Assembly: GCF_014643735.1 (NCBI RefSeq)
Contig: NZ_BMKA01000003.1
Location: 310,001 to 374,000 of the forward strand
Direction: 5' to 3'
DNA from: Neptunicoccus cionae
GTDB taxonomy: Bacteria; Pseudomonadota; Alphaproteobacteria; Rhodobacterales; Rhodobacteraceae
DNA: 64,000 nt
Of this stretch, positions 1 through 64,000 are shown one piece after another. The notes beneath the pieces were generated by a model, which worked only from the letters and a program-made list of their open reading frames with translations, was not told the origin of the DNA and ran no database searches. Both the position numbers and the translations under genes were made by a program. Numbering within the stretch: position 1 is the first letter of the stretch; each line of letters opens with the position of its first letter.

Positions 1-1716
1 ATAGATGGAGCCCTCGCCCTCATCCAGATGACCCAATTCATCCCGCCAATCCGCCAGCGGCATGTAATTATCGATCCCGATATAGTCGATCTCTGCCTGC
101 GCCCAAAGCGGATCAAGGTGGAATAATACATCCCCCGATCCGTCAGCCGGATGATAGCCGAAGTACTCCGACCAATCCGCTGCATAGCCGATCTTGACCT
201 CAGCCCCCAACACCGCCCGCACATCCTGTGCCAGCTGCTGCAAGGCCAGCACAGCGGGAAAACTGTTCACACCATCCCTGATCCGCGTCAAGCCGCGCAT
301 TTCCGAACCAATGTTGAAGGCCTCGACCCCGCCCGCCGCAAGACACAGATGGGCGTAATGCAGAATAAACCGGCGATAACTCCACTCCGCAGGGCCGCTG
401 TAATTCACAGCCCCTTCGACGACAGAAAAATCCGAAACAGCCGCAGTCCCGAAGAAGGCAGCAACCTCCGCCTCTGCCGCTGGTGTTTTGTCACTGGTGC
501 CGTCCTGACCAGCCGCTTTCGCCGTCGTAATCCGTCCGCGCCAAGGCATCACAGGCTGGTCAGGATCATCGGAATATGGATCAGGCAACCCGTTCCCATC
601 CTGAACATCCATCAGGATAAAAGGGTAGAAAACAACACTCTGCCCAACTTCTTTCATGTGTTCGATCGCTTCCAACACCGCCCCGTCCGCAGGCGTCCCA
701 CCATAGGCAGGCCGCCCCCCGTCAAAACTGACCAGACTGGCTGCCGAACGGGGCACGCCAGAGACCACCCAAGGCATCGGATCGCCGTCCACCTCCGTCT
801 GCTCCACACGGGGCGTCAGGCTACAAGACCCGCACCTCAGGTCATCTCCGAACCAGCTCACCACGAGCGAAACAGAAGCGATATTCGGCACGTCCTGCGC
901 CAGATCCTCCAGCGCATGTACCAGATCGGTGTCCCCCCGCGGAGAGTTCACATTGGCAAAAGCCCCGTCCCCGAAATCGCCCGGATATTCCACTGGCGTC
1001 ACCGCCAGCGAATACTCCCCCGTACCCGGTATCAGACAAACACCGGTAATATCCCGCGACGGATCATCCAGCGTTGCGTGTTCAGGCTGTGCCTTGCGAA
1101 ACACCTCGAAGTTAAACTGGGGAATCCGGTTTCCGAACGGCCCGAGATCAAGGTCTTCAAACACAATATACGCCGTCCCGCGATAGCTTGGCGCATTCTC
1201 AAGCCCCTCAATCGCCGCAATGGTCGGATCAGGCGCCTGCGTTTCATCTCCGCGATAAAACGCAATCGACAGACCATCGCGGCTGACCTCCTGCCCGTCC
1301 GCCCAAATCCGTCCGATTTTATCCACAACGCCTTCGCCCAGCGCAAACGCAACATTGACCGTATAGGAATAAGCCTTCGTCGTTACCTTAGCCCCGCCTG
1401 AACCCTTGCCACCGCCCGATGTTTGCGTGTTCACATGTTCCTCAAACCGGCTCGCCCAGATCAGATGCCCCGCAATCCGCGCGCGTCCCATGACCCGTGG
1501 CACAGCCGCGCCCTCGCTCACCCCTTGCAGACGGAAACTCTCCAAACGTCCGGTCTCGACCACCTGACTGCCAGAGCCGAGGATTTTCTGGTCGATTACC
1601 CCGCCAAGGCTTGCCCCGACAGCCTTGCCAATCGCCGCCCCCGTTAAACCCAGCACAGTGCCCCCGAAAGTGCCACCGATCGCAGCACCCGCTGCTGATA
1701 ACAATATCGTCGCCAT
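1..1716 (-). CDS. GTA tail hub / host-specificity protein g15, 5'-proximal part (truncated by window edge)
   Basis: Reading the minus strand from the ATG at 1716 gives an open frame that runs off position 1, so only the first 572 codons or so are present. The N-terminus is a glycine/alanine-rich hydrophobic stretch (residues about 1-45) followed by motifs typical of the large RcGTA g15 protein, such as VPRVMGRARIAGHLIW and KAYSYTVNVAFALGEG, and then a glycoside-hydrolase-like TIM-barrel section (EAFNIGSEMRGLT, AADWSEYFGYHP). In the R. capsulatus particle this protein forms the baseplate hub and tail tip. The start overlaps the g14 stop as TAATG, which indicates translational coupling. Identity is confident; the C-terminal part lies outside the window. 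Confidence 0.9.
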   Translation of the reverse strand, partial: MATILLSAAGAAIGGTFGGTVLGLTGAAIGKAVGASLGGVIDQKILGSGSQVVETGRLESFRLQGVSEGAAVPRVMGRARIAGHLIWASRFEEHVNTQTSGGGKGSGGAKVTTKAYSYTVNVAFALGEGVVDKIGRIWADGQEVSRDGLSIAFYRGDETQAPDPTIAAIEGLENAPSYRGTAYIVFEDLDLGPFGNRIPQFNFEVFRKAQPEHATLDDPSRDITGVCLIPGTGEYSLAVTPVEYPGDFGDGAFANVNSPRGDTDLVHALEDLAQDVPNIASVSLVVSWFGDDLRCGSCSLTPRVEQTEVDGDPMPWVVSGVPRSAASLVSFDGGRPAYGGTPADGAVLEAIEHMKEVGQSVVFYPFILMDVQDGNGLPDPYSDDPDQPVMPWRGRITTAKAAGQDGTSDKTPAAEAEVAAFFGTAAVSDFSVVEGAVNYSGPAEWSYRRFILHYAHLCLAAGGVEAFNIGSEMRGLTRIRDGVNSFPAVLALQQLAQDVRAVLGAEVKIGYAADWSEYFGYHPADGSGDVLFHLDPLWAQAEIDYIGIDNYMPLADWRDELGHLDEGEGSIY

Positions 1717-2168
1717 TAGCCCCTCCTCTCGGGAAATTCGAATTGCGCTACGATCCGACGGGACCAAGCGCGCGTCAGAGGCGTTTCAACCACCCCCTTG
1801 CCACTGTAGGCATGTAAAACCGTTGGCAGACCCGCCTTGGCTGGCCCCAGAAAACCCAGATGCTTGGCCACTCCACGCCGACGCATCCGGAACAACACCA
1901 CATCGCCAGCCCGTGCAGGACAGACAGGCACAGCCACCAAATGCCGCCGCGCCACGCGCCACAACCGTTCCTGCCCCGAAGGTTCCGACCAATCCGCAGT
2001 GTAGGCAGGAACAGCTTCAGGCTCCGCCCCAAGCACCTCTCGCCACACACCACGCAGCAGCCCCAGACAATCCGCGCCCTGCCCCTTCACACTGCATTGA
2101 TGGCGATAAGGCGTGCCGATCCAGCTCCGCGCCGCGTCGAGGATTTTTTCTCGCATTTCAGGTGTCAT
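1716..2168 (-). CDS. GTA g14, NlpC/P60-type cell-wall peptidase
   Basis: 150 aa. This is the small peptidase carried at the tip of the GTA tail; it is thought to cut peptidoglycan peptides during DNA entry. The NlpC/P60 hallmark is visible: a Cys in QGADCLGLLRG (about residue 34), preceded by WIGTPYRHQ, a later catalytic His in KHLGFLG (about residue 102), and a conserved C-terminal HAYSGKGVVE segment. Length matches phage cell-wall peptidases of the TIGR02219 type. It starts two codons' width from the g13 stop and its own stop overlaps the g15 start. Position between g13 and g15 is the RcGTA order. Confidence 0.92.
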   Translation of the reverse strand: MTPEMREKILDAARSWIGTPYRHQCSVKGQGADCLGLLRGVWREVLGAEPEAVPAYTADWSEPSGQERLWRVARRHLVAVPVCPARAGDVVLFRMRRRGVAKHLGFLGPAKAGLPTVLHAYSGKGVVETPLTRAWSRRIVAQFEFPERRG

Positions 2169-3056
2169 TTAAGCGCGCCGCGCGCCGTCCATCGGACGTC
2201 CCGCAATCGGATAGGTCAGGCTGAAATCCTCACCCGGCATATGGGGAAAACCGCGAAAGTTGAAGAAGTTACCGAATTTCTCCTGACAGGTGCCCGCCTG
2301 CTTGTCGCATCCTGCATGCAACCGTATCCGATCGCCGTTCCCAATCGGAAAACGTGTCTCTTCCCACAGCTCCACCACATGGACCGGCCCGCGGCGGTAA
2401 TCGACCTTTACCAACCCCTCGGCCCCTTCGTTCGGCCCGCTCAGCCATGTGACCTTCCCTTGCGCGAACCAGTCTTCCTCAAACGTGCTCAGATGTTTCA
2501 ACTCAATCACCCGCCGACCCTTAGAGGTATCCACAGCGTCCTCCGCCACTAATCCCTCGGCAAACAAATCCACACCGCATTTCACGTCCCCGAGCAGCCT
2601 GTCACACTGGCGCAGATACGTCCGACCGACGGGTTTGTTCAAAGCCTCGCTCAACCCGCGCAACTCTGCCTCGAAAGCACCGTTCCCCCGACGCACCTCC
2701 CCAATGGTGCCGCGAAACTGAAGAATGGTCTGTTCGGGCTGCTGCCAGTTCACCAACCAGTGGAACACTTCAGCCCCGTCAAACCGCCCCGTTTCTATGT
2801 CAAGATCACTGATCCCCAGCGAACTCAGCGCCCCTACAGCCTGCGAGTTATCCACCGCCAGTCCAGTAGAGCTCTCCACCGCGCTCGCATCCATCCCCGA
2901 GGATGCCTCACACAACACCCCCTCAATCATCAAATCCGTGTCGTGATCGGTAAACCCGAACACGCGCCCGTCCCTGCGCCGCACAACCCAAGCCCGACAC
3001 AGCGTTGTCGCACCACCGTTCAGATGCTTTTGCATCACCTCGCCGATCGTTCGCAT
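2169..3056 (-). CDS. GTA g13, DUF2163 tail hub protein
   Basis: 295 aa. DUF2163 / phage BR0599-like protein, part of the iron-rich distal tail hub in the RcGTA particle. The N-terminus has the family signature: CRAWVVRRRDGRVFGFTDHD followed by a pattern of conserved SGMDASAVESSTGLAVDN. A cysteine-rich C-terminal segment (CDRLLGDVKCGVD near residue 150 and AGCDKQAGTCQEKFGN near residue 250) fits the known Fe-S or metal-binding Cys set of this family. The ATG at 3056 overlaps the last base of g12's stop codon, and the gene ends directly against g14. Confident by motif and order. Confidence 0.92.
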   Translation of the reverse strand: MRTIGEVMQKHLNGGATTLCRAWVVRRRDGRVFGFTDHDTDLMIEGVLCEASSGMDASAVESSTGLAVDNSQAVGALSSLGISDLDIETGRFDGAEVFHWLVNWQQPEQTILQFRGTIGEVRRGNGAFEAELRGLSEALNKPVGRTYLRQCDRLLGDVKCGVDLFAEGLVAEDAVDTSKGRRVIELKHLSTFEEDWFAQGKVTWLSGPNEGAEGLVKVDYRRGPVHVVELWEETRFPIGNGDRIRLHAGCDKQAGTCQEKFGNFFNFRGFPHMPGEDFSLTYPIAGRPMDGARRA

Positions 3057-3688
3057 CAGACCCGCACCTCCACCACAGGGACACTTGGGACTGATCCGGC
3101 GGCAAAGCTGGCCATGCTCATCTCCAAACGATCCGTGTCAAATCGCACCGGCACATCAAAGGCAAACCCCGCCGTCACCAGCGCAGCTTCTGGCGGCGCT
3201 TCGTAAAAGCTGATTACACCGGTCGCATAATTCACATCATAATGTTCGCCTTCAAACACTTCCGCACCACCAACCCCGACAGACACAGTGCCCTGAACCG
3301 GCTTGGAAATTGCGCGGCAATAGGTGGTCTCCCCAGACCTGTAAGTTTTGCACAGCGCAATGTCCGAGCTCACACTATCCCCCACCGCAATCTCCTGATC
3401 CGCAAACACAGGCTCCCGAGAGGCCAGACAACTTTTGAAATCCGTCCAGTCCTTCCAGCGAAACCCGAACAACCGCCCCCGCCGCGCTTCAAAGAACGCG
3501 ATTACAGCCTCCAGATCATCGGTAGAGCGCATGGCAACCCCCGCATCATACCGACGCCGCGCATGGGCCCACGGGCTGTTACGCTCCTCATAGCCGCTGT
3601 TAAGCGTCACGATCTCGGTGCGCCGCTCCGGCCCGCCGGTTGACCCGAAAGACAATCCGGCCGGAAATCTGACTTCATGAAAGTTCAA
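3056..3688 (-). CDS. GTA g12, DUF2460 distal tail protein
   Basis: 210 aa. DUF2460 family (TIGR02217); in the RcGTA structure this forms the distal tail ring. The opening FHEVRFPAGLSFGSTGGPERRTE and the internal segment WAHARRRYDAGVAMRS, followed by FFEARRGRLFGFRWKDW, are characteristic of the family. Predicted all-beta globular, no signal peptide. It lies 11 bases after the tape-measure gene and its stop overlaps the start of g13 by one base. No irregularity seen. Confidence 0.93.
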   Translation of the reverse strand: MNFHEVRFPAGLSFGSTGGPERRTEIVTLNSGYEERNSPWAHARRRYDAGVAMRSTDDLEAVIAFFEARRGRLFGFRWKDWTDFKSCLASREPVFADQEIAVGDSVSSDIALCKTYRSGETTYCRAISKPVQGTVSVGVGGAEVFEGEHYDVNYATGVISFYEAPPEAALVTAGFAFDVPVRFDTDRLEMSMASFAAGSVPSVPVVEVRV

Positions 3689-3699
3689 GATGTGTACTC

Positions 3700-4365
3700 C
3701 TACTGATTCCGGTTGCCACGGGCGATGGCCCGACTGATCCCTGCTGCCACTTGGGTCTGGGACCGTGTGAAACTCTCGGCGTCCGGTGTTGTGATATTCA
3801 TCGTGACGCTTACCGCATTGCCCCCTCCGGCCCCTTCAACGCCCAGCCGCCCGTCCGCCCCGCGGCGCAGCGGCATAATCGCCTCCGGTCCTGCCTCTCC
3901 CATCAATCCCATTCCACCGCGCATAGGAAAGACAGTCGGCCCTCCCACAACACCGCCTTTGGCAAAGGCCGTCGCTCGCCCCCCGACAAAAGCGTTCCCG
4001 TTCGCGCTTGGAAAAATACTGCCAAGGATTGAATTGACGCCCCCGCTCAGCGCCCCCCCGATGGCATCTGTCACAGGCGACATCGCCTGACTAAACGTGC
4101 TGCGGATCATCCGCTGCGCCAGCGACTCCAGCACATCGGAAAACTTTGCCCCCTCAAGGATCACATCCCCGAAAGCCCCTCGCAGCCCTTTAGACAAAGA
4201 AGACGACAACCCCCGCGCCTCCTTCTCCGCCACCGAGATACTCGTCTGCATCCCGTTCAACTCCTGCTGGAAAACAGCCGACATTTGCGCCGTGGCAGAA
4301 ATATTGCTCTCCAGAGACTCCAGCTGGTTTTCCAGCGTCTCCAGATCAGATCCATAATCACTCAT
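3700..4365 (-). CDS. GTA g11, short tail tape-measure protein
   Basis: 221 aa. The N-terminal half (about residues 1-60) is polar and heptad-like (LETLENQLESLESNI), as expected of a coiled-coil, and the centre is Gly/Ala-rich and hydrophobic with RGGMGLMGEAGPEAIMPLRRG, a sequence common at the C-terminal side of phage tape-measure proteins. It is much shorter than in siphophages, which matches the roughly 50 nm tail of RcGTA-like particles because tape-measure length sets tail length. It follows the g10.1 gene after 21 bases. Confidence 0.9.
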   Translation of the reverse strand: MSDYGSDLETLENQLESLESNISATAQMSAVFQQELNGMQTSISVAEKEARGLSSSLSKGLRGAFGDVILEGAKFSDVLESLAQRMIRSTFSQAMSPVTDAIGGALSGGVNSILGSIFPSANGNAFVGGRATAFAKGGVVGGPTVFPMRGGMGLMGEAGPEAIMPLRRGADGRLGVEGAGGGNAVSVTMNITTPDAESFTRSQTQVAAGISRAIARGNRNQ

Positions 4366-4386
4366 GCTTGGTCCTTTCTGTTGGTC

Positions 4387-4566
4387 TTACGTGTCAGGAA
4401 ATTGCACGCAGAGCGCATCAAGCCGCGCACGGCTCAGCCCCGGCGTCACCCCCGGCGCCACACCCGCCATCATCATCAACTCCACCGGCGTCAGCGCCCA
4501 GAACTGGTCTGGCAACAGGCGCAACTGACCCAGCCCCAGCGCCATTAATCCCGCCCAGTCAATCAT
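4387..4566 (-). CDS. GTA small tail-assembly protein (rcc01693-like, g10.1)
   Basis: 59 aa, below the usual ORF-calling cut-off. Translation from the ATG at 4566 begins MIDWAGLMALGLGQLRLLPD and contains FWALTPVEL and then a run of three Met residues, which is the pattern of the small phage tail-assembly-chaperone-like protein that sits between g10 and g11 in RcGTA clusters. Its start overlaps the end of g10 by 8 bases, as in other coupled pairs of this operon. It ends 21 bases before g11. Probable role is chaperoning the tape measure during tail assembly, by analogy with phage tail chaperones. Confidence 0.85.
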   Translation of the reverse strand: MIDWAGLMALGLGQLRLLPDQFWALTPVELMMMAGVAPGVTPGLSRARLDALCVQFPDT

Positions 4567-4885
4567 CCGCAGGCTCCGGCAAGGTAAAGGTCAGCCGCAA
4601 CAACAACCCCGCCGCCCGCGCAGCCCCCATCGCGCCGCCGGAAATCTCGGCCTGCCGCAAATCAGTCTCGCTACCCTCCCAGCCGGCGCCCGTTAATCCG
4701 GCCCACAAAAGCGCGATAAGGTCGTCCGCTTTGAACGCCCCCCGCTCGAACCGTTCAATCAGCGGCAACACCCCCTCAGCCCCCAGACGCGCCTCTAGTT
4801 TAGCCAACGCACCAAGGCTCAACCGCATCACGCGCTCGACACCATCAACCGTCAGCACCACCTCTCCGCGATAAGGGTTCCCCAT
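4559..4885 (-). CDS. GTA g10, gene transfer agent family protein (DUF3356-like)
   Basis: 108 aa. Matches the g10 family of GTA clusters, a tail tube chaperone-like small protein: it begins MGNPYRGEVVLTVDG, continues with LGALAKLEARLG, and has a C-terminal basic/hydrophobic helix. The ATG shares one base with the g9 stop (TGATG), so translation is likely coupled to the tail-tube gene. It overlaps the downstream 59-aa gene by 8 bases. Exact function in particle assembly is not established; assignment rests on sequence and position. Confidence 0.88.
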   Translation of the reverse strand: MGNPYRGEVVLTVDGVERVMRLSLGALAKLEARLGAEGVLPLIERFERGAFKADDLIALLWAGLTGAGWEGSETDLRQAEISGGAMGAARAAGLLLRLTFTLPEPADD

Positions 4886-5301
4886 CAGATCGCCGAAAAA
4901 GCCAGCGCACCAGCCGAAGCAAAGGCCATCTCATAGGTCGCCTCCCCGTCAAACTGCCCCGCATACTCAAGCGAGGTAATCTGAAACGCGCCCTCAACGA
5001 TCCCGAAATCCGGTATCACCACCTGAAAATCCGGTATCTGCCCGTCAAAGAAAATCTGCCGCGCCCGCTCGTCCGTGCTGTCATCGCGAAACACACCGGA
5101 ACCGCTAATGCTCGCGGTTTTCACGCCGCCACCCGCCAACAACTCGCGCCAGCCCCCCGTGCTGTCCAGCGCAGTCACATCAACCGTTTCTGTATTAAAT
5201 GAGATACGCGACGCACGAAGACCCGCCAGAGTCTCAAAACTGCCCGCATTATCCATATCCACTTTAATCAGCAGATCTTTCCCGTTCTGTGCCGTCATCA
5301 A
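4885..5301 (-). CDS. GTA g9, major tail (tube) protein
   Basis: 138 aa. Phage major tail protein of the TP901-1 type, which forms the hexameric tail tube. Visible signature: the N-terminal MTAQNGKDLLIKVDMD, then FETLAGLRASRISFNTETVDVT followed by STGGWRELL, the usual beta-sandwich opening of this family, and SGSGVFRDDSTD. Length is normal. It starts 60 bases after g8; this gap contains no recognisable signal other than a ribosome-binding site (AGGAGAG-like) just ahead of the ATG. Confidence 0.93.
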   Translation of the reverse strand: MMTAQNGKDLLIKVDMDNAGSFETLAGLRASRISFNTETVDVTALDSTGGWRELLAGGGVKTASISGSGVFRDDSTDERARQIFFDGQIPDFQVVIPDFGIVEGAFQITSLEYAGQFDGEATYEMAFASAGALAFSAI

Positions 5302-5361
5302 TCTCTCCTAATTTCTGTAATTTTGTTACTGCAATGTTTTCTGAAATCGACCCAACGCCGT

Positions 5362-5772
5362 TCAGCTGTCTTCCACGAAGGCGCGAAACTTCAGACGTAT
5401 CTGCCGCTGTTCCGGACTGCCTTCCCGCACAGCGCGCGCCGCCCGAAAAGACAGCGAAACCAAATGCCCCCGCGCCAGAACAATGTCCGCACCGATCACC
5501 GCATCACACACCGCCGCCGCCACCTGCTTTGCTCCGGCAAATCCCGCCGACGAAGACACCACGCGAACGTCCAGATCGTGCAAGGCCGCCCCCGCCGACC
5601 CGCTGGAACGATCCCGCGCCTGCTCATCCCCGAGCATGACATACAGATCCGGTATTGCCCCGCTTGGCGGCGCATCAAACACGTTGCCTCCGACCAGCCC
5701 TGTCAACACCGCATCTCCAGTCAGCGCCAGATACACCCCCTGCTGAAGCGCATGAGAAACCGCATAAGTCAC
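5362..5772 (-). CDS. GTA g8, DUF3168 tail terminator-type protein
   Basis: 136 aa. DUF3168 family, a tail-completion/terminator-like protein between head connector and tail tube. The sequence MTYAVSHALQQGVYLALTGD near the start and LYVMLGDEQARDRSS in the middle are characteristic, with a C-terminal FRAFVEDS. The start overlaps the end of g7 by four bases (ATGA), implying coupled translation. No unusual feature. Confidence 0.9.
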   Translation of the reverse strand: MTYAVSHALQQGVYLALTGDAVLTGLVGGNVFDAPPSGAIPDLYVMLGDEQARDRSSGSAGAALHDLDVRVVSSSAGFAGAKQVAAAVCDAVIGADIVLARGHLVSLSFRAARAVREGSPEQRQIRLKFRAFVEDS

Positions 5773-6110
5773 GTCAGCACCTCCTCACGGGTCCAGCACA
5801 GCAGATACAATCCGGCACTGTCATGTTCCGCCACCGATTCAATTCCATAAATCCGGCTCCCTTCGACAAATCGCTGCCCCGGCATCGGTCGCTGCGGATC
5901 ACCTTGCGGTGCGCCGCGCACAATGATCCTGTGCCGCTCCAGCGCTGTCGTCCCGGCGGAGACCTCAGTTACTCGCACACTGCGCATCTGCACGTCCGCC
6001 CAAACCTCTCCCAAGGCCACCCAGTCCCGTTCAAATCCGCCCGCACCGTCGGAAATCCGCTGCCGCCGCTCCAGCGTCAGCTGCCGGTTCAACTCCACGG
6101 TCCGCCCCAT
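5769..6110 (-). CDS. GTA g7, head-tail adaptor
   Basis: 113 aa. Phage SPP1 gp16-type head-tail joining protein (TIGR01563 / Pfam phage_H_T_join). Signature LNRQLTLERRQRISDGAGGF at the N-terminus, then a WADV segment and GQRFVEGSRIYGIESV near the C-terminal third. It stacks on the connector to close the head. It abuts g6 with no gap (g6 ends at 6111) and overlaps g8 by four bases. Confidence 0.91.
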   Translation of the reverse strand: MGRTVELNRQLTLERRQRISDGAGGFERDWVALGEVWADVQMRSVRVTEVSAGTTALERHRIIVRGAPQGDPQRPMPGQRFVEGSRIYGIESVAEHDSAGLYLLCWTREEVLT

Positions 6111-6698
6111 CTATGCGCCCCCCAACAACCGCACCTTGCGGAAGCGCTCCAGCAGGGACAGGATCGCAGTCGGCAAACTCGCCCCCTCACGGCTCGCGCG
6201 GTGCTCGTAGAATTCCGCCGCTAACAGCAAAACAGCCCGCGCCAGATCAGGCGGCACATCGCTCCAGACAGGGCCATATCCGGCTGTAAAAGAAATCTCC
6301 GCACTGCCCCCATCCGGAATAACCGCCAGTGCCAGCCCAACTGCCACCAAAGCAGGGTTCTGACTGTCCCGTTCCAAATGATAGGTTTCCGGCGGCATGA
6401 CGGTCTCACCACCCGCCCTGTCCACCAACGTCAGCGTATCTACCGATTGCACAGGGCGCACCGGCAACACCTGCCGGTCATAGTGCCGCCAAGCGGTCAG
6501 CGCCCAGTTGAAAGACTTCTCCAGCAGCACCAGCCCTGTCCGGCCTTCCACCGCACTAATCGCTGCACGCAGATAGGCTTCTAGCAAGTCGTCCTGCTCC
6601 GCCCCGCTAGAAAACCCAGTCCCCAGCCGCAAATGCTCCTTCAGCAATGCCAAAGGCAGCGATCCGCTCGGAACGCTTGAAAGTTCAGTCAAAATCAT
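6111..6698 (-). CDS. GTA g6, head-tail connector protein
   Basis: 195 aa. Phage gp6-like head-tail connector (TIGR02215). The start was placed at the ATG at 6698 (MILTELSSVPSGSLPLALLK) because a GGGAGA ribosome site stands nine bases ahead of it and because the family begins here; a longer frame to 6797 would add an unrelated 33 residues and start with TTG. Typical motifs are LKEHLRLGTGF and LEAYLRAAISAVEGRTGL, followed by ITFTAGYGP-type and LARAVLLLAAEFYEHR. 147 bases separate it from the capsid gene. Confidence 0.9.
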   Translation of the reverse strand: MILTELSSVPSGSLPLALLKEHLRLGTGFSSGAEQDDLLEAYLRAAISAVEGRTGLVLLEKSFNWALTAWRHYDRQVLPVRPVQSVDTLTLVDRAGGETVMPPETYHLERDSQNPALVAVGLALAVIPDGGSAEISFTAGYGPVWSDVPPDLARAVLLLAAEFYEHRASREGASLPTAILSLLERFRKVRLLGGA

Positions 6699-6818
6699 AA
6701 GCGTATTCTCCCAATACGGATCAAATTTAATAAATTGATGTGTGCGGGCCGGCTGGACGGAGGACAGCAGAACCGCCCCGCAACACATCAGGAACAACGA
6801 AGCGAACCCCGTTGTACC

Positions 6819-6833
6819 ATCCCTGAAAGGGAT
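6819..6833 (-). other. Small hairpin just after the major capsid gene
   Basis: A 6-bp perfect stem (ATCCCT / AGGGAT) with a 3-base loop lies 13 bases after the capsid stop codon on the minus-strand transcript, inside the 147-base gap between capsid and connector genes. There is no U-run after it, so it is not a convincing intrinsic terminator. It could stabilise or help process the capsid message, but this is inference. Confidence 0.4.
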
Positions 6834-6845
6834 CCTGTTAACCGC

Positions 6846-8045
6846 TTAAGACGCGGCGAATTTCAGCAGTTTGATGGCCGCAAAGTCGCTGACATCCCCG
6901 CCAACCCGCTTGGTGGCGTAAAACAGCACATGAGGCTTGGCGCTAAACGGATCGCGCAAAATCCGCAGGTCCGGCCGCTCTGCCACGGTATAACCCGCAG
7001 CAAAGTCCCCAAACGCAACGGCGTTGGCCCCGCTGGAAATATCCGGCATATCCTCGGCCACGAGCACCGCATACCCCATCAGACGCGCAGGCTCCCCCGC
7101 GGCCAAACCATCAGACCACAGGAACCGCCCGTCCGCGTCCTTCATCTTGCGCACGGCACCAGCCGTCTTGGAATTCATCACAAAAGTCGCATTGGCGCGG
7201 TATCGCGCACCCAGCGAATAGACCAGATCAACAATCGCATCTGCGGGATCGACCGCCGCAAAATCCCCATCCGCACCGGTCGCGACATAGCCAAGATCAC
7301 CCCAGCTCCAACTGTCGTTCGCTACTGTCGTATAGGTCAGAAACCCCGTTGGCTTGTCCACACCGTCGCCCGACACAAAGGCCACCCCTTCCGCACGGGA
7401 AAACTTGTCCGCAATCCGCGTCGCCAGCCAGCCTTCAACGTCAAACGCACTGTCATCCAGCAACCGCTGAGACGCCTTTGGCAGCGCCGACAATTCATGC
7501 AGCGGGATAGAAATCCGCTCCACCTGCGGCGTCGAAGTCTCTGAGGCCGAACCGGTCTCACTCGCCCATCCCGCGCCAAGTTCGGTGTGATCCACCAGCA
7601 CATCATAGGCCGTGGACTCCACCGCCACCACATTGGCAATCGCGCGGATAGACGCTGTGGCATGCAAAACACCCGCAATCTGATCCGCCGTCTGGGGATC
7701 AACCAGATAGCCCCCGTCCCCCGACACCGCCGTCGAGAGCGCTTTTTCTTCTACATCCAGCGCGCGCATCCCATCGTCATCGCCACTGCGCAGATACGCT
7801 GCAAACGCCTTCTTATGGGGCACCTCAACCTCTGCCACGGCAGACAATACAGGGCGCCGCGCGCCAGTGTTCTTGCGTTCCAGCATGTTCAATCTCTTTT
7901 CCTGTTCCTGAAGTCGGTTTTTCAAATCGCTATTCACCTTGGTTACGTCCTGCAAAAAATCATCCATCGCCGCCTTCACCTGAACAGAAGGCATAGATTT
8001 CGCCTCCTGCGGTGCATCCGGCATGGGGGTGGTTGATGTGCTCAT
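6846..8045 (-). CDS. GTA g5, major capsid protein (HK97 fold)
   Basis: 399 aa. HK97-type capsid protein (TIGR01554). N-terminal scaffolding delta domain (about residues 1-100) is charged and coiled-coil-like (DVTKVNSDLKNRLQEQEKRL), followed by the mature capsid starting near VEEKALSTAVSGDGGYLVDP. Further hallmarks are LLDDSAFDVEGWLA, SGDGVDKPTGF and the C-terminal FAAIKLLKF. The start at ATG 8045 has an AGGA site six bases ahead; the TTG two codons upstream is less likely. The delta domain should be removed by the g4 protease. Confidence 0.95.
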   Translation of the reverse strand: MSTSTTPMPDAPQEAKSMPSVQVKAAMDDFLQDVTKVNSDLKNRLQEQEKRLNMLERKNTGARRPVLSAVAEVEVPHKKAFAAYLRSGDDDGMRALDVEEKALSTAVSGDGGYLVDPQTADQIAGVLHATASIRAIANVVAVESTAYDVLVDHTELGAGWASETGSASETSTPQVERISIPLHELSALPKASQRLLDDSAFDVEGWLATRIADKFSRAEGVAFVSGDGVDKPTGFLTYTTVANDSWSWGDLGYVATGADGDFAAVDPADAIVDLVYSLGARYRANATFVMNSKTAGAVRKMKDADGRFLWSDGLAAGEPARLMGYAVLVAEDMPDISSGANAVAFGDFAAGYTVAERPDLRILRDPFSAKPHVLFYATKRVGGDVSDFAAIKLLKFAAS

Positions 8046-8105
8046 GATCAATCCTGTGCTGTTGATAAAACTGTCGTTGAAAAATTCGGTAAACGCCGGC
8101 GTCCG

Positions 8106-8663
8106 TCAGTCTGACAGCTGCGCCTTTGCGGCCTGAAGGGTGGCTATCAGCTCCTGCGCCAGCGCATCATCCGCCTTGGCGCCCTGTCCGATCCGCGCCT
8201 CTGGAAGCATCGGGAACGTTACCAATGACACCTCCCAAAGATCGAGTTCGTGCAACAATCTTGCGTCACCTGCGGATTTCTCGGCCCGAATTGTTCGATA
8301 TCCGATAGACAAACCCTCAATCGCGCCCGCTTTGATCAGCGCCAAAGCTTCGGCCCCGGCCTGAACCTCCGCCAGAATGCGCCCCTTGACGAATAACCCC
8401 TTGTCGTCCTCGCGCACCTCTTCCCAGACCCCGATCGGACGGCCCGGATCATGCTGCCAGAGCATCTTCACCCGCCGTCCATCCAGCGACATCGCTTTCA
8501 GACTGCGCCCGTAAGCACCCTTCTGGACCACATCACCGCCCTGATCCGAAGCGCCAAACACCGATGCATAGCCCGAGATTTCGCTCCCCTCCGACACATC
8601 AATGCCCGCCTCAAACCGACAAAACTTCCTCTCAAGTGCGCAAGCGCCCTCTCCATATCCCAT
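8106..8663 (-). CDS. GTA g4, HK97-family prohead protease
   Basis: 185 aa. Peptidase family U35/S78: it removes the capsid delta domain during head maturation. Recognisable pieces are GYASVFGASDQGGDVVQKGA, the catalytic His in MLWQHDPGRPIGVW (about residue 70), and the Ser in IEGLSIGYRTI (about residue 119), followed by HELDLWEVSLVTFPM. It sits between portal/g3.5 and capsid, in the standard order, 60 bases upstream of the capsid start. Confidence 0.95.
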   Translation of the reverse strand: MGYGEGACALERKFCRFEAGIDVSEGSEISGYASVFGASDQGGDVVQKGAYGRSLKAMSLDGRRVKMLWQHDPGRPIGVWEEVREDDKGLFVKGRILAEVQAGAEALALIKAGAIEGLSIGYRTIRAEKSAGDARLLHELDLWEVSLVTFPMLPEARIGQGAKADDALAQELIATLQAAKAQLSD

Positions 8664-8696
8664 ACCCGTTTCCTTAATTTGCGATGCCAGAGGGCA

Positions 8697-8933
8697 TCAA
8701 ACCTGCTGCGTCACATCCAGAAGCACCAGTATCCCGCGCGTCAGAACAAACCCGACCACGCCGTAAACCGCCAACCAGATCCGCCGCTCCAACCGTTCCA
8801 ACGCGCTCTCGATCATCTCAAGCCGCCGCTCCAGCGCGATCCAGCGTTCATCCGTCACCTGCCGGTGGGTTTCCAGTTTCGCAGCCGCCTCGAATGGCTC
8901 ATACAAATATCGCGACCCGACGCCTCTACTCAT
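8697..8933 (-). CDS. GTA g3.5, small membrane-anchored or coiled-coil protein
   Basis: 78 aa. The start was set at the ATG at 8933 because it overlaps the portal gene's stop codon by 8 bases, like other joints in this operon; a longer frame to 9002 lies entirely within the portal gene. The protein has a helical charged stretch (ETHRQVTDERWIALERRLEM, about residues 19-38) and a C-terminal hydrophobic segment (WLAVYGVVGFVLTRGILVLL) that looks like one membrane span. A gene of this type is present between g3 and g4 in GTA clusters; its role is unknown. Confidence 0.85.
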   Translation of the reverse strand: MSRGVGSRYLYEPFEAAAKLETHRQVTDERWIALERRLEMIESALERLERRIWLAVYGVVGFVLTRGILVLLDVTQQV

Positions 8934-10104
8934 CCGGTTCAGCGGACAAGCCCAACAGCCTACGCTTCTCCCGATCTGATAGGAAATCCGCCTCGGCCAC
9001 ACGCCGCCACTGCGCCTCTCGCTCTATCGCCAGCGCCGGAATTCCGTCCATATCTGCCAAAAACTGCACTGCTTCGCCGTAAAACGCTGGCAACCACGCC
9101 GACAAAGCCGCTGCCAGCTTCTTGACCAGCGGCAAAACCGTCAGCCGGTAAAACGCACGGTTCGCTTCGGCATAATTCGCATAGGTCGCATCGCCAGGCA
9201 GCCCCAACAGCATCGGCGGCACACCAAAGGCCAAAGCCACCTCGCGCGCTGCACTTTCCTTGGTTTTCTGAAACTCCATATCTGACGGCGAGAACCCCAT
9301 CGGCTTCCAATCCAGACCGCCCTCCAGCAACATGGGCCGCCCCGCATTACGCGCGCCCTGATGGTTAGCCTCGATCTCCTCCACCAGCCGGTCATACTGA
9401 TCCGCCTGCAAACTGCCCTGACCGTCCACCCCGCGATACACAATCGCACCGCTGGGCCGCGCCGCATTATCCAGCAGCGCCTTGGACCACCGGCACGCCG
9501 CGTTATGCACATCAAGCGCAGTCGCAGCCGCCTGTATCGGGGACAAACCGTAATGGTCATCCAGCGGGTGAAATGCCCGCACATGGCAGACCGGCGGCAC
9601 ATCCGCCCCCATATCAAACCGCACCTTGCGCGACCCCACCGCATATTCATACGCATCCGGCCAGCCATCAGCGCCCGGAACCACCTTCATCCGGTCCGAG
9701 CGCAGCACGTAAATTTCGGCAGGCCCGCCACCGGCACCACTTCCCGCCGCCTCAAGATAGCCGTCACCGGACAACAGAAACTGCCCGTAGAAACTCTCCA
9801 GCAGATCGACTCCCCCCTGAAGCCCGTTAGGCCGCGCCAACAGATCAATCAGCGGGTGCGCCTCAAACCGCGTTTCCCGTCCGCTCACCACAAAGGGCAC
9901 CGCCGCCGCCGCTTCCGCGATCATTTTGACACACCGAAACCCGACCGGATTGGCCAGAAATCCACTGCGCGTCAAACTCCCCACATCCCGCGCCGACCAT
10001 GCAGGCCTCCCCGAACCGTGAAACGCAATCACAGGCCCCGCCGCCGAGGCCTTTTCTTCTGGCGCATCCCTCTGGGACGCACTGCGCAAAAATTGCAGTA
10101 CCAT
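8926..10104 (-). CDS. GTA g3, portal protein (HK97 family)
   Basis: 392 aa. Phage portal protein (TIGR01537), the dodecameric gate through which DNA is packaged and released. Visible motifs: GFLANPVGFRCVKMIAEAAA near residue 50, HPLIDLLARPN near residue 82, SALLDNAARPSG-like KALLDNAARPSGA near residue 208, and FGVPPMLLGLPGDATYANYA near residue 300. Start at ATG 10104. It is preceded by a 47-base gap after the terminase and overlaps g3.5. Confidence 0.95.
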   Translation of the reverse strand: MVLQFLRSASQRDAPEEKASAAGPVIAFHGSGRPAWSARDVGSLTRSGFLANPVGFRCVKMIAEAAAAVPFVVSGRETRFEAHPLIDLLARPNGLQGGVDLLESFYGQFLLSGDGYLEAAGSGAGGGPAEIYVLRSDRMKVVPGADGWPDAYEYAVGSRKVRFDMGADVPPVCHVRAFHPLDDHYGLSPIQAAATALDVHNAACRWSKALLDNAARPSGAIVYRGVDGQGSLQADQYDRLVEEIEANHQGARNAGRPMLLEGGLDWKPMGFSPSDMEFQKTKESAAREVALAFGVPPMLLGLPGDATYANYAEANRAFYRLTVLPLVKKLAAALSAWLPAFYGEAVQFLADMDGIPALAIEREAQWRRVAEADFLSDREKRRLLGLSAEPDE

Positions 10105-10151
10105 CTGAATTACTCCTAATTTATATTTGAAACAGTGCGTTACAAACCGTC

Positions 10152-11489
10152 TTACAAGCGGCGTATCTGCGGTCTTTTAAATTGCGCCGCCGGATCAATC
10201 ATCAAATCCGTCAGGGCCCAAACCAATGCATCAACCCGATCCGGGGATCCTTTGCCCTCAAATCCCAGCAACGTCATATCCCCCATCTGTGCCTCTAGCG
10301 CCTGCAAACCCGGCGCGTGAAATACGCGCCCCTGCTCGTAAAGTGCTGCCACAGGTTCCGCCCTGACAGACTTTCCGCGGGTCGCATGAACACCGCGATA
10401 GGCCAACAGCGGGTCTTGCTGACGCAAAACACTTTCAACCATATCGCCCCCTTGATTGACCTCAGCCACAACTCGGTCCGCCTGCCAGTTGCGGGCCGCC
10501 TCTACCACGTGGGCCGCCCACTTCGCAGGGCTGGCCCCCCTGATGCTCGCATCTTCCAGAACCCACGCCCGCCAATCCTGCGGCCCTGAACCGATCTTCT
10601 GCATTCCAGCCACAACGATCCCGCAAGCATCCGCCGTAGACTTGCCAGAGGCCGGAGGATCAACCGCAACCACAATTCGGTCCAACTCCGGCACTTCCGC
10701 GCTGCGCAAGGCCTCCAGCCGGTCCATCGGCCACAAAGCGCCTTCCGCATCTTCCAGCATCCGGCCATCCAACTCCTGTTGGCCCAACCGCGTGCCGCTG
10801 TAATCCGTGTAAACCTTTTTCAGAAACCCAGGCGCAAGGTTCGCCCTATTCGCCTCCGTTGGCGCATGGGTGACAACCGTGTCCCCTGCCTTCAGGATTT
10901 CCTTCAGCACCCCGATATTGCGCGGCGTCGTCGTAACCAGCGTGCGGGGTTTATCTCCCAGCCGAAGCGCGAATTGCAGCATATCCCAGCAATCACGTCC
11001 CCGCCGCCATTTGCCTAACTCATCTGCCCAAGCGCAATCGAACTGCGGCCCGCGCAAGGCTTCAGGGCTGCTCGCAGACATTGCCCAAGCCTCCGCCCCA
11101 TTTGGCCAAACCAAAACCCGACGGGAAGCATGCCACTCCGGTTTGCGATCCGGCGGACTACACGCCATGATGCCGCTCTCGCCAAACACCATAACCTCCC
11201 GCACCTGATCCAGTGTCTCCCCAACCAAGGCCACGCGGCGACAGCTTCCCTTATCAAAGGGCTCGGCCCCCTCTACCTGCTGACGCACCCATTCCGCACC
11301 GGCACGGGTCTTGCCCGCACCACGCCCCCCCATGATCACCCAACTGGCCCAATCGCCACCCGGTGCCCTTTGGTGGGGCAAAGCCCAGAATTCAAACAGA
11401 TAGGGCAAAGCCATTAAGGTCTGATCGCTCAAACCTGCTAGGAAGTCCTCAATCTCCGCTTCGCTCGCGGAACCGAGCAAGTCGGTCAA
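10152..11489 (-). CDS. GTA g2, terminase large subunit
   Basis: About 445 aa. Packaging ATPase/nuclease that fills GTA heads. Walker A GGRGAGKT (near residue 54), Walker B in FDCAWADELGKWR, coupling motif LVTTTP, and a C-terminal RNase-H-like nuclease domain with VVAVDPPASGKS and RVDALVWALTDL. The start is uncertain: the frame is open up to 11579 with only TTG initiators, TTG codons at 11489 and 11480 agree best with the N-terminal extent of family members (EAEIEDFLAGLSD before ALPYLFEFWALPHQ), and the first ATG is at 11414, already inside the conserved core. The chosen start overlaps g1 by about 40 bases. Confidence 0.9.
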   Translation of the reverse strand: MTDLLGSASEAEIEDFLAGLSDQTLMALPYLFEFWALPHQRAPGGDWASWVIMGGRGAGKTRAGAEWVRQQVEGAEPFDKGSCRRVALVGETLDQVREVMVFGESGIMACSPPDRKPEWHASRRVLVWPNGAEAWAMSASSPEALRGPQFDCAWADELGKWRRGRDCWDMLQFALRLGDKPRTLVTTTPRNIGVLKEILKAGDTVVTHAPTEANRANLAPGFLKKVYTDYSGTRLGQQELDGRMLEDAEGALWPMDRLEALRSAEVPELDRIVVAVDPPASGKSTADACGIVVAGMQKIGSGPQDWRAWVLEDASIRGASPAKWAAHVVEAARNWQADRVVAEVNQGGDMVESVLRQQDPLLAYRGVHATRGKSVRAEPVAALYEQGRVFHAPGLQALEAQMGDMTLLGFEGKGSPDRVDALVWALTDLMIDPAAQFKRPQIRRL

Positions 11490-11775
11490 GGACTTCCCGT
11501 CTGGCGTCTTCAAGGTTGACGGCGTCTCCTTGGACGACACCGCGGATGGCGCTGCTATGTTTTTCAATGTGGGCCTCAAGCGACGTTACATGCAAAACTG
11601 CGGCGCTGTATTCCCTCACAAGGGTCAACAACTGCGCAGTTGTGATAGGTTCGGCTTTAGGAGTCTTCTCGGACAGATCACGGATAATACGCTGGCGCAA
11701 TTCAGCAACAGCCGCTCGTGCCTCACGCAAAAGCAGCGGCAACGCTTGCACGTCCACTTTCTCAATCTTTGTCAT
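11449..11775 (-). CDS. GTA g1, terminase small subunit-like protein
   Basis: 108 aa. First gene of the cluster. The ATG at 11775 was chosen because the conserved protein starts MTKIEKVDVQALPLLLREAR and a possible AGGA site lies upstream; a longer frame to 11838 would run through an intrinsic terminator. The product is helical and charged throughout, without recognisable catalytic residues. In R. capsulatus the equivalent g1 product acts as the small terminase and does not recognise a specific pac site. Overlaps the large-terminase frame. Confidence 0.85.
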   Translation of the reverse strand: MTKIEKVDVQALPLLLREARAAVAELRQRIIRDLSEKTPKAEPITTAQLLTLVREYSAAVLHVTSLEAHIEKHSSAIRGVVQGDAVNLEDARREVLDRLARFRERSGD

Positions 11776-11817
11776 TTTATAAGAGTTCCTATCGGTGCCA
11801 TCACCGGGACGGTAGAA

Positions 11818-11855
11818 ACAAAAAACGACCCAAGGCAAATGCTGCCAGGGTCGTT
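11818..11855 (-). terminator. Intrinsic terminator immediately upstream of the GTA cluster
   Basis: On the minus strand an interrupted stem (AACGACCC pairing with GGGTCGTT at 11824-11831 and 11848-11855, plus an inner GGCA/TGCC pair) is followed at once by a U-rich run (bases 11818-11825 are nearly all A on the plus strand). It stands 43 bases before the g1 start codon and 142 bases after the mltG stop. It should stop transcripts coming from mltG, or act as an attenuator if the GTA promoter lies upstream of it. Confidence 0.8.
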
Positions 11856-11997
11856 ACCCACTTCTTCCATCTTGTCCAAAGGTATATCGAGGAGCGGTCG
11901 CAAAGTCAATCAAACGCGCAACCCCAACGCAACACCACCCGCGCAACGCGCAAAGCAAGCCCTTGATACGAAACGATTTCTCACAGACCGCAGAGGG

Positions 11998-13164
11998 TCA
12001 GCCGCCGTTGTTCTGGCGCCGTTTCTCAGCTTCGATCTTGCGCCATTTCGCAACATTCGCGTTATGCTCTACCAGTGTTTCCGCAAAAGCGTGCCCGCCT
12101 GTGCCATCCGCCACGAAGAACAGATTGTTGCTCTCGTTGGGATGTAGCGTCGCATGGATCGCATCCCGCCCGGGGTTCCCGATCGGTCCCGGCGGCAAGC
12201 CTTCGATGATATAAGTGTTATACGGCGTCTTCTTGGACAGTTCACTGCGCCGCAAGCCCCGCTCCAAAAACCCTTCACCGTTGGTGATGCCATACTCAAC
12301 GGTCGAATCCATCTGAAGCTTCATGCCCTTGTTCAACCGATTAACAAAAACAGCCGCAACTTCGGCCCGCTCTTCAGCAACGCCGGTTTCCTTTTCGATG
12401 ATCGACGCCAGCGCCAGTGCGGCTTCCGGCGTGTCAAACGGCAGCCCCTCTGCACGGTTTTCCCATTCCTCTGCCAGAATACGCTCCTGAGCGTTGAACA
12501 TCTGTTCAACCACATCTTCCACCAGCGTTCCGCGCCGAACTTCATAGGTATTGGGGGACAACATACCTTCTGGGGGAACATTCTCAAACGTGCCACCAAG
12601 GAAATCAGCTTGCTTCAGGCTCTCGACGATCTGCCAGCTTGTTGTGCCTTCCGCTACAGTAATCCGGTACACAATCGGCGTTTTCGCGTCGACCAGTTTG
12701 GCATATGGCTCCGGCAGTTCCCCACCTTCTTCAAACTCCGCCAGCTCTTCGGTCTTACCCGTGCCAGGCTCGCGCTCGGACAAAGTCATCTTGGCGCCAC
12801 GAATACCGATGCGATAATTGGCCAGGAACCGAAACGATCCCGCCCCGCCCTTGGTGACAATATCCAGAATATCCGCCATTGATGCACGGGCCGGAATCTC
12901 ATAATTTCCAAACTTTAGCTGGCTCGCCTGACCATTGTAATCCGACGCAACCCGCATGATCAGCCCGTAAGACACAGCACCCTGCTCTTCTAGGCTCTTA
13001 GACAAACGGCTAACAGTGCCACCGCGCGGCACTTCAATATAGATAGAGTTCTGCAAAGGTCCGGGACGGGTAAACTCCGCCTTGGCCCAGAAAAACAACC
13101 CGCCGGCAATTACCAGCAGAACAATCAAAAGGTTGACGAAGTTCGCCGCAATATGCCGTGCCAT
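11998..13164 (-). CDS. mltG: Endolytic murein transglycosylase MltG (YceG family)
   Basis: 388 aa. Cleaves nascent peptidoglycan glycan strands at the inner membrane, acting as a terminase for chain elongation. One N-terminal membrane span (FVNLLIVLLVIAGGLFFWA, residues about 9-27), a LysM-like stretch, then the YceG catalytic domain with ALASIIEKETG (catalytic Glu, near residue 256), RLNKGMKLQMDSTVEYG and YNTYIIEGLPPGPIGNPG, all family hallmarks. It lies 75 bases after fabF, with the fabF terminator between them. In Rhodobacterales mltG commonly follows fabF. Confidence 0.95.
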   Translation of the reverse strand: MARHIAANFVNLLIVLLVIAGGLFFWAKAEFTRPGPLQNSIYIEVPRGGTVSRLSKSLEEQGAVSYGLIMRVASDYNGQASQLKFGNYEIPARASMADILDIVTKGGAGSFRFLANYRIGIRGAKMTLSEREPGTGKTEELAEFEEGGELPEPYAKLVDAKTPIVYRITVAEGTTSWQIVESLKQADFLGGTFENVPPEGMLSPNTYEVRRGTLVEDVVEQMFNAQERILAEEWENRAEGLPFDTPEAALALASIIEKETGVAEERAEVAAVFVNRLNKGMKLQMDSTVEYGITNGEGFLERGLRRSELSKKTPYNTYIIEGLPPGPIGNPGRDAIHATLHPNESNNLFFVADGTGGHAFAETLVEHNANVAKWRKIEAEKRRQNNGG

Positions 13165-13227
13165 TTATGCGCTTTCCGCTATGCCGCCAGTGCTCTCACC
13201 GGTGCGGCAGATATCTTACCGAGACCC

Positions 13228-13255
13228 AAAAAGGGGCGCTTAGGAAGCGCGCCCC
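13228..13255 (-). terminator. Intrinsic terminator overlapping the fabF stop codon
   Basis: GC-rich hairpin on the minus strand (GGGGC...GCTT pairing with AAGC...GCCCC, 13233-13255) followed by five U (13228-13232). The fabF stop codon at 13240-13242 lies inside the hairpin, so its 5' arm is formed by the last coding triplets. It would leave mltG dependent on partial read-through or on its own promoter. Confidence 0.65.
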
Positions 13256-14499
13256 ATAATCAGGCAAGCGTTCGTACCACCAAACCCAAAAGAGTTCGAC
13301 AGCGCGACTTCAATCTCCCGCTCACGCGCGGAATTCGGCGCAAGGTCGATTGTGCTATCAATAGCAGGATTATCCAGATTGATCGTCGGCGGTGCAATCT
13401 GGTCGCGCAGCGCGAGAATACAGAAGATCGCTTCAACCGCCCCCGCTGCGCCCAAAAGGTGCCCGATAGAGGATTTGGTCGAGGACATTGTGGCATCCTT
13501 GGCGTGGTCCCCAAGCATACGCTCAACAGCGCCCAGCTCAATCGTATCCGCCATCGTGGATGTGCCATGCGCGTTGATATAGTCAACATCCGCAGGCTCC
13601 AAGCCAGCCCGTTTCAGCGCCGCTTTCATGGCACGGAACCCGCCATCACCATCCTCGGACGGGGCCGTGATGTGATAAGCGTCACCGGACATGCCATAGC
13701 CCAGCACCTCGGCGTAAATTTTCGCACCGCGGGCTTTGGCGTGTTCGTATTCTTCCAGAACAACAATACCCGCACCTTCACCCATCACAAACCCATCGCG
13801 GTCCGCATCGTAAGGACGACTCGCAGATTTCGGATCGTCCCGACGCTTTGTGCTCAGTGCTTTACAAGCGTTAAAACCAGCCATGCCGATCTCACAGATC
13901 GCGCCCTCGGCCCCACCGGCAACCATCACATCCGCATCATCGAGCGCAATAATCCGCGCCGCATCCCCGATTGCATGGGCTCCAGTCGAACAAGCCGTCA
14001 CCACCGAATGGTTCGGCCCCTTAAAGCCGTATTTGATAGAAACCTGACCCGAAACCAGATTGATCAGCGCACCTGGAATAAAGAATGGGGAAACACGACG
14101 CGGCCCCTTTTCCTTCAAAGTGATCGCAGTCTTTGCAATGGAATCAAGCCCGCCGATACCGGAGCCGATCAAAACACCCGTCCGGTGGAAATCTTCTTCG
14201 TCTTTCGGGGTCCAACCACTGTCCTCAACAGCTTGTGTCGCCGCAGCAATGCCATAGAGAATGAAATCATCCACCTTGCGCTGTTCTTTAGGCTCCATCC
14301 AGTCATCAGGATTGAACGTCCCGTCAGACCCGTCCCCGCGCGGAATCTCGCAGGCGTAATTGGTCGCCAAATGATCCGCATCAAACCGCGTAATAGTCCC
14401 CGCCGCGCTGTCACCCGCCAGCAAACGCTTCCATGTTTCTTCGACACCGCATGCAAGCGGCGAAACCATACCCAAACCTGTGACAACAACCCGACGCAT
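13240..14499 (-). CDS. fabF: 3-oxoacyl-[ACP] synthase II
   Basis: 419 aa, full length. Condensing enzyme of type II fatty-acid synthesis: joins malonyl-ACP to acyl-ACP, with elongation of palmitoleoyl to cis-vaccenoyl as its typical special role. The Cys-His-His triad is visible: Cys in VVTACSTGAHAIG (about 170), His in YINAHGTSTM (about 312) and His in SSIGHLLGAAG (about 347); C-terminal SNSFGFGGTNACL is canonical. It follows the HisA-like gene by 111 bases and belongs to the acpP-fabF-mltG neighbourhood. Confidence 0.97.
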   Translation of the reverse strand: MRRVVVTGLGMVSPLACGVEETWKRLLAGDSAAGTITRFDADHLATNYACEIPRGDGSDGTFNPDDWMEPKEQRKVDDFILYGIAAATQAVEDSGWTPKDEEDFHRTGVLIGSGIGGLDSIAKTAITLKEKGPRRVSPFFIPGALINLVSGQVSIKYGFKGPNHSVVTACSTGAHAIGDAARIIALDDADVMVAGGAEGAICEIGMAGFNACKALSTKRRDDPKSASRPYDADRDGFVMGEGAGIVVLEEYEHAKARGAKIYAEVLGYGMSGDAYHITAPSEDGDGGFRAMKAALKRAGLEPADVDYINAHGTSTMADTIELGAVERMLGDHAKDATMSSTKSSIGHLLGAAGAVEAIFCILALRDQIAPPTINLDNPAIDSTIDLAPNSAREREIEVALSNSFGFGGTNACLIMGRAS

Positions 14500-14610
14500 A
14501 CTAGCCCTCGTATCTTGGTTATTTATTTCTCAGCCTCTCTACAGCCTTGCGCCACGCTGGGCAAGTAACTGGCAGGGTCAAATGTCAAAAGCGTTACAGG
14601 CCTCAACGGG

Positions 14611-15354
14611 TCAAACGAAGCTGGCGATCTCCTCCACTTCGGGAACAGCAACCTCAAGCGCCTTGCGCAAATCAACGCTTTTGTTGAACAAGGCCCGACC
14701 GATAATAACACCGTCACAATGCCCCGCATATTTCAGCATGGATACATCATCAAGATTGCGCACCAAGCCGCTTGCAATCACAGGATGCCGTGTGCTTGCC
14801 GCCAGCACCGAGATTTCGGACGCTCCGACCTCTATATCTTCCACATCCGCGTCCACATCCGTAACAAGGAAGCCAGCCAAAGGCGCATCGGCATAGCTGC
14901 GCAAAAAGGGAATCGGCGCGAACATGCTCTCTTCCCGCCAGCCGTCCGTCAGAACCCGACCGCGCCAGCAATCCACCGAAACGACGATCTGGTCTGGAAA
15001 CGCCCGCGCCAGTTGCTGCACCAGCGCCGGCTGTTTGACCGCCGCTGTTCCGATCACAATGCGACCGGCGCCCTTCTCAATCCAGCGCACGGCCGTCTCG
15101 ACACTGCGCATTCCACCAGCCACCTGCACCGGAATACCAACGGTGCGAATGATCTCCTCAACCAGTTCCGCATTCTCGGAACCGCCCTCAATCGCATTGA
15201 AATCCGTCACCTGCATCCAGGACGCACCCGCATCGGCAAACCCCTTCGCCACGCTCAGCGGATCTACATGCCAGATGGCAGCTTCTTCAAGACGGCCCCG
15301 TGTCAGGCTGACACATTTCCCGTCCTTTAATTCAATCGTTGGATAAATGATCAT
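14611..15354 (-). CDS. HisA/HisF-related TIM-barrel protein, altered active site
   Basis: 247 aa. Clear homologue of HisA, the isomerase of histidine synthesis, by overall pattern (LKDGKCVSLTRGR, VPVQVAGGMRS-type PVQVAGGMRSVETA, VVSVDCWRGRV). However several key positions differ: the first catalytic Asp of HisA (in AIDLKDG) is Glu here (TIELKDG), the phosphate-binding DGT-type motif reads VDADVED, and the final GGV-type motif reads ASGLVRN. The second acid (Asp in SVDCWRG) is kept. It lies between acpP and fabF, not with his genes, so I infer a paralogue with a different or uncertain substrate rather than the housekeeping HisA. Confidence 0.75.
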   Translation of the reverse strand: MIIYPTIELKDGKCVSLTRGRLEEAAIWHVDPLSVAKGFADAGASWMQVTDFNAIEGGSENAELVEEIIRTVGIPVQVAGGMRSVETAVRWIEKGAGRIVIGTAAVKQPALVQQLARAFPDQIVVSVDCWRGRVLTDGWREESMFAPIPFLRSYADAPLAGFLVTDVDADVEDIEVGASEISVLAASTRHPVIASGLVRNLDDVSMLKYAGHCDGVIIGRALFNKSVDLRKALEVAVPEVEEIASFV

Positions 15355-15451
15355 GGCACAGCCTCCCCAGGTTCGTGATCTCCAAGAATCATGATACCCT
15401 AATTCAAAGCTATCCCCTAACTCAGCACCGACATTTTAAATCCAAAACGCA

Positions 15452-15479
15452 AAACGCGGCCCCGATTGGGACCGCGTTT
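15452..15479 (-). terminator. Intrinsic terminator after acpP
   Basis: Minus-strand hairpin AAACGCGG / CCGCGTTT with an extra CCC/GGG inner stem and a 4-base loop, about 30 bases after the acpP stop, followed by U-rich sequence. It separates the very highly expressed acpP message from the HisA-like gene 98 bases further on. Confidence 0.75.
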
Positions 15480-15508
15480 CAAAATTCTGTGGGGTAAGAC
15501 TAAAGGTC

Positions 15509-15742
15509 TTAAGAAGCTTCTTTAATGAACTTCACTGCGTCGCCGAAGGACTGGATGGTTTCAGCCGCGTCGTCTGGAATCTCGATGCCGAATTCTTCTT
15601 CGAACGCCATAACCAGTTCAACCGTATCGAGGCTGTCTGCGCCCAGATCGTCGATGAAGGATGCGCCTTCAACAACTTTATCTTCGTCAACGCTCAGGTG
15701 CTCGACAACGATTTTTCTCACGCGATCTGCGATGTCGCTCAT
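15509..15742 (-). CDS. acpP: Acyl carrier protein
   Basis: 77 aa, strongly acidic. Carries growing acyl chains on a 4'-phosphopantetheine attached to Ser in the DSL motif ([13 protein letters not shown], Ser about residue 37). The start was set at the ATG at 15742 ([16 protein letters not shown]), the universal ACP start; an open frame extends to 15802 but adds unrelated residues. Own promoter upstream and terminator downstream suggest a monocistronic transcript. Confidence 0.97.
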
Positions 15743-15858
15743 GTTTTCTATCCTCATATTGCGCGAAAGCTCTGCCTTCGCCTTTGGCCCGCAAGCAGGC
15801 ACCTCAAAAGATGATCACGAAGCCCAAAGGCCCCCGTTCACCGGTTAACTCGTGCCGC

Positions 15859-15886
15859 GCTATACCATAAGTTACCCTGTAGGCAA
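15859..15886 (-). promoter_or_regulatory. Probable sigma-70 promoter of acpP
   Basis: TTGCCT (15881-15886) and TATAGC (15859-15864) on the minus strand, spaced 16 bases, about 120 bases ahead of the acpP start. It lies in a 335-base gap (15743-16077) between acpP and yhhN. Beyond this promoter the gap is AT-rich and holds a loose inverted repeat (CCCGTCT/AGACGGG at 16005-16046) without a U-run; I see no gene in it. Confidence 0.55.
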
Positions 15887-16077
15887 ATGCTTTCCAATAG
15901 CCGCACAAACACACGTCAGATTGGGAAGAAAACCCGATTTTTCCCGATTTCGCAATCCATTAAAGAAACATTTCGCGCGTTTTTCACTGCATCCAATCAA
16001 CCATCCCGTCTGGTTTATACCGTTTTTCCGCAAGGTTTTAGACGGGTTCAGGGAATCAGCGCAGATCGTCATTCCAT

Positions 16078-16779
16078 TCACGCCGCAACCAATCCCGCTA
16101 GCAACAGGGCCTGCGCCAACCAGTAGGCACCCCAAACTGCAAAAGGCGTCAGCCTAAGGATTGGGCTCCCAGCGGGAAGCACAAACAACTCCAGTGACAG
16201 AATAAGGTCCGACAGAACAAACAGGGCCGCACCGCATACCGCCAAGACGAACACACCTGAAAATGGCAGAACCAGCGCCGCGCCGCCCATTGCCATGATG
16301 ACAGGAACATAGGCAACCACAGCCAAACGCATCGTCCCAGCCATCCGGTACAGCACTGCCGCCATCCCTAAACCAAAGACCCCCAGCCCGATTACAATCG
16401 AAAGACGCGATTGCAATGCCAGTCGCGCGATATCACTCTCAGGATGGCCTACAAACGTAGTGATATAAAACAAATGTCCCAGCGCAAAAGCGGCGACCCC
16501 CATCAAGAAGAGCCGCTCGCCATTGCGCGACAAGGCGAAATCGCCCAGCGCACAAAATCCAAGTGCTGCAATCAGGCTCATCTCTGCGCCCGCAATCCAA
16601 CCGGCAAGACCCAGACACGCAACACTCGCCGTCTTAATAACCGAGCGCACCGCACTTTCACCACGATAGCAAAAGCCAACCCAGTATACCGCAGCGCAAA
16701 CACCGCCGAGCGCAAGCAGTGCTTGTGCAATCATCGCTGTCTCAATGCCCAATTCGGCCGACGAAAACGCAATCGGCAT
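16078..16779 (-). CDS. YhhN-family membrane protein (lysoplasmalogenase-like)
   Basis: 233 aa with about eight hydrophobic segments and almost no soluble domain. Family hallmarks of YhhN/TMEM86 are the conserved acidic residues within helices: CALGDFALS and LFVLSDLILSL, plus the AFALGHLFYI segment. Eukaryotic TMEM86B hydrolyses the vinyl-ether bond of lysoplasmalogens; bacterial members are assigned by homology. The ATG at 16779 was preferred over the TTG at 16782. It starts 9 bases after the formate dehydrogenase beta gene, so the two are probably cotranscribed. Confidence 0.85.
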   Translation of the reverse strand: MPIAFSSAELGIETAMIAQALLALGGVCAAVYWVGFCYRGESAVRSVIKTASVACLGLAGWIAGAEMSLIAALGFCALGDFALSRNGERLFLMGVAAFALGHLFYITTFVGHPESDIARLALQSRLSIVIGLGVFGLGMAAVLYRMAGTMRLAVVAYVPVIMAMGGAALVLPFSGVFVLAVCGAALFVLSDLILSLELFVLPAGSPILRLTPFAVWGAYWLAQALLLAGLVAA

Positions 16780-16788
16780 CAAGCCCCG

Positions 16789-18483
16789 TTACACCTCATC
16801 CGGAAAATGCTTCATAACCGAACGGATCGGATTAGGCGCAGCTTGTCCCAGACCGCAGATAGACGCATCCACCATCGCCACTGACAATTCCTCCAGCAAG
16901 CCCTGGTCCCACTGATCCTTCTGCATCAGCTTCACCGCCTTCTCACATCCCACACGGCAGGGCGTACATTGCCCACAGCTTTCGTCCTCAAAAAACTTCA
17001 ACATATTCAGCGCAGCACCCCGCGCACTGTCTTGATCGCTTAGCACCACAACAGCAGCAGACCCAATGAACGTGCCGTGTTCCTGCAACGTATCGAAATC
17101 CAGCGGAATGTCATCCAGACTGGCAGGCAACAACCCCGAAGACGGCCCCCCCGGCTGATACGCCTTGAACGTATGCCCCAACAGCATCCCGCCGCAATAA
17201 TCGTCGATCAGCGATCGGATCGTCGTTCCCGCGGGTGCGATCTTTACACCAGGATTGCGCACACGGCCCGAAACGGAATAGCTGCGCATCCCCTTTCGCC
17301 CGTTCACCCCGTGATCCCCGAAAATCTCAGGCCCCGAGCGCGCCACTTTTGCAATCCAGTAGAGCGTCTCGACGTTGTGAACCAGCGTCGGACGATTGAA
17401 CACACCGACCGAGGCAACAAAAGGCGGACGATGGCGCGGCATACCCCGTTTGCCTTCGATGCTTTCAATCATGGCACTTTCTTCACCGCAGATATAGGCG
17501 CCCGCACCCCGTCGCAAATCAATATAACCCGCCGCCACCAGACCGGCAGCCTCAAGTGCTGCGATTTCCCGCCGCAAAATTTCTAGTACTGCGGGATATT
17601 CGTCCCGCATATAAATAAAGCATGTCTCCGCTTCCACAGCCCAAGCCGCAATCAACATACCTTCCAGAAACACATGGGGTTCCCGTTCCAGAAAATACCG
17701 GTCCTTAAACGTACCCGGCTCCCCTTCGTCCCCGTTCACGGCCAGATAACGCGGCCCCTCGTTCATCCGCACAAACGACCATTTCCTGCCAGACGGAAAA
17801 CCCGCGCCGCCCATACCGCGCAATCCGCTTTGCAAGACCTCTTCCTGCAATTCATCCGGCGACTTGCCACCACCGCGCAGAGTCTCCAGCGTTTGATAAC
17901 CGCCGTCCCCACGATAGGCCTCAAACCCCTCGTATTCCGGCAGATGCGCGTGGGTATCACCACCCTTAATCGCCGCTTCAACCTTTTCCACGGTTGCATG
18001 GTCGATATGGTTATGCCCCAGCTCCAGCACAGGGGCAGTGTCGCACCGCCCCATACAAGGCGCACGCAAGACCCGCACGTCCATCCCGCTGGCATATTTT
18101 TGCGCCAGCGCAGTCAACAGCTCCTGCGAACCGGCCAGCTCGCACGATAGGGAATCACACACCCGTATCGTCAGATCCGGCGGTGCCTGTTCGCCCTCCT
18201 TAACCACATCAAAATGCGCGTAAAAGGTTGCAACTTCGTAAACTTCTGCCTGCGAAAGCTTCATTTCTTCTGCCAAAGCCGCCAAATGGGCCGCAGACAG
18301 ACACCCATAGGTATCCTGTACCAGATGCATATGCTCGATCAGCAGATCACGGCGGCGTGGACGCTCCCCCAACAGGGCCTGCACCTCTTCCAGCGCTTCA
18401 TCCTGAACCTGACGGCCTTTGGGCGTGTGACGGCCCTTGCCCTTACCGGATTTCCAAACGCCCTTACGCTCGTCTAAAGCCAT
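16789..18483 (-). CDS. fdsB: NAD-dependent formate dehydrogenase beta subunit-like (NuoE-NuoF fusion)
   Basis: 564 aa. Residues about 40-190 are a NuoE-type thioredoxin-like [2Fe-2S] domain with the four-Cys pattern (VCDSLSCELAG and RAPCMGRCDTAP, first pair degenerate relative to complex I); residues about 210-560 are NuoF-like: FMN/NADH site (GMGGAGFPSGRKW, NGDEGEPGTFKDR, GAGAYICGEESAMIES) and the [4Fe-4S] site SCGQCTPCRVGCEK. This is the diaphorase module that passes electrons to NAD. Start at ATG 18483 with AAGGAGA seven bases ahead; the 58 codons upstream are spurious. No fdsA, fdsC or fdsD is in the window, so the partner subunit must be elsewhere. Confidence 0.85.
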   Translation of the reverse strand: MALDERKGVWKSGKGKGRHTPKGRQVQDEALEEVQALLGERPRRRDLLIEHMHLVQDTYGCLSAAHLAALAEEMKLSQAEVYEVATFYAHFDVVKEGEQAPPDLTIRVCDSLSCELAGSQELLTALAQKYASGMDVRVLRAPCMGRCDTAPVLELGHNHIDHATVEKVEAAIKGGDTHAHLPEYEGFEAYRGDGGYQTLETLRGGGKSPDELQEEVLQSGLRGMGGAGFPSGRKWSFVRMNEGPRYLAVNGDEGEPGTFKDRYFLEREPHVFLEGMLIAAWAVEAETCFIYMRDEYPAVLEILRREIAALEAAGLVAAGYIDLRRGAGAYICGEESAMIESIEGKRGMPRHRPPFVASVGVFNRPTLVHNVETLYWIAKVARSGPEIFGDHGVNGRKGMRSYSVSGRVRNPGVKIAPAGTTIRSLIDDYCGGMLLGHTFKAYQPGGPSSGLLPASLDDIPLDFDTLQEHGTFIGSAAVVVLSDQDSARGAALNMLKFFEDESCGQCTPCRVGCEKAVKLMQKDQWDQGLLEELSVAMVDASICGLGQAAPNPIRSVMKHFPDEV

Positions 18484-18589
18484 GATCGTGTCTCCTTCAC
18501 TCTGCCGCCACACTAAGCCGATTTCCCCTCGGATGCGAAACCGAAAAGCGACAGGTTTCAAGGGAATAACGCTCTGGCGTGTCGGAAAC

Positions 18590-18617
18590 TTGTGTCTGGC
18601 CCAAACCGTTTTATGAT
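18590..18617 (+). promoter_or_regulatory. Probable promoter of the alkane monooxygenase gene
   Basis: TTGTGT (18590-18595) and TATGAT (18612-18617) with a 16-base spacer; transcription would start about 15-20 bases before the alkB-like start codon at 18640. It lies in the 156-base divergent region shared with fdsB. Confidence 0.5.
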
Positions 18618-18639
18618 CCCCGCTACATCCTAACGAAAT

Positions 18640-19695
18640 ATGCCCATGCCCAGACACCTTAGTGCCTTCGCTCTTGTGACCCTCCTGCCGACCTTTCTGC
18701 TTGTGATCGCAGCCCAGCGCGGCGGTCTCTGGCCCTTGCTCCCGCTATTTCTGCTTGCTGGCGTGAACCACCTGATCGACAGCCTGTTTGAAAACCGTCC
18801 CGACAGCCCCGTTGAACGCGCCTTAAACGATCTGCTTCCGATCGCGCTCGCCATTTGCCATTTCGCACTCCTCGCCTTCGCCTTATACGCGCTGGCGATC
18901 AAAACCGACCCGCTGTTAACCAAACTCCCGCTGTTCCTCGCCTTCGGCCTCTATTTTGCAACCGTATCCAACGCCACCGGACACGAGCTGATCCACCGCC
19001 GCCAGCGCCTGCCGTTCCTTTTTGGTAAGTGGATCTTCATTTCCCACCTGTTCGGCCACCATACTTCGGCCCACAGGCTCGTCCATCACCCCTATGTGGC
19101 AACGCGGTTCGATCCCAACACCGCCCGCTATAACGAGAGCTTTTACACCTTCTATCGCCGCGCATGGCGTGGCTCCTTTCGCGCCGGGCTCAGTGCGGAA
19201 AACACCCGCCGAGGCTTACCCGCCGACAGCCGCCGCATTGATGTGTCGAACCCCTATTTCACCTACATCTTCGGCGGCGTCTTTTTCTTGACCCTCGCCG
19301 CGCTGGCGGCTGGCTGGGCCGGACTGTTCACCTACCTCGGCCTCGCGTTGATGGCCCAAGGAGGGTTGCTTCTCACCGACTATGTACAACACTACGGCCT
19401 CACCCGCAGCGAGGGAGAAGACGGTCGCTTCATGCCAATCGCCCCCCATCACAGCTGGAACGCCCCCCACTGGTTCACCCGCAACCTTACACTGAACGCG
19501 CCACTGCATTCCGATCACCACGCCAAACCGGCACGCCCCTATACCGAACTCGCCAACCACCCAGAAGAAACCGCCCCGCAACTGCCCTACAGTCCGGGCA
19601 TCATGTCGATCATTGCGCTCAACCCGATCCGCTGGCGCAGCATCATGAACCCCAAAGTGGCCGAGTGGGCAATGCGCCACCGAAAAAACACCTAA
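18640..19695 (+). CDS. alkB: AlkB-type membrane alkane 1-monooxygenase
   Basis: 351 aa integral membrane di-iron oxygenase of the AlkB/xylene monooxygenase family. Five to six membrane helices (first at about residues 9-25 and 26-42). All histidine boxes are present: HELIHRR (about 122), GHHTSAHRLVHHP (about 139), HYG in YVQHYGLTR and the C-terminal LHSDHHAKPARPY (about 290). Like classical AlkB it has no fused rubredoxin, so it needs a separate rubredoxin and reductase, none of which is seen here. The second ATG, two codons downstream, is an equally possible start. Could hydroxylate alkanes or related chains; the substrate cannot be read from sequence. Confidence 0.88.
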   Translation: MPMPRHLSAFALVTLLPTFLLVIAAQRGGLWPLLPLFLLAGVNHLIDSLFENRPDSPVERALNDLLPIALAICHFALLAFALYALAIKTDPLLTKLPLFLAFGLYFATVSNATGHELIHRRQRLPFLFGKWIFISHLFGHHTSAHRLVHHPYVATRFDPNTARYNESFYTFYRRAWRGSFRAGLSAENTRRGLPADSRRIDVSNPYFTYIFGGVFFLTLAALAAGWAGLFTYLGLALMAQGGLLLTDYVQHYGLTRSEGEDGRFMPIAPHHSWNAPHWFTRNLTLNAPLHSDHHAKPARPYTELANHPEETAPQLPYSPGIMSIIALNPIRWRSIMNPKVAEWAMRHRKNT

Positions 19696-19767
19696 TCCGC
19701 CGACCCGTTTGCAAAGCTCCGGTGATTGCGCATAGGCTCGGCCAACACCCAACCACCCGTGGACCCC

Positions 19768-20184
19768 ATGCTTAGAACACTCTGTCTCACCATCCCGTTA
19801 TGCGCCGCGCTCACAGCCCCGCTTTCGGCCCAAAGCAGCAGCGAAACCATCGTCACGCCGCAGGAATTCGAAGCCCTCACGACAGGCAACACGCTCTATT
19901 TCGAACGCAACGGTCGCTTTTTCGGGGCAGAGCAATTCTACACCAGACGCCGCTCGCTCTGGATGAATGGCGCAAAGGAATGTCTCGACGGGGAGTGGTT
20001 CGCCAAAAATGACCTGATCTGCTTTGACTACGGCACCGAACGGGACCCCCAATGCTGGCACTTTATTGAACGCTCCGGCCAGTATTCTGCCCGCGCCGAA
20101 GGCGAAAGCGCAGAGTTCGATATTCACCTATATGACATCGACGAAACACCGCTGGACTGCAAGGGCCCTGCTGTGGGGGCCTAA
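19768..20184 (+). CDS. Small exported protein of unknown function
   Basis: 138 aa. The start at ATG 19768 gives a clean signal peptide (MLRTLCLTIPLCAALTAPLS, cut after about AQS). The mature part holds four Cys (ECLDGEW, ICFDYG, QCWHF, LDCKG), suggesting disulphides in the periplasm, and a pattern of aromatic/acidic strands (YFERNGRFFGAEQF). Similar small Cys-containing periplasmic proteins are common in Rhodobacterales, but I do not recognise a named family. Convergent with xseA; four bases separate the two stops. Confidence 0.75.
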   Translation: MLRTLCLTIPLCAALTAPLSAQSSSETIVTPQEFEALTTGNTLYFERNGRFFGAEQFYTRRRSLWMNGAKECLDGEWFAKNDLICFDYGTERDPQCWHFIERSGQYSARAEGESAEFDIHLYDIDETPLDCKGPAVGA

Positions 20185-20188
20185 CGGG

Positions 20189-21655
20189 CTAGAACAAGCT
20201 GCCCTGCTCGCCACCGCCACCTGATGTGTCCTTCTTCGGCGCAGCCTTGCGCTTGGCCGGTTGCGCAGTCGTCTGTGCGGGTGCTGGCGAACCGCCCTCC
20301 GGCCCAACCGGTACAACACCATCCCGAAACTGGATTTCCATCCGCTCGTGTCCGGCAGCCGTTGCAGCATCCGACACCAGCCCGCCTTGCGTATCACGAA
20401 CCACTGCATATCCGCGCTCCAAAGTCGCCTGATAGCCGAGCGTCTCGCGCAGCCGCTCCAGCCCGTCGAGCCGACTGCGCCAGTCACGGCCCTGTGTCTG
20501 TGCAGCTCGCACAAACCGCCGCTCTATATTCTCTAACCGTTCCCGCTTGGTCTCAACCGCCCGCTGCAGCACCTGCGGCCGCAAACCAGCTCCTTGCTCT
20601 ACCAGTCGTGCCCGTCCCCGCTCGGTCACGGCCTGCAAGGCCCGCGGCAACCGGCTTCCCATCAGGTCAAGCCGCTGCGCCTGCATCGCCACCAGATCTG
20701 CTGGATTGGGCAGCGCCCGTGACAAGTCCCGCAGCCGCTGCTGCCGCCGCGCCAACCCGTCGCTGAGTGCCCGTACCCGCCGCTCCTCCATAGAGGCCAG
20801 CCATGCCATCAACTCGCCGCGTACCGGAACCGCCAACTCTGCCGCAGCCGTTGGCGTTGGCGCGCGCTGGTCGGACGCATAATCTATCAGCGTTGTATCG
20901 GTTTCATGCCCAACAGCAGAGATCAGCGGAATTTGCGACGCCGCCGCCGCCCGTACCACCGATTCTTCATTAAAGCCCCAAAGGTCCTCAATAGACCCAC
21001 CGCCTCGCGCCACAATCAACAAATCAGGTCGCGGCATCGCGCCCCCCGGCTCCATCCGGTTAAACCCCTCAATCGCGGCCGTAACCTCGGGCGCGCAGCG
21101 ATCACCCTGCACCGCAACCGGCCAGATCAGAACCTTGCGCGGGAACCTGTCCCGCAACCGGTGCAAAATATCGCGGATCACCGCACCAGAGGGCGATGTC
21201 ACCACCCCGATCACCCCGGGTAAATATGGAATCGGCTGCTTACGCTCACCGTCAAACAGCCCTTCCGCCGCAAGCGCTTTCTTGCGCTTCTCCAGCATCG
21301 CCATCAACGCGCCCACACCAGCCACGCGCAATTCCATCACGTTCATCTGGTACTTGGACTGCTTGGGAAAACTGGTCAGCTTGCCGACCGCGACAACTTC
21401 CATACCCTCTTCGGGTTGCACAGACAGTCGCCCTGCCTGCCCCTTCCACGTCACCGCATTCAGCACGGCACCATCGTCTTTCAGGTCATAGTAAATATGC
21501 CCCGACCCATAGCGGTTCACCCGCCCGATTTCACCGCGCACGCGCACATGGGAAAAACGCCCCTCAATTGTGCGTTTCACCGCACCCGAAATTTCGGACA
21601 CACTGAACTCCGGCGCATTTTGCCCCGGTTCCGGATCATCAATAAGGTCAGACAT
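20189..21655 (-). CDS. xseA: Exodeoxyribonuclease VII large subunit
   Basis: 488 aa. N-terminal OB-fold (VSEISGAVKRTIEGRF, VRVRGEIGRVNRYGSGHIYYDLKD) followed by the catalytic domain (GVVTSPSGAVIRDI, DLLIVARGGGSIEDLWGFN, AVGHETDTTLIDYASD) and a long basic coiled-coil C-terminal arm. Degrades single-stranded DNA to oligonucleotides with XseB. The start at ATG 21655 (MSDLIDDPEPG) is the family start; a 40-codon extension to 21775 overlaps purD and is spurious. C-terminal 35 residues are low complexity (Lys/Ala, then glycines). Confidence 0.96.
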   Translation of the reverse strand: MSDLIDDPEPGQNAPEFSVSEISGAVKRTIEGRFSHVRVRGEIGRVNRYGSGHIYYDLKDDGAVLNAVTWKGQAGRLSVQPEEGMEVVAVGKLTSFPKQSKYQMNVMELRVAGVGALMAMLEKRKKALAAEGLFDGERKQPIPYLPGVIGVVTSPSGAVIRDILHRLRDRFPRKVLIWPVAVQGDRCAPEVTAAIEGFNRMEPGGAMPRPDLLIVARGGGSIEDLWGFNEESVVRAAAASQIPLISAVGHETDTTLIDYASDQRAPTPTAAAELAVPVRGELMAWLASMEERRVRALSDGLARRQQRLRDLSRALPNPADLVAMQAQRLDLMGSRLPRALQAVTERGRARLVEQGAGLRPQVLQRAVETKRERLENIERRFVRAAQTQGRDWRSRLDGLERLRETLGYQATLERGYAVVRDTQGGLVSDAATAAGHERMEIQFRDGVVPVGPEGGSPAPAQTTAQPAKRKAAPKKDTSGGGGEQGSLF

Positions 21656-21731
21656 AGATTGCTTCTCTTGCGGTTCGCATCGCCCGAACATAAAAGAACC
21701 CCAACCCTGGGGGCAAGAGCGGAGAGCAGCC

Positions 21732-22997
21732 ATGAACATCCTTATTTTGGGCAGCGGCGGACGGGAACATTCCATCGCTTGGGCCGTAAAACAAAACCCG
21801 AAGTGTGATCACCTGATCTGCGCACCGGGTAACGCCGGAATGGCCTCGGTCGCAACTTGCATGGACCTCGACATCCTCGACGGCCCGACCGTAGTGTCCT
21901 TCTGCAAAACCCGCGACATCGACTTTTGCATCATCGGCCCCGAAGCCCCGCTTGCAGCCGGCGTCGCTGACGATCTGCGCGCGGCTGACATCCTTACGTT
22001 CGGCCCGTCCGCGGCCGCCGCGCAACTCGAATCTTCCAAAGCCTTCACGAAATCCATCTGCGATGCCTCCGGCGCCCCCACCGCCGCCTACGGCCATTTC
22101 ACCGATGCAGAGGCCGCCAAAGACTACATCAAAGAACAAGGCGCACCGATTGTTGTAAAAGCAGACGGGCTCGCCGCAGGCAAAGGCGTTGTCGTCGCTA
22201 TGACACTTGAAGACGCGCTCGCCGCCGTCGACGATATGTTCGATGGCTCCTTTGGCGATGCAGGCGCAGAAGTCGTTGTCGAAGAATTCATGGAAGGCGA
22301 GGAAGCCTCCTTTTTCATCCTCTCTGATGGCACCTCAATCCTGCCCATCGGCACCGCGCAAGACCACAAACGCGCCTATGACAACGATGAAGGCCCAAAC
22401 ACCGGCGGCATGGGCGCCTACTCCCCAGCCCCGATCCTGACCGAAGCGCTGCAAAAAAAGGCGATAGAGGAAATCATCCAACCGACCATAGACGAAATGG
22501 CAATTCGCGGCACGCCTTACGAAGGCGTGCTCTACGCAGGTTTCATGATCAAGGACGACCAGCCCCGCCTCGTGGAATATAACGCCCGCTTTGGCGATCC
22601 GGAATGTCAGGTCATCATGATGCGTCTTGGCGCCCAAGCGCTCGACGTGCTCATCGCCTGTGCCGAACAACGCCTTGAACAAGTCAGCCTGAACTGGGCC
22701 GATGACCACGCGCTCACCGTGGTGCTCGCTGCGAATGGCTATCCCGGCGCCTATGAAAAGAACACCCAAATCAACGGCTTGGACACTATCGAACGCAGCT
22801 CCAAAGCCCAAGTCTTCCACGCAGGCACCAAACAGGACGGCGATGCAATTCTCGCCACCGGAGGCCGCGTCCTAAACGTCACCGCACGGGGCGACAGCCT
22901 GCAAGACGCCCACGACCGCGCCTACGCCATGATCGACCAAATCGACTGGCCCGAAGGCTTCCACCGCAAAGACATTGGCTGGCGGGCCCTAAAATAA
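21732..22997 (+). CDS. purD: Phosphoribosylamine-glycine ligase
   Basis: 421 aa, standard length. Second enzyme of purine synthesis (GAR synthetase, ATP-grasp). Start MNILILGSGGREHSIAW is canonical and has GGAGAG 8 bases ahead at 21721-21726. Motifs: VKADGLAAGKGVVVA (nucleotide binding, about 143), VVEEFMEGEEASFF, AQDHKRAYDNDEGPNTGGMG and EYNARFGDPECQV. Divergent from xseA over 76 bases. Confidence 0.97.
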   Translation: MNILILGSGGREHSIAWAVKQNPKCDHLICAPGNAGMASVATCMDLDILDGPTVVSFCKTRDIDFCIIGPEAPLAAGVADDLRAADILTFGPSAAAAQLESSKAFTKSICDASGAPTAAYGHFTDAEAAKDYIKEQGAPIVVKADGLAAGKGVVVAMTLEDALAAVDDMFDGSFGDAGAEVVVEEFMEGEEASFFILSDGTSILPIGTAQDHKRAYDNDEGPNTGGMGAYSPAPILTEALQKKAIEEIIQPTIDEMAIRGTPYEGVLYAGFMIKDDQPRLVEYNARFGDPECQVIMMRLGAQALDVLIACAEQRLEQVSLNWADDHALTVVLAANGYPGAYEKNTQINGLDTIERSSKAQVFHAGTKQDGDAILATGGRVLNVTARGDSLQDAHDRAYAMIDQIDWPEGFHRKDIGWRALK

Positions 22998-23036
22998 TCC
23001 CGCATACCAGCTCTTTTTGGTCCAAATATCCAAAAA

Positions 23037-23064
23037 CAAACGGCGCCCCCAAAGGCGCCGTTTG
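23037..23064. terminator. Bidirectional intrinsic terminator between purD and glmM
   Basis: Perfect 11-bp inverted repeat CAAACGGCGCC / GGCGCCGTTTG with a 6-base loop, flanked by A-rich and T-rich sequence on both sides, in the 93-base convergent gap between purD and glmM. Confidence 0.85.
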
Positions 23065-23090
23065 AATTCATTAAACCGATCATAACTGCA

Positions 23091-24431
23091 TCAAGCCGCA
23101 GCACGCACCGCCGCAGAAATATCTCCCACAACCTGCTTCAACAGACCCGCGTCCTCGCACTCGCCCATCACACGCACCAATGGCTCGGTTCCCGACTTAC
23201 GGATCAACAGCCGACCGGAAGAGGCCAACGCCGCCTCCCCGTCCGCAATCGCCTGCTTCACCGAGGCATCCAGCAACGGATCGCCTCCGTCCCCGTAGCG
23301 CACATTTTCCAGAAGTTGCGGATAAGGCTCGAACACGCGGGACAGCGCACTCGCCGTTTTTCCGCTTTGCACCAACGCCCCAAGAAACTGAAGTGCAGCA
23401 ATCAAACCATCGCCGGTTGTCACGTAATCACGCATCACGATATGGCCCGACTGCTCCCCACCAAGGTTAAATCCGCCCTTGCGCATCGCCTCCACGACGT
23501 AACGATCACCCACATTGGTGCGCAGCATGGTCAGTCCGCGCCCTTCCAGATGCCTTTCCAGTCCCATGTTCGACATCACAGTCGCCACAAGAGTGTCATG
23601 GGCCAACCGACCAGATGCCGACCACTGCTGTGCAATCAGCCCCATGATCTGATCGCCGTCGGCCACACGGCCTTTTTCGTCAATCAGCATGACACGGTCG
23701 GCATCCCCATCAAGGCAGATCCCCACATCCGCGCCATTAGCAACAACCGCCTGCGCCGCAGTTTCGGGGTGGGTCGATCCACATCCGTCATTAATATTAA
23801 AACCGTTCGGGGAAACGCCAACCGGAATAACCTCCGCGCCCAACTCCCAAAGCACCATCGGCGCGGCTTTGTAGGCGGCACCGTTGGCGCAATCCACAAC
23901 GACCTTCAAACCTTCCAGCAAACGCTGGCGGGGGAAGGCCGTTTTGGCAAACTCCATATATCGGCCCAACGCATCGTCGATCCGCTTGGCATTCCCGATA
24001 TTCTCGGGACGGGCCAGATCAATCTCGCCCATCACCAGTTCTTCGATCTCTGCTTCAGCCGCATCCGACAGTTTGTAACCATCCGGCCCGAAAAATTTGA
24101 TCCCGTTGTCATGATGAGGATTGTGAGAAGCTGAAATCATCACCCCCACATCCGCCCGCATAGACCGCGTCAACATCCCCACTGCCGGTGTCGGAACCGG
24201 CCCGAGCAGGAACACATTCATACCCGTAGAGGTAAACCCCCCCGTCATCGCATATTCAAACATATAGCTGGAACGGCGCGTGTCCTTACCGATCACAACA
24301 CGATGCTCTTTCTGATCCCGACGGAAATACCGCCCCGCAGCCGCGCCGAGTTTCAACGCCATATCCGCAGTCATCGGATAACTGTTGGCGCGCCCGCGCA
24401 CCCCGTCTGTGCCGAAAAGTTTCCGTGTCAT
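23091..24431 (-). CDS. glmM: Phosphoglucosamine mutase
   Basis: 446 aa. Interconverts glucosamine-6-P and glucosamine-1-P for peptidoglycan and LPS precursors. Phosphoserine loop [13 protein letters not shown] (Ser about 102), metal-binding DGDADR ([10 protein letters not shown], about 243), sugar-binding GGEQSGHIV (about 327) and phosphate-binding [12 protein letters not shown] near the C-terminus. Typical start [13 protein letters not shown]. Last gene of the folB-...-folP run (18 bases after folP). Confidence 0.97.
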
Positions 24432-24449
24432 TTGCCCTCCGTCACGCTG

Positions 24450-25457
24450 TTACAGCGTCGCCTGCCACAAAGCGATCGCCTGCTTTGTGGCCTTAATATC
24501 ATGTACCCGCAATATCTGCACACCTTGACGCAAAGCCTCAAGCCCTAGTGCAACCGATCCGGGCCCCCGATCGGCGGCTTCCGGCGCATTTCCGATCACG
24601 CCAATGAAACGTTTGCGCGAAACACCCAGCAAAAGGGCGCAGCCAAGACCGTGAAACAAAGACATGCCACGGATCAGCGCCAGATTATGCTCAATGGTCT
24701 TACCAAAGCCGATGCCCACATCTACCACAATTTGCCCGCGCGCAATGCCGTGGTTCTCGGCATAGGCCACCCGCTCTGCCAAATGGTCATAGACATCCAA
24801 AAGGACATCGCTGTACTGCGGATCATCCTGCATGGTTTTGGGATCACCCTGCGCATGCATCAGGCAAACCGAAACGCCGTGCCGCGCCGCCACAGCTGCG
24901 CTGTTCGGGTCATAGCAAAACGCCGTCACATCATTAAACATAGAGCCACCCGCCGACAGCGCCGCATCCGCGACGTCTGACTTACGTGTATCAATCGAAA
25001 CCGGCAGATCAAATCCGCCAGCCCGCAAGGCCTTTATGACTGGAACCGTTCGGGCGATTTCCTCTGCTGCTGGCACGAACGGTGCACCCGGGCGGGTACT
25101 CTCGCCCCCGATGTCAAAAATATCCGCGCCGCTTTGCGCCATATCAAACCCGCGCTTTACGGCATCTTCGAACCGATTATGAACCCCGCCATCCGAAAAA
25201 CTGTCCGGCGTCGTGTTCAAAATTCCCATGATCCGGGGCGCATTCATTGACAGCCCACAAATCAACCCTCGCGGCGCTACAAAGTTACGCAATTCCGCCT
25301 CTGGGACCATCGCAGCCGGAATGACCTCGGGCGCGACGTCACGGGACAGGCGCTCCACATGGGTAAACCAGCTCCAGCCGCCCGCCAGTGTCAACGCACC
25401 ACTTGGCCGGTGACGGTCGGTTTGCACGATAGGACGGTAATAGACAGCTCCGCTCAT
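24450..25457 (-). CDS. folP: Dihydropteroate synthase
   Basis: 335 aa, longer than the usual 270-285 because of an N-terminal extension of about 70 residues ahead of the barrel (PRIMGILNTTPDSFSDGG starts at residue 73). Condenses pABA with dihydropterin pyrophosphate, the target of sulfonamides. Motifs: GGESTRPGAPF, VSIDTRKSDVA, NDVTAF, VDVGIGFGKTIEHN and LLGVSRKRFIG. Its ATG overlaps the stop of the preceding acetyltransferase gene (ATGA). Chromosomal folP, not a sul gene, by context. Confidence 0.96.
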   Translation of the reverse strand: MSGAVYYRPIVQTDRHRPSGALTLAGGWSWFTHVERLSRDVAPEVIPAAMVPEAELRNFVAPRGLICGLSMNAPRIMGILNTTPDSFSDGGVHNRFEDAVKRGFDMAQSGADIFDIGGESTRPGAPFVPAAEEIARTVPVIKALRAGGFDLPVSIDTRKSDVADAALSAGGSMFNDVTAFCYDPNSAAVAARHGVSVCLMHAQGDPKTMQDDPQYSDVLLDVYDHLAERVAYAENHGIARGQIVVDVGIGFGKTIEHNLALIRGMSLFHGLGCALLLGVSRKRFIGVIGNAPEAADRGPGSVALGLEALRQGVQILRVHDIKATKQAIALWQATL

Positions 25458-25906
25458 GGCTCCAGCACCTTCCGGTAATAGATCACTTTCTCAGTCTGCT
25501 CGAATCCCAACCGTTCATGCATCAGCTGCGAGGAATAATTCGACAGCTCCACATCAGAGCCGAATTCAACAAACCCCGCCCGCTTGGCCCGCATCAGCAG
25601 GAATTCAATCAAAGCCCGCGCGATGCCCTGCCCGCGATAGGCGTCATCGACCCAAACCCCCTCTAGGAAAGGGACCGGTTGGGAATTGCAGCCATTGGCA
25701 TAATCACGCAACCCGTATTCAGCGAATCCGACAGCTCGTCCCTCCGCCTCTGCCAGAAAAGCAGAGCGTTTGGAGGATTTGTTAATCCGGCCAATTTCCG
25801 CCAGCAATGCCTCATCCGAGAACTTAGGCCAGAGCTTTCGGTACATGCCCAGCCAGACATCCTGATCCAGCCCCCGCATTTCCCTGATCGTTACATCCAA
25901 ATCCAC
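25454..25906 (-). CDS. GNAT acetyltransferase resembling aminoglycoside 6'-N-acetyltransferase AAC(6')-I
   Basis: 150 aa, GTG start. The sequence follows the AAC(6')-Ic/Iaa/Iy-type pattern closely: WLGMYRKLWP near the N-terminus, GFAEYGLRDYANGCNSQPV and then PFLEGVWVDDAYRGQGIARAL (acetyl-CoA-binding A motif), and the C-terminal HERLGFEQTEKVIYYRK. Chromosomal enzymes of this type can acetylate aminoglycosides, though a natural substrate may differ. It is embedded in a folate operon: 5 bases after the exporter gene and overlapping folP by four bases. Resistance has to be measured; homology of the family is clear. Confidence 0.85.
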   Translation of the reverse strand: MDLDVTIREMRGLDQDVWLGMYRKLWPKFSDEALLAEIGRINKSSKRSAFLAEAEGRAVGFAEYGLRDYANGCNSQPVPFLEGVWVDDAYRGQGIARALIEFLLMRAKRAGFVEFGSDVELSNYSSQLMHERLGFEQTEKVIYYRKVLEP

Positions 25907-25911
25907 TCGAA

Positions 25912-27108
25912 CTACCTGCTTTTGTCCCAGCGCACGGCCATCTGTGCGCTTATCCCTGCCAAAGCAGCAAATACAAAGAAAATCAAGCCGTAGCGCAGCT
26001 CAACAGCGCCGTGGAATACGCCCACGACCGCAACGCCGATCATACCAACCCCGAACCGCGACGACATCGCAAAGGCAGAGGCAATCCCCTTGCGGGCCTC
26101 AAACTGGTCCATCACACCCGTCAGTGCGTTTGATCCGATCACATGCAGCAGCGGCATAATGATCAACCCCGCCGCGTAAACCGCCCAGCGATCGAGGACA
26201 CCAAAAGCACCGCAAAACATCAAGGCGCCGCAGGCCATTGCGATCAGCCCCTGCCACAACAGCGCCTCCCGATAGCCGATCCGACCCACGAGGTAGATAT
26301 TCACGAAATTCGCCGCACCAGCCAGCGCAGCCCCCGCCGCAAAGAGCCATGCATATCCCGAAACAGACATCCCGTAGGTTTCAACGTAAAGAAAAGGTGT
26401 TGCTGAAACGTAAACGAAAAACAGCCCCGATATTGATGACAAAGCCGCCACATACATCATCGCAACAGGGTTCTTAACTATGCCCACATAGCCCGTCAGC
26501 ACCTTGCCCGGATGCAATGACTGACGCTGAGAGGGATCAAGCGTTTCAGGCAATTTCATAAAGCTTGCAACAAATGCAACAACCGATCCGACAGCCAGAC
26601 CCCAGAAAATCCAGCGCCATCCCCACCATTCGGCAACCCATCCGCCAAGAACCGGCGCAATCATTGGCGCGATCACCATGACCATCATAATAGCAGATTG
26701 ACGCTGGGACAGCCGATCCCCAGAATATAAATCCGCCAGCAAAGCCCGCCCCGCCAACAAAGATGCACTGCCGGTCAGCGCTTGCAAGAACCGGAAAAAA
26801 ACCAACATCTCCGCATTGCTCACCAAGGCACAGCCAACGGAGAACACGCCGAACCCGGCCAGCCCCCAGACCAGTACCGGCCGCCGCCCGACAGTATCCG
26901 ATACGGGACCGGAAAACACCGGACCAAGAGCCGTGCCCAATAGGTAGGACCCGATAGAATATTGCACCATCGCCTCCGAAGTCGCCAAATCCCGCGCTAT
27001 CAACCCAAAGGCCGGCAGATAGGCATCGACCGCGAACGGCCCAAGCATTACCACTGCAATCAACAGCGCCAGTAAACTGCGCTCATGCGCTACCGGATCG
27101 AACCGCAT
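25912..27108 (-). CDS. Bcr/CflA-family multidrug efflux MFS transporter
   Basis: 398 aa, twelve predicted membrane helices. Drug:H+ antiporter-1 hallmarks: LGPFAVDAYLPAFG in helix 1, GPVSDTVGRRPVLVWG loop 2-3 motif, FRFLQALTGSASLLAGRALLAD, and VIAPMIAPVLGGWVAEWWGWRW (motif C region). Family members export bicyclomycin, sulfonamides, chloramphenicol or tetracycline; substrate unknown here. The start was set at ATG 27108 (MRFDPVAHERSLLAL) with AAGGGG ahead; a TTG at 27129 is less likely. Lies between folB and the acetyltransferase gene. Confidence 0.9.
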   Translation of the reverse strand: MRFDPVAHERSLLALLIAVVMLGPFAVDAYLPAFGLIARDLATSEAMVQYSIGSYLLGTALGPVFSGPVSDTVGRRPVLVWGLAGFGVFSVGCALVSNAEMLVFFRFLQALTGSASLLAGRALLADLYSGDRLSQRQSAIMMVMVIAPMIAPVLGGWVAEWWGWRWIFWGLAVGSVVAFVASFMKLPETLDPSQRQSLHPGKVLTGYVGIVKNPVAMMYVAALSSISGLFFVYVSATPFLYVETYGMSVSGYAWLFAAGAALAGAANFVNIYLVGRIGYREALLWQGLIAMACGALMFCGAFGVLDRWAVYAAGLIIMPLLHVIGSNALTGVMDQFEARKGIASAFAMSSRFGVGMIGVAVVGVFHGAVELRYGLIFFVFAALAGISAQMAVRWDKSR

Positions 27109-27131
27109 CGCTGCCCCTTTTCCTGTCAAAC

Positions 27132-28022
27132 CTACAAGGTTTCTGGCGCTGCCAGCGTGCCCGTGCCCGCAATGCTCAACCGGTCCGCGCCCAGCTCCTG
27201 CGCAATCCAGCGGGCCAACTCCACCGCGCCGCTCGTCTCGTCCAACCCGCTCTCAACAGCGTCCAACACCATCTTGGAAGGTGCCCAAACAGAAAGTTGC
27301 CCGTTCTTGATCGCCCAATCCAGTTCGGTCCGACTTGACACGACCACGCAGCGTGGATCACGCGCCGACAGCATCCAAGCGTTTTGTTCAATTGCCAGAA
27401 GCCGCAGTCTTTGATCAACAGCCCCCTGTCCCGTGGGCTGTAGTGCGCCCTCTGCAGGTTCAAGGCAAATGATCGCCGGTCGCACGTGGCTTGCAATCGC
27501 GTTAAGCCAATCCGTCCCTTGCGCGCCCTTTAAAACCTCATTCGGCAATAGAACGAGCAACGGCTCCGGATTGTCCGCGCCTGCGGTCTGCTCAGCCGAT
27601 TGGTCCGATTTGCTCCGTACGATCTCGACCCCCAAAGAACCCGGTATTCGGTCGAGTTTTTCGATGCGCACAAACACCCGCTCCGCTTTGGCATGGGTCA
27701 GGATACGCTCCGCAATGCGTTCTGCCAGGGTCTCCAGCAGGTTCAAACGCTCTGCGGCCAGTTCAGCCGCGATGGCTTCGGTGATCGTGTCATAGGACAG
27801 CACCTGATCTACATCATCGGTGTCAGCCGCCCCGTGGCGCGCAACCTCCAGCACCACGTTAAATCGGATACGCTGCTCCACATCCCGCTCTGACTGAAAC
27901 GCGCCGATTTCAACCGAAGTCGTGTAATCACGCACGGAAATCCTGTCCAGCGGCGCGTCTTGAGCCGTGGCCTGTGACCGCGCCTCAACCGTGTCAAACG
28001 CCAGTGATGTTTCATTTGTCAT
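27132..28022 (-). CDS. folB: Dihydroneopterin aldolase with a C-terminal extra domain
   Basis: 296 aa, about 170 more than ordinary FolB. Residues about 25-140 are the FolB barrel-like fold: ISVRDYTTSVEIGAF, the catalytic region VDQVLSYDTITEAI and LLETLAERIAERIL, then VFVRIEKLDRIPGSLGVEIVR. Residues about 160-296 form an extra domain (LLVLLPNEVLKG, CLEPAEGALQPTGQGAVDQR, VWAPSKMVLDAVESGLDETS) that I cannot name; such long FolB proteins occur in Rhodobacterales. First gene of the fol operon; makes 6-hydroxymethyldihydropterin. Confidence 0.9.
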   Translation of the reverse strand: MTNETSLAFDTVEARSQATAQDAPLDRISVRDYTTSVEIGAFQSERDVEQRIRFNVVLEVARHGAADTDDVDQVLSYDTITEAIAAELAAERLNLLETLAERIAERILTHAKAERVFVRIEKLDRIPGSLGVEIVRSKSDQSAEQTAGADNPEPLLVLLPNEVLKGAQGTDWLNAIASHVRPAIICLEPAEGALQPTGQGAVDQRLRLLAIEQNAWMLSARDPRCVVVSSRTELDWAIKNGQLSVWAPSKMVLDAVESGLDETSGAVELARWIAQELGADRLSIAGTGTLAAPETL

Positions 28023-28034
28023 GCAGAACCCTCA

Positions 28035-28050
28035 CCTAAGATATCCTAGG
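28035..28050. promoter_or_regulatory. 16-bp near-perfect palindrome ahead of folB
   Basis: CCTAAGATATCCTAGG, a palindrome with a single mismatched (G-T) pair, sits 13 bases upstream of the folB start codon, where it would overlap the 5' leader. It is a candidate operator for the folate operon; no regulator can be assigned. Confidence 0.35.
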
Positions 28051-28170
28051 CATCTACCCTTGAGGGCCGGACAAAACAACCGATAGTGTTGATAAACAGG
28101 TTAATTACATGGAACCCGCTTCACTTGTGCTGCGTTGTTCCCTGACAAAGGCAGACACGCACGAAACGGA

Positions 28171-28192
28171 AAATGCCCCTTGCGGGGCATTT
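28171..28192 (-). terminator. Intrinsic terminator after the cell-wall hydrolase gene
   Basis: AAATGCCCC / GGGGCATTT 9-bp perfect stem with a 4-base loop, followed on the minus strand by a short U tract, about 35 bases after the hydrolase stop codon. Because the stem has A and T ends it may also work in the other direction. Confidence 0.75.
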
Positions 28193-28226
28193 CAATTAAA
28201 TTTCAAACGACTGGTCGCTTCAAAGA

Positions 28227-28925
28227 TTAGCTCGGGTGGTAGAAGAAATGGGCGCCAACAGAAGCCGTGCGCCGGAACTTGCGGGACCAACGCGGCTTGA
28301 CCGCTTTTGTGTGATAGAACAGCGCACCGCCAGTAATTTTCGGCAGACGACCTTCAAGCATCAGCTTCGCCATCTTCGCCACACGGGCGTAAGCACCTTT
28401 TTCACGATAGACCTCCGCATGTCCATCGCACTTGTACGAAAACTGGCAACCAGGCTTGCCGCCGACGCCCTGATTGATCACACCACAAACTGAACCTGGG
28501 AACCGTTTGGAATTCTTCCGGTTCACGATGACTTCGGCAACCGCTGCAATCCCGTTAAAGCTCTCGCCACGGGCCTCAAAATAGAGAGCTTCGGTCAAAC
28601 AAGCCCACTCGGCACCGCCGGTGGCTTTAGGCATCCGTTGAAGTTGTTTGAAACTTGTGACTGTAGAAGTCTCAATTTCCACAGTTTTCTCTTTCGGGCG
28701 GGACAAACTCGCGATACGGATAAGAGAGTCTCCACCGACACCGGCTATTTTCTTCGCCCGATTCGTTCCCAAAGCTTCCAACTGGCGCCGTTCCTGGGCT
28801 AGAATGTCATTTACCGGCTTAATCCCAACATCGGCAGAGGCGATCTGCGCCGAAGTCCCTATTGCTAAGGCAAAAATCGTGATGGCCGGACAAAGTCCGT
28901 TCTTGAGTTTTGACAGCATTTTCAT
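28227..28925 (-). CDS. SleB/CwlJ-type cell-wall hydrolase, exported
   Basis: 232 aa. Signal peptide or anchor at residues about 8-32 (LCPAITIFALAIGTSAQIASA). The SleB/CwlJ domain fills the C-terminal 130 residues: CLTEALYFEARGESFNGIAAVAE (catalytic Glu in EARGE), VIVNRKNSKRFPGSVCGVINQG and a closing HFFYHPS. Such proteins are peptidoglycan lytic enzymes (spore-cortex type in Firmicutes, but used for wall remodelling in Proteobacteria). Start ATG 28925 chosen to give a proper signal peptide; the track frame extends 16 codons further. Confidence 0.9.
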   Translation of the reverse strand: MKMLSKLKNGLCPAITIFALAIGTSAQIASADVGIKPVNDILAQERRQLEALGTNRAKKIAGVGGDSLIRIASLSRPKEKTVEIETSTVTSFKQLQRMPKATGGAEWACLTEALYFEARGESFNGIAAVAEVIVNRKNSKRFPGSVCGVINQGVGGKPGCQFSYKCDGHAEVYREKGAYARVAKMAKLMLEGRLPKITGGALFYHTKAVKPRWSRKFRRTASVGAHFFYHPS

Positions 28926-29086
28926 AGCATACACATACACCACACCCGTTTGGAGGCAGATCCCAAAGCGCATGGTCCCTTAATTTCCACATAACACTTA
29001 AGGCGTCGTATAGTCGAAAACTCTCCATTTGCACAGGCTTTTAGGAAATTGACCTGTTTCTGCCGATCTTACCGCTGCGCCCTGCT

Positions 29087-31648
29087 CTAATCGCGATCCA
29101 GAATTGCAGTCTGCGCCGCGGATAAACGGGCGACCGGTGCGCGGTAAGGGGAACAGGAAACATACTCCAAGCCAAGGCGATGACAAAAGGCCACCGAAGC
29201 TGGATCACCGCCGTGTTCGCCACACAGCCCCAACCCGATATCGCCCCGCGCCTCTTTGGCACGGGAAACAGCAATCTCCAACAATTCGCCGACTCCGTCC
29301 TCGTCAATAGAATGAAAAGGATCTTCGGCAAAAACGCCCCGATTAACATAGGCGCGCATAAACCGCCCCGCATCATCGCGGCTCAGTCCGTAAGCCATCT
29401 GTGTCAGATCGTTTGTTCCAAAGCTCAAAAACTCTGCATATTGTGCGATCTGCCCAGCCTTAAGCGCCGCACGCGGCGTTTCCACCATCACGCCGACCGA
29501 ATATTCAAGGCGTTGACCGGTGGCCATCTGCACTTCGGACGCCACAACATCCACTCGGCCCTTAACGATCTCCACCTCTTTGTTGGCCGAAACCAAAGGG
29601 ATCATGATCTCGGGCTTGATCTGTGTCCCGAATTTCTGTTGCACTTGCGCGGCTGCCTCAAAGATAGCGCGCGCTTGCATGTCATAAATGCCGGGCACCG
29701 TCAGCCCCAAACGCACCCCGCGCAGGCCCAACATAGGGTTGTACTGCTTCAAATCCTCCGCCCGCCCGAGCACTTTGGCAAGTGGTAGATCCATCGCCTC
29801 CGCTAGGCTGCGGATCTCCTGCGGGCTTTGGGGCAGAAACTCGTGTAGGGGCGGATCGAGCAGCCGGATACATACCGGTAGCCCCACCATAGTTTCAAAC
29901 AGCTCCACAAAATCGGCCCGCTGCATTGGCAGCAAACGATCGAGCGCCGCCTGCCGGTCCTGATCCTGATCCGCGAAGATCATTTCGCGCATGGCGGTCA
30001 GACGGCCCGGTTCAAAAAACATATGCTCCGTGCGACACAATCCGATCCCGTCAACGCGAAAGGTCTGGGCCAGTCGCGCATCAGAAGGCGTGTCCGCATT
30101 GGCCCGCACGCCCAGTTTGCGAAACTCGTCCGTCCAGTCCAGCAACGTGTTGAACGCACCGCTCAGATCCGGCTCGATCAAATCAGGCGCGCCGGCAATC
30201 ACTTCGCCAGTCGCCCCGTCCAGCGTGATCGTATCGCCTTCGGAAAATTTGCGCCCGTCTGGCAGAGCAAAGCGTTTTCGGCGCAAATCAATGTCGATAT
30301 CGCTCGCTCCGACAATACACGGCAACCCCAGCCCTCGCGCAATAACCGCTGCGTGGCTGGTGATCCCGCCGCGCGCCGTCAAAATCCCCTGCGCCGAGTG
30401 CATCCCGCGAATATCCTCTGGCAGCGTTTCAGAGCGCACCAGAATGCAGTTTTCATCCCGCGCCGCACTGGCCTGCGCGGCCTCGGCGCTAAACACGACC
30501 TTGCCACAGTTCGCACCTGGACTGGCCGCGATCCCTTGCGTCAGCACCTTATACTTCGCCTTGGGATCGATATGGCGGTGCAGCATTTCCGTCAGCGAAC
30601 CAGGCGTCACCGACAGCAGCGCGGCTTCTTTGCTTTGCAACCCGTCCTTGGCAAGTTGCACGGCGATTTCGACTTCCGCCCGCCCGGAGCGTTCTGCCGG
30701 ACGTGCATCAAGTACCCAGACCTTGCCATCCTGAACCGAGAACTGGATCAGGACCTCATCCCGCAAAATCTCTCGTGCTTGCGCTGTCAAATCCTGCAAC
30801 TGCGCAAAAACCTCGGGTGCGACATCTTCCATCGAGGGTCCGCGCACGTCTCGCCCCAAAAACATCTCTCCGCCCCGTCCCGTCACGGAATCATGTCCCT
30901 GACTTTCACTTATGTACCGGCCGTGTGTGCCGTTCACGCCCGTGGCGAGCGCTGTAAACTGGGCGCTACCCACACCGCATTCGCCTGATCCGGTGCCAGC
31001 CACCATGTCCTGCACGATCAGTCCAAGCCCCGCATCAATCGGCGCACCGCGCGCCTGCCGCAAAATCCGCGCCGTGGTACCTTCCCACATACGCGCCACA
31101 GCCCGCAATACCTGCTGCATCTGCGTCACCGGGTCTTGTGGGAAGGGCTCGTCCAGTTCATCCTCGTAGAATTCCAGCAGTGCATCAATCAGCCGGCCAT
31201 AATCCCGCCCGCGATTGGTAAATTCCACCTCAACCAGCTCTTCAAGATCGTCCTCATCCAGCCGCGCGACCTTTTGGGAATAACTGCGGATGAATCGGCT
31301 ATACAGATCGTTCGCCCGCTCCAGCCCCATTTCCCGCGCCATGATATCACGGGTCCGGTCGCACATACCGATATTCAGCATCGCACGGGGCCCCCCCCAA
31401 TTACGTTGTTCGGGGCTGCGCCTGACAGAATACAATGCGCCTTGTTTTAACACTTCTTTCAGCGGGCCCAAATCCGGCACAGTCCCAAGCGCAAGCTGGT
31501 GAACCGCAGCCTTGGACACTGCAAATCCGCGTGGCACAGGCAGGCCCTGCGCCATAAGTTTTCCCAGAATTTCCGCCCGAATTCCGTAGTGTTCCGCCGG
31601 TAGCGTGGCCGTGCCTGTAATCTCGGCAATGTCAGCGTATTCCGCCAT
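29087..31648 (-). CDS. Pyruvate, phosphate dikinase-like protein with degenerate ATP-binding half
   Basis: 853 aa. The C-terminal two domains look intact: phosphohistidine domain GGITSHAAVIARG (His about 432) and PEP/pyruvate barrel with FGTNDLTQM and the catalytic-Cys motif LGLCGEHGGDP (Cys about 809). The N-terminal ATP-grasp part departs from PPDK: the usual GGKGANLAEM loop is gone, SVRSGAR reads SVRRSPEQRNW, and the IEFTIQDGK-LQTR segment reads IQFSVQDGK-LDAR, changing acidic and Gln residues known to matter for ATP use in the Clostridium enzyme. I infer a PPDK paralogue whose nucleotide half may be inactive or repurposed. Neighbour of glyS in Rhodobacterales generally. Confidence 0.8.
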   Translation of the reverse strand: MAEYADIAEITGTATLPAEHYGIRAEILGKLMAQGLPVPRGFAVSKAAVHQLALGTVPDLGPLKEVLKQGALYSVRRSPEQRNWGGPRAMLNIGMCDRTRDIMAREMGLERANDLYSRFIRSYSQKVARLDEDDLEELVEVEFTNRGRDYGRLIDALLEFYEDELDEPFPQDPVTQMQQVLRAVARMWEGTTARILRQARGAPIDAGLGLIVQDMVAGTGSGECGVGSAQFTALATGVNGTHGRYISESQGHDSVTGRGGEMFLGRDVRGPSMEDVAPEVFAQLQDLTAQAREILRDEVLIQFSVQDGKVWVLDARPAERSGRAEVEIAVQLAKDGLQSKEAALLSVTPGSLTEMLHRHIDPKAKYKVLTQGIAASPGANCGKVVFSAEAAQASAARDENCILVRSETLPEDIRGMHSAQGILTARGGITSHAAVIARGLGLPCIVGASDIDIDLRRKRFALPDGRKFSEGDTITLDGATGEVIAGAPDLIEPDLSGAFNTLLDWTDEFRKLGVRANADTPSDARLAQTFRVDGIGLCRTEHMFFEPGRLTAMREMIFADQDQDRQAALDRLLPMQRADFVELFETMVGLPVCIRLLDPPLHEFLPQSPQEIRSLAEAMDLPLAKVLGRAEDLKQYNPMLGLRGVRLGLTVPGIYDMQARAIFEAAAQVQQKFGTQIKPEIMIPLVSANKEVEIVKGRVDVVASEVQMATGQRLEYSVGVMVETPRAALKAGQIAQYAEFLSFGTNDLTQMAYGLSRDDAGRFMRAYVNRGVFAEDPFHSIDEDGVGELLEIAVSRAKEARGDIGLGLCGEHGGDPASVAFCHRLGLEYVSCSPYRAPVARLSAAQTAILDRD

Positions 31649-31796
31649 CTATCAAAGGCTCCCGAAGTGGTTTCCCAAACACTAGGCCCACACCCGAAGC
31701 GAGGCAAGTACCCCCTTTCAGGAATTACCTTTACCTTCAAAGATTTAACAAATGGTATACAGGGCACAGAAAGCGGCAGAGCCGCCGATCAGACAA

Positions 31797-31821
31797 CAGC
31801 CCCGCACAAAATGCAGGGCTG
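31797..31821 (-). terminator. Probable terminator after glyS
   Basis: CAGCCC-GCA pairing with TGC-GGGCTG around a 5-base A-rich loop (one internal mismatch), 9 bases after the glyS stop. U-run is weak, so moderate confidence. The rest of the 181-base glyS-PPDK gap shows nothing recognisable. Confidence 0.5.
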
Positions 31822-31829
31822 GTCAGGGA

Positions 31830-33938
31830 TTATCCCTCAATCTTGCTGAAATCCGCAACCTGGCCCATGACGGTGCGAATGCGGCTTAGCAAATTCAAAC
31901 GGTTACGCCGAACCACTTCACTGTCGGCATTGACCTGAACCGCCTCGAAAAACCCGTCAATCGGTCCGCGTAGTCCGGCCATAGCCGTCATCGCAGCACC
32001 AAAATCCTCGGCCTCCATCGCAGGTGTGATTGCGCCCTCGGCAGTGTCGAGCGCGGCAAACAACGCCCGTTCTTCATCGCTGTCAGCGTATTTCACATCT
32101 GCGCCGTAGGAATATTCCACCCCGTCCTTGGCCTCTGCCTGAGACAGAATATTATTCGCCCGCTTGTACCCTTGCAGCAAGTTGGTGCCATCGTCAGATT
32201 TCACAAACCCTTGCAACGCCTCTGCTCGTTTCACCAACAGGGTGAAGTCGTCATTGTTCGGCATCGCCAGACAAGCATCAATCACATCATGGGAGATGCC
32301 CTGATCCCGCAGATAGACCTTTAGGCGATCGTGGAAGAAGTTGGACAAATCCACATTACGATCCAACCCTGAATAATCATCAGGATCATTTGAAGTCGGC
32401 TGACTTGCACCATTTTGGCTTAAACCAAATGCAATCACGGTACCGACTGATGTCCGAACCCCATTCTCCAGCACCAAGCGGATCACCCCCAGCGCCGCGC
32501 GACGCAGCGCGAACGGATCTTTGCTGCCTGTCGGTTTCTCGTCAATCGCCCAGAAACCTGTCAGCGTATCGATTTTATCCGCCAGTGCCACGGCGACGGA
32601 TACTGGTGCGCTCGGCACGTCATCGCTCGGCCCGAGGGGGGAGTAATGTTCCTGCGCCGCCGCCGCTACCGCGTCAGACTTCCCTGCCGCTGCCGCGTAA
32701 TAGCGCCCCATAAGGCCTTGCAGTTCGGGAAACTCGTAAACCATTTCCGACGAAAGATCCGCCTTGGCAAACCGCGCAGCCTCTTCCGCTGCATCCGCAT
32801 CGGCACCCACAACAGGCGCAATCTCGCGTGCCAGTGCTGCGATCCGTTCAATCCGCTCCGCTTGTGATCCCAGCTTGTTGTGGAAGGTCACGTTTTGCAG
32901 CTTCTCAACCCATTGCGCGCCGCAGGTTTCGGCAATGCGCAGGTCGTTCTCCCAGAAGAACTTTGCGTCTGAAAGGCGCGCGAACAGCACCTTCTGGTTC
33001 CCCGCAAGGATCGTCGCGCCCTGATCGGCGGTTTCCCGATTGGCCACGGTGACGAATTTCTCAATCCGGTCGGTTTTCGGATTGCGCACGCTAAAAAACT
33101 TCTGATGCTCTTTCATAGAGGTCTGCAAAACCTCTGGCGGAAGGCCAAGGAAATCCTCGGCAATGTCGCCCATCAGCACAACCGGCCATTCCACCAGCCC
33201 TGCGACCTCGGCCAGCAGGCCCTTGTCCTCAACCACGTCCAAGCCTTGGGCAAACGCCCCGTTGGTTGCATCGTTCCAGATCGTATCGGCGCGGGATGCA
33301 CTGTCGAGCACCACATGCGCTGCCGCCAGTTTACCTGCATAATCGTCAAAGCTGTGCACCTTGATCACATCCGGCGCGTGGAAACGATGCCCCCGCGTGG
33401 TGTTGCCGCTGACAATCCCGTCCACATCAAACGGCACCACTTCGGCACCTTCCGCATCGTGCAGGATACAGAGGATCGAATGCAACGGACGCACCCAGCG
33501 CAGAGTACCGCTGCCCCAACGCATAGATTTCGACCACGGGAAGTTGCGCACCACATTTGGCACCACTTCCGCAATAATCTCACCGGCTGCGCGTCCGGGC
33601 TTTTCGATCAGGGCATAATAGACCTGCCCTTTTTTCTCGTCCCGCACTTCCAATTGGTCGCGCGACACCCCTGCCCCGCGGCAGAAGCCGTCGATCGCCT
33701 TTTCCGGCGCATCCACACGCGGGCCTTTGCGTTCTTCGCGCAGGTCCGGCGATCGGTCGGTCAACCCGACCACAGACAAGGCCAAACGGCGCGGCGTCAC
33801 AAAGGCACCCGCACTTTCATAGGTCAGACCGGCCTCAACCAGACCATCCGTCACCAGCTTTTTCAAATCCTCCGAGGCGCGCTTTTGCATCCGCGCCGGA
33901 ATTTCTTCTGAAAACAGTTCTAACAGCAGGTCAGCCAT
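31830..33938 (-). CDS. glyS: Glycyl-tRNA synthetase beta subunit
   Basis: 702 aa. Tetrameric bacterial-type GlyRS (alpha2beta2); the beta chain binds tRNA-Gly. Start MADLLLELFSEEIPARMQKR is the family start, placed at ATG 33938; 37 codons upstream in the same frame are spurious. Further hallmarks: EERKGPRVDAPEKAIDGFCR, FPWSKSMRWG and RWVRPLHSILCIL. C-terminal DALR-like region with ALDTAEGAITPA. One base after the DUF6446-type gene. Confidence 0.97.
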   Translation of the reverse strand: MADLLLELFSEEIPARMQKRASEDLKKLVTDGLVEAGLTYESAGAFVTPRRLALSVVGLTDRSPDLREERKGPRVDAPEKAIDGFCRGAGVSRDQLEVRDEKKGQVYYALIEKPGRAAGEIIAEVVPNVVRNFPWSKSMRWGSGTLRWVRPLHSILCILHDAEGAEVVPFDVDGIVSGNTTRGHRFHAPDVIKVHSFDDYAGKLAAAHVVLDSASRADTIWNDATNGAFAQGLDVVEDKGLLAEVAGLVEWPVVLMGDIAEDFLGLPPEVLQTSMKEHQKFFSVRNPKTDRIEKFVTVANRETADQGATILAGNQKVLFARLSDAKFFWENDLRIAETCGAQWVEKLQNVTFHNKLGSQAERIERIAALAREIAPVVGADADAAEEAARFAKADLSSEMVYEFPELQGLMGRYYAAAAGKSDAVAAAAQEHYSPLGPSDDVPSAPVSVAVALADKIDTLTGFWAIDEKPTGSKDPFALRRAALGVIRLVLENGVRTSVGTVIAFGLSQNGASQPTSNDPDDYSGLDRNVDLSNFFHDRLKVYLRDQGISHDVIDACLAMPNNDDFTLLVKRAEALQGFVKSDDGTNLLQGYKRANNILSQAEAKDGVEYSYGADVKYADSDEERALFAALDTAEGAITPAMEAEDFGAAMTAMAGLRGPIDGFFEAVQVNADSEVVRRNRLNLLSRIRTVMGQVADFSKIEG

Positions 33939-33939
33939 A

Positions 33940-34848
33940 TCAATTCGTCCGTTTCTGGTTCCACGCCAAAGCGCGACCATCTTCATATACTGCGACAACC
34001 CGGTCCACGCCGGGCACAACATCTTTTTCGCCAAGAAATGCCACCGCATCCCCGCGATCTACATCAAAGGTCACCGCCTCTGCATCAAAACACGGCAAGA
34101 TCGCCGTCGGCTTTTCCGGTGCCACCGCATCCAGAACCTCGTAGGTTTCAGTCAGCATCGCCGTTGACATTGGTGTGCGGAAACAGGCCCAAAGGCTCTG
34201 TGTCCCGCCCCCCAAAGCTGTTACCGCTTCTTGCAGAATGTCCTCAGGTGCGCCACCGCCCACCGGAGTGAGGGCAATCACCAGATCGACAGGCTCCGGT
34301 GCTGACACTTCGGGCAGTGCTGCAGCAAAACTACGGCTCTCCCCCAGCGGCGCTGACAAAGACGCTTCCTCTTCAGTGCAGCTTTCGGGCAGATTTTCGC
34401 CCTCGAACTGGGCCAGCCCGCATTCATTCATCTGACGCCACATAAACGCCCGCCCGTCGGGGTATTGCGCGATGAAGCGGGAAAAGCCGAAGGGTTGGTT
34501 GCGCTCTGCCTGCAAGACAACCGCCTCACCCGATGCGATGTCCGTGGTCAGGGTTTGCGCATCAAAGCAATCAAACCAACCCGGTGCCTGCAACGGGGTT
34601 GCGGCATCCTTATAGGTGTCCGACTGCACATAATCCCAGTCCACATCAAAACACGCCCGCAGTTTCAGCGGCGATGTATCCGCCGTAATCCCGCGATAGT
34701 TCGAGACCGGAAAAGCATCGCCATAAGCGGTGATCTCTTCCAGCCCGTCAACCCGTTCGTAATAGGCATAGGTCTGGCTGTACCACAACCCGACCCCCAT
34801 CGCCAAAGCGACGCCGACTATTCCTGTGACCATCAGCTTGCCATTCAC
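33940..34848 (-). CDS. Membrane-anchored DUF6446-type protein with two tandem modules
   Basis: 302 aa, GTG start overlapping the glyQ stop (GTGA), giving [19 protein letters not shown], a membrane anchor (residues about 5-22). The rest holds two related modules: one with RACFDVDW...[11 protein letters not shown]...[16 protein letters not shown], the second with WACFRTP...[11 protein letters not shown]...[16 protein letters not shown]. As I recall, members of this family in related genomes have one module and lie between glyQ and glyS, so this looks like an internally duplicated version. Function unknown; location suggests cotranscription with GlyRS only. Confidence 0.75.
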
Positions 34849-35777
34849 GCCGCAGCGCCCCCTGCCTCGGTTTGCACAAAGGCATCTGCACATGCTTTGG
34901 AAAGCGTCCGCACCCGCCCGATGTAGGCCTGCCGTTCGGTCACGGAAATCACGCCCCGCGCGTCGAGCAGATTGAACAGATGGCTCGCCTTAATGCACTG
35001 GTCATAGGCCGGATGGGCCATGATAATCTTCTTGCCGGTTTTCGGATCAACTGCCGGCGCGTCCAGAATGCGCTGGCATTCGGCTTCGGCATCTTCAAAG
35101 TGTTTCAGCAACACGTCCGTATCAGCAATATCAAAATTCCAGCGGCTGTATTCCTGTTCAGTCTGCTTGAACACATCGCCATAAGACAGCGGGATCAGCG
35201 CGTCTGGATCGTTGTAGGGCATGTCCATCACGTGATCGACGCCCAGAATATACATCGCCAGCCGCTCCAACCCGTAGGTCAGTTCGCCCGAGACAGGTTT
35301 GCAGTCATGGCCGCCCACCTGCTGGAAATAGGTGAACTGGGACACTTCCATCCCGTCACACCAGACTTCCCAGCCCAAACCCCAAGCGCCGAGCGTGGGG
35401 GATTCCCAGTCGTCTTCCACAAAGCGGATATCGTGCAGATCCATATCCACCCCAATCGCCTGCAAAGACCCGAGGTACAGCTCCTGCAAATCCGGCGGGC
35501 TGGGTTTGATCAACACTTGGTACTGATAGTAATGCTGCAACCGGTTCGGGTTTTCCCCGTAACGCCCGTCCGTCGGGCGGCGCGAAGGCTGCACATAGGC
35601 CGCAGCCCAAGGATTGCCCCCAAGGGATCGCAACGTGGTCGCAGGGTGGAACGTCCCTGCCCCCACTTCCATGTCGTAAGGCTGAACAACAGCGCACCCT
35701 TTTCCTGCCCAATAGGCTTGCAATCTCAAAATAATCTCTTGAAAAGACCGCGGCTTGCTTTTCTCGACCACTGACAT
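34845..35777 (-). CDS. glyQ: Glycyl-tRNA synthetase alpha subunit
   Basis: 310 aa. Catalytic subunit that activates glycine. Motifs: [17 protein letters not shown] at the start, [39 protein letters not shown] and [12 protein letters not shown], and [20 protein letters not shown]. Full length. Stop overlaps the next gene's GTG. Divergent from the RTX gene. Confidence 0.97.
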
Positions 35778-36044
35778 ATTCCTATCCCACAGGGCTGTTC
35801 ATTCCTGCGCCTTCCTTATGGAAACGCGCCAATGGGGTCAATTGCATCAAGGGTATTCAGCCGAACAAACCTTCGCCACACTCGCTCTTTTTCGCTCCTT
35901 AGTCCTGCCCTGTTCTGGCCGGAATCCCCCGTTTTACTGTCTTCCACGCAGAGATCCGAACGATTCTATTTAAATTGTTGGGATTGAAAACGAACGAGCC
36001 CTTCCTTGTTTCCGGCGGGGCATAGCAATTTGAAGAGAAGATAC
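35778..36044. other. Divergent intergenic region glyQ / RTX gene
   Basis: 267 bases with no open frame worth calling. It must hold promoters for glyQ (leftwards) and for the RTX gene (rightwards). The right side is AT-rich (35960-35990) and the RTX start is preceded by GAAGAGAAG as ribosome site. I found no convincing -35/-10 pair or hairpin. Confidence 0.5.
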
Positions 36045-37607
36045 ATGGCGTTTACATTTGATTACGGAACGGACCCCGCTTTCGGTTTCAAGGAGACTTT
36101 GGACCTGCTAGCCAGCGGAATTTACGACGATACAGAGGCCCTGACCGGCCCCTCCACCTACCAGTTCAGCAAAGACGGCCTGACATTCGCTTTTGCGGGA
36201 ACCGGATTGACCTATGGCGAAGCCTCGGGGCAAACGATCCTGACCGGCGGCACCCTGTCAGGGATCACAATCTCACAGGGCGGCACACAAATTGCCGCTG
36301 TCTCCGGTCTCGACATGCCGGCAAATGACTTTTTCACCGCCTTTATCAACGATTTCACCGGCACCAACCCCACCGCAATGGAAACACTGCTGTTGCGCGA
36401 TGACTGGGTGTTTAACGGCTCCGACGGGGTGGATACCCTACTGAAAAGCCATAAATCTGCCGATAAATACAGCTACGCCCCTTCCGGCAATGATACCGCC
36501 TACCTGATGGGAGGCGACGATGTGTTCGACCTCGGGGACGGCAATGACGTGATCTACGGCGGCGCAGGCCACGACACGCTATACGGCAACGATGGCAAGG
36601 ACGCGCTCTACGGCGGACTCGACAACGACGAACTTTTCGGCGGCAATCGCGGCGGCACCGACAGCCTGTTTGGTGGCGACGGCGAAGACATCCTGCACGG
36701 GATGAACAGCAGCGACAAGCTTTGGGGCGATGCCGGACAGGACGTAATGTACGGCGGCACCGGTCAGGACGTAATGTACGGCGGCTTGAACGATGACGTC
36801 GCTTACGGCGAAAACGGTCGTGACAAGATGTACGGCGATGCGGGCAATGACACGATGGATGGTGGTAAATCCACCGACCGTTTGTATGGCGGCACCGGCG
36901 CCGATGATCTGAGCGGCGGCACTGACGAGGACGAGCTTTACGGCGGCCTCGACAATGACGCGCTGTACGGGGGCGATGATAATGACACGCTCTATGGCGA
37001 AGAGGGCGACGACGCGCTGCACGGCGACCATGGCAAGGATGTCCTTTACGGCGGTGACGGCAACGACGCCCTTTACGGCGGCAATGTGGGCGGCACCGAC
37101 AGCCTTTACGGAGGCGACGGCAATGACCACCTCGACGGCGGCAATAGCGCCGATCAGCTTTGGGGGGACGCGGGCAATGATGTTCTCGAAGGGGGCACCG
37201 GCAACGACTTCCTTTACGGCGGTGACGGCGCGGATGTGATCAACGGCGGCGACGAGAATGATCACCTCTATGGCGGCGCTGGTGCAGACACGTTCGTCTT
37301 TAACAGCAATGACGGCGATGATGTGATTTACGACTTCGACACGGGCGAAGACAGTCTTTCTCTGTCCGCCACGCCGGTGGATGTCGCGGAAATCGGCGCC
37401 GATACGGTTATTAGTATGAATGACGGTGCCAGTATAACCCTCGCGGACACGCTCTTGATCAGTGAAGGCACAGTCGCAGAGGTTCTTCCAGGATTCGCAG
37501 AGCCCGAATACATAGAATTTGCGCCCATCGAATGGGAGTTGATTTACCAGCCGATATACATCTTCCCCGAACCTATCATTCCAGAGTTCGACAACTTCTA
37601 CGCGTAA
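36045..37607 (+). CDS. RTX (haemolysin-type calcium-binding) repeat protein
   Basis: 520 aa, very acidic. Residues about 1-150 are a non-repeat N-terminal domain (MAFTFDYGTDPAFGFKETLD, NDFFTAFINDFTG); residues about 155-430 are roughly 25-30 nonapeptides of the GGxGxDxLx type forming Ca-binding beta-rolls, e.g. LYGGDGNDALYGG. The end (about 430-520) is not repetitive and closes in a Pro/aromatic/acidic tail (YIFPEPIIPEFDNFYA), probably including the type I secretion signal. No secretion genes are adjacent. Start ATG 36045 chosen over 36006 because of the ribosome site. Adhesin-like or surface/secreted role inferred. Confidence 0.88.
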   Translation: MAFTFDYGTDPAFGFKETLDLLASGIYDDTEALTGPSTYQFSKDGLTFAFAGTGLTYGEASGQTILTGGTLSGITISQGGTQIAAVSGLDMPANDFFTAFINDFTGTNPTAMETLLLRDDWVFNGSDGVDTLLKSHKSADKYSYAPSGNDTAYLMGGDDVFDLGDGNDVIYGGAGHDTLYGNDGKDALYGGLDNDELFGGNRGGTDSLFGGDGEDILHGMNSSDKLWGDAGQDVMYGGTGQDVMYGGLNDDVAYGENGRDKMYGDAGNDTMDGGKSTDRLYGGTGADDLSGGTDEDELYGGLDNDALYGGDDNDTLYGEEGDDALHGDHGKDVLYGGDGNDALYGGNVGGTDSLYGGDGNDHLDGGNSADQLWGDAGNDVLEGGTGNDFLYGGDGADVINGGDENDHLYGGAGADTFVFNSNDGDDVIYDFDTGEDSLSLSATPVDVAEIGADTVISMNDGASITLADTLLISEGTVAEVLPGFAEPEYIEFAPIEWELIYQPIYIFPEPIIPEFDNFYA

Positions 37608-37636
37608 GACTTACACAACCAGACACTACAAATACG

Positions 37637-37671
37637 AAAATACCCCGCAGCGCACGGCTGCGGGGTATTTT
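37637..37671. terminator. Bidirectional intrinsic terminator between RTX and DUF7282-like genes
   Basis: AAAATACCCCGCAG / CTGCGGGGTATTTT, a 14-bp perfect stem with a 7-base loop, ending in T-rich and A-rich flanks, 30 bases after the RTX stop and facing the convergent gene at 37700. Confidence 0.9.
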
Positions 37672-37699
37672 GTCTATAGGCACTAAATGCCAGTCAGAT

Positions 37700-38131
37700 T
37701 TATTTAGCTTTGATAACCAACATAGTTACGTAACCATCAATAAGAAACGGACCATCTTTTGAAGGGTCGCTCATAAACTCAAACTCTCCCGGAGTGTCGC
37801 CTGTTGCATCTGTGTGCAGCATCAGAACCATGCGATCACCCGACGGGATAGATGGAGACGGTGTGACCAGCACGTTTTCAGTTACGCCTGCATTCACCGG
37901 CGTGTAACCAACAGGTTGATCCACTGTCGCAAAACCGTTGCCATCGTTTTTGACAGTGTAAAGCACCAGATAACCGTCTTCTTCAGCTACAACGCGCTCG
38001 GCGATAACTGTGTCATTCATGATCGTTTGGTCTTGTGCGGTAATGGACACAGTCTCAGCGTTTGCTACAGAAGCGCCACCCAACAGTGCTGCTGCAGTAA
38101 AACCTGTCAAAAAATTCTTAGCCGTAAACAT
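37700..38131 (-). CDS. Small exported protein, DUF7282-like beta-sandwich
   Basis: 143 aa with a clear signal peptide (MFTAKNFLTGFTAAALLGGA, cleaved after ANA/E near residue 25). The mature domain has the pattern of the DUF7282 fold better known from haloarchaea: SITAQDQTI, VAEEDGYLVLYTV, VGYTPVNAG and a final MVLMLHTDATGD with EFEF. No Cys or catalytic motif. Function unknown; probably periplasmic. Family name is from memory and moderately certain. Confidence 0.7.
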   Translation of the reverse strand: MFTAKNFLTGFTAAALLGGASVANAETVSITAQDQTIMNDTVIAERVVAEEDGYLVLYTVKNDGNGFATVDQPVGYTPVNAGVTENVLVTPSPSIPSGDRMVLMLHTDATGDTPGEFEFMSDPSKDGPFLIDGYVTMLVIKAK

Positions 38132-38430
38132 TATACGTCTCCTTATTTACTCATTTCTTGCCATTCCAGAGCGCGTCTTAGTATTTCAGAACAGTGTCTT
38201 GCGAGACGTTCTTCAACCGCGTTGCCGTAACAGCCTGTCGATACAGTCACAACACCGACAGGATGGAATTGGTTCCCAACAAAATGTGATTTTTGGTCAC
38301 ACAATCGCCCAACTGCGCGAAAACCTTTGAAAAGTTTACGAATAATTTAACACGAAAAAGGCCCCACCAACGGCAGAGCCCTTCCAATTCGCCCCGTTCG
38401 GGGAATGCAGTGCGCTTTATCGCGCGTAGC
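38132..38430. other. Intergenic region between comE end and the DUF7282-like gene
   Basis: 299 bases. It contains the terminator of the comDE transcript (38358-38383) and the presumed promoter of the minus-strand DUF7282-like gene near 38132-38250. It also has an AT-rich stretch at 38325-38357. No open frame of note. Confidence 0.5.
38358..38383 (-). terminator. Intrinsic terminator after comE
   Basis: AAGGGCTCTGCC / GGTGGGGCCTT with G-U pairs and a 3-base loop, followed by UUUUU on the minus strand (A-run at 38355-38359), 48 bases after the comE stop. Confidence 0.75.
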
Positions 38431-38985
38431 TTAAGACGAAACGGCCTTCATAAACCGGTCGCGGATCACCACCGGATCCATCGTAATCACCGGGTTCTTG
38501 GCGTTGCCGCTTTCGCACTTTGATACGATGATCGTCATCTGGTCCCCGTCCAGTGCCTTGCGCACCTCAGCGGCTGTATCCTCGGCAGAACACTCGATCA
38601 CGTTTTCGCAGCCGCAAGCGGTTGCCACAGCCGCCAGAGAGGTCTTCTTCCCCGCATAGGTCGGCTGATCGCCCGTCGATCCATAACTGCCGTTATCAAT
38701 AATCAGCAGAATAAAGTTGTCCGCTACGTTGTTCGCAATCGTAGGAAGCGTGCCAAAGTTCGTCAGAACCGACCCGTCGCCGTCAATCGCAATCACCTTC
38801 TTAGGCTGCGCCAACGCCAGACCCAGCCCGATAGACGATGCCAGCCCCATTGTCCCAAGCATGTAAAAATTGCTCGGCTGGTCATCCAGTGCATGGAGTT
38901 CCTGACTTGGAATCCCGATGTTACAAACGACGAGTTCATTGGAAATCATCGGCACCAGAGTTTTCAATACTTCAGAACGGATCAT
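38431..38985 (-). CDS. comE: ThDP enzyme beta subunit, sulfopyruvate decarboxylase-type
   Basis: 184 aa. PP (ThDP-binding) half of a split decarboxylase, similar to ComE of sulfopyruvate decarboxylase, which makes sulfoacetaldehyde. The ThDP signature is clear: AIDGDGSVLTNFGTL about residues 88-102 and then NGSYGSTGDQPTY. N-terminus MIRSEVLKTLVPMISNELVV fits ComE. Start ATG 38985 overlaps the comD stop by four bases. A phosphonopyruvate decarboxylase is the alternative, but that is usually a single chain. Confidence 0.8.
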   Translation of the reverse strand: MIRSEVLKTLVPMISNELVVCNIGIPSQELHALDDQPSNFYMLGTMGLASSIGLGLALAQPKKVIAIDGDGSVLTNFGTLPTIANNVADNFILLIIDNGSYGSTGDQPTYAGKKTSLAAVATACGCENVIECSAEDTAAEVRKALDGDQMTIIVSKCESGNAKNPVITMDPVVIRDRFMKAVSS

Positions 38986-39488
38986 TGGTCCCCGTAGCCT
39001 CCCCAGAAAGACGCATCGGTCAGGATCGCGACCGGCTTGTTGCACATGAATGTGTATTGCAGAATGTTATCAAACTCCTCCACATCCGATTGCTGATGGA
39101 AGTGATAAGTCGGGATGTTTAACTGGGCCAGCAGCGCCTTTGTGTGAACCGCCATCTCTACCTGACAGGCCACCGGCTCGCGCAGTTCCCCGCGATAGGA
39201 AATCAGCATGGGCAGCGGCATCCGGTAGTACTGGATCAAAGTCGCCAATGTGTTGATCGTCACCCCGATAGCCGTGTTCTGCATGATGATCGCAGGCCGC
39301 TTGCCGCCCATGAATGCACCTGCACACAGCCCCATACCCTCGTCTTCTTTATTCGACGGGATATGGAATATATCGGGGCTTTCTTCTACCGCGTCGATTA
39401 CTCCGGCCAGCTGTTTGCAAGGCACGGTTGTTACGAACTCGATATTGTTCTTCACCATATCGGCGACGATCTTGTCGTTCACATCCAT
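38982..39488 (-). CDS. comD: ThDP enzyme alpha subunit, sulfopyruvate decarboxylase-type
   Basis: 168 aa. PYR half: conserved catalytic Glu in HIPSNKEDEGMGLCAGAF (about residue 47), VPCKQLAGVIDAV, IMQNTAIGVTINTL and MLISYRGELREP. The ATG at 39488 was chosen because AAAGGA lies eight bases ahead; a GTG seven codons upstream is possible. Pairs with comE by overlap. No xsc, suyAB or sulfolactate dehydrogenase is near, so the pathway is not shown by context. Confidence 0.8.
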   Translation of the reverse strand: MDVNDKIVADMVKNNIEFVTTVPCKQLAGVIDAVEESPDIFHIPSNKEDEGMGLCAGAFMGGKRPAIIMQNTAIGVTINTLATLIQYYRMPLPMLISYRGELREPVACQVEMAVHTKALLAQLNIPTYHFHQQSDVEEFDNILQYTFMCNKPVAILTDASFWGGYGDQ

Positions 39489-39603
39489 TGTGGCATGTCC
39501 TTTCTTCACTCGCCCCGCTTGTTCCGCATTTCCCCGTGCCGGACAATCCCCAACCCTGCTCGGCAGCAGAATTGGAAACCGGCCTTCGGGAATTGCGAAA
39601 GGG

Positions 39604-41181
39604 CTACAGAATGTCGGGTGTCACATAAATCAACGTCGGCCCGTCCGCCTTGAACGCCGCCGCAATCGCTGCGCGCAGTGCCTCCAGACTGTCGGGGGCC
39701 GCTGACAACGCCCCCCAAGCCTCGGCCAGCTTGCAGAAGTCGGGATTCAGTGCCTGAACCGCATTGGGCGCGATCTGGCTGTTCACCATGCAATCCTCGA
39801 TTTCCTTTAACTTGCCATTGTCCCAAAGGATAATCGGCAGGCTCAGTCCCAGCTCCACAGCAACGCCCAGCTCCTGCACCGTGTACTGAAAACCATAATC
39901 CCCAGCCATCGCAATCACGGGCGCATCGCCCACGCCAATTTTGCCACCGATGGCAGCCGGCAACGCATAACCGAGCGTGCCAAACCCGTAAGGATGATGC
40001 CAGCGCCCCGGCGCATCCATGTAGGTGGTTTCTTTAGAGACATAAGCGAATTGGGTCATATCAGAGAATATCTGCGTCCCCTCGGGCAGCGCATCCAGAA
40101 CCACATCGGCAATTTCAACAATACCGGGCCGATCCGCACTGATCTCCGCCTTCCAGCGCTTGCGCGTCTCGGCCACTTCGGCAGCGCTCCACTCGGTCTC
40201 ACCTGATTGAACAACATCCGCCAACCCAGCCAGAAACGCTTTGGCATCCGACAGGATAGTCATATCCGGCACCGCCATCAGATCGGCCAGCATCGGCGGG
40301 TCTATATCCACCCTAACAAACGTGCCCTTATGGCCCAATTCATCGCGCCACAGATCAACTTCGGCCAGTTCGGTGCCTACAGCGACCACATAATCAGCCG
40401 TTTCCAAAATCCGCGCGCTTTCAGGCTGGATCAACCCTGCCCCGAAACACAGCGGATCATCCATCGCAGTGACCCCGCGCCCCGCAAAACTGGTAAACGA
40501 TGCAGCCTTCGTTTTGGCCAGCACCGCGCGGGCCTCCGCAGCCGCTTGCAAAGCCCCACCGCCAAACACAAACAATGGCCGTTTTGCTGCCGCCAGCCCC
40601 TTGGCCACTGCCTCAATCTGCGCAGCACCAGCGGTTGGCAGTGCTGGCGTCACAGTTTTCGGCGCGCAATACTCCGCCTCCGCCCCAAGCACAGCAATTG
40701 GCACCTGAATATGCTTGGGCCGGGGCCGCGCGGTCACAAACTCGCCAAAGGCCCGATCCACCAGCTGATAGGCCGCCTGCGCTGTCTTGGCTTCCTCTGA
40801 CCAGTCACACACAGTTTCCGCCGCAGCCCGCTGATCCTTCATCTGATGCAACTGCCCCTTCTTGGCAGCGACCTCATCCAGACAGGAAGACATGACCAGC
40901 ATCGGCACACTGTCGCTATAGGCCTGTCCCATCGGCGTCATGATATTGCACAGCCCTGGCCCCGTAATCACATAAGCGACGCCAGGTTTGCCCGTCGCCC
41001 GCGCATAGCCATCCGCCATAAACCCCGCACCCTGCTCGTGGCGGGCCAGCACATGGGTAATACCGGCCTCTTCAATGCCGCGATACATCTCTACGTTATG
41101 CACACCTGGAATACCAAAAATCGTATCCACCCCGCGATCCTTCAACATATGAGAGATCTGCGCGCCCAAAGGTCGTTTCAT
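39604..41181 (-). CDS. ThDP-dependent enzyme, 5-guanidino-2-oxopentanoate decarboxylase (AruI)-like
   Basis: 525 aa, acetolactate-synthase fold: PYR domain with catalytic Glu (VLARHEQGAGFMADGYARATG, about 50), central Rossmann-like domain, and PP domain with MAGDYGFQYTVQELG and WDNGKLKEI (GDY...N ThDP motif). SDSVPMLVMSSCLDE and HQMKDQRAAAETVCDW are typical of the AruI-like subgroup, which decarboxylates the arginine-derived 2-oxo acid. The start overlaps the trkH stop (TAATG). Could instead be another 2-oxo acid decarboxylase; subgroup assigned by pattern. Confidence 0.75.
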   Translation of the reverse strand: MKRPLGAQISHMLKDRGVDTIFGIPGVHNVEMYRGIEEAGITHVLARHEQGAGFMADGYARATGKPGVAYVITGPGLCNIMTPMGQAYSDSVPMLVMSSCLDEVAAKKGQLHQMKDQRAAAETVCDWSEEAKTAQAAYQLVDRAFGEFVTARPRPKHIQVPIAVLGAEAEYCAPKTVTPALPTAGAAQIEAVAKGLAAAKRPLFVFGGGALQAAAEARAVLAKTKAASFTSFAGRGVTAMDDPLCFGAGLIQPESARILETADYVVAVGTELAEVDLWRDELGHKGTFVRVDIDPPMLADLMAVPDMTILSDAKAFLAGLADVVQSGETEWSAAEVAETRKRWKAEISADRPGIVEIADVVLDALPEGTQIFSDMTQFAYVSKETTYMDAPGRWHHPYGFGTLGYALPAAIGGKIGVGDAPVIAMAGDYGFQYTVQELGVAVELGLSLPIILWDNGKLKEIEDCMVNSQIAPNAVQALNPDFCKLAEAWGALSAAPDSLEALRAAIAAAFKADGPTLIYVTPDIL

Positions 41182-42629
41182 TAGTTTCTCCAGAAATTAG
41201 CCGTAAACAGTACAAAGACCGCCATCAATTCCAACCGGCCCACCAACATACCAATGGCCAGCAGCCATTTTGCGATGTCGTTCAGCTCGCTGAAATTGCC
41301 CGACGGCCCGATCTTATCTCCCAGCCCCGGACCCACATTGGCCAGCGCCGTCGCCGCGCCGGATATGGCCGTGACCTTATCCAGCCCTGTCATCCCCAAA
41401 GCCACCGACAGAACGGCCAGAGAGGTCAGGAACAACATAAAAAACGCCATAACCGAGGAGATCACCTCGTCTGGCACAGAGCGGCGGTTGTATTTCAGAA
41501 CAAACACACCGCTCGGATTGTGCAGCCGCTTGATCTGAACCACGATGGCCTTCACCAACAGCTCGTAGCGGAACACTTTGATCGAACAACAGGTTGACCC
41601 CGCACAGCCCCCGACAAGCCCCATCATAAAGAACAGCATCATCGGGAAATTCCCCCACGACTGATAGTTCACACTGGCATATCCGGTGCCCGAAAGGATT
41701 GAAGCCACGTTAAACAACGCCTCTCGGATAGAGCGTTCAAGATCGTCATGGTTGTGAACCAGCTGGTACATCGTCAGAACAACAACCAGCAGCGCAAACA
41801 GCATCAAAAACGCCCGTATTTGGGAATCCCGATAAAGCGGCACCGCCGTCCCCGCCACCAGTTGCACGTAGCGCACAAACGGAAGGCTTGCCAACATCAT
41901 GAAAACAGTGGCGACATATTCTGCAGGCCCTTGAAACGCCCCGAAAGAAGCATCCTCAGTGGAAAATCCGCCGGTAGACACAGTGGTAAACGCATGGACC
42001 AGCGCATCAAAACCAGACATCCCAACCGCCAGATAACAGGCGAAACACACAGCCGTCAGAACCACGTAGATCACACCGATCTGACGGGCAATCTCTGCCG
42101 CTTTGGGCAGGATTTTCCCCATGGTGTCAAACCCTTCGGACCGGAAGATCTGCATCCCGCCAACCCGCAACATCGGCAGGAAAACCATCGCCACAACAAT
42201 GATCCCGACGCCGCCAAACCACTGCATCATCCCGCGCCACAGCAAAATGCCACGCGGCAAATCTCCAAGCCCCTCAAACACGGTTGAACCCGTGGTGGTC
42301 AGAGCAGACATCGCCTCAAAGAAACCGTCAACCACACGCGCGTCCGTGGCACCAAACCAGAACGGCAACGCCCCGAAGACCGGCAGCACAACCCAAACAC
42401 CCGTGGTCAAGATAAAGGTCTGCTGGATCGATAGCCCACTCGTGGAGCTGTTCGCGCAGGCCAGCGCCAAAGAGCCCCCGGCAAGCGCTGTCAGAACCCC
42501 CGAAAGCCCAAACACCCACCACTCCGGACTGCCATCGAATATGTCGATCAGCATCGGAAACACCATAGTGCATCCAAGGGCCAGCGACAGAAGGCCGATC
42601 ACATAAGCGGCAGGGCGAAAATCAAACAT
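41181..42629 (-). CDS. trkH: TrkH-family potassium uptake protein
   Basis: 482 aa membrane channel/transporter with the four pore repeats: TTTGSTVFEGL, TTVSTGGFSTED, STGYAS-like LSGTGYASVNY, and ANVGPGLGDKIGP, each carrying a filter glycine. K+ uptake with TrkA (not seen here). Start uncertain: I chose ATG 42629 (MFDFRPAAYVIGLL), directly ahead of helix 1; the longer frame to 42713 adds a hydrophilic stretch and no ribosome site is evident for either. Operon head for aruI-like and comDE genes. Confidence 0.92.
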   Translation of the reverse strand: MFDFRPAAYVIGLLSLALGCTMVFPMLIDIFDGSPEWWVFGLSGVLTALAGGSLALACANSSTSGLSIQQTFILTTGVWVVLPVFGALPFWFGATDARVVDGFFEAMSALTTTGSTVFEGLGDLPRGILLWRGMMQWFGGVGIIVVAMVFLPMLRVGGMQIFRSEGFDTMGKILPKAAEIARQIGVIYVVLTAVCFACYLAVGMSGFDALVHAFTTVSTGGFSTEDASFGAFQGPAEYVATVFMMLASLPFVRYVQLVAGTAVPLYRDSQIRAFLMLFALLVVVLTMYQLVHNHDDLERSIREALFNVASILSGTGYASVNYQSWGNFPMMLFFMMGLVGGCAGSTCCSIKVFRYELLVKAIVVQIKRLHNPSGVFVLKYNRRSVPDEVISSVMAFFMLFLTSLAVLSVALGMTGLDKVTAISGAATALANVGPGLGDKIGPSGNFSELNDIAKWLLAIGMLVGRLELMAVFVLFTANFWRN

Positions 42630-42800
42630 AAACGCAGGCTTGGCGCTCTGCGGGGAAACTGTCAAGCGATCTGTCGCCCTCCAATCTTCCCACCCGACAA
42701 ACGGCAAAGCCACCGTCTTCCATTTTCGTCAAATATCCGCAGGGGAAGCGGCACAGCCGCTGGGGCAGCATGCCCCCAACCGCCGCGAAATTTACCACAC

Positions 42801-43931
42801 TCACCCGCGGTGAATCAGGGTTTCAAACATACGCGGGTCCAAGGTGGAGGTCTCAAACATCCCGCCCCGACACAGCACCGAAATCGCGTCATGGCTGTGC
42901 AGGCTCTCTTGATGGCTCGCCACCACACGGAAATCCCCAATCCGCGAATCCGCCGCCAAAGCGCGGTAAAACAGGCGCACGGCATCCTCGACAAAAATCG
43001 GGTTCGCGGCGTTCATTTCAGCAAAGGCCTGCTCGTCTTCCCGCTTGACCATCACTTGCGTCTCGGTTGGCACGGCCTCATTGCACAAGGCCACGACATC
43101 TTCGAACCACAGCACATCACCGGGCAGAACCTCTACAGAAATACGCGCGACTGAGCGCTGTGAGTGGGGTGTCGCCAGTTGTCCGCGCGTGCGGCGTGCA
43201 TGCTCGGACAGTTCCAACGAACACGGGCAAGTTGACGAATACACATAATCCAGATGCAAAATCCGCGTCTTGGTGCCATTGCGATAGGTCGATTCCAGCG
43301 CGATATCGTAATACTGATAACCTTCAAGACCGGAGCGAAGCGATTGTTTTTTCATCGGAAAAGACAATCGCATCTGAATACGTGCATCCAGACTATCCAG
43401 ATCGCTGACATAATCCCCAAGGGCCGCATCAATCACATCAAAGCTGAACACACTTTCCGCATGGGCATAGAACGACCGCATGATGCGGCTCATGTTGATG
43501 CCCTTCTTATTCTCTTCCAGCGACACCGTACCCGTCACAGAAGTCTCCAGCACCATCTCCCCCTTGTCGCGGGTCAGATAGCGCAGCGGCAGGCGAAAGT
43601 TGGAAATCCCCACGTGCTGGATCGCGGTTTTGGCACCTTTGATCAGGCTCGCCGGACCGTTCTGCAAATCCGGCAGACCCGCGATATAGGCTTTATCCGC
43701 CACCAGATCTTCGGGATAAATCGTGGACAGCGCGGGATAGGCATCCCCCACCCCACGGGCCAGCGCACCGGCGGCCTCGGCCGGTGCCAGATTGGCGAAA
43801 GCCGTTACATCATTGCCGGACGCCCAGCGCCGCAAAACCGCCAAGGCCTCGCGTGCGTCTTGTTCCGTCGGGGCGTTTCGCTTGTCCTCGGAAAGGGTTT
43901 CGGTCTCAATAGCTGGGTCATGAACATTCAT
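42801..43931 (-). CDS. folE2: GTP cyclohydrolase FolE2 (type IB)
   Basis: 376 aa. Zinc-independent replacement for FolE, making dihydroneopterin triphosphate as first step of folate synthesis. Hallmarks: GTVSLEENKKGINMSRIMRS, the catalytic Cys region YSSTCPCSLELSEHAR (about 235-245) and TPHSQRSVARI, and the C-terminal FRVVASHQESLHSHDA. It complements folB and folP in the window, though some 15-20 kb away. 170 bases separate it from trkH. Confidence 0.96.
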   Translation of the reverse strand: MNVHDPAIETETLSEDKRNAPTEQDAREALAVLRRWASGNDVTAFANLAPAEAAGALARGVGDAYPALSTIYPEDLVADKAYIAGLPDLQNGPASLIKGAKTAIQHVGISNFRLPLRYLTRDKGEMVLETSVTGTVSLEENKKGINMSRIMRSFYAHAESVFSFDVIDAALGDYVSDLDSLDARIQMRLSFPMKKQSLRSGLEGYQYYDIALESTYRNGTKTRILHLDYVYSSTCPCSLELSEHARRTRGQLATPHSQRSVARISVEVLPGDVLWFEDVVALCNEAVPTETQVMVKREDEQAFAEMNAANPIFVEDAVRLFYRALAADSRIGDFRVVASHQESLHSHDAISVLCRGGMFETSTLDPRMFETLIHRG

Positions 43932-43985
43932 GGATCACCCCTTGGTTTAACCGCAGATGCTGTTTATATGCGCATCCTTGCCAGA

Positions 43986-44010
43986 TTTTCCAGACAAAGT
44001 CTCCGGAAAA
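43986..44010 (-). terminator. Possible terminator after metZ
   Basis: TTTTCC-AGAC / GTCT-GGAAAA stem with a two-base bulge and a 3-base loop, seven bases after the metZ stop. The U tract on the minus strand is part of the stem, so function is uncertain. Confidence 0.4.
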
Positions 44011-44017
44011 CCGACAT

Positions 44018-45193
44018 CTACCCTGCCAAAGCCGCCAGCATATCGTCCAGAAGATCATCCCGATCCTCCAGCCCGATGGAGATCCGCACCAGACCGTCCG
44101 AAATCCCCAATCCGGCCCGCTGCTCATCGCTCAACCGCTGATGTGTCGTGGTCGCCGGATGGGTAACAATGCTCTTGGCATCCCCCAGATTATTGGAAAT
44201 CCGCACGATTTGCAGCGCATTCAGGAATTTAAACGCCGCATCCTTGCCCCCCGCCAGCTCCAGCGAGAGCATGGTTCCGCCCCGTGTCATTTGCTTCTTG
44301 GCAAGCGCCTGCTGCGGATGATCCTCTGAAAACGGGTGCAAAACTCTGGACAGACTTTTGTGCCCTTTCAGCTTGTCAGCCAGATAGGTCGCACTCGCCG
44401 CTTGCGCTTCACAACGTAGCGCAAGGGTTTCCAACCCTTTCACCATCACCCAAGCGTTAAACGGGCTCAGCGCCGCGCCTGTGTGCTTGAGATAGGTCTG
44501 CAACGGCCCGCGCACAAATTCCTTCGTCCCAAGCACGATGCCCCCAAGACAACGGCCCTGCCCGTCAATGTGCTTTGTGGCGGAATAAACCACCACATCC
44601 GCGCCCAACTCCAGCGAGCGTTGGAACACCGGTGTCGCAAACACATTGTCCACCACAACAACCGCACCCGCTGCATGGGCAATCTCGCTGACCCCCGCAA
44701 TATCAATCACTTCCAGCGTCGGATTGGAGATCGCCTCAAGAAAACAAACTTTGGTGTCAGGGCGCACCGCTTCGCGCCACGCATCCAGATCCGTGCCATC
44801 CACCAGCGTCACGTCCACACCGAACGTCGGCAGGATTTCATCAACAATAAACAGGCACGATCCGAACAAAGCCCGCGCCGCCACAACATGATCCCCGGCC
44901 TTGACCAGCGCCATCAGCGCCCCGTTCACAGCCGCCATACCGGACGCCGTGGCAAACGCATCCTCGGCCCCTTCAATCGCGGCCATCCGCTCTTCAAACA
45001 TGGCCACAGTGGGGTTGCCGTAACGGGCGTAGATGAACTCTTCTTCACCCGCCTCGATAAACCGCGCTTCAGCCTGTTCCGCACTGTCGTACAAAAAACC
45101 CTGCGTCATGAAAATCGCCTCGGAAAGCTCTCCGAATTGAGATCGTTTCGTGCCAGCGTGAACCGCTTTCGTGCTTGGTTTCCAGTTGTCCAT
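44018..45193 (-). CDS. metZ: O-succinylhomoserine sulfhydrylase
   Basis: 391 aa PLP enzyme of the Cys/Met metabolism family; joins sulfide to O-succinylhomoserine giving homocysteine. PLP lysine in VVYSATKHIDGQGRCLGG (Lys about 209), FIYARYGNPTVAMFE, ASGMAAVNGALMAL and VVVDNVFATPVFQRS. The succinyl-type (MetZ) rather than acetyl-type assignment rests on length and on the KAVHAGTKRSQFGELSEA start. AAGGA lies eight bases ahead of ATG 45193. Preceded by an attenuator-like leader. Confidence 0.93.
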   Translation of the reverse strand: MDNWKPSTKAVHAGTKRSQFGELSEAIFMTQGFLYDSAEQAEARFIEAGEEEFIYARYGNPTVAMFEERMAAIEGAEDAFATASGMAAVNGALMALVKAGDHVVAARALFGSCLFIVDEILPTFGVDVTLVDGTDLDAWREAVRPDTKVCFLEAISNPTLEVIDIAGVSEIAHAAGAVVVVDNVFATPVFQRSLELGADVVVYSATKHIDGQGRCLGGIVLGTKEFVRGPLQTYLKHTGAALSPFNAWVMVKGLETLALRCEAQAASATYLADKLKGHKSLSRVLHPFSEDHPQQALAKKQMTRGGTMLSLELAGGKDAAFKFLNALQIVRISNNLGDAKSIVTHPATTTHQRLSDEQRAGLGISDGLVRISIGLEDRDDLLDDMLAALAG

Positions 45194-45225
45194 CTCATCA
45201 TCCTTTTAACGGGCTGCATAAGGGG

Positions 45226-45276
45226 TCAGCCCAAGAAAAAACCCCAACCGTAACGACGATCGGGGTGCAAATTCAT
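45226..45276 (-). CDS. Candidate leader peptide of metZ
   Basis: 16 codons, MNLHPDRRYGWGFFLG then TGA. AAAAGG stands about nine bases ahead of its ATG. The ORF runs straight through the downstream terminator hairpin and ends inside a second, mutually exclusive pairing region, the arrangement used in translation-controlled attenuation. There are no Met or Cys codons apart from the start, so if it is real it is more likely an arrest peptide or a sensor of another residue (two adjacent Arg codons). Not recognised from any family; inference. Confidence 0.45.
   Translation of the reverse strand: MNLHPDRRYGWGFFLG
45235..45266 (-). terminator. Intrinsic terminator inside the metZ leader
   Basis: ACCCCGATCG (45266-45257) pairs with CGGTTGGGGT (45250-45241) through a 6-base loop; ten pairs including two G-U, directly followed by UUUUUU (45240-45235 region). 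It lies 48 bases ahead of the metZ start. A competing pairing of GGGGT (45245-45241) with ACCCC (45226-45222) would break it, and GGGCT (45232-45228) can pair with AGCCC (45215-45211). Confidence 0.7.
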
Positions 45277-45298
45277 AGACCACGACCTTTTAGTGGAA

Positions 45299-45328
45299 AG
45301 ATTAACGTGGCCCACAATCCGGTTACAA
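45299..45328 (-). promoter_or_regulatory. Probable metZ promoter
   Basis: TTGTAA (45323-45328) and TAATCT (45299-45304) on the minus strand with an 18-base spacer. It predicts a transcript starting near 45292, a leader of about 100 bases containing the leader peptide and terminator. The gap 45329-45528 up to the glutathione transferase gene shows nothing else I can name. Confidence 0.45.
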
Positions 45329-45528
45329 ATCGCCACGCAAATTCCTTACGCCAGCGGGAAATGCCGGTCAATGGCACAAAAGCCTAAAAACAACGCAAAT
45401 AAGCTGCCCCACGAAGTTGTGAGCCCGTATCTGACACTCGCATTTGACCGACGCGTCGAGAATTCACTTGATTGCTCTCTTGCACGATCCCCCGCTCCAT
45501 ACCACTCTGCCCCCAAAGGAGAAACCAC

Positions 45529-46224
45529 ATGCAAAACCCGATTGACCTCTATTACTGGCCCACCCCGAATGGATGGAAAATCTCCATCGCACTGGAAGAA
45601 TTCGGCCTGCCCTATAACACCCATCTTATCAACATCGGTAAAGGCGACCAATTCGCGCCCGACTTCCTGAAGATCGCGCCGAACAACCGAATGCCCGCGA
45701 TTACCGACCCTGAAGGGCCGGACGGCGCGCCAATCTCAATTTTTGAAAGCGGCGCGATCCTGCAATATCTGGCACGCAAAACCGGTAAATTCTGCGGCGA
45801 GACCGAACGCCAGCGGATTGAGGTGGACCAGTGGCTGATGTGGCAAATGGGCGGCGTCGGACCAATGGCCGGACAATGCCACCACTTTATCAAATACGCC
45901 CCCCACATGGACCCACCGCAGGACCTTCCCTACGCCAAAGACCGCTACCGCGCCGAAACTGCGCGTCTTTACGGGGTTCTCGACCGCCGCCTTGAAGGGC
46001 GCGATTTTGTCTGTGACAGTTTTTCGATTGCCGACATGGCAATCTGGCCTTGGGCGAGTCTTTGGGAAGGTCAGGAACAAACGCTTGAGGATAAACCAAA
46101 CCTCGCCGCTTGGCTGACGCGCTGTGCCGACCGCGAAGGCGTGCAAAAGGGCCGTGCCCATCACGCCGAATTGCGCTCTGACAACCGTGGCAAGGACGCC
46201 CAAAACAACCTATTCAAACGTTAG
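45529..46224 (+). CDS. Glutathione S-transferase, YfcG/YghU-like
   Basis: 231 aa. N-terminal thioredoxin-like domain with YYWPTPNGWKISIALEE, the TPN-x-x-K pattern of the nu-class (YfcG, disulphide-bond reductase) group; glutathione-binding NNRMPAITDPEG and FESGAILQYLA; helical C-terminal domain with SIADMAIWPWAS. Start ATG 45529 with AAGGAGAA ahead. Nu-class members act on glutathione disulphides with little transferase activity. Confidence 0.9.
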   Translation: MQNPIDLYYWPTPNGWKISIALEEFGLPYNTHLINIGKGDQFAPDFLKIAPNNRMPAITDPEGPDGAPISIFESGAILQYLARKTGKFCGETERQRIEVDQWLMWQMGGVGPMAGQCHHFIKYAPHMDPPQDLPYAKDRYRAETARLYGVLDRRLEGRDFVCDSFSIADMAIWPWASLWEGQEQTLEDKPNLAAWLTRCADREGVQKGRAHHAELRSDNRGKDAQNNLFKR

Positions 46225-46230
46225 AATGGC

Positions 46231-46264
46231 AAAAGCCAACCGGATTTTCAGCCGGTTGGCTTTT
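46231..46264. terminator. Bidirectional terminator between GST and esterase genes
   Basis: AAAAGCCAACCGG / CCGGTTGGCTTTT, 13-bp perfect stem with an 8-base loop, six bases after the GST stop and 24 before the convergent esterase stop. Confidence 0.9.
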
Positions 46265-46287
46265 CCAATTTCCAGGTTCTGACCGGA

Positions 46288-46944
46288 TCAGCCCTTCAGC
46301 TTTTCCATCATAAACTGCAACGCCAGACCCAACCCATCCGGCGCAATACCATGGGCTGTGCCTTTGGAAACATGGGTGTAAACTTCAAAATCTGCCCCGC
46401 TCAGCACCTCTGCCGCTTCCGGCATAGAGCTTGGCGGCACCACATCATCCATATCGCCGTGGATCAACAGGACCGGCGGCTTGTTCACCACGTCGCCAAT
46501 AGCTTCGGGCGCCAGCAAACGGCCAGAAAAGCCGACAATACCTGCCAGCTTGTCCGCCAGCCGTGGCCCGACATGCAGGCTCATCATCGTCCCTTGGGAA
46601 AAACCAACAAGAACCGTCTGCGCCGCTGTCACGCCCTCGGCTTTCATCGTCTCCGCCAGCCAGTCCCCCAGCAGCGCAACCGCTTCTTCCATACCAGCCC
46701 GCGCCGCTTCCTCGGTAGAGCCATCCATGCGCGGGATCGGAAACCATTCAAACCCCATCGGGTTCATCTTGCAGCGGTTCGGCGCATCGGGTGCATAAAA
46801 CACCGTGTCAGGCATATGCTCTGCCAGTGGATCTGCCAATGAAATCAAATCATTGCCGTCAGCTCCGTAACCATGCACAAAGATCACCAATGATTTTGTG
46901 TTGCCAGATTTCGGGGCTCGTTTGTGACTTTCCAACAGCGCCAT
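46288..46944 (-). CDS. Carboxylesterase/phospholipase, YpfH-like alpha/beta hydrolase
   Basis: 218 aa. Serine hydrolase of the phospholipase/carboxylesterase group: nucleophile in VLVGFSQGTMMSLH (Ser about 118), Asp in LLIHGDMDDVVPP (about 168), His in GTAHGIAPDG (about 200), oxyanion HGYGADGND near residue 25. Start ATG 46944 shares bases with the glycosylase stop (TAATG). Cytosolic; substrate unknown. Confidence 0.9.
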   Translation of the reverse strand: MALLESHKRAPKSGNTKSLVIFVHGYGADGNDLISLADPLAEHMPDTVFYAPDAPNRCKMNPMGFEWFPIPRMDGSTEEAARAGMEEAVALLGDWLAETMKAEGVTAAQTVLVGFSQGTMMSLHVGPRLADKLAGIVGFSGRLLAPEAIGDVVNKPPVLLIHGDMDDVVPPSSMPEAAEVLSGADFEVYTHVSKGTAHGIAPDGLGLALQFMMEKLKG

Positions 46945-47576
46945 TATCGTATTCCTTCTCTCTTCTTCACCACGCGGTAATACGCCCACAACAGCCGCGC
47001 CGCAACCGCCCGCCACGGCGACCAATCCGCAGCCAGTTCCGCCATCGCCTTTTCCTTAGGGCGTGCCTCAAATCCGAACAGCACTTTCGCCGCCTCCTGC
47101 AAAGCAAGATCACCGCTTGGAAACACATCCGCCCGACCGAGCGACGACAGCGCATAGACCTCGGCCGTCCAGCGCCCAATGCCTGTCACACTGCACAAAG
47201 CAGCAATAACTTCCACATCAGGAACGCCGCGTAAAGAATTGTAATCCAATTCACTTTCCGCCAAAGCGCGCGTGTATCTCAGCTTGGGACGGGACAAACC
47301 GCAGGCCAGAATATCCGCATCACTCGCCAGCAAAACCTTATCACGCCGGTGCAACCCAGCCGCCTCAAGCCGTGCCCAGATCGCACTGGCCGAAGCAGTA
47401 GAAACCTGCTGTCCGATAATGGCACTCAGCAACGCCTCAAACCCGTCCGCGTTCCGGCGCAAAGGCAGCGGTCCTGTCTGCGCCAAAGCTTCCCGAAATC
47501 GCTCGTCTTTTGCCGCCAGCCAAGCAGCCCCCTCCGCCACATCGCCGTCAGTCTCAATAATCCGCCCGACGCTCAC
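46944..47576 (-). CDS. DNA-3-methyladenine glycosylase II-like (AlkA/HhH-GPD)
   Basis: 210 aa. HhH-GPD base-excision glycosylase: SAIIGQQVSTASASAIWARL at the start of the domain, helix-hairpin-helix CSVTGIGRWTAEVYALSSLG and the catalytic Asp in VFPSGDLALQEA (about 160). Shorter than E. coli AlkA because the N-terminal domain is missing, as in MAG-type bacterial enzymes. The GTG start at 47576 overlaps the cobK stop (GTGA). Confidence 0.9.
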   Translation of the reverse strand: MSVGRIIETDGDVAEGAAWLAAKDERFREALAQTGPLPLRRNADGFEALLSAIIGQQVSTASASAIWARLEAAGLHRRDKVLLASDADILACGLSRPKLRYTRALAESELDYNSLRGVPDVEVIAALCSVTGIGRWTAEVYALSSLGRADVFPSGDLALQEAAKVLFGFEARPKEKAMAELAADWSPWRAVAARLLWAYYRVVKKREGIR

Positions 47577-48304
47577 CCTTGCACCGCCAGCCACTCCAGA
47601 CAGTCCGCAACACTGCGCACAACAGCCGCATCCGGCAGCGCGGGGCGGCGCTGCATCACAACCGGCAAACCTAACTGCCGCGCCGCATCCAGCTTGCTGC
47701 GGGACCGCGCACCCCCAGCATTTTTGACCACCAGCCAGTCCACCGCTTCCTGCGTGAAAAACGCCACTTCCTCTGCAATGGAAAACGGCGGACGCCCGAC
47801 AACAAATTGTCCGCCTGCAAAGGGAAACGCCCGCTGCGGTGGATCAATCACACGGCACAGCAAGCGCCGCCCCGTCATATTTGAAAACTGCGTTAATGTT
47901 TGACGCCCCGTTCCCAGAAACACAGTGCGCCCGGCTGGAATAATCCTAGCCACTTCCTCAAAGTCATCAATAAACTGCCAGTCATCTCCTGCCTGCGGCG
48001 ACCAGCCTTCCCGTTGAAGGATCACATGGCGCACACCAACCCGCGCCGCAGCTTCAGCCGCCTGCCGTGTCATCTGCGCCGCGAAAGGATGGGTGGCATC
48101 AACCAACGTATCAATCTGCTCGGCTCGCAGATAGGCCGCCAGCCCGTCAACACCGCCAAAACCACCGACCCGTGTCGGACAGCCCAAATCCACAGGTTCC
48201 CGCGTCACCCCCGCCAGCGAAGCCGTCACCTGAACCCCATCAGGCAAAGCCCCGATCAACTCCCGCGCTTGCGAGGTTCCGGCCAGCACAAGCACCCGCT
48301 TCAC
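47573..48304 (-). CDS. cobK: Precorrin-6A reductase
   Basis: 243 aa. NADPH-dependent reduction of the macrocycle in cobalamin synthesis. Family pattern: VLVLAGTSQARELIGAL, VDATHPFAAQMTRQA, VFLGTGRQTLTQF and a C-terminal VKNAGGARSRSKLDAA. Start overlaps the cbiD stop (ATGA), so cbiD-cobK-glycosylase-esterase form one leftward unit. Confidence 0.93.
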   Translation of the reverse strand: MKRVLVLAGTSQARELIGALPDGVQVTASLAGVTREPVDLGCPTRVGGFGGVDGLAAYLRAEQIDTLVDATHPFAAQMTRQAAEAAARVGVRHVILQREGWSPQAGDDWQFIDDFEEVARIIPAGRTVFLGTGRQTLTQFSNMTGRRLLCRVIDPPQRAFPFAGGQFVVGRPPFSIAEEVAFFTQEAVDWLVVKNAGGARSRSKLDAARQLGLPVVMQRRPALPDAAVVRSVADCLEWLAVQG

Positions 48305-49356
48305 GCAGCACGCCCCAGTATCGCACCGGCACGATCAATCACCACCACATCAATCGCCACATCCGCCCCGCGCAACTGCGCCACCGCCTCCAACCGCGCC
48401 AAGCGCGCAATTTCAGCGGCCAAATCAGGTCCCGCAATCGACACCGCCTCCAAAGCCGTATTTGCACCCGAAACATCCGGCAGCCCCAGGCGCTGCGCCA
48501 CAGCATTCAACGCCGCAAAGTCCACCTGCGATCGGGAGGAATGCAAATCCACCGCCCCCTGCGCCAGCTTGGTAATCTTGCCAATCCCGCCGCCGATGGT
48601 CATGCGCGGCACCGGGTTTTTCGCCAGATATTTCAACAACCCGCCGCTAAAATCCCCCATGTCGAGCATGGCATGATCCGGCAAGCCATAAATCCCCTGC
48701 ACCACCTTTTCAGATGTTGCCCCTGTACAGCCCGCCACATGCTCCTGCCCGCCGGCACGGGCCACATCCACGCCACGGTGAATAGACGCAATCCACGCCG
48801 AACAGGAAAACGGCCGCACAACGCCAGTCGTCCCCAAAATCGACAAACCGCCTTTTATCCCGAGCCTCGGATTCCACGTCTTCAACGCAATCTCCGCACC
48901 ATCCGGAATGGACACCTCAATCACCACATCAGCACCCCGCCCGAACTCTGCCGCCAGCGCCTCGACCTCGGCGCACATCATCTGGCGCGGCACCGGATTG
49001 ATCGCTGGCTCTCCGACGCCAATCGGCAACCCCGCTTTGGTGACAATGCCAACCCCTTCGCCCGCTTTAAAGACGATACCGCCATCCGATGCAGACACCC
49101 GCGCAATTACCAATGCGCCGTGGGTCACATCCGGATCATCCCCCGCATCCTTGGTGATGCCAACTTCCGCCCAACCGTCCCCAAGCTCCCGATGCGCCAA
49201 AGGAAACACCGGCGTCTCGCCGCGTGGCAGGGTGATCCCGACTTCATTGGGAAACCCGTCCCCCCACAGCGCCAGCAACGCCGCTTTCACAGCGGCGGTC
49301 GCACAAGCACCAGTGGTCCAACCACGGCGCAATTCGGATGCGGGTTTACGAGCCAT
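48301..49356 (-). CDS. cbiD: Cobalt-precorrin-5B C1-methyltransferase CbiD
   Basis: 351 aa. Hallmarks: ELRRGWTTGACATAAVKAAL, GDDPDVTHGAL, VGEPAINPVPRQMM and SILGTTGVVRPFS-type sequence ILGTTGVVRPFSCSAW. CbiD belongs to the anaerobic (early-cobalt) series; here it sits next to cobK, an enzyme shared by both. Some Rhodobacterales lack the aerobic CobF and this gene may fill that C1-methylation step; inference. Confidence 0.93.
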   Translation of the reverse strand: MARKPASELRRGWTTGACATAAVKAALLALWGDGFPNEVGITLPRGETPVFPLAHRELGDGWAEVGITKDAGDDPDVTHGALVIARVSASDGGIVFKAGEGVGIVTKAGLPIGVGEPAINPVPRQMMCAEVEALAAEFGRGADVVIEVSIPDGAEIALKTWNPRLGIKGGLSILGTTGVVRPFSCSAWIASIHRGVDVARAGGQEHVAGCTGATSEKVVQGIYGLPDHAMLDMGDFSGGLLKYLAKNPVPRMTIGGGIGKITKLAQGAVDLHSSRSQVDFAALNAVAQRLGLPDVSGANTALEAVSIAGPDLAAEIARLARLEAVAQLRGADVAIDVVVIDRAGAILGRAA

Positions 49357-49427
49357 ATCATACAGGTAAAACCCGCCCCGCGCTTTTGCAATTGATTAAA
49401 CGCGCGCAACCCGCCCCCGCGCGACCG

Positions 49428-49449
49428 CTTCAATGTTCCTCAAATACTC
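49428..49449. repeat. 22-bp intergenic repeat, copy 1
   Basis: CTTCAATGTTCC-TC-AAATACTC in the 180-base divergent gap between cbiD and cobA; 20 of 22 bases match a copy at 52935-52956. The same gap holds no B12-box or other cobalamin riboswitch feature that I can see. Confidence 0.6.
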
Positions 49450-49536
49450 ACCCGCCTCCCGCAGGTTTCGCATTTTCCCGCATTTCAGTCGCAACCCGCC
49501 TTGCGAGACAACACCCTTCGGGTCCATAACCCAACC

Positions 49537-50388
49537 ATGACATCGAATCCTCTCCCCAAGGGCGACTGGCCCGAATTGGAACCCGGTTGGGTCTGGCTCT
49601 GCGGCGCAGGACCGGGCGATCCGGGCCTGCTCACACTTCACGCATTGAACGCGCTGCAACAGGCAGATGTCATCGTCTATGACGCGCTGGTGGATCAGCG
49701 TATCCTCGACTGGGCCAAATCGGCCGCCATACTGGAATATGCGGGCAAACGGGGCGGCAAACCTTCGGCCAAACAACGGGATATTTCCCTGCGCTTGGTG
49801 GAACTCGCCCAATCCGGCCAACGGGTACTGCGTCTAAAAGGCGGCGATCCCTTTGTCTTCGGTCGCGGCGGCGAAGAGGGCCAAACACTCGTCCAGCACG
49901 GCATCCCGATCCGCATTATTCCGGGCATTTCCGCTGGTATCGGCGGTCTTGCCTATGCCGGTATCCCCGTCACCCACCGCGACGTGAACCAGTCCGTTAC
50001 CTTTGTGACCGGGCACGATCAGTCCGGCGAGACACCTTCATCCCTGAACTGGCGGGCGATTTCCCAAGGCTCGCAGGTTCTGGTGATCTACATGGGCATG
50101 AAACACATCGCGCCGATCGCCGCCGAACTGCTGGCCGCGGGTCGCCCTGCGTCCGAACCCTGTGCTGTGGTGACAAATGCCACCACACCGGAACAACAGG
50201 TGCTCGAAACCACCCTTGGCACACTGACCGATGATCTCGCTGCCTCCGGCCTGACACCGCCTGCAATCATATGCGTGGGCCGCTCTGTCTTGATGCGCCA
50301 GACGCTCGACTGGATGGCTATGGCCAAGGGCGAATCCCCTCGCAATACCGACCCCCTAGGCAGAGGCCGCCCCGCAGAGGCCTCCTGA
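49537..50388 (+). CDS. cobA: Uroporphyrinogen-III C-methyltransferase
   Basis: 283 aa. Two-fold SAM-dependent methylation making precorrin-2. Motifs: VWLCGAGPGDPGLLTLHAL, VVYDALV-like VIVYDALVDQRIL, RLKGGDPFVFGRGGEE and IPGISAGIGGLAYAGIPVTH. No CysG reductase domain fused. Start ATG 49537 (MTSNPLPKGDWPELEPG). Overlaps cobB by one base (TGATG). Confidence 0.95.
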   Translation: MTSNPLPKGDWPELEPGWVWLCGAGPGDPGLLTLHALNALQQADVIVYDALVDQRILDWAKSAAILEYAGKRGGKPSAKQRDISLRLVELAQSGQRVLRLKGGDPFVFGRGGEEGQTLVQHGIPIRIIPGISAGIGGLAYAGIPVTHRDVNQSVTFVTGHDQSGETPSSLNWRAISQGSQVLVIYMGMKHIAPIAAELLAAGRPASEPCAVVTNATTPEQQVLETTLGTLTDDLAASGLTPPAIICVGRSVLMRQTLDWMAMAKGESPRNTDPLGRGRPAEAS

Positions 50389-51653
50389 TGCGCGGTCTCA
50401 TCCTGTCCGCACCGGGTTCGGCCAGCGGCAAAACCACCCTCACACTCGGCATCTTGCGGGCGTTGAAACTTCGTGGCATCGCAGTCCGCTCTGCCAAATC
50501 TGGCCCCGATTACATCGACCCGCGCTTTCACGCCGCCGCCAGCGGCACCGAATGCCTGAACCTTGATGCTTGGGCCATGACACCGGACCGCATCCGCAGC
50601 CTTGCAAGCGGCCCCGACCCCCTGTTGATCGAAGGCGCAATGGGCCTGTTTGATGGCGCCCCGCCGGACGGTAAAGGCGCCACTGCCGATCTTGCCCGCA
50701 TCCTGAACCTGCCTGTTGTCCTGATCCTTGATGTCTCCCATCAGGCCCAATCTGTCGCTGCCGTTGCCAAAGGCTTCGCCACGCTAGATCCAAACGTCAA
50801 AATCGCAGGCATCATCCTTAACAAAGTCGGCTCGCCCCGCCATGAACGCATGGTCCGCCTCGCCCTCGCGCCACTGAACATTCCGGTGCTCGGCGCAGTC
50901 CACCGCCAGACAGGGCTGCAAACGCCGTCCCGTCACCTCGGGCTGGTTCAGGCCGTTGAACACCCCGACCTTGAGGCGTTTCTGGATCAAGCGGCCCATA
51001 TAGCGTCTGACGCGATCGACCTTGACGCCCTTTTACAGCTGACCGCCCCCCTTGCCGTCCCTTCCACTACCGCACAAGCCCTTCCCCCACCAGCACAACG
51101 CCTCACCATAGCCGCCGATGCGGCCTTTGCTTTCGCATATCCACACCTATTGCAAGACTGGCGCAAACAGGGCGCGGAACTCGCCTTTTTCTCCCCTCTT
51201 GCCGATGAAGCCCCGCCACCAGCCGATCTGGTTTTCCTGCCGGGCGGCTACCCCGAGCTGCACGCCGGAAAGCTCTCAGCGAATGCACAGTTTATTAACG
51301 GCCTGCGCGCAGCACCGGCTGTTTATGGCGAATGCGGCGGCTACATGATGCTTGGTGACGGCCTGGTTGACGCTTCGGGCAACCGCCACCAAATGGCTGG
51401 ATTGTTGCGACTGGAAACCAGCTTTGCCAGCCGCAAACTGCACCTTGGCTACCGCAACCTCACACCCCACGGTGGCCCTTGGGCATCCCCGCTCAGGGCC
51501 CACGAATTTCACTATGCAACAACCCTCAGCGCAACGGGCGACCCCCTGTTCGACGCAACAGATGCGGAAAGCACAGCGCTATCCCCGATGGGGCTGCGCG
51601 CCGGATCCGTTACAGGTTCCTTTGCCCATATCATCGACCGCGCCGCCAGCTAA
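50388..51653 (+). CDS. cobB: Cobyrinate a,c-diamide synthase
   Basis: 421 aa. N-terminal dethiobiotin-synthetase-like ATPase (SAPGSASGKTTLTLGILRAL, SGPDYIDPRFH) and C-terminal glutamine amidotransferase with the nucleophile in AVYGECGGYMMLG (Cys about 320) and His in ASRKLHLGYRN/HEFHYA. Amidates hydrogenobyrinate side chains a and c. Translation likely coupled to cobA. Confidence 0.95.
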   Translation: MRGLILSAPGSASGKTTLTLGILRALKLRGIAVRSAKSGPDYIDPRFHAAASGTECLNLDAWAMTPDRIRSLASGPDPLLIEGAMGLFDGAPPDGKGATADLARILNLPVVLILDVSHQAQSVAAVAKGFATLDPNVKIAGIILNKVGSPRHERMVRLALAPLNIPVLGAVHRQTGLQTPSRHLGLVQAVEHPDLEAFLDQAAHIASDAIDLDALLQLTAPLAVPSTTAQALPPPAQRLTIAADAAFAFAYPHLLQDWRKQGAELAFFSPLADEAPPPADLVFLPGGYPELHAGKLSANAQFINGLRAAPAVYGECGGYMMLGDGLVDASGNRHQMAGLLRLETSFASRKLHLGYRNLTPHGGPWASPLRAHEFHYATTLSATGDPLFDATDAESTALSPMGLRAGSVTGSFAHIIDRAAS

Positions 51654-51719
51654 GGCAAACTACACCACAGGTTAACTATCCGCTTGGCTTCCCCTGAAAA
51701 CCAAGCTACCGATCTGCCC

Positions 51720-52928
51720 ATGACAGATTCCATGACATCATATGCCAAACGCAACGTATTGATCCTGATCATTGCACAGGCCGTTCTTGGCGCGCAAATG
51801 CCGCTCCTGTTTACGTTTTCCGGGCTGGCGGGGCAGAAACTCGCCTCCAACATCTGCTTTGCAACCTTGCCGATCTCGATGATTGTCTTCGGCTCGATGA
51901 CCACGGCACCATGGCTGTCCCAATTCATGCAGCGCTTCGGGCGCACGGCAGGTTTCCTGCTGGGTGCAACAGGCGGCGCGGCGGGCGCATTGGTCTGCGC
52001 CTATGCGATCTACATCAGTTCGTTTGGCTGGCTCCTTGCAGGGTCCTACCTGACTGGCATTTATATGTCTGCCCACGGGTTCTACCGCTTTGCCGCAACC
52101 GATCTGGCATCTGACGATTACCGTCCCAAAGCGATCTCTTACGTCATGGCCGCAGGGTTGCTGTCAGCCGTGATCGGCCCGCAACTGGGTGCTGCCAGTT
52201 TTCAGGCGATGGCCATTCCCTTCCTCGGCGTCTACGCCGCAGCCTTCGCGCTTAACTGCATCGGCTTTCTGATCTTCCCCTTCCTCAAATCCTCAGCCGT
52301 GCCGGTGGACAAAGACAAACCCTATACAGGGCGCACCCGCACGGAACTGCTGAAAAACCCGCGGATCGCCACGGCCATCATCTGCGCTATGGTTTCTTAT
52401 GCCCTGATGAACCTTGTGATGACCTCCACCCCCCTTGCCGTGGTAGGCTGCGGTTTTACCGAAGGCGACGCGGGCAACATCGTCACCGCCCATGTCTTTG
52501 CCATGTTCGCCCCAAGCTTCTTTACCGGCCACCTGATCGCACGTTTTGGCGTGGAAAAGATCATGGGCACCGGACTGTTCATCCTGATGTGCGCCGGTTT
52601 GGTGGCATTGGCAGGTGTGCAGCTCAGCAACTTCTTCATCGCCCTCGCCCTGCTTGGCATCGGCTGGAACTTCGGCTTTATCGGCGCCACCGCCATGCTC
52701 GCCACCTCTCACACCCCTGAAGAACGGGGCAAGGCGCAGGGCATGAACGACTTTCTGGTGTTTGGTCTGGTTACAGTGGCCTCACTCGCCTCGGGCGGTC
52801 TGATGAACTGCTCGGGCGGCAGCGTCATTCAGGGGTGGAACGCCGTTAATCTGGCGATGATCCCCTTCCTGATGCTGGCCTTCGGCGCACTCGTCTGGCT
52901 CGCCATGAACCGGCGCAAAGCAGCCTAA
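51720..52928 (+). CDS. MFS transporter (YbfB/UMF-type), substrate unknown
   Basis: 402 aa, twelve hydrophobic segments. Begins in helix 1 with NVLILIIAQAVLGAQMPLLF; further MFS traits are the loop FMQRFGRTAGFLLGA between helices 2 and 3 and HLIARFGVEKIMGTGLF in the second half. Related to riboflavin/unknown exporters with the GIGWNFGFIGATAML segment typical of this subgroup. Start ATG 51720 or 51732; no clear ribosome site. 66 bases after cobB, so possibly in the same transcript. Confidence 0.8.
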   Translation: MTDSMTSYAKRNVLILIIAQAVLGAQMPLLFTFSGLAGQKLASNICFATLPISMIVFGSMTTAPWLSQFMQRFGRTAGFLLGATGGAAGALVCAYAIYISSFGWLLAGSYLTGIYMSAHGFYRFAATDLASDDYRPKAISYVMAAGLLSAVIGPQLGAASFQAMAIPFLGVYAAAFALNCIGFLIFPFLKSSAVPVDKDKPYTGRTRTELLKNPRIATAIICAMVSYALMNLVMTSTPLAVVGCGFTEGDAGNIVTAHVFAMFAPSFFTGHLIARFGVEKIMGTGLFILMCAGLVALAGVQLSNFFIALALLGIGWNFGFIGATAMLATSHTPEERGKAQGMNDFLVFGLVTVASLASGGLMNCSGGSVIQGWNAVNLAMIPFLMLAFGALVWLAMNRRKAA

Positions 52929-52934
52929 AACAGG

Positions 52935-52956
52935 CTTCAATGTTCCATAAATACTC
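52935..52956. repeat. 22-bp intergenic repeat, copy 2
   Basis: CTTCAATGTTCC-AT-AAATACTC, differing from the copy at 49428-49449 only in the two middle bases. It fills the 26-base convergent gap between the MFS gene and the next gene, and overlaps that gene's stop codon by two bases. Confidence 0.6.
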
Positions 52957-53749
52957 AGAACCGACCGGTTGCTGCCAGTCCCATCAGCCGCAGCCGTTTA
53001 CCAGCATCCGACCGGCCGAGCATCCCTGCCCCAACCAGCGCCGGTTCGCGGACTGCCTGACGCAAAACCCCGCGCGCCAACCAGCCAGTCCGCAAGGCAG
53101 CGCGTTTGGGCCGCGCAACGCCTTTTAACGCCGTTTTTGCAGCATCCATCTGCGCAAGCGCCTTCCCCGCCAATGCAGATACACCCTGCGCGGTCCCGTC
53201 CACCAACGGATAGCGGTTTGCCGCCTCCAGCGCAGGGACTGCTTCCAACAAACCAGCAGCACCACAAGCAGTGCCATACGCATTAGCAGCCTTCAGAACC
53301 GCCGCGTCCCCCTGCCCGTCCATCGCTTGCACAGCCAGCGCCATCAAACTGCCAGCCGTGCCATCCAGATAGGACCAAAGTGCTGCGTCATCGGCATGCG
53401 GCTCCTTGTAAATATCCCAGCGCCTCGCTGCGATCAGGGCATCAAACGGCCCACGCGGCAGATCCCTGCGCGCCACAAGTTCAGCCAGCGGCGTAACCAC
53501 CTGATGCCTGCGCACTGTTGCGCCGGTGAAAATTTCTTCCACCGCATCAATCCACCATTGCAGGCGCATCTCTGCGATCATCGGCTCTTCCGTCACCCAA
53601 GGGGCGCGCGCAACTTCTACGTTAAAGGCATAAAGCACCATCAGCGCATCCCGATCAGCGCCATCGGCTGTCATTGCGGACAGAAACCGCATTGGATCTC
53701 CCGAATGGACGGTTTCAGCGCAACTGGCAATGTCGTCTTGCAGGCTCAT
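52955..53749 (-). CDS. Squalene/phytoene-synthase-fold protein, NDUFAF6-like
   Basis: 264 aa, all-helical. Resembles the trans-prenyltransferase head-to-head family (MVLYAFNVEVARAPWVTEEP, MRLQWWIDAVEEIF, YLDGTAGSLMALA) but the first catalytic DxxxD motif is missing, as in NDUFAF6/complex I assembly homologues. Likely not a terpene synthase; the exact role is not shown. Starts where the hydrolase gene ends (ATGA overlap). Confidence 0.75.
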   Translation of the reverse strand: MSLQDDIASCAETVHSGDPMRFLSAMTADGADRDALMVLYAFNVEVARAPWVTEEPMIAEMRLQWWIDAVEEIFTGATVRRHQVVTPLAELVARRDLPRGPFDALIAARRWDIYKEPHADDAALWSYLDGTAGSLMALAVQAMDGQGDAAVLKAANAYGTACGAAGLLEAVPALEAANRYPLVDGTAQGVSALAGKALAQMDAAKTALKGVARPKRAALRTGWLARGVLRQAVREPALVGAGMLGRSDAGKRLRLMGLAATGRF

Positions 53750-54720
53750 TCAATATCCCTGATAAATTCGGCAGCACGGGCCGCAGTCTCGGGCTGTGAC
53801 ATGACATCCAGATGACCGACACCTTCCAGCAGCAAGTAGCTACCCTGCGGATTGGCACCAGAGAGCACCGGTTCAAACTGATCCGCCTTAAAGGCTTCAT
53901 CCTGCGTCCCTGCGATCAACAGAAACGGCGGCAGCGCCGCAACATCCGCAAGATAATCCCCGCGCGGCGCATAAGAGGTATTCAATCGATAGGAATAAGC
54001 CCCTGTCATCGTCTCGGACAGCGGACCTTCAGGCAGGGTAAAGGTAATCGCTGTCAGCCCGTTTAACGCCTTGATCCCCACAGTATTCAACATGCTCAGA
54101 CCGATCACACGGCGGGTCAGCACCTGCGCCCAACCACCAGAGTTCTCGCGCATGGTGGGTGCGTTATATTTCAGGTAAGGCGCCAGCAGCACCGCCCCAT
54201 CAAGAGCATCTCCGTAGCGGCCACCAGCATAGCGCACCACCAGCCCCCCGCCAGATGAATGCCCCATCAGCACCAGTTTTTGACCATTCTGACGATAGAC
54301 GGCCACCAGATCGGCAAGGTCATCTTCCAACTGACCGATATAGGCCACATCGCCCTTTGGCGCAGGGTTAAGACCATGTCCCCGCAGGTCCGGCACCAGA
54401 ACTTGCGCACCCGTCATAGCAGCGATTTCAGCCGCCAGTCCGTCATAAGCCGCACCATGCGCGCCCGAGCCATGCACCAGCACAACCAAAGCAGCTTCCG
54501 CCCCCTGTCCTTCATGCACACGCACCGCCAGCTCCACCCCGTCCCGCGCAGTATAGCGAACAGGCTCCACCGCATCATTGCCAATCCGCAGCTTGTCGAA
54601 ATCAAGGCTCTCGCCCTTGGCGGGTGCTGGCCGTTGGGACAGGATCAGTCCGCCCGCGATCAGCAGGTAAATAACAGCCGACCCCAGCGCAAAGCGCATC
54701 ACTGTCAAAAACACGTCCAT
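53746..54720 (-). CDS. Membrane-anchored alpha/beta hydrolase
   Basis: 324 aa. N-terminal anchor (residues about 7-27: VMRFALGSAVIYLLIAGGLIL). Hydrolase motifs: oxyanion LVHGSGAHGAAYD, nucleophile LVLMGHSSGGGLVVRY (Ser about 154), Asp in LLIAGTQDEAFK (about 268), His in VGHLDVM (about 305). Lysophospholipase-like; substrate unknown. Coupled by ATGA to the gene downstream. Confidence 0.85.
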   Translation of the reverse strand: MDVFLTVMRFALGSAVIYLLIAGGLILSQRPAPAKGESLDFDKLRIGNDAVEPVRYTARDGVELAVRVHEGQGAEAALVVLVHGSGAHGAAYDGLAAEIAAMTGAQVLVPDLRGHGLNPAPKGDVAYIGQLEDDLADLVAVYRQNGQKLVLMGHSSGGGLVVRYAGGRYGDALDGAVLLAPYLKYNAPTMRENSGGWAQVLTRRVIGLSMLNTVGIKALNGLTAITFTLPEGPLSETMTGAYSYRLNTSYAPRGDYLADVAALPPFLLIAGTQDEAFKADQFEPVLSGANPQGSYLLLEGVGHLDVMSQPETAARAAEFIRDIE

Positions 54721-54759
54721 TCCAGACCTCCCCGTTATCCCACGCCTTGCAGCAACAGC

Positions 54760-56382
54760 CTAAACCGCCACCGCCCCATCGCGCAGCAGCTTCCAGTTGA
54801 TCGCATCCACCAGCGCCTCGAAACTCGCATCTACAATATTGGCCGACACCCCGACAGTAGACCAGCGGCGGCCTTCGCCGTCCTCTGAATCGATCACAAC
54901 ACGGGTCACAGCCTCGGTGCCGCCATTGGTGATCCGCACTTTAAAATCCACCAGATGCATGTCGTCGATAATCGCCTGATACGGGCCGAGATCCCGCTCC
55001 AGTGCGCGCCACAGGGCGTTAACCGGACCTTGGTCATTGCCGCTGTCATCCATAGACTCACTGGCCGAAAGGTGCTTTTGCCCGCCAATATTCACTGCCA
55101 CCACAGCTTCTGACAGGGTTCTGCGTTCCATCCCCGGCGCTTTGGCCCGCTCCACCGTTACACGGTAACGCATGATCTCAAAGAACCGGGGCAGTATCCC
55201 CAGCACCCGACGGGCGAGGATCTCAAACGAGGCCTGCGCACTGTCATAAGCATATCCCTGATCCTCGCGACGTTTAATCTCGTCGAGTATTTCCAGCATC
55301 TGCGCCCCCTCCGGCGCGGCGATCCCAGCATCCTTTAACCGTTTGCGCAGGTTGCTTTGCCCCGCTTGGTTGGACATGGGAATGATCCGCTGATTGCCTA
55401 CCAGTGACGGGTCTACATGTTCGTAAGTCGTCGGGTCTTTCAGGATCGCGCTGGCGTGTAGCCCCGCCTTATGGGCAAAGGCGCTGGCTCCCACATACGC
55501 CGCCCATTTATGCGACACGCGGTTCAGAATATCATCGAGCATCCGGCTAAGCTGGGTCAGGGATTTCAGCCCCGCTGCCGAAACGCCGGTATCATAAAGA
55601 CTGGCATAGGGTTCTTTCAGCAGCAAGGTCGGTATCAACGCCGTCAGATTGGCGTTGCCACAGCGTTCGCCCAGCCCGTTCAACGTACCTTGGATCTGAC
55701 GCACCCCCGCGTCCACGGCAACCAGCGTGTTGGCCACAGCCATTTCAGTATCGTTATGGGTGTGTATCCCCAAATGATCGCCCGGAATACCCGCCGCAAT
55801 CACAGCCTTTGTTGCGCTGCGAACTTCATCTGGCAAAGCCCCGCCATTGGTGTCACACAAAACAATCCAGCGCGCGCCCGCATCATAGGCCGCTTTGGCC
55901 GCGTTGATCGTATAGTCGGGATTGGCTTTATACCCGTCAAAGAAGTGTTCGCAATCAAACAGCGCCTCGCGCCCTTGTGCTATGATATGGGCAACACTCT
56001 CGCGGATGTTGTCGAGGTTTTCGTCCAGCGAGATCCCCAGCGCCTTGGTCACATGAAAATCATGGGTTTTGCCCACCAGACAGACCGCGGGCGTGTTGGC
56101 GTTCATCACCGCCGCCAGAACATCGTCATTCGCGGCAGATCGACCAGAGCGTTTTGTCATCCCGAAGGCCGTAAAAACCGCCTTATCCAACGTTGGCGCT
56201 GCATCGAAGAAATCGCTGTCGGTCGGATTGGCACCGGGCCAACCGCCTTCGACATAATCAATCCCCAAGCGATCCAGAGCAGTCGCGATACGGGTTTTAT
56301 CCTCAGCGGTGAAATCCACCCCTTGGGTCTGCTGCCCGTCCCGCAAAGTTGTGTCGTAAAGGTAGAGCCGTTCTTTGGTCAT
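54760..56382 (-). CDS. cimA: (R)-citramalate synthase
   Basis: 540 aa. Condenses acetyl-CoA with pyruvate, opening the threonine-independent route to isoleucine. Barrel motifs: YLYDTTLRDGQQTQGVDFTA, HTHNDTEMAVANTL, GTLNGLGERCGNANL and FAHKAGLHASAI; C-terminal LeuA-dimer regulatory domain (ITNGGTEAVTRVVIDSED) that usually mediates isoleucine feedback. The early sequence DYVEGGWPGANPTD is typical of CimA rather than LeuA. 16-kb from no other ilv/leu genes in view. Confidence 0.95.
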   Translation of the reverse strand: MTKERLYLYDTTLRDGQQTQGVDFTAEDKTRIATALDRLGIDYVEGGWPGANPTDSDFFDAAPTLDKAVFTAFGMTKRSGRSAANDDVLAAVMNANTPAVCLVGKTHDFHVTKALGISLDENLDNIRESVAHIIAQGREALFDCEHFFDGYKANPDYTINAAKAAYDAGARWIVLCDTNGGALPDEVRSATKAVIAAGIPGDHLGIHTHNDTEMAVANTLVAVDAGVRQIQGTLNGLGERCGNANLTALIPTLLLKEPYASLYDTGVSAAGLKSLTQLSRMLDDILNRVSHKWAAYVGASAFAHKAGLHASAILKDPTTYEHVDPSLVGNQRIIPMSNQAGQSNLRKRLKDAGIAAPEGAQMLEILDEIKRREDQGYAYDSAQASFEILARRVLGILPRFFEIMRYRVTVERAKAPGMERRTLSEAVVAVNIGGQKHLSASESMDDSGNDQGPVNALWRALERDLGPYQAIIDDMHLVDFKVRITNGGTEAVTRVVIDSEDGEGRRWSTVGVSANIVDASFEALVDAINWKLLRDGAVAV

Positions 56383-56501
56383 AGCGTCACCTTAAACTTA
56401 AAACTTGGCCGTGCGCCGCACGGCCTGCGCCGACCTCCCCCATGGGAGGCGCATTCGCGCCACCCGAGGTCTGCACTGGCCTGTGTTGCGAAACCCTTCA
56501 T
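56379..56501 (-). CDS. Possible 40-codon bridging ORF between cysS and cimA
   Basis: Starts with ATG overlapping the cysS stop (TGATG) and stops with TGA overlapping the cimA start (ATGA), so it fills the gap exactly. Product begins [20 protein letters not shown] and is Arg/Gly-rich in the middle. The sequence also folds into two perfect hairpins (GGCCGTGC/GCACGGCC at 56407-56425, CCTCCC/GGGAGG at 56434-56449). It may be a coupling or leader ORF, or chance between two RNA structures. Confidence 0.35.
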   Translation of the reverse strand: MKGFATQASADLGWRECASHGGGRRRPCGARPSFKFKVTL

Positions 56502-57871
56502 CACGCCAGCCCTTCCAGTTTAGAGGCATCAAAGCCCACTGCCGGTTCCAGCGAGATGCCCTCTTTAGACATCCGCACGCTGACACCCGCCGCAGTCAGT
56601 GCCGATTTCAAGGCGTCGACCTGCGCAAAGTCTTTGGTTTCCATCGCCTTGGACCGCAACACAGTCATTTTCGCTTCCAACGTACCAAGCAATGGATCAC
56701 GATCACTGGCCCAATCAGGAATATCGCCGTTGAGCAAACCAAGTGCCCGTAGACTTGCCCGCAAAGAGGCTACATCATCCGCATGGGACAGCTGGTGCAT
56801 CTCGGCTAACGCCCCAGCGGTGTTAAGATCATCCCCCAATGCATCAAGAACCGACTGGTTCGGCTCTGCAGTGTCCAAAGCCTGCGCCGCCTGCGCATAC
56901 CACTTCCGCAAAGTCGCCTCAGCCTCTTTCGCCTTCTTGTCGGTCCAGTCCATTGGCTTGCGGTAATGGGTGCTCAGGTACACGAACCGGATCACCTCAC
57001 CGGGGTAGCCCTGTTCAATCAGTTCCCGCACACTGAAGAAGTTGCCCAAGGATTTGGACATTTTCTTGCCCTCCACCTGCAGCATTTCATTGTGCATCCA
57101 AACCTGCGCGAAATCGTCCTCCGACCCGCAGGCACAGCTTTGTGCTTTTTCGTTTTCGTGGTGGGGAAAGGCCAGATCCAGCCCGCCGCCGTGAATATCA
57201 AACCGATTGCCAAACAGCGCGTCTGACATGGCTGAACATTCGATATGCCACCCCGGACGGCCATAGCCCCAAGGGCTCTCCCATCCGGGCGTTTGCGCGT
57301 CAGATGGTTTCCACAGCACAAAATCCATCGGATTGCGTTTATAAGGGGCGACTTCGACCCGCGCCCCTGCGATCATATCATCCACTGACCGCCCCGACAA
57401 AGAGCCATAATTCTTGTAAGACTCCACCGCGAACAGCACATGACCCTCTGCTTCATAGGCATGACCCGCTTTGATCAAGCCTTCGATCATGGTGATCATT
57501 TCCGGAATATATTCCGTCGCCCGTGGCGCATGGTCGGGCTCCAGATTGCCAAGTGCGCCCATGTCGTCCAGATACCAGCCGATGGTCTCATCCGTGATCT
57601 CGCGGATGGATCGCCCTGTTTCTGCCGCGCGGGCGTTGATCTTGTCGTCCACATCCGTGAAATTCCGCGCATAGGTAACGTAGTCAGGGCCAAATTCCTC
57701 GCGCAACAGCCGATACAGCACATCAAACACAATAACAGGCCGCGCATTACCAATATGGGCGCGGTCATAGACCGTCGGCCCGCAGACATACATCCGCACA
57801 TCATCGGCTTTGAGAGGCGTGAACACCTCTTTCTTGCGGGTCTTGGTGTTGTAGAGTTTGATCGTCGTCAT
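56501..57871 (-). CDS. cysS: Cysteinyl-tRNA synthetase
   Basis: 456 aa. Class I synthetase: Zn/first Cys in [19 protein letters not shown] (HIGH motif as HIGN), zinc ligands in [10 protein letters not shown] and [22 protein letters not shown] (KMSKS) and anticodon-binding C-terminal helices. Full length; one gene copy expected. Its stop overlaps the start of the 40-codon ORF. Confidence 0.97.
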
Positions 57872-58118
57872 AGGTCGTCCTTGCGCACGCAGAGCAGTCT
57901 TGCGGCGGACCTAGCATTTCAAATCACTTTTAGGAATAGAGAAGCCGCCCGCCTGACACTGTCAGCGGATAATACAAATGCAGCAGATAATGCTCTGGTT
58001 TCTCATGGGTGCAGTCTTAACCACCCCCAATTCAAACGCAAGTCCTGTTTGTAGGGGCCGCTGCATGGACGATTTCTTTGGCGGCTGTTAGGTTGCGCCA
58101 ACTTCATAAGGATATCAA

Positions 58119-58532
58119 ATGCGCCTCCTGAATAAAGACGAGATCGTTAAACTGGCCAACAGCTATGCTAAAGCCTGGACAGCCCACGACGGCGCGGCTG
58201 TTGCCGGGCATTTTGCAGACCACGGCACGGCAGAAGTGAATGGTGCAGAACCCGTTAAGGGCCACGCCGCCATCGCAGAGCTGACCACGGCTCTGTTTGA
58301 AATGTTTGCGGATCTGCACATGATGTGTGACGATATCCGTATCTCGGGCCATAATGCCGTAGTGACGTGGACGTTCTATGGCCATCACGCGGATAACGCC
58401 AAATTCGCCAAGATAAGCGGTTGGGAGGAATGGACCCTGACGGACGACCTGAAAATCGCCCGGTCCCGCCGATGGTATGATCCCGAAGACCTTATAGAAC
58501 AATGCGGAGAGGCGGCCGCGCAAATGAACTAA
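58119..58532 (+). CDS. SnoaL/NTF2-like protein
   Basis: 137 aa. Cone-shaped NTF2 fold suggested by LANSYAKAWTAHDGAAVAGHFAD, then KGHAAIAELTTALFEMFAD, and HNAVVTWTFYGHH. No catalytic residues identified. 16 bases upstream of the isocitrate-lyase-like gene, so the two are likely an operon. A 247-base divergent gap with cysS (57872-58118) precedes it and shows no clear motif. Confidence 0.8.
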   Translation: MRLLNKDEIVKLANSYAKAWTAHDGAAVAGHFADHGTAEVNGAEPVKGHAAIAELTTALFEMFADLHMMCDDIRISGHNAVVTWTFYGHHADNAKFAKISGWEEWTLTDDLKIARSRRWYDPEDLIEQCGEAAAQMN

Positions 58533-58548
58533 ACCGGAAGGGTTTCCC

Positions 58549-59367
58549 ATGACGACAGACAAAGGTGCCACGTTCCGCGCGCTCCACCAGCCCGGAAACC
58601 CGTTCATACTGGCCAACGCGTGGGATGCTGGCAGTGCCAAAATGCTGGCAGCACTCGGGGCGCAGGCGCTGGCGACCACCTCGGCGGGCCATGCCTTCAC
58701 GCTCGGGCGGCCTGACATGGGGCGGGTCACACGGGACGAGGCGCTGGCCCACGCGGCAGACATTGTCGCCGCCACTGTTCTTCCGGTGTCCGGTGATCTG
58801 GAAAACGGATATGGCAGCGCGCCAGAAACAGTGGCTGAAACAATCCGGCTTGCTGGCGAAGTGGGGTTGGCGGGCTGTTCGATTGAAGATACCGCATTGC
58901 CGGACTCAGCGCCCTATGATTTTGATCTTGCCGTCGAGCGCATCCAAGCTGCCGCCGCTGCCGCCCGCACCCTACCACGGGACTTTGTATTGGTCGCCCG
59001 CGCCGATGGCATTTTGAACGGCCAGTATGACATAGAGGAAGCCCTGCGCCGCTTGCACGCGTTTTACGAGGCCGGTGCCGATTGTCTTTATGCGCCAATC
59101 CCGAAAAAGACCTCCGATCTCGCCCGTATTTGCCGCGAAATTCCTGCCCCCATCAACGCCCTAGCTGCGGGACGTAAGTACACGGCACTGACCCGCGCGC
59201 AGTATGCAGAAATGGGCGTTGCGCGAATTTCGCTCGGGTCTGCGCTTGCCCGTGTGACCCATCAGGCAATTCTGGATGCTGCGAAACCGTTTCTGGAAGA
59301 CGGAGACTTCAGCAAGCTTGCGGGTGCTGCGGATGGCAGCAATATTGACAGAATGCTGGGCGGGTGA
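58549..59367 (+). CDS. Isocitrate lyase/PEP mutase family protein
   Basis: 272 aa. TIM barrel of the ICL/PEPM superfamily: ILANAWDAGSAKMLAALGA, Mg-binding SGDLENGYGSAPE (Asp about 81), CSIEDTAL and LVARADGIL. It lacks the KKCGH-type Cys loop of true isocitrate lyase, so it is probably a small 2-oxo/oxaloacetate-acting member such as PEP mutase-like or methylisocitrate-like enzyme. Paired with the NTF2-like gene. Confidence 0.8.
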   Translation: MTTDKGATFRALHQPGNPFILANAWDAGSAKMLAALGAQALATTSAGHAFTLGRPDMGRVTRDEALAHAADIVAATVLPVSGDLENGYGSAPETVAETIRLAGEVGLAGCSIEDTALPDSAPYDFDLAVERIQAAAAAARTLPRDFVLVARADGILNGQYDIEEALRRLHAFYEAGADCLYAPIPKKTSDLARICREIPAPINALAAGRKYTALTRAQYAEMGVARISLGSALARVTHQAILDAAKPFLEDGDFSKLAGAADGSNIDRMLGG

Positions 59368-59373
59368 TGCTGT

Positions 59374-59703
59374 TCACGCAGCAAAGCGGGTGTAGGCGGA
59401 CCCGAAGAGGAACGGATTGTCGCGGCTGTTGATCCGCACATTGGCACGGTGCAGGTGATAGCCTTCCGACTCTAGAATTTGACGCACCATATGACCGATC
59501 ATCTGGCGTACTTTCACACGATGCACTTCCGTTTCGAACGCCTGCTCAAGCAGCGGTGCGATTGCTTCAACGGCCGGTCGGCGCAGGTAGCAGGCGGTTT
59601 TCATGATGGTGATGATTTGGGGCTGATTTAACCATTCCCAGAACTGGACACCCTTATAGATCTCAAAGGTTCGGATGAATTTATCAGGGCGATATTCAAG
59701 CAT
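59374..59703 (-). CDS. Conserved-looking protein of unknown function
   Basis: 109 aa, basic, no signal peptide or membrane span. AAAGG six bases before ATG 59703 supports translation. Sequence is helical and rich in Arg/Gln (FWEWLNQPQIITIMKTACYL, HRVKVRQMIGHMVRQILES) and ends INSRDNPFLFGSAYTRF. I do not recognise a family. It is convergent with the isocitrate-lyase-like gene (6 bases apart) and lies downstream of the 14-bp tandem repeat array, which could be its control region. Confidence 0.65.
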   Translation of the reverse strand: MLEYRPDKFIRTFEIYKGVQFWEWLNQPQIITIMKTACYLRRPAVEAIAPLLEQAFETEVHRVKVRQMIGHMVRQILESEGYHLHRANVRINSRDNPFLFGSAYTRFAA

Positions 59704-59807
59704 GAAAAGCCTTTCAGGAATGTTGATGGTGAGAGGCGATGCAAAAGGTGCAACGCCTTTATTAGGACATCTAACTACGAATTTCCTACTATCCGGTTAA
59801 CGCTGAA

Positions 59808-59891
59808 GCTTCATTTATGAAGCGTCTTACATCACGCTTCATATATGAAGCTTCATGTATCACGCGTCTTGTATGACGCTTCATATTTGCA
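59808..59891. repeat. Six tandem copies of a 14-bp unit
   Basis: From 59808 the sequence reads GCTTCATTTATGAA, GCGTCTTACATCAC, GCTTCATATATGAA, GCTTCATGTATCAC, GCGTCTTGTATGAC, GCTTCATATTTGCA. Consensus is about GCKTCWTNTATSAM, partly self-complementary: units 1-2 and 3-4 give perfect 16-bp palindromes (59808-59823, 59836-59851). It sits in the 293-base gap (59704-59996) between the unknown gene (105 bases from its start) and the PLP decarboxylase (106 bases from its start). Too short and too uniform for CRISPR. Confidence 0.85.
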
Positions 59892-59996
59892 GGGTGATCC
59901 CACCGAGTCCCCTCTCCACAACGCCCTTAGCCAAAACACTTGCAAGCGCACGCACCACCCGCTACACAATACTTAACACGTTAGCGAGATAGCCAG

Positions 59997-61394
59997 ATGA
60001 AATATTCCGATTACGCCAAATGGACCAACCGCGCGACCCGCTGGATCGAAGATCACTTCGCCACGTTGCGGGACAAACCCGTGCGCGCGCAGACCAAACC
60101 CGGAGAGATCGCCGCCCGTCTGCCGACACACCCACCAGAGCACGCAACCGATATGGAAACCATAATCGCGGATTTCGAACAAATTGTGCCGGACGGGATA
60201 ACCCATTGGCAACACCCGCGTTTCTTCGCTTACTTCCCATCGAACGCGGCCCCTGCCTCTATGATCGCAGAGCAACTGACCAACGCGATCGCCTCCCAGT
60301 GTATGCTTTGGCAGACCTCTCCGGCGGCGACCGAAATCGAAGAGGTCATGATTGACTGGCTGCGTCAGGCAATGGATCTTCCTGCGCCGTTCAAAGGTGT
60401 CATTCAGGACAGCGCCAGCAGTGCGACCCTCTCTGCCATTCTCACCATGCGGGAACGCGCAACCGGGTTTACCGGCAACGATCAGGGCCTTTCCGCACAG
60501 GGCCGCCTGCGCATCTACTGCTCCGCACAAGTCCACAGTTCGATTGATAAAGCCTGCTGGGTTGCCGGTATCGGACAAGACAATCTGGTCAAAATCCCGA
60601 CCAATGCAGACTATCAAATGGACCCGAAGGCGCTGCAAGAGGCGATCTCTGCTGACCGTGCTGCCGGCCACGTGCCCGCCGGACTGGTCCTGTGCACCGG
60701 CGGCACCTCCATTGGCGCTTGTGACGATCTGCCTCCGCTCCTTGCCATCGCGAAAGCGGAAGACCTTTACACCCACCTTGATGCCGCTTGGGCCGGCTCC
60801 GCCATGATCTGCCCCGAATTTCGCCCCCTCTGGGCAGGAGCCGAAGACTGTGACAGCATCGTCTTCAACCCGCACAAATGGCTGGGCGCGAATTTCGATT
60901 GTTCGATTCAGTTCTTGCGGGACGCGGACATTCAGCGCCGCACTATGGGCCTGCGTCCGTCGTATCTCGAAACCCCACAAGCGCAGGAAATTACAAATTT
61001 CAACGAATGGACCGTGCCTCTGGGCCGTCGCTTCCGCGCCCTGAAACTCTGGTTCCTGATCCGCGCTTACGGTCTTGAGGGCCTGCGCAGCCGCATCCGC
61101 AACCATGTGGCATGGACGAAAGAGCTGGAAGCAAAGCTGCGCGCCCACCCCGATTTCACCATCACCACAGACAGCAGACTTGCCCTGTTCACCTTCCAAT
61201 ACACTCCAAAGGGCGGCGACCCTGACCAAGCATCTGCCGACCTGCTGCAACGGATCAATGATGACGGACGGATCTACCTGACCCAGACCCTGCACGAAGG
61301 GCAATACGTTATCCGGTTCACCGCCGGGCAGTTCGATTGCACCCGCGACGATGTGATGACCGCTTACGATGTAATTACAGAACTAGCGGGCTAA
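59997..61394 (+). CDS. PLP-dependent group II decarboxylase (aromatic-L-amino-acid type)
   Basis: 465 aa. Fold-type I decarboxylase: N-terminal HPRFFAYFPSNAAPASMIAEQ, DSASSATLSAIL, AQVHSSIDKACWVAGIG, Asp in THLDAAWAGSAM and the PLP lysine in VFNPHKWLGANFDC (Lys about 300). Substrates in this group include tyrosine, tryptophan and DOPA; not determinable here. Start ATG 59997 with a weak ribosome site. Stands alone between unknown and methyltransferase genes. Confidence 0.9.
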   Translation: MKYSDYAKWTNRATRWIEDHFATLRDKPVRAQTKPGEIAARLPTHPPEHATDMETIIADFEQIVPDGITHWQHPRFFAYFPSNAAPASMIAEQLTNAIASQCMLWQTSPAATEIEEVMIDWLRQAMDLPAPFKGVIQDSASSATLSAILTMRERATGFTGNDQGLSAQGRLRIYCSAQVHSSIDKACWVAGIGQDNLVKIPTNADYQMDPKALQEAISADRAAGHVPAGLVLCTGGTSIGACDDLPPLLAIAKAEDLYTHLDAAWAGSAMICPEFRPLWAGAEDCDSIVFNPHKWLGANFDCSIQFLRDADIQRRTMGLRPSYLETPQAQEITNFNEWTVPLGRRFRALKLWFLIRAYGLEGLRSRIRNHVAWTKELEAKLRAHPDFTITTDSRLALFTFQYTPKGGDPDQASADLLQRINDDGRIYLTQTLHEGQYVIRFTAGQFDCTRDDVMTAYDVITELAG

Positions 61395-61399
61395 TTTCG

Positions 61400-61435
61400 C
61401 ACATCCCGCAGTGTAAAAAAACGCTGCGGGGTGTG
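61400..61435 (+). terminator. Terminator-like hairpin after the decarboxylase gene
   Basis: CACATCCCGCAG / CTGCGGGGTGTG, 12-pair stem (one G-U) with a 12-base A-rich loop, five bases after the stop. No strong U-run on the plus side. The remaining 61436-61584 shows no feature I can name. Confidence 0.55.
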
Positions 61436-61584
61436 ACTCTTCGGCACTGAAACTCCCCTTATCAACGCAATCTTCACGTTTAAACCGGCTCTCCCCGCGT
61501 TGAAAACGACGTTTTTGACGCGAACAGACAAGCCTGCGCGTATTTCACGGGGCAGGCTTGGATAAGTTCGGGAGAGTTGCCGCC

Positions 61585-61683
61585 ATGATCGACCCAGATT
61601 GGATGACAGCATTGATATCACGCACCATCGGTGCGGATCGCGGCCGCGCAGCACGGGGCTCACCAAGGGAATTGCGCCGCTAG
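61585..61683 (+). CDS. Possible 32-codon ORF ahead of the MttB-family gene
   Basis: ATG at 61585 preceded by GGGAGAG; ends TAG at 61683, 33 bases before the MttB-type start. Product contains GADRGRAARGS, echoing the GGRAARQAL near the N-terminus of the next gene, with matching DNA (CGGCCGCGCAGCACG versus AGGCCGCGCAGCACG). Might be a remnant of a partial duplication or a leader; weakly supported. Confidence 0.25.
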   Translation: MIDPDWMTALISRTIGADRGRAARGSPRELRR

Positions 61684-61716
61684 AACCCGTTCCGAAGTTT
61701 TCAAGGCAATTACCCC

Positions 61717-63255
61717 ATGTCAGATATCCAATCCCGTCGTTCCGGAGGCCGCGCAGCACGCCAGGCCCTTCGTGCGGCCCCCCTTACTGATGCCATCCGT
61801 CCGGTCCGTGCCGGTATGGAAGGTGGCACATTCAAACCCCTGTCCCAAGCGGCTGAAAAACGCATTTACCAAGCTGCGCTCGACGCGATGGAGCAGATCG
61901 GCTTTGCCGACGCCCCGCCCTCCGGTGTTAAAATCCTCACAGATGCGGGGGCAATTCTCGGAGAGGACGGGCGCATCCGCTTCCCCCGTGCGCTGGTGGA
62001 AGACATGCTCGCCAAGGCCAACCGCTCCGTTACCTTGCACGGGCGTGACCCCAAACATGACATGATCCTGTCCGGCAACCGCGTTCACTACGGAACCGCA
62101 GGCGCGGCGGTGCATTTGGTAGACGTAGAAAATAACGACTACCGCGAATGCACCGTTCAGGATTTGTATGATGCGGCGCGTATCGTGGACCGGCTCGACA
62201 ACGTGCATTTCCTGCAACGCCCGATGGTGTGCCGTGACATTGCAGATAACTTCGAAATGGACCTCAACACGATTTACGCCTGCTGTTCGGGGACAACCAA
62301 ACACATCGGCACGTCCTTCACCGAACCGTCCTTCATGAAAGGCGCGTTTGAGATGATCTACGAAATCGCGGGTGGCGAAGCTGCTTACCGCGACCGCCCG
62401 TTCATATCCAATTCGAACTGTTTCGTCGTCCCCCCGATGAAATTCGCGACCGAGTCCTGTCAGGTGATGGAGCATTGCGTGCGTGGCGGGATGCCGGTGC
62501 TGTTGCTGTCTGCGGGTCAGGCCGGTGCAACCGCCCCTGCCCCGATTGCCGGAGCAATTGTTCAGGCGGTCGCTGAATGCCTTGCCGGTATGGTCTATGT
62601 TAACGCGATGGCCCCCGGCCATCCGACAATCTTTGGCACATGGCCCTTTGTGTCGGACCTGCGTACGGGGGCCATGTCGGGTGGCTCTGGCGAGCAAGCG
62701 CTTTTGACCGCTGCCTGCGCCCAGATGCACCACTTCCTTGGCTTACCCGGCGGCGCCGCTGCTGGTATTGCGGATGCAAAGATGCCGGATATGCAGGCCG
62801 GATACGAGCAGGCCCATTCCAATGTTATGGCAGGTCTCGCCGGTCTGAATATGGTCTACGAATCTGTCGGGATGCATGCCTCCCTCCTCGGGTTCTGCCT
62901 TGAAAGCCTGATTATCGGGGACGATTTGCTTGGCCAATCGTTGCGCTGTGTACGCGGGATAGAGGTAACAGAAGACACGGTTTCTCTCGACGTGATCCGT
63001 TCGGTTTGCCTTGAGGGGCCGGGGCACTATCTGGGGTCCGCGCAAACCCTGTCTCTGATGCAAACCGAATACATCTATCCCGCACTCGGGGATCGCAGTT
63101 CGCCGAAGGAGTGGGCAGAACTTGGCAAACCCGATCTCATCCAAAAAGCCATAAAACGAAAGAACGAAATTCTGGCTGAACCGTCAAACGCGCGTCTTGA
63201 CCCGCAAACCGACGCTGCCATTCGCAAGGCCTTTCGCATACATTTACCCGCGTAA
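61717..63255 (+). CDS. MttB-family (trimethylamine methyltransferase-like) protein without pyrrolysine
   Basis: 512 aa continuous frame. Family features: GVKILTDAGAILGEDGRIRFP, RDPKHDMILSGNRVHYGTAG-like barrel start, HIGTSFTEPSFMKGA, SGGSGEQALLTAACAQMHHFL and SIIGDD-like LESLIIGDDLLG. True MttB of methanogens has an in-frame amber codon; here none is needed, so it belongs to the non-pyrrolysine group (MtgB-like), which acts on quaternary amines such as glycine betaine or proline betaine. No corrinoid protein is adjacent. GGCAA ribosome site is weak. Confidence 0.85.
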   Translation: MSDIQSRRSGGRAARQALRAAPLTDAIRPVRAGMEGGTFKPLSQAAEKRIYQAALDAMEQIGFADAPPSGVKILTDAGAILGEDGRIRFPRALVEDMLAKANRSVTLHGRDPKHDMILSGNRVHYGTAGAAVHLVDVENNDYRECTVQDLYDAARIVDRLDNVHFLQRPMVCRDIADNFEMDLNTIYACCSGTTKHIGTSFTEPSFMKGAFEMIYEIAGGEAAYRDRPFISNSNCFVVPPMKFATESCQVMEHCVRGGMPVLLLSAGQAGATAPAPIAGAIVQAVAECLAGMVYVNAMAPGHPTIFGTWPFVSDLRTGAMSGGSGEQALLTAACAQMHHFLGLPGGAAAGIADAKMPDMQAGYEQAHSNVMAGLAGLNMVYESVGMHASLLGFCLESLIIGDDLLGQSLRCVRGIEVTEDTVSLDVIRSVCLEGPGHYLGSAQTLSLMQTEYIYPALGDRSSPKEWAELGKPDLIQKAIKRKNEILAEPSNARLDPQTDAAIRKAFRIHLPA

Positions 63256-63309
63256 ACTTTACCTCTGTCCCCGTGGGAAAATCATAGCTTTTCATTGCGG
63301 GGTCAGGGG

Positions 63310-63341
63310 GTATAGTGAACCTGTTATACAGTTTAAACAGG
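63310..63341. promoter_or_regulatory. Overlapping inverted repeats ahead of the MarR gene
   Basis: GTATA-N10-TATAC (63310-63329) and CCTGTT-N10-AACAGG (63320-63341), both in the 97-base gap before the regulator; TATAGT at 63311 could be a -10 box. Pattern fits an autoregulatory MarR-type operator. Confidence 0.45.
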
Positions 63342-63352
63342 CACGCCCATAC

Positions 63353-63781
63353 ATGAGCAAATTCTTCGTTAAGACAGATGAGTCCCTCCCGATTATGCTG
63401 CTTCGCGCCCGTGAGGCCGTGATGCGCAGAATACGGCCCTCCCTGACCAAGCACGATCTGTCCGAACAACAATGGCGCGTTCTGCGAATTCTTGACGAAA
63501 CCGGGCCGCTGGAACCCACGGAACTGGGGGATCGGTGCATGGTTCTTACCCCAAGCCTGACACGCATACTGGCCCTGCTGGAAAAACGCGGCATGATCCG
63601 GCGCGAACAACACCCGACGGACCGGCGTAAACAGATCATTCATCTGGCCCAACCGGGCCACGACATAATAGCTGAAATCGCGCCGGAAGCGCAAAAAATC
63701 TATGAGGATCTGGAGGAGCATTTCGGCAAGCCACAAATGGTCAACCTGCTGAACAAGCTAAAGAAACTTTCAGAGTTTTAA
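63353..63781 (+). CDS. MarR-family regulator, HpaR-like
   Basis: 142 aa winged-helix repressor. Recognition region LSEQQWRVLRILDETGPLEPTEL and wing RREQHPTDRRKQIIHL are typical of HpaR (homoprotocatechuate regulators); the start is MSKFFVKTDESLPIMLLRA. ATG 63353 chosen; 52 upstream codons in the frame are not protein-like. Convergent with and overlapping pcaB by four bases, suggesting aromatic acid control. Confidence 0.85.
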   Translation: MSKFFVKTDESLPIMLLRAREAVMRRIRPSLTKHDLSEQQWRVLRILDETGPLEPTELGDRCMVLTPSLTRILALLEKRGMIRREQHPTDRRKQIIHLAQPGHDIIAEIAPEAQKIYEDLEEHFGKPQMVNLLNKLKKLSEF

Positions 63782-64000
63782 GTCTTCTCCGGTCTCTGCC
63801 GCGCAACCAGATCACAGAACCGCGACACGATAGCTTCGGATTCACCAAGGGCGGATCGCGCGTCAAATACGCGGTCCCAATCAATCGCAAGAACCGTTTC
63901 CCGCGCCATGACAGTGCGCAACGGCTCCCCTGATTGGACAGATTTGGCACAAGCAGATTTGGTCAGCGCGCGCGCATCGGCCAGTGGCATATGTTCTGCC
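63778..64000 (-). CDS. pcaB: 3' end of 3-carboxy-cis,cis-muconate cycloisomerase (truncated by window edge)
   Basis: Only the last 73 or so codons are in the window; no start. The frame reads AEHMPLADARALTKSACAKS, then ARETVLAIDWDRVFDARSALG, which matches the C-terminus of PcaB (AEHMPRPEAQALV pattern, then a DW-F-D segment). PcaB acts in protocatechuate degradation. Assigned from the C-terminus only, so moderate. Confidence 0.6.
   Translation of the reverse strand, partial: AEHMPLADARALTKSACAKSVQSGEPLRTVMARETVLAIDWDRVFDARSALGESEAIVSRFCDLVARQRPEKT

Follow-up and report, generated by a model that had tools for sequence, protein, structure and literature searches.

The metZ gene of Neptunicoccus cionae is preceded by a short leader in which a terminator overlaps a 16-codon open reading frame, and the question this raises is whether the gene is controlled by translation of a leader peptide or by an RNA that senses a metabolite. 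The window referred to below is the whole stretch of DNA that was analysed, 64,000 nucleotides (positions 310,001 to 374,000 of contig NZ_BMKA01000003.1). We conclude with high confidence that a SAM-II riboswitch in the leader shuts metZ off by transcription termination: it very probably senses S-adenosylmethionine (SAM) and halts transcription when this is plentiful. The relevant features are collected in Table 1.

Table 1. Features of the metZ leader and gene, in window coordinates.
Feature	Position	Strand	Basis
Probable promoter: TTGACC 45371-45366, 17 nt, TAAGGA 45348-45343	45343..45371	-	TTGAC conservation
SAM-II (SAM_alpha, RF00521) aptamer	45270..45346	-	47.6 bits, gathering 36, E 2e-08
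P1 hairpin, CGTGG 45337-45333 with CCACG 45310-45306	45306..45337	-	Rfam alignment and sequence
P2 pseudoknot, putative 5' strand CCGGATT, within the P1 loop	45316..45322	-	Pairing by eye
Predicted shared strand GGTCGTGGT: P2 3' strand when SAM is bound, 5' arm of the antiterminator when it is not	45279..45287	-	Sequence, folding
Intrinsic terminator, 11-pair hairpin 45266-45241 and six U 45241-45236	45236..45266	-	Folding, terminator scan
ACCCCGATC: predicted antiterminator 3' arm, the same bases as the terminator 5' arm	45258..45266	-	Sequence, folding
16-codon ORF MNLHPDRRYGWGFFLG, judged a chance frame	45226..45276	-	ORF list, shuffles, leader comparison
metZ ribosome-binding stretch AAAAGGATGATG	45196..45207	-	Read from sequence
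metZ, O-succinylhomoserine sulfhydrylase, 391 aa	44018..45193	-	TIGR01325 558.4 bits, cutoff 510.05

The Rfam SAM-II model gives a clear match to this leader, above gathering: RF00521 is matched end to end at 45346-45270, and the same site is recovered by a scan of the whole window. A sequence-only reading of this DNA had remarked in passing that the leader could be a SAM element, which the score (47.6 bits against a gathering threshold of 36) bears out. Its statement that the pseudoknot core was not recognisable does not hold for an aptamer that exceeds the gathering score; the core was perhaps only half recognised because the interval then considered, up to 45328, omits the P1 5' strand at 45337-45333. 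Membership of the SAM-II class is supported by the P1 stem and the conserved core (GATTTG, CCACGTTAA, CTAAA), checked in the Rfam alignment of the window and in alignment A1, which holds 40 of 77 aptamers (the window plus 76 matches). It is supported also by the methionine gene directly served by the leader, since metZ scores above the TIGR01325 cutoff.

The Rfam alignment of the window marks P1 only. The P2 pairs were inferred by eye, the complementarity being between CCGGATT and GGTCGTGG with one bulge; in the MAFFT alignment A1 the P2 3' strand is shifted by one column in leaders with AAAAGG, and P2 was read by eye instead. A further contact joins the loop base Y of TTG[Y]GG to the R of CC[R]CTAAA. 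Across 79 leaders (described below) these two positions are T-A in 9, C-G in 66, T-G in 4 and C-A in none, the window having T-A, so that the contact is maintained by compensation. A Watson-Crick pair between the last loop base and a downstream position, possibly lengthened into a short helix, was predicted in PMC2258182, and in our own reading the Y-R contact is part of that helix.

An overlapping match of the leader to the Rfam rnk_leader model (24.2 bits against a gathering threshold of 50, E 1.5) was put down to chance. Elsewhere in the window, at 62767-62866 on the plus strand, there is a match to PYLIS_3 (pyrrolysine insertion, mttB; 53.1 bits, gathering 38). The 512-residue ORF that contains it, at 61717-63255, is a relative of trimethylamine methyltransferase, with 333.4 bits to TIGR02369, which falls short of the cutoff of 525. 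Since no in-frame stop interrupts the ORF at this point, the match seems to reflect similarity between coding sequences.

Transcription is expected to start near the first base of P1. The promoter named by the sequence-only reading is plausible in one respect, in that TTGAC occurs in 76 of 78 leaders (searched over 50 bases before the leader plus 12 bases; the sequence of L039 does not extend far enough), and its commonest position is 35 or 36 nt 5' of the P1 GTGG. It is less convincing in another: a sigma-70 scan listed no promoter at its threshold, and the -10 element is poor.

Beyond the aptamer lies an intrinsic terminator. Its 51-nt fold has a z score of -2.47, with 3 of 200 shuffles equally good, and the run of six U opens at the last base of the stem (45241); by the simple terminator scan, 0.6 sites would be expected by chance per 461 bases. 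The aptamer and the terminator hairpin are both above chance, and the 16-codon ORF is not. When the stretch following CTAAA is folded as a growing chain, the most stable structure for chain ends from 45257 to 45245 pairs 45287-45279 with 45266-45258, at -8.9 kcal/mol; the terminator wins at 45243 and reaches -17.4 kcal/mol. It is also formed in the minimum fold of the whole leader. The attenuator with UUUUUU and the competing antiterminator pairing described in the sequence-only reading are thus both found again here. Once its 3' arm has been made, the terminator beats the antiterminator at equilibrium, and antitermination must therefore be kinetic; the order of events, as we infer it, suits a kinetic switch. 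In the window taken singly, composition alone would account for the strength of the arm pairing (z -0.52, with 0.29 of 300 shuffles reaching it). As judged from sequence and folding, the leader has the parts of an expression platform, namely a terminator and a competing pairing that cannot coexist with it, with a common strand that would be controlled by the ligand.

On the basis of these features, the following mechanism is proposed. Transcription would begin at about P1. When SAM is low, the strand 45287-45279 (GGUCGUGGU) would pair with 45266-45258 (ACCCCGAUC) as this emerges, and the antiterminator would hold the terminator 5' arm so that polymerase continues into metZ. When SAM is bound, 45287-45279 would be locked in the pseudoknot P2 with CCGGAUU of the P1 loop (45322-45316); the terminator would then form and transcription would stop near 45236.

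It is of interest to see how far this arrangement extends among relatives. The best 80 of 299 metZ relatives found were taken as loci; the nearest of these are Neptunicoccus sediminis, a Rhodobacteraceae MAG and Amylibacter cionae, each 94% identical in the best segment. RF00521 scores above gathering in 76 of these best 80. Two of the loci below gathering are L063, whose contig begins inside the aptamer, and L055, in which no aptamer core is visible by eye. The other two leaders not among the matches above gathering, L005 and L039, have SAM-II-like aptamers 5' of metZ that were seen by eye, with an extra insertion, possibly forming a hairpin, between the P1 3' strand and CTAAA. The 79 leaders examined are the window, the 76 Rfam matches, and L005 and L039. 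A hairpin-plus-U scan finds a terminator in 68 of the 79, compared to 15-35 of 79 in ten rounds of shuffled leaders; at -12 kcal/mol or better the count is 67, compared to 4-14.

The remaining 11 of the 79 leaders have an aptamer and no terminator by the scan (L013, L014, L021, L024, L028, L030, L044, L047, L050, L061 and L069). In some of these, predicted folds reach the region before the metZ start, and in these lineages the platform may have switched to translation.

The antiterminator was compared across the terminator-bearing leaders. In all 68, five or more of the 11 bases that directly follow CTAAA are predicted to pair into the terminator 5' arm or loop when the nascent chain is folded as far as the loop. 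Pieces shuffled separately reach the same level in 66% of cases, with a mean of 5.3 bases compared to 8.2 in the real leaders, so that composition accounts for part of this result; the 5-of-11 measure is also lenient in 7 of the 68 (L035, L037, L051, L057, L072, L077 and L079), where the called terminator starts within this stretch of 11. When the arms of 56 distinct pairs were swapped, own partners had a mean of -10.75 kcal/mol compared to -9.64 for permuted ones, with none of 5000 permutations as good, figures that are inflated by the relatedness of the loci. In 43 of the 56 pairs the own partner binds better than a foreign partner of median strength, and with the 16 pairs of roseobacter type removed, 34 of 5000 permutations are as good. 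Locus by locus, the 68 leaders have a mean z of -0.99, with 37 below -1. In the 24 roseobacter-type leaders (20 distinct), 92.7% of the cells of the predicted antiterminator are paired, and slid versions reach at most 59.1%. Two-sided covariation of the antiterminator was not found in the roseobacter set, where every one of 500 shuffles does at least as well as the real alignment. The argument for the antiterminator is built on its predicted pairing in all 68 leaders, on the swapping of arms and on one-sided changes. Among the 24 roseobacter-type leaders the loop of the terminator has an almost constant CTTTCGCTTG(A/G)CC (for example L056:1406-1471), from which L025 departs; this reads as the putative antiterminator 3' arm.

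It might be argued that the aptamer works at the level of translation, by occluding the Shine-Dalgarno sequence of metZ, the terminator being constitutive or merely yielding a small RNA. Translational SAM-II switches have been described (PMC10907184), and the S. meliloti metA leader has a terminator for which no antiterminator is predicted in the account of PMC9373788. Here, however, the metZ ribosome-binding stretch (45207-45196) starts 63 nt beyond the end of the aptamer at 45270, and an antiterminator that uses the P2 strand is predicted in all 68 leaders with a terminator, the window among them. We consider this explanation to have a small chance of being correct.

Slightly smaller still is the chance that a translated leader peptide, gated by the riboswitch or not, governs the terminator, with a ribosome on the ORF melting the hairpin or stalling. 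The 16-codon ORF does exist as the sequence-only reading described it, at 45276-45226, with the peptide given there and no Met or Cys codon past the start, and an SD-like AAAAGG (45291-45286) stands 9 nt 5' of its ATG. Leader ORFs that interact with riboswitches are also known, from the B12 switches of M. tuberculosis (PMC11260477). Yet such a frame is easily obtained. Within the 98 nt that begin at CTAAA and end with the metZ ATG, a closed ATG ORF of at least 16 codons occurs in 843 of 5000 dinucleotide shuffles, and in 2065 of 5000 if GTG and TTG starts are counted as well.

Comparison of the leaders points the same way. Over the 112 bases that run from P1 to the ORF stop, L002 departs from the window at 3, and in L002 and L003 the start codon has become AAG (an in-frame TTG remains), although aptamer and terminator are both kept. 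Start and stop are both lost in L004, L006, L007, L016 and L018, and no ATG lies between aptamer and terminator in 42 of the 68 leaders that have a terminator. An ATG ORF reads past the terminator in 21 of the 68, compared to 11.8 +/- 2.8 in shuffles, and outside the roseobacter type ATG frames are open in 16 of 18 cases compared to 0.84 of other positions. The excess is undercut because ATG frames overall are no more open than others: 24 of 31 are open through the terminator, against 0.83 of 1345 other positions. Eight of the 21 leaders are of the roseobacter type, where the ATG overlaps the antiterminator stem. Of the 24 rows of roseobacter alignment A2, 13 have ATG at columns 18-20, 7 have ACG and 4 have some other triplet; exchange of T for C leaves a pair in place, U-G or C-G, and abolishes the start. 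The ORFs range from 16 to 33 codons with scattered stops, and 7 of 24 run to the metZ start, which is the end of the stretch read. A search for a conserved peptide among ATG, GTG and TTG ORFs of the 79 leaders revealed none, as frame, length and start all vary; the GFF common to several of the peptides can derive from the GGGG-UUUUUU of the terminator.

The geometry is also unfavourable to control by a ribosome. The stop codon had been thought to be placed so that a terminating ribosome would cover the 3' arm of the terminator, but by its coordinates (45228-45226) it lies beyond the U tract (45241-45236) and is transcribed later, so that a ribosome there could not decide termination. The SD-like bases appear moreover to extend into the strand that is paired in both states, and in S. 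meliloti metA an AUG following the SD of the riboswitch is unused in its own context and works outside it (PMC9373788). Arrest-peptide or leader-peptide control thus finds no support, with the ORF that overlaps the attenuator not conserved; together with the clear SAM-II match, this is the outcome that the sequence-only reading had itself named as speaking against its proposal. The ORF is very likely a chance frame through the terminator. There is only a very slim prospect that in the small lineage formed by the window and L001 it is translated at low SAM, the moving ribosome providing a second layer of antitermination; low SAM is suggested because the SD-like sequence extends into the strand that SAM would bury.

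An amino-acid or arrest-peptide attenuator with no relation to SAM, for which the layout of terminator and ORF might speak, has next to no probability in view of the RF00521 match, the lack of a run of regulatory codons in the ORF and the unconserved peptide.

We return to the SAM-II riboswitch acting by termination. Control of this kind is already in print for Rhodobacterales and for S. meliloti metZ. SAM-II elements with terminators were described in 2005 (PMC1273637), and the alphaproteobacterial metA, metZ and metY leaders of that work share with the present one a promoter a few bases before P1, an aptamer above gathering, a terminator between P2 and the gene, and a methionine gene downstream. 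The window differs in having AAAAGG, in place of AAAGAGG, after CUAAA, and in its P2 3' strand GGUCGUGG, which has one base more than the GGUCAGG of 35 of the 79 leaders. According to PMC2258182, the SAM-II mechanism lacked experimental establishment in 2007. The S. meliloti metZ switch with its RZ small RNA has the same gene, aptamer class and layout, and its terminator is predicted to form upon SAM binding, as here (PMC9373788). Its leader RNA of about 100 nt fits a terminated leader and is more plentiful in rich medium (PMC9373788). S. meliloti belongs to a different order, however.

Leyn et al. 2014 (PMC4239095) reported SAM_alpha in 14 of 15 Rhodobacterales genomes, and 5' of the sulfhydrylase gene (there metY) in 26 of 30 genomes from two orders; in the portion available, the antiterminator arms of these leaders are not described. 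The word metZ does not occur in the main text of PMC10117765, and the account of R. pomeroyi small RNAs in PMC4809877 names a cobalamin switch and, in the portion available, no SAM switch. PMC12218461 deals with a different uORF.

The lead is thus settled as an ordinary one, a known riboswitch class in an expected place. What is added here is an arm-by-arm comparison of metZ leaders. The gain is small: a comparative picture in which the strand of the SAM-II pseudoknot would double as the antiterminator across the metZ leaders of the Rhodobacterales, and a set of leaders that supplies concrete arms to mutate.
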